Shown in pieces: positions 1-23,477 of a DNA stretch of 23,477 nt. How positions within the stretch are numbered: the first letter of the stretch is position 1; the number at the start of each line of letters is the position of its first letter. The DNA is taken from positions 1 to 23,477 of the IMG/VR virus record IMGVR_UViG_3300045135_002024; one strand, 5' to 3'. This stretch comes from a virus. The notes beneath the pieces were generated by a model, which saw only the letters and a list, made by a program, of their open reading frames with translations, searched no databases and had not been told where the DNA came from. The translations under genes and the position numbers were made by a program.

Positions 1-28
1 GCTCTTTTTAACAACAAGAGGCAAGCGC

Positions 29-886
29 ATGAGCAAAGAAACGCTATTTGTATCGTTTTCAGGTGGTCGCACTTCCGCTTATATGTGTTGGTGGCTGCTG
101 AATCATAAGGCAGATGATTACGATTTTATTTTCGTGTTTGCCAACACTGGCCAAGAGCACGAAAAGACGCTCGACTTCGTGAATGAGTGTGACAAGCGTT
201 TTGGCCTTAATTTGGTTTGGCTTGAGGCTGTCATTGATATGCGCCCAAACAAAGGAACTACGCACAAAATAGTAACTTATGATTCAGCCTCAAGAAATGG
301 CGAGCCATTCGCTGCAATGATTCAGAAATACGGCATCCCTAACACTGACTGGCCTCATTGCAATAGAGAATTAAAGATTGTAACGATCAATAGCTACATG
401 CGCTCTTTAGGGTTTAAGGTTTCAACTCCGCGAGCCATAGGCATTAGGTCGGACGAAGCCGATAGAATGAATTTTGATGCAGTTAAAAAGGGCGAAATAA
501 TATACCCACTTATTAAATGGCATCCCATTACAAAAGAAGAAATACGCCATTGGTGGGCGGGTCAAAGCTTCGATCTTGAAGTGCCTGAGCATTTAGGAAA
601 TTGCGTTACATGCTGGAAGAAATCAAACAGAAAGCTAATGACAATTGCAAGACAAGAGCCAGAACGGTTTGAGTTTTTTAGGAGTCAAGAGAGGCATGGG
701 AACATAACGCCAAGACAGGACGAATTTCGGGTTTTCTTTAGAGGGCATAACACTGTTGATGATATTTTTGAAATGGCAAAAAGCGACTTCAAAGAGTTTC
801 AAGATGGTATGCCAGAATTACAGCTAAGGCTTTTAGACCCTATCGACTTTACAAATGGCTGTGAAGAATCATGCGAAGCAGCATAA
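29..886 (+). CDS. PAPS reductase-family PP-loop ATPase (phage type)
   Basis: A 285-residue protein of the adenine nucleotide alpha-hydrolase superfamily. Seen: the PP-loop SGGRTS at residues 11-16 directly after the first beta strand, then FANTGQEHEKTLDF (residues 37-50), typical of phosphoadenosine phosphosulfate (PAPS) reductase-like proteins. Three cysteines are placed as in phage members: C111 (PHCNREL), C192 and C195 (GNCVTCWKK). Such proteins activate a substrate by adenylation. In assimilatory PAPS reductase the product is sulfite, but phage homologues are mostly uncharacterised and may act in sulfur transfer to nucleic acid or cofactor. Start: ATG after AGAGG at about 8 bases. The zinc-ribbon gene follows after 12 bases, so they are probably co-transcribed. 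The family is confident; the substrate is unknown. The three cysteines could hold an Fe-S cluster, which is inference. Confidence 0.85.
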   Translation: MSKETLFVSFSGGRTSAYMCWWLLNHKADDYDFIFVFANTGQEHEKTLDFVNECDKRFGLNLVWLEAVIDMRPNKGTTHKIVTYDSASRNGEPFAAMIQKYGIPNTDWPHCNRELKIVTINSYMRSLGFKVSTPRAIGIRSDEADRMNFDAVKKGEIIYPLIKWHPITKEEIRHWWAGQSFDLEVPEHLGNCVTCWKKSNRKLMTIARQEPERFEFFRSQERHGNITPRQDEFRVFFRGHNTVDDIFEMAKSDFKEFQDGMPELQLRLLDPIDFTNGCEESCEAA

Positions 887-898
887 GGAGCTAAGACT

Positions 899-1123
899 AT
901 GAACCCACAAAACGGCAAAGGCTCAGCAAGACGCAAAGGCGCTAACGATCAGGCTTATGCGGATAACTATGATGCGATATTCAAGAAGGATGAGCCGCAT
1001 TGTCCTAAATGCTATTCGTTAGGCGTTGATTTCGAGTGGGAAGAAGCAAGAGATATGTGGCCTGAGTGGCAGAGAGGCATTTGCCATGATTGTGATCATG
1101 AGTGGAATGAATCGGCACGCTAG
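899..1123 (+). CDS. Small zinc-ribbon protein
   Basis: A 74-residue protein. The N-terminus is basic and polar (MNPQNGKGSARRKG, then NYDAIF near residues 24-28), a layout I recall in many small phage proteins. Residues 35-65 hold two CxxC knuckles, C35-P-K-C38 and C62-H-D-C65, followed by HEW, which is a classical zinc ribbon. Start: ATG preceded by AAGGAG with 6 bases spacing, 12 bases after the PAPS-reductase-like gene. The fold is well supported. The role is not: zinc ribbons of this size may bind nucleic acid or a protein partner. Confidence 0.8.
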   Translation: MNPQNGKGSARRKGANDQAYADNYDAIFKKDEPHCPKCYSLGVDFEWEEARDMWPEWQRGICHDCDHEWNESAR

Positions 1124-1335
1124 GCTTGGCAATATTTTGAGGCAGAATTTTGAAGAAATGTGAGCGCAATCCTCTTCCTTCAGGGCGGGGAGCAATCAAT
1201 GGGTTTGAAGTTATTGGTGGGTTCTGGCGATTCAGGCGACTCTTGTATGCAAACACACCATTTGACTGCTTTTTCTACGGGCAAAGCACAGCAAATAAAA
1301 TATTCTGGCGGTTTTACTGGCTTACGGCGTGATTT
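1124..1335 (+). other. Segment with two overlapping open frames, Ash/Icd-like flavour
   Basis: This 212-base interval separates two zinc-ribbon genes. It stays open in two plus frames. One can start at TTG 1150 and ends at 1332; it reads LPSGRGAINGF and later NKIFWRFYWLTA. The other begins with an ATG at 1199. From memory, phrases of the kind 'SGRGAINGF...WRF' occur in the Ash and Icd-like (cell-division inhibitor-like) small ORFs of P4-type elements and many prophages. That is recall only. Neither frame has a clear protein-like composition, so the stretch may instead act as RNA or DNA. Confidence 0.35.
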
Positions 1336-1387
1336 ATGCCAAGAAAGAAAGATGAAAATTACAGGCAGCCAGAATTTGAAGATGTAA
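1199..1387 (+). CDS. Possible 62-residue Ash/Icd-like small ORF
   Basis: The ATG at 1199 is preceded by GGCGGGGAG with 6 bases spacing, the best ribosome binding site in this interval. The frame runs 62 codons (MGLKLLVGSGDSGDSC, HHLTAFSTGKAQQ, KYSGGFTGL). It overlaps the first 52 bases of the next zinc-ribbon gene in another frame, which could mean translational coupling, since that gene has no good ribosome site of its own. Composition is unremarkable and there is no domain I can name with confidence. It could be a real small protein, or a leader that only helps translate the following gene. Confidence 0.3.
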   Translation: MGLKLLVGSGDSGDSCMQTHHLTAFSTGKAQQIKYSGGFTGLRRDLCQERKMKITGSQNLKM

Positions 1388-1566
1388 TACGCATGGCCGA
1401 AGAAGATGAGACTTTTTTTATAGGCCGGTTTTACGAGGATTGTGCTGCAACCACTCTAGCTTGCAAAAAGTGTGGCGGTAAGTCGTTTAATGTCGGGCAA
1501 AGCTCTTACATCACTGTTATCAAATGTATTTCTTGCGACTGGCAGCTCGATATTCACAACGGTTGA
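1336..1566 (+). CDS. Small zinc-ribbon protein, acidic N-terminal part
   Basis: A 76-residue protein. Residues 10-35 are acidic and helical in character (PEFEDVIRMAEEDETFF). The C-terminal half holds a zinc ribbon: C43-K-K-C46 and C64-I-S-C67, with an aromatic strand between and W69 just after the second knuckle. C36 is extra. The ATG has no strong Shine-Dalgarno sequence, and the open frame 1199-1387 runs across the start, so coupling is likely. A second zinc ribbon near the first suggests nucleic-acid handling, but the sequence does not show which. Confidence 0.65.
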   Translation: MPRKKDENYRQPEFEDVIRMAEEDETFFIGRFYEDCAATTLACKKCGGKSFNVGQSSYITVIKCISCDWQLDIHNG

Positions 1567-1594
1567 AAACCTACAACCCATATAGGACTACTGA

Positions 1595-1670
1595 GCCTTA
1601 TATAGCCTTGATTTATAAGGCAATTGCACCCTTTTCAGTACGTGCTAAACGTGCCGTTTTAGGGCTATAT
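1595..1670 (+). repeat. Nested inverted repeats upstream of the early promoter
   Basis: Two perfect 8-base inverted repeats overlap. GCCTTATA (1595-1602) pairs with TATAAGGC (1614-1621). ATATAGCC (1600-1607) pairs with GGCTATAT (1663-1670). Because 1600-1602 is shared, only one can form at a time in a transcript. A weaker imperfect hairpin lies between (about 1645-1662). There is no T-run after the first stem, so it is not a standard terminator. The rest of the 1567-1783 gap holds the promoter and operator described separately. Confidence 0.5.
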
Positions 1671-1715
1671 GAATCAATGAGTTACGTGGTGGTTTCTTAA
1701 ATACCAACAATAAAC

Positions 1716-1746
1716 CAAAACAGTTGACATAACATAAACCGTTTTG
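1716..1746. promoter_or_regulatory. Operator-like dyad over the early promoter
   Basis: CAAAACAGTT (1716-1725) and AACCGTTTTG (1737-1746) are inverted copies matching at 9 of 10 positions, with half-site centres about 21 bases (two helical turns) apart. The left half covers the start of the -35 box and the right half abuts the -10 box, so a bound dimer would block RNA polymerase. A further CCGTTTT occurs upstream at 1654-1660. The likely ligand by proximity is the Cro-like HTH protein encoded at 2727-2909 in the operon this promoter drives; that is inference. Confidence 0.5.
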
Positions 1747-1752
1747 TATTAT
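1724..1752 (+). promoter_or_regulatory. Sigma70-type promoter of the small early operon
   Basis: A perfect -35 hexamer TTGACA (1724-1729) is followed after exactly 17 bases by TATTAT (1747-1752). Transcription would begin near 1759, giving a 25-base leader before the ATG at 1784. It is the strongest promoter I can see in the window. The dyad 1716-1746 overlaps it. It should drive the six genes from 1784 to 3297. Confidence 0.75.
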
Positions 1753-1783
1753 AACTCCACACTAACGAAACGGAGCAAGCGCC

Positions 1784-1981
1784 ATGAAAGACTTAAACAC
1801 TCAGCTAGAAGTTGCTAACACTATCTACGGTCAGCTAGTTGTACGCCTAGACCTTTTTGCTAGCGATGAGCATAACGCGCCAGTTATCGCTCTCATCGAG
1901 AAGCAGCTAGCTGAAATTGACCGCCTAGAGCGAACTTTGGCTATTAGGGCTGAAGTTAAGGCAATGAGAAAGGCCGCTTAA
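1784..1981 (+). CDS. Small helical protein, first gene of the early operon
   Basis: A 65-residue protein I do not recognise. It has no cysteine and no membrane segment. It is almost wholly helical in character, with heptad-like spacing of leucines and isoleucines (LEVANTIYGQLVVRLDLF; IALIEKQLAEIDRLERTLAI), so a short helical hairpin or coiled coil is likely. Start: ATG with GGAG 8 bases upstream, about 25 bases from the predicted transcription start. The coding sequence is unusually rich in CTAG, with six copies. As the first gene after a regulated strong promoter it should be made early and in quantity. Confidence 0.7.
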   Translation: MKDLNTQLEVANTIYGQLVVRLDLFASDEHNAPVIALIEKQLAEIDRLERTLAIRAEVKAMRKAA

Positions 1982-1996
1982 TTGCGGCTCTTATTT
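1973..1996 (+). terminator. Weak hairpin over the stop codon, possible attenuator
   Basis: GCCGC (1973-1977) and GCGGC (1984-1988) form a 5-bp GC stem with a 6-base loop that contains the TAA stop of the first operon gene, followed by TCTTATTT. The stem is short and the T-tract is broken, so it would stop only some transcripts. It could set a higher level for the first gene than for the five that follow. Confidence 0.35.
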
Positions 1997-2010
1997 AAGG
2001 GGTAATAATT

Positions 2011-2166
2011 ATGTATACAAGATACCAAGTTGTTTTAGTAAAAAAGCAAGGCGATGTAGTTTTATCTGAGTGGCAGACTCAAGTGGCAGCTTACGAAGAG
2101 GCGCGAAAAGTTGATGATGCTGATTGCATTAGGGTAGAAGTTAGAGCGCATACAGGAGCTTTTTAA
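2011..2166 (+). CDS. 51-residue hypothetical protein
   Basis: This short gene fills the space between two better-sized neighbours. It reads MYTRYQVVLVKKQGDVV, then a helical acidic middle (AAYEEARKVDDAD) and a strand ending (CIRVEVRAHTGAF). Start: ATG with AAGGGG about 8 bases upstream. The TAA ends at 2166, directly against the ATG of the next gene, and the AGGAGC inside its last codons serves that gene. Spacing, ribosome site and beta-alpha-beta-like pattern support a real gene. No function can be given. Confidence 0.65.
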   Translation: MYTRYQVVLVKKQGDVVLSEWQTQVAAYEEARKVDDADCIRVEVRAHTGAF

Positions 2167-2427
2167 ATGTCAGAGTTAAAGCGCAATAAAGAGTGGAGTT
2201 GGCAACAAGCCTATCTTGAGCAGCTACGCAGAGCGGAAAAGGCAGAAGCTCTCAACCGCTCTCTTATTATATTTATGAAGGCTGCTGTCTCTCACTCTCT
2301 TATGGGTAAAGCATGGAAGCCTGAAGAAATTTTAAGCAAAGGCTTAGAGCTTGGATTACTAAGCGAGAAAGACAAGGATGTATATAACTACGCTAACAGC
2401 ATCAAGAATGTTGCTAAGGACTTATAA
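2167..2427 (+). CDS. Hypothetical helical protein, 86 residues
   Basis: I do not recognise a family. The protein is helical and mixed-charge (WSWQQAYLEQLRRAEKAEALN), with a hydrophobic middle (SLIIFMKAAVSHSLM, residues 32-46) that is too short and polar for a confident membrane span. A C-terminal half follows with the pattern KPEEILSKGLELGLLSEKD. Start: ATG abutting the stop of the preceding gene, with AGGAGC upstream. The next gene begins 1 base after its stop, so translation is probably coupled. Confidence 0.65.
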   Translation: MSELKRNKEWSWQQAYLEQLRRAEKAEALNRSLIIFMKAAVSHSLMGKAWKPEEILSKGLELGLLSEKDKDVYNYANSIKNVAKDL

Positions 2428-2428
2428 A

Positions 2429-2725
2429 ATGATACCTCGCTGCTTTTGTTGTAACTCAGAACTGACCGCTCCCACGTTAATTGATGGGCGCATGTATGGC
2501 TGCACTTGCGCGGCTAAAATTCAGGGCGGCAAGAAAGCAAGGAAGCAAAAGCTATTACCTGCGAAGATCATCAAGGATTACGTTAACGATGATGGCTTTA
2601 AGTGGGCCGTACTGGTTGAAACGCCAGAAGGCAAGCAAAAGGTCTACATTGACGCTAGCACTCTAAAGCCTGCTTTTAGCGTTGAGATTGATGGGCAGTT
2701 ATATGTCAGAACAAAAAGGAAATAA
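2429..2725 (+). CDS. Small zinc-binding protein with basic linker
   Basis: A 98-residue protein starting at ATG 2429, 1 base after the preceding stop. A longer frame opens at 2378, but its extra 17 codons overlap the upstream gene and the cysteine module starts right after this ATG. Seen: C5, C7, C8 and C25, C27 (RCFCCNSEL and YGCTCAAK), a compact treble-clef or ribbon-like zinc site. A lysine-rich stretch follows (KKARKQKLLPAK, residues 35-46), then a beta-rich C-terminus (FKWAVLVETPEGKQKVYI). Zinc knuckle plus basic patch suggests nucleic-acid binding; this is inference. Confidence 0.65.
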   Translation: MIPRCFCCNSELTAPTLIDGRMYGCTCAAKIQGGKKARKQKLLPAKIIKDYVNDDGFKWAVLVETPEGKQKVYIDASTLKPAFSVEIDGQLYVRTKRK

Positions 2726-2726
2726 C

Positions 2727-2909
2727 GTGAAAGAAGCACTAGAACTTATCGACTACATAGAGCTACACCATAGCGGCAACCAAGCCGCTTTTGGTCGCGC
2801 TCAAGGCGTTTTACCTCAACAGGTGACTAAGTGGCTAGATATGGGCTGCGTTGTGCTTGATGGCGTTTTATATTCGCCTAGACGCGAGTTAAACTGGTCT
2901 GAAGAATAA
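2727..2909 (+). CDS. Cro-like helix-turn-helix regulator
   Basis: A 60-residue protein. Residues 1-36 match the layout of Cro/YdaS-type DNA-binding proteins: a first helix (ALELIDYIE), then the helix-turn-helix NQAAFGRAQGVLPQQVTKWL (19-36 region), where A20-A21-F22 starts the positioning helix and Q31-Q32-V33 the recognition helix. Start: GTG at 2727, 6 bases after AAGGA and 1 base after the preceding stop. An ATG at 2703 in the same frame would add 8 residues but lies inside the upstream gene with no ribosome site. Its likely target is the dyad at 1716-1746, making the operon self-regulating. It could also be a YdaS-like antitoxin; no toxin partner is seen. Confidence 0.75.
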   Translation: MKEALELIDYIELHHSGNQAAFGRAQGVLPQQVTKWLDMGCVVLDGVLYSPRRELNWSEE

Positions 2910-2919
2910 AGGAGTTGCC

Positions 2920-3297
2920 ATGAGCAACAGAGATATAGAATCTATTATTGATTCATTGTGGGAAGAGTCAGCCCACGGAACGACAAGAGAAGATGTTACA
3001 AGGATATGGAATGCCGCAATAGAATATGCTGCTAAAGCTGTTTATGTTCAAAAGACTGAATCTAAACCAGATGAGCCAGAAGAAGGTCCGCACTATCTGG
3101 ATTTTTCTGTTTGGGATTTTGAATTTTCATCTAGGGCTAACAGCATTCTAGAGCGCGAAGGAATTAGGACCGCCAAGCAGTTGTGCTCAATGACGCACGT
3201 AGAGCTTAGAAAGTTTGGAGGGCTAGGCAAAAAAACGCTTAAAGAGATTATCGAGGTTGTTGAGGCTAGAGGGCTTGATTTTGGTATGAACCTATAA
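2920..3297 (+). CDS. Standalone RNA polymerase alpha C-terminal domain homologue
   Basis: A 125-residue protein. Residues 60-125 follow the alpha-CTD fold closely: LDFSVWDFEFSSRANSILER, then LCSMTHVELRKFGGLGKKTL, then EARGLDFGMNL, the counterpart of the ending ASRGLSLGM in E. coli RpoA. R72 lines up with R265, the main DNA contact. G103, K104 and K105 match the GKK helix-hairpin-helix that holds K298. The position of N268 is serine, with an asparagine beside it. Residues 1-55 form a separate helical, acidic domain (IIDSLWEESAHGTT...) in place of alpha-NTD, so the protein cannot assemble as a normal alpha subunit. Start: ATG 7 bases after AGGAG. Probably binds DNA and/or sigma and activators to redirect host polymerase. 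The domain call is strong; the role is inferred. Confidence 0.85.
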   Translation: MSNRDIESIIDSLWEESAHGTTREDVTRIWNAAIEYAAKAVYVQKTESKPDEPEEGPHYLDFSVWDFEFSSRANSILEREGIRTAKQLCSMTHVELRKFGGLGKKTLKEIIEVVEARGLDFGMNL

Positions 3298-3726
3298 ACC
3301 CACGTTAAAACTAAGCACCACAGCATCAAGGCCGAATAAAGCTAGGCTTGGTTTTAGCGGTAATCTGTGCGCTACGACTTCGGGCGCGAGCATTGGGCAG
3401 ACACCCCTATCTCCGTTTGAATGCCCTGTTTTTAAGCAGCCTCTATAGCCGTAAGTTAGGCCGCCATGTAGGTTAAACGTGAAAACGCTGTCCTGAGTGC
3501 TCCACGTTCGCCCTAGCGCAAAAGAATCATCATCGAAGCTGTTACGGAAGTAAGCCGCAAAGTAATTGTTATACGATGGCATGACCAAACGATGAAACGA
3601 ATTATAATCACCCTCGCTCATGTGCTGCGAGAAGCCGCCAACCTTTATGGATGTATCAGCATGAACATTCAGGCACAAAAAAACCGCGACTAGCGCGGCT
3701 GTTAGTTTGCGCGGCTGTCTATTCAA
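3292..3726 (-). CDS. Exported small protein, outer-membrane strand-like
   Basis: A 144-residue protein, last gene of the late strand. A clear Sec signal peptide spans residues 1-23: R3, R6, K7, hydrophobic TAALVAVFLCLNV, then the VHA cleavage motif. The mature part has alternating aromatic strands (GGFSQHM, YNNYFAAYFRNSF, FTFNLHGGLTYGY) and ends in the strand VVLSFNVGL, as in small outer-membrane barrels. C97 and C110 may form a disulfide. Start: TTG at 3726, overlapping the tail-fibre stop by 8 bases, needed to include the basic signal-peptide start; no good ribosome site is seen. It converges on the alpha-CTD gene with a 6-base overlap. Possible roles are surface alteration or superinfection exclusion. 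I cannot name the family. Confidence 0.6.
   Translation of the reverse strand: MNRQPRKLTAALVAVFLCLNVHADTSIKVGGFSQHMSEGDYNSFHRLVMPSYNNYFAAYFRNSFDDDSFALGRTWSTQDSVFTFNLHGGLTYGYRGCLKTGHSNGDRGVCPMLAPEVVAHRLPLKPSLALFGLDAVVLSFNVGL
3677..3698 (-). terminator. Intrinsic terminator inside signal-peptide codons
   Basis: On the minus strand CCGCG-ctagt-CGCGG (3698-3684) is followed by seven Ts (3683-3677). The 5-bp all-GC stem plus T7 is a convincing intrinsic terminator. It lies about 20 bases after the tail-fibre stop, but also inside codons about 10-17 of the signal-peptide gene that follows. Transcripts of the tail fibre would mostly end here unless ribosomes or an antiterminator prevent hairpin formation. 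Confidence 0.65.
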
Positions 3727-4894
3727 ACTTCCACACTTGCGTTATGTCTACATACGTTACTGCGCCTGTAGAGATATTTTGGTAAGCAAGCCTAAATCTA
3801 TAGTTGCCTGGTGAAATTATCTCAAATACGGCGCTTAAACTGTAGCCTGTGGTTGGCTGTGACGATCCAGCATGAGCATCCGATGTTGTTAGCAATTCTA
3901 TGGTGTGTATTGTGCCGCCCACTGCTTTTAATGCGTATTTACCAATTCCCCATGAATTAGTCACATTATTTGCGCTACCTGTCCATTTAGACACCCACGC
4001 TTTAACGTCCTCTTTGCCTGTTTGAAGTGCTGTTATATCACCATCATTGCTAATAATGGCCGCCTCTGCTGCGTCTAGGTCTGTCTTCATCGTGTCGATG
4101 TTTTGGCTTAGGTTCGATAGTGGCACTAAGCCGCTTTCATTTAATGGGCATGTGCCGTTATTCTCGCCCCTCTTGGCTATTTCAGCGTGTAGCAAGTAGA
4201 TGAATGAATTAGCATCAATGTTCGCCGAGCCATCCGTTTCAAAGCTCGCTATTCTTCGATATTTCGTGTAACCAGAGGGGATATTTGCAGCCGTTGATGA
4301 TGTATCAAAACCGCAGTCAATAGACTGGTCTGCATTCGCCTCGATTAGGAAGCAGTAATAGGTCGTACTAGAGGCTATTGAGCCTGAGAATAAGCCGCCC
4401 GAGTTATTACCCGCCGCCCAAGCAGAATCTAGCTGCTTCACCATTGTTGAGGACAGCGTTAAAAGACTAGCGCCCGAAGAGTCTGCAATCTTCCCCGCAA
4501 GAAAATCCATATCATGCGCCGTGTCTGAAGCATTCACCTCAACACTAGGCCATTGTGAAAAGTCAGCCGCCGCTATTTGTGTGCCGCTATCCGAGAAGTC
4601 TGCTGCAATTAGGTTATCTTGCGTCCACTCCGTACCACCTGAAGCGTTTTTAGCAATGATCTTGTAATTAACATCAGAGCTAAGCCAGATAATAACAGGA
4701 TTACTTGATACTTCAGGCTCACCCCTGTCATTAAGCGTGACAGACGTACCGCCTTGCGTTGCTGCTGAATCAATATAAAACGGGGTCGGGGTTGATGTGC
4801 CTGCTATGTAAAATTCAAGCGTCCCACCTGACAGCAATGTGCCATCATCGTTGTGGAAGTGCTCAACCGTGTAACTGGAAGGGTAAAGGGCCAT
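3719..4894 (-). CDS. Tail fibre / receptor-binding protein
   Basis: A 391-residue protein at the place of P22 gene 9. The N-terminal 100 residues (VEHFHNDDGTLLSGGTLEFY, then NDRGEPEV) form the beta-rich virion-attachment domain typical of podovirus fibres and spikes. Residues 157-225 (SAWAAGNNSGGLFSG, IPSGYTKYRRIASF) are a repeat-type fibre domain I recall in many phage fibres. Residues 258-293 are a predicted trimeric coiled coil, and 300-391 a beta-rich tip that should bind the receptor. It is much shorter than P22 tailspike (666 residues) and shows no endoglycosidase signature, so it is more likely a fibre than an enzyme. Start: ATG with GGAG at 5 bases. A terminator hairpin lies just upstream. 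Confidence 0.8.
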   Translation of the reverse strand: MALYPSSYTVEHFHNDDGTLLSGGTLEFYIAGTSTPTPFYIDSAATQGGTSVTLNDRGEPEVSSNPVIIWLSSDVNYKIIAKNASGGTEWTQDNLIAADFSDSGTQIAAADFSQWPSVEVNASDTAHDMDFLAGKIADSSGASLLTLSSTMVKQLDSAWAAGNNSGGLFSGSIASSTTYYCFLIEANADQSIDCGFDTSSTAANIPSGYTKYRRIASFETDGSANIDANSFIYLLHAEIAKRGENNGTCPLNESGLVPLSNLSQNIDTMKTDLDAAEAAIISNDGDITALQTGKEDVKAWVSKWTGSANNVTNSWGIGKYALKAVGGTIHTIELLTTSDAHAGSSQPTTGYSLSAVFEIISPGNYRFRLAYQNISTGAVTYVDITQVWKFE

Positions 4895-4906
4895 ATTTGC
4901 TCCAAT

Positions 4907-4929
4907 AAAAAAGGCCGCTTATGCGACCC
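4907..4929 (-). terminator. Intrinsic terminator directly before the tail-fibre gene
   Basis: On the minus strand GGTCGC-ataa-GCGGCC (4929-4913), a 6-bp stem with one G-T wobble, is followed by TTTTTT (4912-4907). The tail-fibre ribosome site begins three bases later, so the terminator sits in the fibre's leader. No separate fibre promoter is visible, which implies read-through or a regulated stop. On the plus strand the same bases have no T-tract. Confidence 0.65.
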
Positions 4930-4933
4930 TGAT

Positions 4934-4963
4934 TTGAGTTTTGCTTGGGTAGTGTGCTATTAC
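4934..4963 (+). promoter_or_regulatory. Candidate extended -10 promoter for the small membrane gene
   Basis: TTGAGT (4934-4939), an 18-base spacer, and TATTAC (4958-4963) preceded by TGC, which makes an extended -10 (TGnTATTAC). Transcription would start near 4970, about 24 bases before the TTG start of the 53-residue membrane protein. It is a moderate match, but it is in the right place for the only plus-strand gene in this region. Confidence 0.5.
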
Positions 4964-4993
4964 TTGGATATTCGGTTTTTTGGGAGGCTAGAG

Positions 4994-5155
4994 TTGATTG
5001 ATATTGCTGCAACCGTAACCACTATCCTTGTGGTTATCGCAATAATGGCCGTCTCGCTTCACTTCTTCGGGTTGTGGGGCTGGACTGCCATCCTAGTTTT
5101 AATGGTTATCGGTCACGTTATATTTAGGGTGAAACGAGGCTACTGGCACCGCTAG
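4994..5155 (+). CDS. 53-residue two-helix membrane protein in the P22 immI position
   Basis: A small plus-strand gene inside the minus-strand late block. TTG start at 4994 with GGGAGG ending 6 bases upstream, an excellent ribosome site. The same frame opens at 4853, but that would overlap the tail-fibre start and lacks such a site. Seen: a first membrane helix AATVTTILVVIAIMAVSL (residues 5-22), a short aromatic turn (HFFGLWGW), a second helix (residues 31-44), and a basic tail RVKRGYWHR that should stay in the cytoplasm. Its 3' end overlaps the end of the large ejection gene by 32 bases. P22 carries immI, including superinfection-exclusion gene sieA, between gene 16 and tail gene 9. Position and membrane character suggest an exclusion or immunity protein; there is no sequence likeness to SieA that I can see. 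Confidence 0.65.
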   Translation: MIDIAATVTTILVVIAIMAVSLHFFGLWGWTAILVLMVIGHVIFRVKRGYWHR

Positions 5156-7334
5156 CAGCCCTATCGCTTTGACCTATAGCCGCCCCCTCTAGCGTACTCT
5201 CTACTGCCCCTCTGTTTATTTCATCAAACGGCCTAAATGCAGACCTAGCCGCATTTGTTGCAGACCTGTTTTTTGCTATTTTCCAGACACCACCAGTAAC
5301 AGTAATTAAGCCAGCATCAAAAAAAGCTGGAAGAAAGCGCCCTACCTCTTTTAGTGTTTTTTGTGCCGTACCGCTTGGGTTTTCCCTTGATTTGGTAAGT
5401 TCTGGCTGCGAGCGTTTAACTAAAGCGGCGAATCTGCGTATTTTTGCCAACTCTTTATCCCCAAACAGCTCAGTCATCAGCGAGCGGTTCTGCTCCATAG
5501 CTTTGCTTATCGCTGTAACTGTTTTTGCGCCTGAAATAACGCCCTCGTCATTGGCCTTTATAAGCTGCTTGTAAGCTGCCTGCCTAACCATATTCCACGC
5601 TTCAGAGTCTGCGCCTAGTATCTTTTTATAAGTCTTAGCGAGATTGGCAGCACCTGCTTTATTGAAGCCAGAGGCCGTGAAGAGAGAATTTAAAACCTCT
5701 TCGTCTGTCGGATTGTCGTCAACAATTCTCTGTACAATCTTTGATTTTGGATCAAGGAATTGTTTTGAATACTCGTGGTTTAGCCGTCTTGCGTTCTTCA
5801 GCATTTCTAGGGCTTGGTCATCACCCTTGAACAGCCCACCTAAAACAGCGGAATCTAGAGCGTCATCAAACTGCTGTTTCATTATTCTTATTTGTCTGGC
5901 ATCTGGCGAGCGAGGGGCAGCAGAACGCTGTGCCGTGTTAATCCTCTTTCTAAAATTCTCAATTTGCCTTATATGATAAGGCTTTATTTTGTCTCCGAGA
6001 CTATCAATAACCTTTATTACGTCCTTAGAGCCATCTAATAATTTTGCAGTCTCAGGTAGGGTTCTATCAAACTCTACGCCAGTTACGGCTTTTCTCATTT
6101 GCCGCAGAACGCCTTTAAAATCCGTAGCCTCTAAAGTGGCATCCCCTACCGAGTCATAGGCTTGATTTTTTGCGTTAGCCGCCACTCTTTCTGCATTTCT
6201 AACACCCTCGCGAAGCGCATCGCCTGCCTGCTGTCGATTGCCTAGACTCTCCGCGCCTGCGCCTATCTCGTCTTGCAAGCCCTCAGAGGCTTTAACAATC
6301 TTATCCATTTGGTCTGCTTCACCCTTTAAGTAGACCTCTTGAGCTTTGCCGCCTCTTAGCCCTGCGCGTAATGAGTCTTCGGAAGATAACGCAGACTGGT
6401 TTCCGCTCCTTTGCGCATTTGTCAGCGTTACATCAAACTCTTTTTCTAGAGCCGTTAGAACTTCAGGATTAGAGTCAAACGACTCAGCAGCATCATTAGC
6501 CGCCTTTCTTATAAAATCATCAGTAACGTCTTTTGGGTCAACGCCTAACTTAGTGGATTGCTCAATAAAAAGCTGCCTAGATGTTTCGTCTATTTTGCCC
6601 TCTCTCAGCTTGTTCCATATACCTTTAATAACTGGCCCAACCGTTCTAAACAAAGACTCAAAAACAGCGCCACCTATACCCGCAAAACCAACCTCTGCTG
6701 CTATTGTGCTAATAGTATCTGGATCTTCTCCTCTAGCCTCTGTGTATGCGTCAGCACCGGCTTTTCGGCCCACAGCCTCTTGATATACGCTCATACCGCC
6801 TTGAGTTGCTGCAGACGCGCCACCAACCTTAAGCGCTGCGCCTAGCGTGCCTACTGAACCCATTCCCGCACGACCTGCAGGAGTAAACGCTGCAGCAAGT
6901 GTGCCGCCCTGCATTAAGTCTAATTTACTCATTCCAGGGCGGTTAATTTGAGCAACAGCTCCGTTTTTATTGTTTCTAAGAACTGGAAATATGCCGCCTT
7001 TCGCGTCTTTATTGTAAGCAACTCCAATATTTTCAAAGTTGCTAGTAATAATGTTCTTAATCCCTTCAGTATCTAGCGTAGTCATTAGTGCAGGTAGAAC
7101 CTTGAGCACCTTAGCCTGATCTTCACCATAAAATAGGCCGTTTTCTTCTGAAAGTTCAGGCAGTCTATCCGTTAGCTCTGTGGCGCGATCATTGCCAGTA
7201 AAGAAGTCGCTCACTTTCCCCATAGTAGAACGCTCTGGCTTTGGCTCAGGCGGCTGCACAACCTCGTAGCCCTCTGGAATGCCGCCATCAACCACCTCAT
7301 ACCCTGCGGGAACTCTGATACTAGCTAGACTCAT
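5124..7334 (-). CDS. Large DNA-ejection protein (P22 gp16-like position)
   Basis: A 736-residue protein, last and longest of three adjacent virion proteins after the connector genes, the place of P22 gp16 (609 residues). The N-terminus has a twofold repeat P-x-GYEVV (residues 9-15 and 20-26). A Gly/Ala-rich hydrophobic stretch lies near residues 142-180 (GTLAAAFTPAGRAGMGSVG), suited to membrane insertion. The rest is long, mostly helical and charged. Such proteins leave the virion with the DNA and form a channel across the envelope. Start: ATG overlapping the preceding stop (ATGA), with GGAGG upstream. A muralytic motif is not evident. Function is by position and composition; exact P22 equivalence is uncertain. 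Confidence 0.7.
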   Translation of the reverse strand: MSLASIRVPAGYEVVDGGIPEGYEVVQPPEPKPERSTMGKVSDFFTGNDRATELTDRLPELSEENGLFYGEDQAKVLKVLPALMTTLDTEGIKNIITSNFENIGVAYNKDAKGGIFPVLRNNKNGAVAQINRPGMSKLDLMQGGTLAAAFTPAGRAGMGSVGTLGAALKVGGASAATQGGMSVYQEAVGRKAGADAYTEARGEDPDTISTIAAEVGFAGIGGAVFESLFRTVGPVIKGIWNKLREGKIDETSRQLFIEQSTKLGVDPKDVTDDFIRKAANDAAESFDSNPEVLTALEKEFDVTLTNAQRSGNQSALSSEDSLRAGLRGGKAQEVYLKGEADQMDKIVKASEGLQDEIGAGAESLGNRQQAGDALREGVRNAERVAANAKNQAYDSVGDATLEATDFKGVLRQMRKAVTGVEFDRTLPETAKLLDGSKDVIKVIDSLGDKIKPYHIRQIENFRKRINTAQRSAAPRSPDARQIRIMKQQFDDALDSAVLGGLFKGDDQALEMLKNARRLNHEYSKQFLDPKSKIVQRIVDDNPTDEEVLNSLFTASGFNKAGAANLAKTYKKILGADSEAWNMVRQAAYKQLIKANDEGVISGAKTVTAISKAMEQNRSLMTELFGDKELAKIRRFAALVKRSQPELTKSRENPSGTAQKTLKEVGRFLPAFFDAGLITVTGGVWKIAKNRSATNAARSAFRPFDEINRGAVESTLEGAAIGQSDRAASGASSLVSP

Positions 7335-8425
7335 TGCGCCACCCTCCTTACAGTCACCCCATTAGGGAGCGTAAAAGTACCATCTTCGTTTGCTTTCGTG
7401 CCTGAAGGAAGATCTTTAGGTGTCGGTTGCGCGCCCATGTCTATCTGCTTGCTTGGGTTCGCTGTCATCAAGTCTATAACAACTCTTGAGGGGTCGAGAT
7501 CATAACTCTCCGCAAGGGTTGTGTACCTCTTGCCGAGAATTTGTTGCTGCTCTGTAGCGTCTGCAAATAACGCTTGAGCGCGGCCATAAAAGTCCGCTCT
7601 TTGCTCTGGAAGTAATCGCGTCCCTTTAGTTAATTGGTCTACATAGCTTTTAACGATATTCGGCACAACCTGACCATCTTCCTCTGCTCTGCCAAGAGCG
7701 GCCATTGCTCCTTGCGCCGTAGCAAATTCACCCTCACGAACAGTTGAGCCAGGATCAAGCAATTTCATATAGTTAAATATAAGCGCCAAGTCTCCCGCTG
7801 GCGTAGGGTCATTTGCTGCTGCTTGGATTCGACCAAAGGCAGCATTTTGCTTCTGATAGTCCTTAGCAAAGCCTGTGTACTCGTTGCGCAGCTTGGTTTC
7901 TGGGTCAAATCTATTAGCAGGCTCTTTAGCCTTTGGCACGCTTGCAAGAATACTGCCGTTTGAGTCAAAACGAGTATCACCCTCTTTTAGAGTAAATCCG
8001 CCGTCAGCCTTTGGCACTCCCCCCATCAAATACCCCAACTCACGACCTAAGTTAATCACGCCATCGGCCATTTGCTTGATTGACTCTGTATCACCAGACA
8101 TTAGATAAGGCGCTATCTCCATCGAGTCGGATGGATTGCCGTTCCTCGACTTAATTTCCCCAATACGGCGGTTATACGCTCTTTGTAGCCCTGCCATGTC
8201 ACCAGCTTCAGCTAGGGGCTTTATCTCAAGCGCAAAGCGAGCCATAGACTTAATCCGAGACTCATCATCTAAATGCGCCATCTCCTGCTCTTTCTGCCGA
8301 GATGTTAAGTCCAACAGGGCATTCTGCCGCTTGTTTTGTTGATACTTGTAGTAATTATCAATTGCGCCGTTAAGGTCTAAGCCTTGCGCCGATAGTGGTA
8401 CTCTGTAATCTACGCCCTGAACCAT
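7331..8425 (-). CDS. DNA-ejection protein (P22 gp20-like position)
   Basis: A 364-residue, helix-rich, mixed-charge protein, middle of three ejection-type genes. It starts MVQGVDYRVPLSAQGLDLNG, followed by long amphipathic helices (DNYYKYQQNKRQNALLDL, RQKEQEMAHLDDESRIKSMA). Start: ATG 8425, seven bases after GAGGG and 10 bases after the upstream stop. The frame extends back to 8455 with 10 more codons, but those overlap the upstream gene and lack a ribosome site. The stop overlaps the next gene's ATG by four bases. P22 gp20 (471 residues) is ejected with gp7 and gp16. The call rests on position, composition and coupling, not on a diagnostic motif. Confidence 0.65.
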   Translation of the reverse strand: MVQGVDYRVPLSAQGLDLNGAIDNYYKYQQNKRQNALLDLTSRQKEQEMAHLDDESRIKSMARFALEIKPLAEAGDMAGLQRAYNRRIGEIKSRNGNPSDSMEIAPYLMSGDTESIKQMADGVINLGRELGYLMGGVPKADGGFTLKEGDTRFDSNGSILASVPKAKEPANRFDPETKLRNEYTGFAKDYQKQNAAFGRIQAAANDPTPAGDLALIFNYMKLLDPGSTVREGEFATAQGAMAALGRAEEDGQVVPNIVKSYVDQLTKGTRLLPEQRADFYGRAQALFADATEQQQILGKRYTTLAESYDLDPSRVVIDLMTANPSKQIDMGAQPTPKDLPSGTKANEDGTFTLPNGVTVRRVAQ

Positions 8426-8435
8426 AATCTTTCCC

Positions 8436-9848
8436 TCACTCAAAAATCCAATCAATCAATTTAGGAGCTGCTGCCGCTAGTCCTGTGTTGATTAGTGACA
8501 TTGTATTATTGTTGCTCGCTATTTGAGCTGCTGCGTTTGCATTACCTTGAGCCGTTGCTAGATTCGTGAGCGCGTTGCCAGCATTCTGAGACGCTGAGCC
8601 TGTCATTGCTGCCGAGTTCTGCCCTTGCCGTACTAGGTTCATTAAGCTGTTAGCGCGTTGATTGCGTAAGTCTGCATCCATGCCAATCTTGTTAGCGTCC
8701 AAGTTATACTTGGTCATCAACTCGTTTAGGTTGTTGCTTCTGTCAGCCGTAGCAGAGTTAAAACCTGTCGTAAGTTGGTTCATGCGATCATTCACACGCT
8801 CCCGCCCTAACAGCATCATATTGTCCTGCAAGGCTTTCGCTGTGCCGCCTGAATGCAACTTGCCCGCCGCCGATGCCTGAGCGTTTAAGCGCCTATTGGT
8901 ATCGTCTGCAATCGCGTTATAAAGAGGGTCATTCGCTAGATAATCAGCCTGCGCTTGCGGGTCTAGAAACGATTGCAGATTAGCGTCTAGGTTCGTCCTA
9001 TTACCAATAAAATCGTTTATCTGACTAGAATCAATGTCTGCGGTTGTTGGCATATTGTTGATTTCGCCGCGCAAGTCATTAAGCGCACCAACTCCCGCAG
9101 TTTTAAAGGGCGATAAATCCTCCCTAGCTTGCGCTAGAGCATCATATTGGAACTGTATGCCCTCGTTGGTCGCTCTTTGCTGAGTGTCTGCCGCTGCTTG
9201 TGCAGCATCTTTGCCCCTGATTGCATCCCAGCCATCTTGAATAAAACTAAAATTTACCATTTTGTCACCGCCGCCTCTGCTGTCGTTTGTGCTAGGATTT
9301 CCACTCATTCCGCTCTGCATTGCGCTTTCCAAGCCGCGCTTTGTTCCGTAAGAGGCTGCTTTTGAGCCTAAAAGCGCACCCCCCGCACCTAAAAGCGAGT
9401 TGCCTAATGTTGCCCCGATAGGTGAAGCAAGCCGCCCAAACATATTAGGAATAAACCCTCTAGCCGCCTCGTTTGCCTTAAATCCGCTTGGCGTTGGTAC
9501 GCCCATGTCATCCAACATGCTCGATAAGTCAGAAGCATTAGCATAAGACTTATATCCCTGAACTAATGTCGGCCCTATTGGGCCTATCGCCGAAGCAGGA
9601 ACTGAAAGCGCATCTAGTAGACTGTTAAATGTGCTGTTTTGACTGCTTACAGCATTTCTAGCTGCTCGCTCATCCTTTGCCATATTTGAGCTACGGTTTT
9701 TGCTTGTGCTTGCGGTTTCTCCTACTCCGCGCTTGCCGCCTCTATTCCTGCCGCCGCCACCTGCTGAACCGCTACCAAGCCCGCCGCCTGACTTGTCGCC
9801 GTTCCTGCCGCCCTTGTTTGAACCACTCCTAGAACTTGGCCCCGCCAT
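8436..9848 (-). CDS. DNA-ejection protein with extra low-complexity N-terminal half
   Basis: A 470-residue protein. Residues 1-60 are Gly/Ser/Arg/Lys-rich (GGGLGSGSAGGGGRNRGG) and likely disordered. Residues 75-180 are hydrophobic and glycine-rich (GPIGPTLVQGYKSYANAS; LGNSLLGAGGALLGSKAAS). From residue 197 a second module begins (MVNFSFIQDGWDAIRGKDAA). It carries phrases I recall from phage tail or ejection proteins of environmental gammaproteobacteria: QAREDLSPFKTAGVGAL, DPQAQADYLANDPLYNAIAD, and SGGTAKALQDNMMLLGRERV. M197 (base 9260) follows GGTGA at 5 bases, so an internal start making a 274-residue protein is possible. It occupies the P22 gp14/gp7 position and may be a fusion of two such proteins. 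Confidence 0.7.
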   Translation of the reverse strand: MAGPSSRSGSNKGGRNGDKSGGGLGSGSAGGGGRNRGGKRGVGETASTSKNRSSNMAKDERAARNAVSSQNSTFNSLLDALSVPASAIGPIGPTLVQGYKSYANASDLSSMLDDMGVPTPSGFKANEAARGFIPNMFGRLASPIGATLGNSLLGAGGALLGSKAASYGTKRGLESAMQSGMSGNPSTNDSRGGGDKMVNFSFIQDGWDAIRGKDAAQAAADTQQRATNEGIQFQYDALAQAREDLSPFKTAGVGALNDLRGEINNMPTTADIDSSQINDFIGNRTNLDANLQSFLDPQAQADYLANDPLYNAIADDTNRRLNAQASAAGKLHSGGTAKALQDNMMLLGRERVNDRMNQLTTGFNSATADRSNNLNELMTKYNLDANKIGMDADLRNQRANSLMNLVRQGQNSAAMTGSASQNAGNALTNLATAQGNANAAAQIASNNNTMSLINTGLAAAAPKLIDWIFE

Positions 9849-9852
9849 TTTT

Positions 9853-10128
9853 TTACCTCATCTGCTCAATCGCATTTAATAACTCGCTCACAAAAGCCCT
9901 TAATTCACCGTCATAAGGTATTTTGTAGTTGATTGGGTTAGGTGTTTCGCTCTTGTGAATCTGCTCTAGAATGGTCGCTAAATCGCGCATATAGTCATCC
10001 GGTGGGTTACTGGGTAGTTGTACAGTAACCGCGCCAACTTGCACTTGAAAAGCCGCATCAATGAACGATCTCAAATACTTGCCCATATCCGTCATTACTT
10101 CATCGTTAGGCAGTCTTTGCGGAATCAT
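9853..10128 (-). CDS. Hypothetical 91-residue virion-region protein
   Basis: It lies between the gp10-like connector gene and the ejection genes, where P22 has the tail needle gp26 (233 residues) and gp14. It is too short and not coiled-coil enough to be that needle. Seen: two helical segments (PNDEVMTDMGKYLRSFIDAA; DDYMRDLATILEQIHKS) around a short strand pair (VQVGAVTVQLP), ending in a helix (LRAFVSELLNAIEQMR). The ATG overlaps the upstream stop by four bases, so it is coupled to the connector gene. Probably a small tail or connector component; no family recognised. Confidence 0.6.
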   Translation of the reverse strand: MIPQRLPNDEVMTDMGKYLRSFIDAAFQVQVGAVTVQLPSNPPDDYMRDLATILEQIHKSETPNPINYKIPYDGELRAFVSELLNAIEQMR

Positions 10129-11552
10129 CCCATTAATACTCCGATGTCTGCATCTGCGCGGTGTACGCTGAAAAATACAGGGTCGGTAAATCTGACTTTA
10201 ATCAGTCGGTGATACGCTGAGCCTAGACCGCCATCCCAACGAACCTCAGTCATATACTCGCCCATCGCACCGCTAGGCATACCGCCAATGTCCGACCAAA
10301 TCTCACTAGACCACGTTTTACCCCTGTCGTCTGAGAAAGTAAGCATTACTTTAGGGTCGGAGCCTTGTCCTGTGGCTAGGCCTACACCAACCTCTGTTAA
10401 GAGCCTGAACCATGACATTTCAAACTCGCGGCCCATGAATTGCCGACCTAAATAGCCAGCGTCTATTACTGATGTAATTCTTTCTCTAACTATCGTATCG
10501 CCGTCATCATCATAAGCAGATAACGACCACTCTTTAATTGAGCCGTCTCGATAATCAGCGACTAAATGTTTCCCATAACAATAGGCGTAACTGTTCGCTA
10601 AATGCCGGCCATCGCTTAAACCTGTGCTCATCTCGAACCATTTACCCGTAGGCTCATGGAAGCACCAAGTCTTATCTGCTGTAGGAAAGGTTAATTGATA
10701 GAAGTTTTGATTCTGGATGGTGTAACAGAAGCCGATCGCATCTGAAGTATCGGTATAACTCTCAATCTCGTTCGCAAGTGAGATATCTGAGATTCTTTGT
10801 GCATTAGAACCAACCAATCTGTAGACGGTATTATCATCGCCTAAGAAGTACATGAAGTTATCGTTATTCGACACTGAGAACTTAGCGCCTAATCCAACTG
10901 GAATTGCACCGCCCTGAATCGGGTCTAGTGGTGGATTGCCTGTGCCTGAGTTGTACCAAGGCTCGATAGTCTCTGTGCCCATCATGTAAACCCTGTCCGA
11001 AAAGTCATAAGGTCTAACTAAATCATCAGGGTTAGAGTCTGCATTGGCAAAGTTCAAGCCGTTAATGGTCAAAGGCGTATCAGGGTCAGCCATCCAGAAC
11101 TTAGCGCCCTGTGCAGGGTAGATAAATTGTGAGTTGATGATTGCGCATGATGTAGGCGAGTCGAAGTTGGTTGTACCCGTTGAAAGGGTCGAGCCATCCC
11201 ATGAATAGGCTACACCGTCATTAGAAACGATCACAAGCTCGTTGCCGTCACTTCTAAGCGTACATCTGCCTGTCCCTGCTATCGTGGCTAGGGTTGTTCT
11301 AACACCTGCCCCTGAGACTAACTGTAAGTCTGTGCCGTAAACCTGATAAAGTTCGGAATTATGTACGCCAAGCCCTCTATCTGAACTTGAACCGTCCGAG
11401 AATGCCACTGTTCCCGCCGTTGGTTGTAGCGAGATAACTTCGCGGGCCTCTTCATTATATTCAGGCCACATATTCAGTGTTCTTTGGCCGTTCAACTGCT
11501 CAGAGCGATGCTTAGAACTCGCGCCAACGATGTTTATAGGAACAACAGCCAT
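10125..11552 (-). CDS. Packaged-DNA stabilization / connector protein, P22 gp10-like
   Basis: A 475-residue protein, essentially the length of P22 gp10 (472). The start PINIVGASSKHRSEQLNGQR followed by TLNMWPE is typical of the family, where the incoming polypeptide says how many parts (N-Q-R-T-x-N-x-Y/W-P) begin the propeller. The rest is repeated beta blades (GNELVIVSNDGVAYSWDGST; NDNFMYFLGDDNTVYRL), as in the beta-propeller hub of P22-type tails. It closes the portal channel below gp4 and carries the fibres or needle. The ATG overlaps the preceding stop by one base, so the two connector genes are translationally coupled. Confidence 0.85.
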   Translation of the reverse strand: MAVVPINIVGASSKHRSEQLNGQRTLNMWPEYNEEAREVISLQPTAGTVAFSDGSSSDRGLGVHNSELYQVYGTDLQLVSGAGVRTTLATIAGTGRCTLRSDGNELVIVSNDGVAYSWDGSTLSTGTTNFDSPTSCAIINSQFIYPAQGAKFWMADPDTPLTINGLNFANADSNPDDLVRPYDFSDRVYMMGTETIEPWYNSGTGNPPLDPIQGGAIPVGLGAKFSVSNNDNFMYFLGDDNTVYRLVGSNAQRISDISLANEIESYTDTSDAIGFCYTIQNQNFYQLTFPTADKTWCFHEPTGKWFEMSTGLSDGRHLANSYAYCYGKHLVADYRDGSIKEWSLSAYDDDGDTIVRERITSVIDAGYLGRQFMGREFEMSWFRLLTEVGVGLATGQGSDPKVMLTFSDDRGKTWSSEIWSDIGGMPSGAMGEYMTEVRWDGGLGSAYHRLIKVRFTDPVFFSVHRADADIGVLMG

Positions 11553-11902
11553 TAAAAGTACTCCGCCTCTGTAGGCTCACCGTCATAAGGCGTTTCGTTA
11601 TTCGCACATAACTCGCGCCAAGCCTCTGCGTTTGCCTCACGTAAGAATGCAATTCGTTCTACGCTCATCGTTAAAGCGAAGCGAGCACGCCAAGCAGACC
11701 GGATAACAATGGCCTCTTCGTCTTCTTCAGGCATGTCCGTGACATTCGCATAATTGATCACGCCACGCTTAGCCAAATTAGCTATCTCAGATGTAATAGC
11801 TGTCTCTGCCTTATCACCCACTTCAGCCGTAGCCGTTTGGCCTGCATGAAGCTTGTTAGCTGTATAAAGAAGCCTGTTTTTTAAGTCTGCTAGTGTTGCC
11901 AT
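11552..11902 (-). CDS. Connector / tail accessory factor, P22 gp4-like position
   Basis: A 116-residue, mostly helical protein (LADLKNRLLYTANKLHAG, TAITSEIANLAKRGVINYAN, AIVIRSAWRARFALTMSVER) ending in a short acidic tail with YDGEPTEAEYF. It sits between the coat region and the gp10-like gene, exactly where P22 encodes gp4 (166 residues), which binds under the portal. It is shorter than gp4 and similarity is not obvious, so the call rests on position, helical pattern and coupling. Both its ends overlap neighbouring genes by one base. P22 gp4 has been reported to have muralytic activity; nothing here shows a catalytic site. Confidence 0.6.
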   Translation of the reverse strand: MATLADLKNRLLYTANKLHAGQTATAEVGDKAETAITSEIANLAKRGVINYANVTDMPEEDEEAIVIRSAWRARFALTMSVERIAFLREANAEAWRELCANNETPYDGEPTEAEYF

Positions 11903-12105
11903 TAGTCACTCGCTTTTTTGCGTGTTTTAACTTGTTTGAAGTGTGAGTTGCCTTGTAACTTATCGAAGACTTCTTTGCTCACTTCCACCGCTTCGCCTTT
12001 CTTAAACTTCACGCCAAACTTAACTATCGTTTTGTCTTCCACGCCATCCCGACCATAAGGGCCAGAGTCGTTATCGTTTGGGTCGCCTATAAAAGTTAAT
12101 TTCAT
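11902..12105 (-). CDS. Small head-region protein
   Basis: A 67-residue protein with an SH3-like or beta-barrel pattern (MKLTFIGDPNDNDSGP; TIVKFGVKFKKGEAVEVS), then a helix and a basic end (HFKQVKTRKKASD). Small proteins of this layout often lie between coat and connector genes and take part in head completion, but none has a diagnostic motif. The gene begins after the terminator that follows the coat gene and is coupled to the gp4-like gene by a one-base overlap. Function not assigned. Confidence 0.6.
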   Translation of the reverse strand: MKLTFIGDPNDNDSGPYGRDGVEDKTIVKFGVKFKKGEAVEVSKEVFDKLQGNSHFKQVKTRKKASD

Positions 12106-12113
12106 TTATCCCC

Positions 12114-12142
12114 CTAAAGAAAGGGGAGCCGAAGCCCCCCTT
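12114..12142 (-). terminator. UUCG-tetraloop terminator after the coat gene
   Basis: On the minus strand AAGGGGGGC-TTCG-GCTCCCCTT forms a 9-bp stem with one G-T wobble closed by a C(UUCG)G tetraloop, an extra-stable loop, followed by TCTTTAG. It begins 5 bases after the coat stop. The T-tract is imperfect, so partial termination is likely. This would make coat and scaffold transcripts more abundant than the connector and ejection genes downstream. Confidence 0.7.
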
Positions 12143-12147
12143 AATGG

Positions 12148-13227
12148 CTAAGAGTCAGCCGCTGCGCCAAAGTAACCAGTAACAACGCCGTGATCTTTAA
12201 GATCAGCCGTATCACTAGCACCCGAACCAAAGACAATCTTCTCAATGCCTCGGATTTCTTCTACAGCACAACCAACCTTATCGCCGTAGTCGAACTCTTC
12301 AGTCTTAGAAGTAGTCTTCTTAGCCCATGCAAGGCCGATAGCCTGAGCACCACAAAGGTAAGCAGGTGATACTGCCGCAGATGTAGCACCAACCGTACCT
12401 AGCGAATCAATATCAGGGATTTCCTTGATAATCACTCCGTCATAGATCAAGTCGCCGCCAGTGAATAGCGGGTTACTTGCTCCGCGAGCCGCTGCTTCAC
12501 GGTTAGCCGCTACAATAGTCGTATCAGCTTTAAGGTCACGCATACCACGCGAATCTACATAAAGAACGTACCAACGCTCATCTTCTGTAGTACGGATAGG
12601 GCGAATCTTAGGTGATGCGGTTTGCGCCATACGCTTCATTAGCTGAACAGAAGCAGCGTCTAACGTCATCGCCGCCGTAACTGTTGCCAAGTCTGCTGAA
12701 TGGTCTGTGTAGCCACCATTGCCAAGCGCATTACCGAACAACACTCGGTCAGAGTTATCTACTAACCAAGCGTCCTTAGCGCCTTCACTTGCTGAGCCGT
12801 AAGCTGTGCCGTTGATCATGCCAAGAGCCGTAATAATGTCATTACGAGTCTTCTCCATAATCCAGTCTTTAAGCACTTCTTTAGCACCCATACGAAGAGA
12901 GATAGCAGAGTATTGCTCGTCTACTTCTGCAACTCGTACGCCGTTACGGATTTTATCAACCGTAAGCTTGAACGAACGAGACAACATGTCTTCTTCGTTG
13001 CCTTCAAGTGTTGAACTACCCGTTACGCCTGCGCCAGAAAGCGCGTTGATTAGAGAGTAAGTGACGCTATCGCCTTTCTTCTTCTCTAGGTCTGTTTTAA
13101 GTTGGATAATGTTGTTTGGCGAAGTACCCATCTCACGCTTAAAGCGGTTTTCTTCTAGGTACTCTTTGAAAAAATTATCATCCCATTGTTGGACTGTTAA
13201 GCCCGTTGCTACTGTTGAATCAGTCAT
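12148..13227 (-). CDS. Major capsid (coat) protein
   Basis: A 359-residue protein directly after the scaffold gene, where coat protein is expected. The N-terminus (TGLTVQQWDDNFFKEYLEEN) and LEKKKGDSVTYSLINALSG, then STLEGNEEDM, match the pattern I know from the N4-gp56/DUF4043-type major capsid family, which has the HK97 fold. It is shorter than P22 coat (430). RIRNGVRVAEVDEQ-like elements (residues about 92-106, DKIRNGVRVAEVDEQ) and the ending region AWAKKTTSKTEEFDYGDKV also fit that family. Start: ATG after GAGG (CTGAGGATTTCAAAATG) at 9 bases. A strong hairpin terminator follows. Confidence 0.85.
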   Translation of the reverse strand: MTDSTVATGLTVQQWDDNFFKEYLEENRFKREMGTSPNNIIQLKTDLEKKKGDSVTYSLINALSGAGVTGSSTLEGNEEDMLSRSFKLTVDKIRNGVRVAEVDEQYSAISLRMGAKEVLKDWIMEKTRNDIITALGMINGTAYGSASEGAKDAWLVDNSDRVLFGNALGNGGYTDHSADLATVTAAMTLDAASVQLMKRMAQTASPKIRPIRTTEDERWYVLYVDSRGMRDLKADTTIVAANREAAARGASNPLFTGGDLIYDGVIIKEIPDIDSLGTVGATSAAVSPAYLCGAQAIGLAWAKKTTSKTEEFDYGDKVGCAVEEIRGIEKIVFGSGASDTADLKDHGVVTGYFGAAADS

Positions 13228-13242
13228 TTTGAAATCCTCAGA

Positions 13243-13992
13243 TTATCGGTTAAAGGTTGTTTCGAGCGGGTCAGCAACGCTTAATACTTCTCGGTTGCCG
13301 CCTTGTGCTCTTTGTTTCGCTAGTGAAGGAGTTAGTGACTGCTCTTTGGCCATCTCAGCCTCAAGCTTGCCTTCAAGCTCTGCGCGTATCTCTTCGCGTA
13401 ACTTCGCTTCAAGTTCTGCTCGTGTTTTGGCCTCAAACTCATCTACGTTCTGAAGTTGCTCTAGCTTTTCAGCCTTCTTAACTGTGTCGTAAACAAATTT
13501 GGCGGGTAAACGAGTGCTGTGCATCTCTTGAATCAATGCAGGGTTTTCGTTTGCCATCGCGATAAACTTAGCTTCCGCTTCGTCATAATCTTGATGGCTC
13601 ATGCGCATTACTTCTTGGGATAACTCAACACGATCTTGTAGCCGCGCTTTCTCTACTTGGCTCATAACGTGACTCACAAAACCATTTGTATCGTCCAATG
13701 GGTCGGGAGTCTCAGCAGGGGTTTGCTTTTCCGCTAATTGCTGTTTGAGTTGCGCTAGTTCACGCTCGTAAGCCTGCCGCTTCTCTCTTTCATCTAGCAG
13801 TGCCGCAATGGGCACTTCGCCAGTCTTTTCAGGTTTATCCGGCTCCGTTGTCGAGCCTTGTGGTTCTTCCTGTTCCGTTTCGGGTTCCGCTACTTCGGGG
13901 GCTTCTGCCGTCTCCTCTGTAGTCTCTTCCGTCACCTCTCCAGGCGCTTCCACTTCAACCGTTGATTCGATAAATTCCGCTAGTTCTGACAT
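13243..13992 (-). CDS. Scaffolding protein, P22 gp8-like
   Basis: A 249-residue protein between the polyvalent gene and coat. Residues 1-60 are extremely acidic and disordered (EVTEETTEETAEAPEVAEPE). Residues 65-90 and about 170-225 are coiled-coil helices (AYERELAQLKQQLAEKQ; AELEAKLREEIRAELEGKL), and the C-terminus has mixed charge (AKQRAQGGNREVL), where scaffolds normally bind coat. P22 gp8 has 303 residues and the same design. It would assemble the procapsid and leave before DNA packaging. Start: ATG with AAGGTGAG about 7 bases upstream. The 119-base leader carries repeats and a terminator. Confidence 0.8.
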   Translation of the reverse strand: MSELAEFIESTVEVEAPGEVTEETTEETAEAPEVAEPETEQEEPQGSTTEPDKPEKTGEVPIAALLDEREKRQAYERELAQLKQQLAEKQTPAETPDPLDDTNGFVSHVMSQVEKARLQDRVELSQEVMRMSHQDYDEAEAKFIAMANENPALIQEMHSTRLPAKFVYDTVKKAEKLEQLQNVDEFEAKTRAELEAKLREEIRAELEGKLEAEMAKEQSLTPSLAKQRAQGGNREVLSVADPLETTFNR

Positions 13993-14004
13993 TTTTTACT
14001 CACC

Positions 14005-14051
14005 TTCGACCAAACTGTGTCGTCCAGATTTCGACCAAAAACGTGTCGTCC
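14005..14051. repeat. Two direct repeats in the scaffold leader
   Basis: TTCGACCAAA-N2-GTGTCGTCC at 14005-14025 and the same with one more spacer base at 14030-14051, 25 bases apart. Nineteen of the 21-22 positions match. Each copy contains a short inverted repeat, CGAC...GTCG. Period 25 is not a multiple of the helical turn. They lie outside any gene, between a terminator and the scaffold start, so selection for a binding site or RNA element is plausible. Confidence 0.6.
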
Positions 14052-14055
14052 GTTT

Positions 14056-14069
14056 GCCTGATTTCAGGC
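14056..14069. promoter_or_regulatory. Perfect palindrome between terminator and repeats
   Basis: GCCTGATTTCAGGC on the plus strand is an inverted repeat of 6-base arms around two central bases (or a 5-bp stem with a 4-base loop in RNA). It lies just downstream of the minus-strand terminator and upstream of the direct repeats in the reading direction. It could be a protein site or a second hairpin in the scaffold mRNA leader. Confidence 0.4.
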
Positions 14070-14071
14070 GT

Positions 14072-14095
14072 AAAAAAGGCCACCTAAGTGACCTT
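14072..14095 (-). terminator. Intrinsic terminator between polyvalent gene and scaffold
   Basis: On the minus strand AAGGTCAC-TTAG-GTGGCCTT gives an 8-bp stem with a single G-T wobble, followed by further Ts (six Ts in all, 14077-14072). It begins about 16 bases after the stop of the polyvalent gene. It has the same design as the hairpin before the tail fibre (GGTC.C / G.GGCC, 4-base loop, T6). Transcription coming from portal would largely stop here, so scaffold and coat need read-through or a promoter in the 80-base leader. Confidence 0.7.
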
Positions 14096-14111
14096 TAAAT
14101 TCTGTTTGTTG

Positions 14112-15884
14112 TTATCTATCTCGCGCTTTTTCGTAAGCGCCTGAAGCTATCCACTCTCTCTGCATCTCAGCAGGATGAATGCCTTTATCTCTTAGCTGCA
14201 AATAATCCTCATAAGGTAAATCTATCGCCTTAACCTTGCGCCCCTCTTTGGCTGCTAACTTGGCTCTATGATGGCCGTCTAGGATTTTAACCCTACCCTC
14301 GTCTACTACCGTAAGGATGGGCTTATTAGCATCTCCCTTATAGCCGCCCGACAAATCTTTGCCATCTAATTCAGTAGCAACTAATTCAGCAGGGTCATAT
14401 TCCTTTAGGAAGCCATTATTAGATTGCATCACCCCATTACCACGCCTTACTATCAACTCATCCTCTGGCACATCGAGTGTTTTCCAAGGCGGTGTTGCGC
14501 GTCTTTGCTCTGGCGTGTAGTCGAGTCTTGTTTGTACGTTACGTGCTTCTGCTTCGCCTGCTAAGCGTTCGTATCTATAAAACGAGTCCATAGAGTCAGC
14601 CTGCTTGATTAGCGCCTCAGCCATTCCATTGATTGAGCCTAGCCGTATTTTATTCGTGTCAGCAACGGCTTTAGCCTCTCTATAAATACTTAGAGCCTCC
14701 TTAACTTCATCAGGGTTTAGCATCTTCTTAATTTCGCTAACCTTGCCGCTATCCCCTAACAGTGCTGCGTTTGCCATATCAAGGATACTGCGATTCTTTT
14801 TAGTTGCCTCTAGGCTTATCTCTGAGAGTTTTGTAGCATCCTTATATAACGGCTCTCTAACGCTATATGGTATTTCTGCTGTGCCTAAGTTGCCACCTCT
14901 AGCAAAGCCCTCACGTTCTTGTATGGCGTGTTGTAGTTCGTGAAGTGCTACGCTTTTAGCGTCATTTCCAGTCAAATCGTCAGATAACTCTATAAATTCG
15001 CCTTTAGGGTTTATGCCTTCAGATAGACTTGCAGACTGCCCATAACTGCCGCCCTTTGTTGTCTTTCCGTCAACTTGGAGCCTTATATTATCCAAATCGT
15101 CATAAGCTGAATCTTGGTAGCCAAGAAGCCGCCTGTGTTCTATGCTCTCACCAATGAAAGGGAACCGCTCAGAGTATGGCGCTCCGCGCTTTTGGGCTTC
15201 AAGTGAAGGAGTCATATCAAAGCCTGCCCCGCTATCATCAATCTCAAACTTCCACTTACCATCTACATCTTCAAACCAACCAGTCTTAGACCAAATCTCA
15301 TCACGACTTACACCACGATTCGCTAATTCTTGCGCTGCTTCCATCTGCTTTAGGTCTGCACCCTTAGCCTTAACGCCTGCGAATATACCTCTTTGCTTGC
15401 CACCAAACTGAGAGCCTTGCTTGCCAATATCGCCCATCTCGTAAGCTGTTCGACCCTTAGACGCATATCTAGCCCCTTTCAGCCCTAAAGCCTCTAAAAC
15501 CATAGTAGGAATAGAGTACGCTGCTGCGCCAAATAGGGGGCTTCCTGTTGCGTCATACGCTGCATCGCCTAAATACTCAGAAGCACCGATAAAAGCATCA
15601 CCGACAGGCTGCATAAACTCGCCTAAGTCTTGTAGTGACTCGATGCCCTGCTTAGTCCTAGGCTGATACGTCATAGCCTCCTGAGTGTTAGCGATTGCTC
15701 TAGCTGAAGCATCAGCACCATACGGCAAAGCCGCCAAGCCCATAAGACCAGATACAGGCTCTGCAAAGGCCGCTGAACCCATCGTAAGGATAGGCTCAAC
15801 ATAGCCCCAAAGCCCTCTGCGCTCTAGCTCTTTTTGGGCATCCTCTCGTGTAAATCTGCCGCGCTTCCTATCCACCCGCTGCAA
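14112..15884 (-). CDS. Polyvalent protein: zinc-metallopeptidase-like plus ParB-like domains
   Basis: A 590-residue multidomain protein that begins 17 bases inside the portal gene's end. Residues 31-57 and 115-135 are hydrophobic (PILTMGSAAFAEPVSGLMGL). Residues 187-217 (LANRGVSRDEIWSKTGWFED, then DGKWKFEI) match a module I know from large polyvalent phage proteins (LPD23-like). HELQH at 315-319 is a zinc-peptidase motif, preceded by VAL. GEAEARN (443-449) then RLDYTPEQRR is another module of those proteins. Residues 521-570 (PILTVVDEGRVKILDGHHRA) are ParB/Srx-like with DGHHR at 536-540. P22 has no gene here. Lying inside the head operon, it is probably packaged in the virion and delivered into the host; targets are unknown. 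Confidence 0.75.
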   Translation of the reverse strand: MQRVDRKRGRFTREDAQKELERRGLWGYVEPILTMGSAAFAEPVSGLMGLAALPYGADASARAIANTQEAMTYQPRTKQGIESLQDLGEFMQPVGDAFIGASEYLGDAAYDATGSPLFGAAAYSIPTMVLEALGLKGARYASKGRTAYEMGDIGKQGSQFGGKQRGIFAGVKAKGADLKQMEAAQELANRGVSRDEIWSKTGWFEDVDGKWKFEIDDSGAGFDMTPSLEAQKRGAPYSERFPFIGESIEHRRLLGYQDSAYDDLDNIRLQVDGKTTKGGSYGQSASLSEGINPKGEFIELSDDLTGNDAKSVALHELQHAIQEREGFARGGNLGTAEIPYSVREPLYKDATKLSEISLEATKKNRSILDMANAALLGDSGKVSEIKKMLNPDEVKEALSIYREAKAVADTNKIRLGSINGMAEALIKQADSMDSFYRYERLAGEAEARNVQTRLDYTPEQRRATPPWKTLDVPEDELIVRRGNGVMQSNNGFLKEYDPAELVATELDGKDLSGGYKGDANKPILTVVDEGRVKILDGHHRAKLAAKEGRKVKAIDLPYEDYLQLRDKGIHPAEMQREWIASGAYEKARDR

Positions 15885-17730
15885 TCCTTATCAACTCTTC
15901 GTTTGAAAGGTTTTCAATGCCACTCAGCCGCTCTTGAGCAGAAGCGTACTCATCAGCAGTTTCAGCGTGGATTTTGCTAATTTCTGCTTTCGTTTTCTCA
16001 CCCTCAAGCTGCTTCGCCATTAGCTCTAATTGCATAGCCATGTCCTGCATCTGTTTTTGTTGTGCGATGGCTTGCTGCTGTTCAGGTGTTGAGCCGTTCA
16101 TCTTCTCAAGAATGCGATTCTTATTTCTTAATGAGGATGATTCAATGATCATCTCAAACGGTATCGCTTGAGGGTTAGCCTGGTACATATTCGCCAATAA
16201 CTCGAACTGCTCAGCCTCGATATTCACCGTATCAGGGACAGACTCTAGAATGATATCCACGTCCATCTCAGTGACTGGATTCTCTACCTCTGCCACTTGG
16301 TTTAAGCGCGGGTCTTGAGTCGCCATAAGCTGCTGTAGCATGGCCGTAGCTTGCTGCTTCTCTTGCGGATTAGCCTTGTCATCCTGCGCGATGTTTTGAA
16401 GCTGCTGGCCTAATGTAATCGGCTTATTAAGGCCAACGAACTTAAGATTCTTTTCATCGTCCGTAACACGAATCCACTTTTCCTCAGTCCAATACTGCTT
16501 AATGCGCATCCACATTTGTCTATACATGCGCTTTTCCCAATCTCTTAGACCATCGAGAATAGGTGCCAGCTCAACCGTTCCTGCTTGCTGTCTAACCTGT
16601 AGTGCTCGACCTGATAGATTGCGTTCTTCTTTACCCGTAACAGAAGCATTCGCCCCTATATTGTCAATCTCGCCTTTAGACTCTTGCAGTAAGCTGAATT
16701 GTCCCGATGTTAAGTCGGTGTTATCCATTCGCTCAAAGCGTAAACCCTGTCTCACGGTTATATGGCCATCAGGCTTGGCCATTTCTCGCTTCATGCGGTT
16801 TACATTTTCAACCGCGCCCTCTTCGCCTACTGTTTGACGACTGTTTAACAGGTGCAGAGCTTTTGACCTACGCTTGTTAATTTCATCCTGAATCGGAATC
16901 ATTGGTCTAGTAGGGCTGTAGCGATTGTTGTCTCTGTCTATGAATGCTGATTGCATCTCGATAGGATTAGTTGGAGTATCTTCATCGTCTAGGTATGGAG
17001 ATTCACGAGGGTCTACAACAAAGCCCGAACCTGTAAAGACTGCATGCTTCCAACCGCCATCCATGTAGAAGATTTCAATAACCTTTACACGCTTACGCTT
17101 CTGGTCATAAAACACATTGCGAGGCTTATCATCGTATGTGTCGCCTGCTGCGTCTTCCATCTCACGACCATCTAAGAACTCTTCTTTACCCTTAAACATT
17201 TCTTGAGCAATTGATTCTTCCATCCAGATAGCCTGCCCCATAAAGAGAGCGTCTTTGCCATCCTTGCGAGTCGAGTGTGTATCTATAAAGAATCTGTCCC
17301 AAGGAATAGAGCGGGGGCAAACCTCGAAACCGCGCTTAGTCTTTTCAACCTCAACAATCGCTGCCGCCGTACCTTCAATAAAGATATTCTCAGCCGCTTG
17401 GGTTTTAATCTGGTCGAAGTCTTTGTTATCCGCTACATAACGGAGTGAATCAGTCGCCGCCTCTGCCCCTTGCTCATCGTTTGGCGTTCTTGGAAAAGCC
17501 TTGATATCTGTGCGTGAACGAATCTCTAGCCCTAGCATAGAATCAATCTTAGGCTTGATGCGATTAGAAACGACTGGCGGCTGTCCTCGCTTCTTTAACT
17601 CTCTTAGCTCTGCTTCTGTTAACTGCTTGCCATCGTAATAATCACGGTCACGCTCACACAACGCACGATTGCTCTGCGTATGCTCAAGGGTATCTAAATA
17701 CCACTGTTTTACATCTTCATGTGATTTCAT
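15868..17730 (-). CDS. Portal protein, P22 gp1-like
   Basis: A 620-residue protein directly after terminase. N-terminal features are typical of the P22-type portal family: HEDVKQWYLDTLEHTQSNRA, then RDYYDGKQLTEAELRELKKR, then PPVVSNRIKPKIDSMLGLEI and the IPWDRFFID motif near residue 145. The C-terminal 70 residues are Gln- and Lys-rich helix (QQQAIAQQKQMQDMAMQLEL; GEKTKAEISKIHAETADEY), suited to the coiled barrel of P22 portal. Twelve copies form the DNA channel and the docking site for TerL and gp4. P22 gp1 has 725 residues, so the barrel is shorter here. Start overlaps the TerL stop by one base; its end overlaps the polyvalent gene by 17 bases. Confidence 0.9.
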   Translation of the reverse strand: MKSHEDVKQWYLDTLEHTQSNRALCERDRDYYDGKQLTEAELRELKKRGQPPVVSNRIKPKIDSMLGLEIRSRTDIKAFPRTPNDEQGAEAATDSLRYVADNKDFDQIKTQAAENIFIEGTAAAIVEVEKTKRGFEVCPRSIPWDRFFIDTHSTRKDGKDALFMGQAIWMEESIAQEMFKGKEEFLDGREMEDAAGDTYDDKPRNVFYDQKRKRVKVIEIFYMDGGWKHAVFTGSGFVVDPRESPYLDDEDTPTNPIEMQSAFIDRDNNRYSPTRPMIPIQDEINKRRSKALHLLNSRQTVGEEGAVENVNRMKREMAKPDGHITVRQGLRFERMDNTDLTSGQFSLLQESKGEIDNIGANASVTGKEERNLSGRALQVRQQAGTVELAPILDGLRDWEKRMYRQMWMRIKQYWTEEKWIRVTDDEKNLKFVGLNKPITLGQQLQNIAQDDKANPQEKQQATAMLQQLMATQDPRLNQVAEVENPVTEMDVDIILESVPDTVNIEAEQFELLANMYQANPQAIPFEMIIESSSLRNKNRILEKMNGSTPEQQQAIAQQKQMQDMAMQLELMAKQLEGEKTKAEISKIHAETADEYASAQERLSGIENLSNEELIRIAAGG

Positions 17731-19193
17731 TATGCGAGTTTCCAGTTATCTTCGTCTTCATCATCGTTAAAAACAGAGTCCCAACGATCACGCTTTTTAA
17801 TCTCGTTTTGCTGTTGAGGCGAGGCCGCCCATATATCTGCAATCATTCGTGCAAACAGCGAGCAAACATCAACCTTGTCATCAAACTTAGCTAGCGGGAA
17901 TCTACACAACTGGCTAAGCAGCTCTGTTGACCACTCTTTATTAACAGGCAAGTAAACGCGCCCTGCTTCAACTAATGCTTGGAATGATCGTGCGTTAGCT
18001 TCCTTGTTGTTCTTAGCGTGTGAGAGCCATTCTAATGACGTGTAAACGTGCCTTTCTCTCATCCGTTTGGTAAGCCAAGGCTCAACCGCTGACTTAATAG
18101 GGCCAGTCTCACCCGCCCATTTAAGCGGCCTATATTGCTGCGCTAAATCAAGCTGTGTTTCTACCCAGACATCTGACTTAGTTTTGCCTGACCACCAATC
18201 AACAATGTAAATATTGCCATCAGGGTCTATGCCGAATATCCCATGCTCTGTAAAGTCGCCGCCGCCCTCTGTTACTGCGTAATCAGATGCGCCATAGAAG
18301 TTAAGATGCTTAGGCTCGTGCTCATACCAATTAAACGAGTCTTTAACAAAGAATATGCCCTCGTCTGGTATTGGTTGCTGTAAGTACTGACCACTAAACG
18401 TATAACGGTCAGCCTTTTCCATAATGGCTAGTTCTTCTTCTGTGTGCTTTGCAGGCCACAAAGCTGAGCCATCATCATTCCTTGCTGAAATATTCAGGTG
18501 ATGCCATTTCTCACCCGTTCCACCATCTAAGAGGAAGCCGCTCATGTCCTCTTCGTGTATGCGCTGCATGATCACAATGATAGGCGTGTCACGACTGTTT
18601 AAGCGACTCTTGATGGTTGTGTTCATTCTGTTATTGATTGCTGCTCGTTTAGCTTCTGAGTCAGCATCATCAGGCTTTAAAGGGTCATCTATAATGATTG
18701 CGCCTGAGAACTCTTTGCTATTCGTGCTACCTGCACCGAAACCAGTTACCGCACCACCTGCTGACGTTGCATAAACACCGCCTGCCTGCCCTGTGTACCA
18801 TTTCTTTTTAGACTTTGAATCAGCCTTAAGCTCTAACGGCCAAAGCGCCTGAAACTCATCAGACTGCACCAGCTCTTTCACTTGTGAGGAGTTATCTAAA
18901 ACAAGATCGTCTGAATAAGATAAGTGTATAAACTTTGATGCAGGGTTAATTGCTAGCCCATAAGCAATAAAGTTAATCACCGCTTCCTCTGTCTTTCCGT
19001 ATCGAGGAGGCATATTTATAATGAGTCGCTTTATCTCACCGCTTACAACTTTGTGCAGAGTCTCAGCAATCTTTTCGTGATGGCTATTAACCATGAACTT
19101 ATTGCCGTAACGCTTTTTAAAAAAGTACCGAGTAAAGAATAAAATGCTCTGCTCGCACTTATGTTTAGCGACTCGAAGCTCATTAACATTCAT
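17730..19193 (-). CDS. Terminase large subunit (packaging ATPase/nuclease)
   Basis: A 487-residue protein, close to P22 gp2 (499). Seen: Walker A variant MPPRYGKTEE (residues 61-70), Walker B GAIIIDDPLK (164-173), and the coupling motif IIVIMQRIHEEDMSG (205-219). The C-terminal RNase-H-like nuclease starts FYGASDYAVTEGGGDFTE, with D304 as the first metal ligand, then IYIVDWWSG and a late FDDKVDVCSLFARMI that supplies the last acidic residues. It pumps DNA through the portal and cuts the concatemer. It overlaps the small subunit by 11 bases and is coupled to portal by one base. The family call is firm. Confidence 0.95.
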   Translation of the reverse strand: MNVNELRVAKHKCEQSILFFTRYFFKKRYGNKFMVNSHHEKIAETLHKVVSGEIKRLIINMPPRYGKTEEAVINFIAYGLAINPASKFIHLSYSDDLVLDNSSQVKELVQSDEFQALWPLELKADSKSKKKWYTGQAGGVYATSAGGAVTGFGAGSTNSKEFSGAIIIDDPLKPDDADSEAKRAAINNRMNTTIKSRLNSRDTPIIVIMQRIHEEDMSGFLLDGGTGEKWHHLNISARNDDGSALWPAKHTEEELAIMEKADRYTFSGQYLQQPIPDEGIFFVKDSFNWYEHEPKHLNFYGASDYAVTEGGGDFTEHGIFGIDPDGNIYIVDWWSGKTKSDVWVETQLDLAQQYRPLKWAGETGPIKSAVEPWLTKRMRERHVYTSLEWLSHAKNNKEANARSFQALVEAGRVYLPVNKEWSTELLSQLCRFPLAKFDDKVDVCSLFARMIADIWAASPQQQNEIKKRDRWDSVFNDDEDEDNWKLA

Positions 19194-19449
19194 CTTCTAG
19201 CTTACTATCTAGCGCCTTTACCTCTTCTTCTGTCAGAGGCTTTAGCTCTCTTGTTTCTACTTCTGCATCTACTGTCATTTGACTTAAATCAGGTAGCGTT
19301 TTCTTAATCAGAATCTCAGCCGCTCGTATTTGCGTTGCATTCATCTCGACTTCGCCAAGTATATGATCTTGCAAGCGTTTTACGATCATAGTGGTTTGTA
19401 TTCGCTTCCTTGTGTTCTCACTAAGTCCGACTCGATTTCTGGCAGCCAT
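19183..19449 (-). CDS. Terminase small subunit
   Basis: An 88-residue protein. Basic N-terminal HTH-like part (RNRVGLSENTRKRIQTTMIV), then VKRLQDHILGEVEMNATQIR with AAEILIKKTLPDLSQMTVDA. The phrase 'ATQIRAAEILIKKTLPDL' is characteristic of a family of small terminases. The acidic C-terminus (TEEEVKALDSKLEDE) should contact TerL. It is shorter than P22 gp3 (162), but DNA-recognition and oligomerisation parts are both present. The position directly before TerL, with an 11-base overlap, confirms the assignment. It would recognise the pac or cos site, which I cannot place. Confidence 0.85.
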   Translation of the reverse strand: MAARNRVGLSENTRKRIQTTMIVKRLQDHILGEVEMNATQIRAAEILIKKTLPDLSQMTVDAEVETRELKPLTEEEVKALDSKLEDEC

Positions 19450-19450
19450 C

Positions 19451-19774
19451 TTAGTAATCCTTACTCGTACTATCAGGGTCTGTGACCTTAATCGAGATGT
19501 AAACTATATGCGCTGAACCCGCACTTTCACATAGCACCCTGATTAACTGCCTGCCCTCTTGGTTAGTCTCTATGTTAGCTGTCGCTTTACTTGATGCTAA
19601 CGCCTCATCTGTTATTACTGCCGAGCCGCTGCTTACCGTCCACGTTGCACTTAATACTGTGCCTATGTCCTGCTCTACTTTCGTTAGATCAATCGAGAAA
19701 GGCTTTTCCTCTCCCTTAAACTGCCTAACGATATGCGGTTTATTGTTGCGACTGTAAGCAACGATGTTAGACAT
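19451..19774 (-). CDS. Beta-sandwich structural protein upstream of terminase
   Basis: A 107-residue protein of alternating beta strands (KPFSIDLTKVEQDIGTVLSA; TWTVSSGSAVITDEALASSK; GRQLIRVLCESAGSAHIVYI), an Ig-like sandwich pattern. ATG at 19774 overlaps the preceding stop by 8 bases; a longer frame to 19804 lies inside the upstream gene and starts with a poly-Gln stretch, so I prefer the shorter. Such small beta proteins before terminase are commonly virion decoration or head-fibre components. No diagnostic motif. Confidence 0.65.
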   Translation of the reverse strand: MSNIVAYSRNNKPHIVRQFKGEEKPFSIDLTKVEQDIGTVLSATWTVSSGSAVITDEALASSKATANIETNQEGRQLIRVLCESAGSAHIVYISIKVTDPDSTSKDY

Positions 19775-20009
19775 GAATCTGCACCGCTGTTGCTGTTGCG
19801 TCACCTGTGATTACAGGATTAACCTCACCGCTGATTTTGACGTTAAGCGCATCACTTGCTGATTTGCTTGTGCTTGGTACATCTACCCATGCCGTTGCAG
19901 CGCTATTGCGTGTTTGTAGCTTAAACGTGCCTGTAGTTGTTACTGTAACCGTTACGCTATATTCGCCATTCATCGCAACAGGTACGCCGTTGGAAAAAGT
20001 TATGTTCAT
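19767..20009 (-). CDS. Small beta-rich, threonine-rich structural protein
   Basis: An 80-residue protein, no cysteine. Pattern of short strands rich in Thr, Val and Ser (YSVTVTVTTTGTFKLQTRNS; SDALNVKISGEVNPVITGDA), ending in AVQIHV. It resembles a single beta-sandwich domain of a virion surface protein. Start: ATG one base after the stop of the 390-residue gene. It overlaps the next gene by 8 bases, so the set is co-translated. The role is unknown; decoration or adhesion is a guess from composition and context. Confidence 0.6.
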   Translation of the reverse strand: MNITFSNGVPVAMNGEYSVTVTVTTTGTFKLQTRNSAATAWVDVPSTSKSASDALNVKISGEVNPVITGDATATAVQIHV

Positions 20010-20010
20010 A

Positions 20011-21183
20011 TCAATTCACCATGTTTGAAACTATGTTTGAGACCATAGGAGTTACGATTGATGTTAGAGATGTAAGCCCTGTAGCCGCGCTTAGAGTAAC
20101 TACAGCCTCAGTACCAATCGTTCCGTTAGCTTGGACAACTCTACGGCTTACGGTTATGTCTGTTACCCAATCACCGCTAACAGCTTCTGTTACCGTCCAG
20201 ACACCTGTTGCTGCAACGCCTAGCGTGACACCTGAGTCTAGTGTGCTGGTAACGTCATACTCTAGGTCGTCACCCGTGATAGGCGTGTCACCCGTTACAC
20301 CGAACAAGAGAGAGGCGTTAGTCGTTACAGGGTCTACTAGGTCAACTTTTGTATAGCCTGCTTGAATGGCTAGAGGGATGTTGCCTGTGGTTGCTGTTTC
20401 AAGGTCTACAGTAAGAGTCCAGTCATAACCAGTCGCATCAACCTGCTTGGTTAAGTCACCTACTGGAAACGTAAGCGTGTAAGGGTCTGCACCTGTCACA
20501 CTTGAAGGCACTAGCGTGTCATTGCCGTTAGTAAGCGTTGTATTGCCTGTAGTTGGGGTTGTAGTTGGAGTTGAGCACACTACTTGAAAGTTAGTGTTAC
20601 GCTGCATAGTAGCGTCTGTGGAGTCTACGGCTAGACCTGTTGGGCCTGCTGTGTACTCAAGAATAAAACCGTTTATATAGCCGTAAAACTCGCCTGTTGC
20701 TGTCTTCTGTACATCAATAACTAACTCACCGGCACTGTCAACTGTACCAGAGAATGATAAAGCTGTTGTAGGTGCTGATACAGCGCCAACTAAGTATTCT
20801 TGAGATGAACCCTCTACAGTAAATAGTACGTCCCTATCAGGGTCGTTTTGATGCCCTATTAGCTGTAATGTATAGCTTGCTCCTACAGGTAGGTTGCCTA
20901 TAGTTAGCTGTGAACTTGTACCGTTACCTGTTCTCCAATGACCCCCTAGTACGTATTCAGGAAAGTCACCTGCATCTGCCGTAGCCCCACCACCAAAAAA
21001 GCCTGTTGAGGGGAAGACTGTAGTAACGTCAAGCGTTACGCCTGTACTTGCATTTGTATTATCAATTAAATCTGAGCTTATCTGAGCTATAGCGTTATTT
21101 TGAGTGTCATTAAATACGTTATAACTAAAAGGTGTGGCTTGCCCTGTCGAATTAGATGTAAAACATGCCGAAATAATAGTCAT
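20011..21183 (-). CDS. Two-domain beta-rich adhesin-like protein
   Basis: A 390-residue protein with no signal peptide. Residues 1-180 look like a galactose-binding or malectin-type jelly roll (FNDTQNNAIAQISSDLIDNT; HWRTGNGTSSQLTIGNLPVG; SYTLQLIGHQNDPDRDVLFT, then GFILEYT). After a Thr-rich linker (STPTTTPTTGNTTLTNGN), residues 225-385 are Ig-like domains (GYDWTLTVDLETATTGNIPL; GVWTVTEAVSGDWVTDITVS). The C-terminus repeats V-S-N (MVSNIVSNMVN). The start overlaps the preceding stop by one base. As a phage product without export signal, it should be part of the virion, probably a carbohydrate-binding surface fibre. Confidence 0.6.
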   Translation of the reverse strand: MTIISACFTSNSTGQATPFSYNVFNDTQNNAIAQISSDLIDNTNASTGVTLDVTTVFPSTGFFGGGATADAGDFPEYVLGGHWRTGNGTSSQLTIGNLPVGASYTLQLIGHQNDPDRDVLFTVEGSSQEYLVGAVSAPTTALSFSGTVDSAGELVIDVQKTATGEFYGYINGFILEYTAGPTGLAVDSTDATMQRNTNFQVVCSTPTTTPTTGNTTLTNGNDTLVPSSVTGADPYTLTFPVGDLTKQVDATGYDWTLTVDLETATTGNIPLAIQAGYTKVDLVDPVTTNASLLFGVTGDTPITGDDLEYDVTSTLDSGVTLGVAATGVWTVTEAVSGDWVTDITVSRRVVQANGTIGTEAVVTLSAATGLTSLTSIVTPMVSNIVSNMVN

Positions 21184-22316
21184 TAGTTAGCCCTCACAGA
21201 GTATCGAGTTGTGTTGTCTTCTAAGGTAATGTGATACCAAAGAGGGGTAGAAGGGTCGAATGGACCGTAATCAATATTAAAATCTAACTGGCCTGTAGCC
21301 CAATTTGCAGGAGTAACATGCTGTATATGTAAATCTGTACAGCTTGAGTAGGTAGCGTTATCGCCTAGCTCTACCCGCGCAGCAGCGTTCGTTCCCGTTG
21401 AAATGTAAACATCGTCAGACAGTATGACAACCCCGCCCTGAGTTGTTCTAGGTCTAACGTTGCCAGATACCCTAAACTCTGTCCATTGATAAGGCGCTGT
21501 CCCGTTGCCAAACACAACAGGAGTCGTACTGATTTCTGTGATAGCTTCTTGAGTGTTAGCAACCTGAAAATAGAAAACCCCCGCATCAACTTCTGGGACA
21601 GCCCCCGCTTTAAAATATGTGCTGAATCGGTGCCATTGGCCCCACTTCCACCAAGTAGGGCTTTTGCCTGAGTTGTAGAAAGCAGGATTCAAATCATTGC
21701 CTGCAACCTGCCATATTCCTGAACCAGTGTGCGTAGGCAGACAAACATCATTTGCATCTACTGTAGCACCGTCCGTGAGCCACCCAACTTTCCAAGATGA
21801 ATCGAACGAGTAGTCTGCGTCTGTACCACTATTCCCACCGTCATTGCCCGGAAAGGTAGCACCCGAAGGTATTTTTGCAGCATGAGAGATAAACACCTCT
21901 GTTGTCGCAGCAAAATTATACTCTAATGATGTTGCATTCCACGAGTTTGTTGCTGTTTCTTTGAACAGCGATGCAGCAAAGTTACCAGAACGGCTATCAG
22001 AAACTCTAGTAGCTCTTACTGCATGACCCATTACAGTATCGTCAAATATAGTATTTGCTAGGTCTACATCTGACCCTAGAGCCCCGTTAGCATACGATTC
22101 GTAAACTACATTGGTCGGCCCTGTTCCGAACGGATTAGTGCCATCTGTAGTAACGGATATGCTAGAGCCTTGGGCAATGCCACTAGGAGCAGACCAACCT
22201 AAAGCTGCATCACCACCACTTGTACCACCGTTTGGCTTATCACCAACGTAATCATTACCAACCTTCACCCAATCATTACCCACGGCAATGCTTTGGGTTG
22301 TCATATCTACAGCCAT
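21183..22316 (-). CDS. Lectin-like beta-jelly-roll virion protein
   Basis: A 377-residue protein. Residues 1-40 hold a short repeat (IAVGNDWVKVGNDYVGDK). Then follows a laminin-G/concanavalin-like sandwich with aromatic-rich strands (SWKVGWLTDGATVDAND; SPTWWKWGQWHRFSTYFKAG; YQWTEFRVSGNVRPRTTQGG; VYISTGTNAAARVELGD). The end FDPSTPLWYHITLEDN is strand-like too. There is no catalytic motif I can point to. ConA-like folds bind or cleave polysaccharides. Coupled to its neighbours by one-base TAATG overlaps on both sides, it belongs to the late operon and is likely displayed on the particle. Confidence 0.6.
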   Translation of the reverse strand: MAVDMTTQSIAVGNDWVKVGNDYVGDKPNGGTSGGDAALGWSAPSGIAQGSSISVTTDGTNPFGTGPTNVVYESYANGALGSDVDLANTIFDDTVMGHAVRATRVSDSRSGNFAASLFKETATNSWNATSLEYNFAATTEVFISHAAKIPSGATFPGNDGGNSGTDADYSFDSSWKVGWLTDGATVDANDVCLPTHTGSGIWQVAGNDLNPAFYNSGKSPTWWKWGQWHRFSTYFKAGAVPEVDAGVFYFQVANTQEAITEISTTPVVFGNGTAPYQWTEFRVSGNVRPRTTQGGVVILSDDVYISTGTNAAARVELGDNATYSSCTDLHIQHVTPANWATGQLDFNIDYGPFDPSTPLWYHITLEDNTTRYSVRAN

Positions 22317-22429
22317 TACGCTAAACCCTTAATTACTTGCTCAAGAATAAAGCCGATGAATACACCCGCAATGAAGCAAGCTAGCAACTTGTCTAAATAA
22401 TTTAATTGCAGTCGTTTAAGCATTTGCAT
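22316..22429 (-). CDS. 37-residue single-pass membrane protein
   Basis: A very small gene between the spanin-like lipoprotein and the lectin-like gene. It reads MQMLKRLQLNYLDKLLACFI, then AGVFIGFILEQVIKGLA: a basic start and one hydrophobic helix (residues 15-32). ATG at 22429 or 22423, no strong ribosome site, overlapping the o-spanin end by 28 bases. The stop is joined to the next ATG as TAATG, supporting translation. Possibly a holin or antiholin-type helper in the lysis cassette. It could also be chance; the membrane pattern and coupling favour a gene. Confidence 0.45.
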   Translation of the reverse strand: MQMLKRLQLNYLDKLLACFIAGVFIGFILEQVIKGLA

Positions 22430-22638
22430 AAATACCGATTGTTATTGCGTTCAATTTGCTCGATTACAGCTTGAGGCGCGGCTAGATAATTACGGACAGG
22501 AATATAAGTCTGACAGTACGTATTAATCGTTGAACTTGTCTCGAACATGCTGCACCCGCTCATAGTCAGACATAAGATCATCAGACTCAGCGTCTTCAGC
22601 CAGTGAGTCGTAATATTCTTGCAGCTCATTGTTAGCAT
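22402..22638 (-). CDS. Outer-membrane spanin-like lipoprotein (Rz1-like)
   Basis: A 78-residue protein with a lipoprotein signal: basic start (HWLK), hydrophobic LSLMILCLTMSG and a lipobox MSGC, with lipidation at C29. The mature part INTYCQTYIPVRNYLAAPQA, then IERNNNRYLCKC matches the pattern C-x-x-Y-x-P-V...N-x-x-Y/W-x-x-x-C that I recall in many phage o-spanins. It starts inside the preceding membrane gene in another frame (116-base overlap), the classical nested Rz/Rz1 arrangement. An alternative ATG at 22629 would drop three residues. With the i-spanin it would fuse inner and outer membranes after the wall is cut. Confidence 0.65.
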   Translation of the reverse strand: MLTMSCKNITTHWLKTLSLMILCLTMSGCSMFETSSTINTYCQTYIPVRNYLAAPQAVIEQIERNNNRYLCKCLNDCN

Positions 22639-22720
22639 CTCTTATGCGATCTTCAAAATTGGCCTTAATCACGCGATAGAAGAAGAAAATAATAACGAGC
22701 GCGAAAATGACCCATTCCAT
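22523..22720 (-). CDS. Short inner-membrane spanin-like protein (Rz-like)
   Basis: A 65-residue protein: N-terminal membrane anchor (WVIFALVIIFFFYRVI, residues 3-18), then an acidic helical region of about 45 residues (NFEDRIRDANNELQEYYDSL; SDYERVQHVRDKFND). This is the topology of an i-spanin, and the o-spanin-like gene overlaps it out of frame. It is far shorter than lambda Rz (153), so reach across the periplasm would need pairing end to end. The start shares one base with the upstream stop (TAATG). If not a spanin, it is a small lysis-region membrane protein. Confidence 0.6.
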   Translation of the reverse strand: MEWVIFALVIIFFFYRVIKANFEDRIRDANNELQEYYDSLAEDAESDDLMSDYERVQHVRDKFND

Positions 22721-22890
22721 TACTTAGGCTTCTTTAGTTCTGCGATGGCTTCAATGTACTTGTGAATCTTGCCAAGTATTTCATCGTCTTTCTTCGTCTT
22801 AGTAATCTTTGCGATTACCGTAGCGCCTGCAACGATCATTGATAGACCTGTCACGACTGCCCAAAATAAATCTATGTATTGCTCCATCAT
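22720..22890 (-). CDS. Small membrane protein of the lysis cassette
   Basis: A 56-residue protein: MMEQYIDLFWAVVTGLSMIV, then AGATVIAKITKTKKDDEI, then GKIHKYIEAIAELKKPK. It has one membrane helix (residues 9-26) followed by a charged cytoplasmic helix. The 'T-x-K-DDEI-x-x-K-I-x-K-x-I' phrase recurs in small phage membrane proteins next to holins. The ATG overlaps the holin stop as ATGA (a second ATG is one codon later), and its stop overlaps the next start as TAATG. Likely a second holin or a holin modulator; the evidence is topology and context. Confidence 0.65.
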   Translation of the reverse strand: MMEQYIDLFWAVVTGLSMIVAGATVIAKITKTKKDDEILGKIHKYIEAIAELKKPK

Positions 22891-23120
22891 TTCTTACCCC
22901 TGCCGTATTTCATTTTGAACCAGACGTTAAACCCGAATGTTGCAGCACCCAAAACCATGCCTACAACCACGCCCCACTCATTTACTGTTAGCCCGCTATA
23001 AATAGTGACTCCACTAGCCGCATATGCGCCCTTTGTCGCGACACCTTCTACGGATTCGATTATCTGCTGATCTTCAAGAGATGCCTGAAGACGCATTAAT
23101 AATTTGTGGAGCATCTCCAT
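22887..23120 (-). CDS. Holin
   Basis: A 77-residue protein. Amphipathic start (LHKLLMRLQASLEDQQIIES), then ATKGAYAASGVTIYSGLTVN, then EWGVVVGMVLGAATFGFNVW and the basic tail FKMKYGRGKK. The phrase GLT-x-NEW followed by a glycine-rich helix and a basic end is characteristic of a common family of phage holins with one or two membrane spans. Start: ATG with AAGGA 7 bases upstream. It follows the endopeptidase after 9 bases and overlaps the next membrane gene by 4. It would form holes in the inner membrane and time lysis. Confidence 0.8.
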   Translation of the reverse strand: MEMLHKLLMRLQASLEDQQIIESVEGVATKGAYAASGVTIYSGLTVNEWGVVVGMVLGAATFGFNVWFKMKYGRGKK

Positions 23121-23129
23121 TGCAATTCC

Positions 23130-23477
23130 TTAGTAATATCGCTCGTCTAGCTCGATGTGCGCACTGTCTTGAAAATTAGGCCAGAGATGACCGCAAACGA
23201 TTTGTGTACCCTCTTCAATCGCAGCAGACATAAACGCCTGCACGATGGGACCGTAATATTTGTTCTGCCAAGTAATCCTGCCGTTGAACCATGCAACAAC
23301 ATCAATCGCGTGACCGTAACCTGATTTTTGTATTAAGTGGTTTGAGTCTTCGCGAAAGCTTTTACCCTCTGCCATTAGCTCTAGCTGCCTTGATTGTGTC
23401 CGAACGCCGTCAGTGATGCCAAAGTCAATGCTTGACATTTTGATAGCCCGAAGCGCCACCCGTCTTAAATCAGGGTG
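23130..23477 (-). CDS. M15 peptidase endolysin (L-alanyl-D-glutamate type), 5' cut by the window edge
   Basis: The frame is open to the window edge. The codons before the GTG at 23459 read HPDLRR, the usual lead-in of this family (HPDL...V..AI..S..DF.I..G.R), so that GTG is internal and the true start lies outside. Visible part 115 residues. Counting from that GTG: GVRT (18-21), zinc ligands H41 and D53 in SNHLIQKSGYGHAIDV, the glutamate/tryptophan region, and the final ligand H101 in DSAHIELDE. M15 phage enzymes cut the stem peptide of peptidoglycan. No signal peptide can be judged. The gene heads the lysis cassette, followed by holin and spanins. Confidence 0.85.
   Translation of the reverse strand, partial: HPDLRRVALRAIKMSSIDFGITDGVRTQSRQLELMAEGKSFREDSNHLIQKSGYGHAIDVVAWFNGRITWQNKYYGPIVQAFMSAAIEEGTQIVCGHLWPNFQDSAHIELDERYY

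Follow-up and report, generated by a model that had tools for sequence, protein, structure and literature searches.

The window, that is, the whole stretch of 23,477 nucleotides analyzed here, is an IMG/VR virus record (IMGVR_UViG_3300045135_002024) classed as linear. Its minus strand carries genes for a terminase, a portal, a major head protein, a head closure protein, and a DNA-ejection protein; the portal distantly resembles those of Pseudanabaena phages Pam1 and Pan3 and of phage CBW1004C-Prop1. On the plus strand, a cluster of small genes ends with a helix-turn-helix (HTH) gene followed by the gene of interest (2920–3297), an intact frame from ATG to TAA that encodes 125 aa, with a ribosome-binding site, AAAGGAG (2908–2914), 5 nt upstream of its ATG. 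This gene encodes an alpha-CTD without an alpha-NTD, and its place in a phage genome is indicated by the late genes for terminase, portal, and capsid and by a related contig with the same slot.

The cluster is preceded by a sigma-70 promoter, TTGACA-17-TATTAT (1724–1752, plus strand), which matches the consensus at 11 of 12 positions. Four ORFs without a confident family (1784–2725) are followed by the small HTH protein (2727–2909), which lies directly upstream of the alpha-CTD gene and belongs to phrog_10103 (E=1.6e-17), whose relatives occur in enterobacterial phages and are in some cases annotated as helix-turn-helix. No Rfam family scored above gathering in the operon. The make-up and orientation of the cluster suggest that it is expressed early, and the position beside an HTH gene given by the first-pass annotation was confirmed. 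The same annotation described the operon as self-regulated. An imperfect dyad with 16-nt arms (81%) overlaps the promoter (1710–1752) as a possible operator, which is weakly supportive; however, in the closest related phage contig, IMGVR_UViG_3300005611_000300 (L020; portal 82% identical), this element is not conserved as a dyad, and the promoter read from the sequence at that place is a different one, with the extended -10 TGGTATAAT. Autoregulation is therefore not established.

Two further frames flank the operon. Ahead of the promoter lies a 58-aa frame (1524–1700, plus strand), likely a small gene; its final ~35 residues and its stop codon are conserved in L020 (1–123). On the minus strand, by the gene's end, a 144-aa frame with a signal-peptide-like start (3292–3726) converges on the alpha-CTD gene with a 6-base overlap, and its end (3304–3351) is 94% identical in the relative.

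Identity of the alpha-CTD

Within the 125-aa protein, the Pfam profile PF03118 (RNA_pol_A_CTD) matches aa 54–115 (3079–3264) with a score of 45.4 bits (cut-off 23.8; E=6.9e-12), and the similarity to alpha extends to the C-terminus (aa 125). All matches to sequences of solved structures are RNA polymerase alpha chains, the best being the E. coli alpha-CTD (E=1.8e-8), to which the phage protein is 41% identical by tblastn. The alignment with E. coli alpha spans aa 43 to the last residue; it starts in a K/E/P-rich stretch that resembles the acidic interdomain linker of alpha and ends in RGLDFGMNL in the phage protein vs RGLSLGMRL in alpha.

An AlphaFold model built from an alignment of 23 sequences reached a mean pLDDT of 86.6, with values of ~96–97 in the blocks of the CTD and low confidence in the linker. 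The predicted CTD has the alpha-CTD fold with its helix-hairpin-helix, and Foldseek superposed it on the DNA-bound E. coli alpha-CTD (3n97_B, 3n4m_B) at 0.7 Å over 66 residues. By profile and predicted fold, then, the product of 2920–3297 carries a genuine RNA polymerase alpha-CTD, as first proposed from the sequence; the PF03118 match, the helix-hairpin-helix, and the R265-equivalent surface, on which that proposal had been made to depend, are all present.

The protein does not qualify as a full alpha subunit: with 125 aa and no alpha-NTD, it scores far below every NCBIfam rpoA cut-off. No PHROGs family was found for it. A chance origin of the gene was dismissed because an ortholog occupies the same operon position in the related phage.

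The ortholog and the N-terminal part

In the related contig, a PF03118 gene encoding 157 aa directly follows the same small HTH gene. At the DNA level, the two phages are 82% identical in both the leader and the HTH gene, 94% just downstream, and 67% in the CTD. At the protein level, the two CTDs are 59% identical, with identities of 0.68/0.86/0.46 at the three codon positions and with dN 0.31 and dS 1.23 (NG86); the resulting dN/dS of about 0.25 means that the domain is under purifying selection. No other ortholog was recovered: single- and two-protein scans of viral contigs and genome contigs returned nothing or that one ortholog only, the small HTH protein as query found the same related contig only, and a five-sequence alignment held no stretch conserved enough for scanning.

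The N-terminal parts of the two proteins show no detectable similarity, and their predicted helices also differ. In the window protein, this part (aa 1–46; 2920–3057) is modeled as helices 3–17 and 23–46, a fold prediction of moderate confidence without related sequences behind it, and is followed by a flexible acidic linker (aa 47–60; 3058–3099) of low pLDDT, with the alpha-linker similarity setting in from aa 43. The place of the alpha-NTD would be taken by a hairpin of two predicted helices and an acidic linker. The first 56 aa matched no Pfam family, the N-terminal part found no relatives among phage records and has no recognizable activity, and no HTH could be recognized in the protein; the proposed fusion to an unrelated N-terminal domain in place of the alpha-NTD holds. 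Dimerization through this part is a guess because helix 1 alone is clearly amphipathic (its value is reached by 2% of shuffled sequences). Judged from the two sequences, the N-terminal part is exchanged, or diverged past recognition, while the CTD is selected.

As a separate observation, the leader CACTAACGAAACGGAGCAA.CGCCATGAAAGA (window 1760–1791 vs L020 1069–1100) is 97% identical and stands before different genes in the two phages, which points to shuffling around the ribosome-binding site.

Other phage alpha-CTD proteins and the contact residues

Viral contigs were scanned with the exact patterns GLGKK[ST]LxEI and NLGKK[ST]LxEI, frames were then read, and full-length RpoA, short matches, and near-copies were removed. 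The resulting set holds 30 viral domains including that of the window, three of them cut at contig ends. Together with the window/ortholog pair, the motif scans yielded 27 complete non-redundant proteins of 101–283 aa, each with an alpha-CTD and without an alpha-NTD. Their partner domains include sigma-region-4-like HTH domains (L063, L052, L033, and, more weakly, L047), a Mor-like domain (L044), an Arc-like domain (L045), and long helical regions. Since the same contigs also carry phage DNA polymerase, RecT, primase, portal, and integrase genes, several of them are truly viral or prophage.

Several candidates were set aside. Motif hits regarded as chance or partial matches were L021, L026, L028, L030, and L032, in which a long protein has the short motif and nothing more, and also L024, L036, L056, L057, L068, and L072. 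Most apparent matches among annotated phage records turned out to be bacterial rpoA contigs (in MT837602, for instance, rpoA sits among ribosomal protein genes), and further ones were rejected as full-length RpoA. The domain tree comprises 67 columns, too short for counting captures, and only its pairing of the window protein with the ortholog (100/100) was used; it does not support a single origin, and its minimum of 3 changes is unreliable, two of its "phage" rows (gut92, gut94) being bacterial rpoA contigs.

Such proteins are already known by annotation. BFVD holds phage proteins named for the alpha-CTD domain, Bacillus phage vB_BmeM-Goe8 encodes an “RNA polymerase subunit alpha” of 210 aa (YP_009849950) with a C-terminal alpha-CTD, and ORF40 of Erythrobacter phage vB_EliS-L02 is mentioned as such an ORF without a functional test (PMC9127768). 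No functional study of phage alpha-CTD proteins was found in the full-text literature searched, outside which most subscription journals lie, in agreement with the first-pass remark that the domain is recorded in databases and mostly unstudied. The window protein is thus not a one-off; it adds a member to a group that many phages carry.

The alpha-CTD is the hub through which the bacterial polymerase reads UP elements and activators, and its contact residues are grouped into the 265, 261, and 287 determinants. R72 of the window protein (codon 3133–3135) aligns with R265 of alpha, and G103-K104-K105 (3226–3234) with G296-K297-K298; R72 as the R265 equivalent and GKK 103–105 as key DNA-contact positions had been named at first reading. 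The broader statement that the key DNA contacts are retained was only partly borne out: within the 265 determinant, R265, G296, K298, and E302 are kept and S299 is T, but N268 and C269 are S and I, and the further DNA-contact position N294 is G. Both acids of the 261 determinant, D259 and E261, are present in the window protein (as D66 and E68) and in the ortholog. Only part of the 287 determinant survives, with T285, E286, V287, E288, and R317 represented by T, H, V, E, and N.

Across the survey, all 29 viral domains that cover the R265 position have R there; the position lies outside the search motif, so its invariance is not built in. The invariance of G296, K297, K298, E302, and I303, by contrast, follows from the construction of the motif. 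N268 is kept in 18/30 domains and C269 in 22/30, while position 294 holds N in 23 domains and G in the other 7, the motifs restricting it mostly to N or G. All three residues are lost in the window protein and the ortholog and, elsewhere among the 30 domains, only in L027. Acids at both the D259 and E261 positions occur in only 5/30.

Possible roles of the free alpha-CTD

We consider it about 45% probable that the protein is an early modulator of transcription with which the phage provides an alpha-CTD in trans and, through sigma region 4 or promoter DNA, redirects or competes with the host polymerase. The N-terminal part would hold the protein on a partner, be it a second copy of itself or another phage or host protein. 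The CTD would dock next to the -35 region, where the D259/E261 pair would contact sigma-70 region 4 and R72 and K105 would touch nearby minor-groove DNA. In this position, it would substitute for the alpha-CTD of the host polymerase or compete with it, and the outcome would be reduced UP-element- or activator-dependent host transcription, favored phage promoters, or both.

Several lines of evidence argue for this role in trans. The profile and the predicted fold match; the ortholog keeps the CTD in the same operon slot under purifying selection; D259/E261, which contact R603 of sigma-70 (PMC5511352), are kept in both members although few viral domains have both acids; and R265 is invariant despite lying outside the motif. 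Moreover, fusions of the CTD with sigma-region-4-like or other DNA-binding domains are frequent among the viral relatives and lie close to genes for replication or recombination, and Goe8 carries its alpha-CTD gene in both terminal repeats. Because D259/E261 are kept while N268, C269, and N294 are lost, the residues suggest that the window lineage relies more on sigma contact than on canonical reading of UP elements. The same losses count against the model, since DNA binding may be weak, and the analysis identified no partner and no target promoter for the protein.

A somewhat unlikely alternative, which overlaps the modulator model and differs in where the activity is located, is that the CTD only anchors the protein to RNA polymerase or sigma and the variable N-terminal part recruits or inhibits another factor. 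The unrelated N-terminal parts in two orthologous slots with a conserved CTD, and the wide partner variety in other viral alpha-CTD proteins, are what such an adaptor would look like; the N-terminal part, however, has no activity that can be recognized.

Occupancy of UP elements, in which the protein would bind A/T-rich upstream elements and block or mimic the host alpha-CTD, now appears less likely than the first-pass annotation stated, and we regard it as unlikely. The fold prediction matches DNA-bound alpha-CTD structures (3n97, 9zum) and the R265, G296, K298, and E302 equivalents are in place, yet N268, C269, and N294 are replaced in both the window protein and the ortholog. In E. coli alpha, N268A and N268T abolish UP or PBAD function (PMC11434276), and R265 and N294 share a water-mediated DNA contact (PMC5511352).

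We rate as distinctly unlikely a generic helix-hairpin-helix DNA-binding module for replication or recombination, without a transcription role. A weak HHH_5 match (23.4 bits, under the cut-off of 27) and the location of some viral relatives near RecT, primase, or DNA polymerase genes are consistent with it. Against this, the alpha-CTD profile gives roughly double the score, the similarity enters alpha's linker and its final residues RGLxxGMxL, the sigma-contact residues are conserved, and the viral partners are often transcription-factor-like HTH domains.

Competition for activators, also proposed at first, would make the protein a sponge whose 287 surface titrates CRP-like host activators off the polymerase. 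The T285, V287, and E288 equivalents on which this part of the proposal can lean are present, but E286 is H and R317 is N, and this surface is not the same in the ortholog and is highly variable across phage domains, which makes this role improbable. That the gene is only the remnant, no longer functional, of an rpoA fragment taken from a host, as the long branch from hosts (1.27 changes per column in the 67-column domain tree) might suggest, is very improbable given the low dN/dS, the intact gene in two phages, and the good ribosome-binding site.

Returning to the role in trans, the comparison with bacterial RpoA delimits what the phage protein shares with its host counterpart: the PF03118 domain and fold, the acidic linker ahead of it, and the R265, G296, K298, E302, and D259/E261 equivalents. 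Unlike RpoA, it has no alpha-NTD and should not assemble into core RNA polymerase, and N268, C269, N294, E286, and R317 are changed. Phages are known to modify or cut alpha, as do T4 Alt/ModA (PMC2988021) and phiKMV-like Rac (PMC7552054). The T4 enzymes also act on alpha-CTD function, at R265 (PMC2988021), but they do so by ADP-ribosylating host alpha, whereas the window phage brings its own alpha-CTD.

The stand-alone alpha-CTD proteins named in BFVD and ORF40 of vB_EliS-L02 resemble the window protein in kind, although the named Foldseek phage matches have low identity to it (14–30%). Goe8 YP_009849950 likewise ends in an alpha-CTD that has R265 and follows an unrelated N-terminal part, but it is encoded in herellevirus terminal repeats, shows GQRS instead of GKKS, and has another N-terminal domain. 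Its gene (L081/L083) is present twice, lying in both repeats. Phage and plasmid HTH + alpha-CTD proteins (L063, L052, L047, L033, and Acinetobacter WP_163146529) also carry the module in a small regulator-like protein, to which, unlike in the window protein, a -35-type HTH is added.

More broadly, we tentatively propose, while regarding it as rather doubtful, that phages repeatedly took promoter-contact modules of the polymerase (the alpha-CTD, often with a sigma-region-4-like HTH) for free-standing regulators, and that the window lineage shifted from DNA reading to sigma-70 capture, with a swappable N-terminal part, D259/E261 and R265 kept, and N268/C269/N294 dropped. Of interest here are the wide range of partner domains, the lack of any variation at R265, and the way in which the window lineage keeps residues for sigma contact but loses residues for DNA contact; this partner-swapped set with predicted contact residues makes phage redirection of transcription by a free alpha-CTD directly testable.

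Individual loci add further detail. L063, L052, L047, and L033 each unite, in a single small protein and apart from the polymerase itself, the modules with which RNA polymerase contacts the -35 region and UP elements. In L045 (4717–5463, plus strand), with a near-copy in L065, an N-terminal Arc-like ribbon-helix-helix precedes the C-terminal alpha-CTD. L055 (9561–9983, plus strand) encodes a stand-alone alpha-CTD protein with yet another N-terminal domain, and the portal of its contig belongs to phrog_156, the portal family of the window. In Ruegeria phage vB_RpoS-V16 (L082, 2426–3292), an annotated pyrophosphatase starts with a diverged alpha-CTD-like domain, which is N-terminal and not C-terminal; both this phage and Goe8 are available in culture. 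Finally, the window contains a phosphoadenosine phosphosulfate reductase-like gene (29–886, plus strand; phrog_424), and such a gene also adjoins the HTH + alpha-CTD gene of the Acinetobacter plasmid locus L004.
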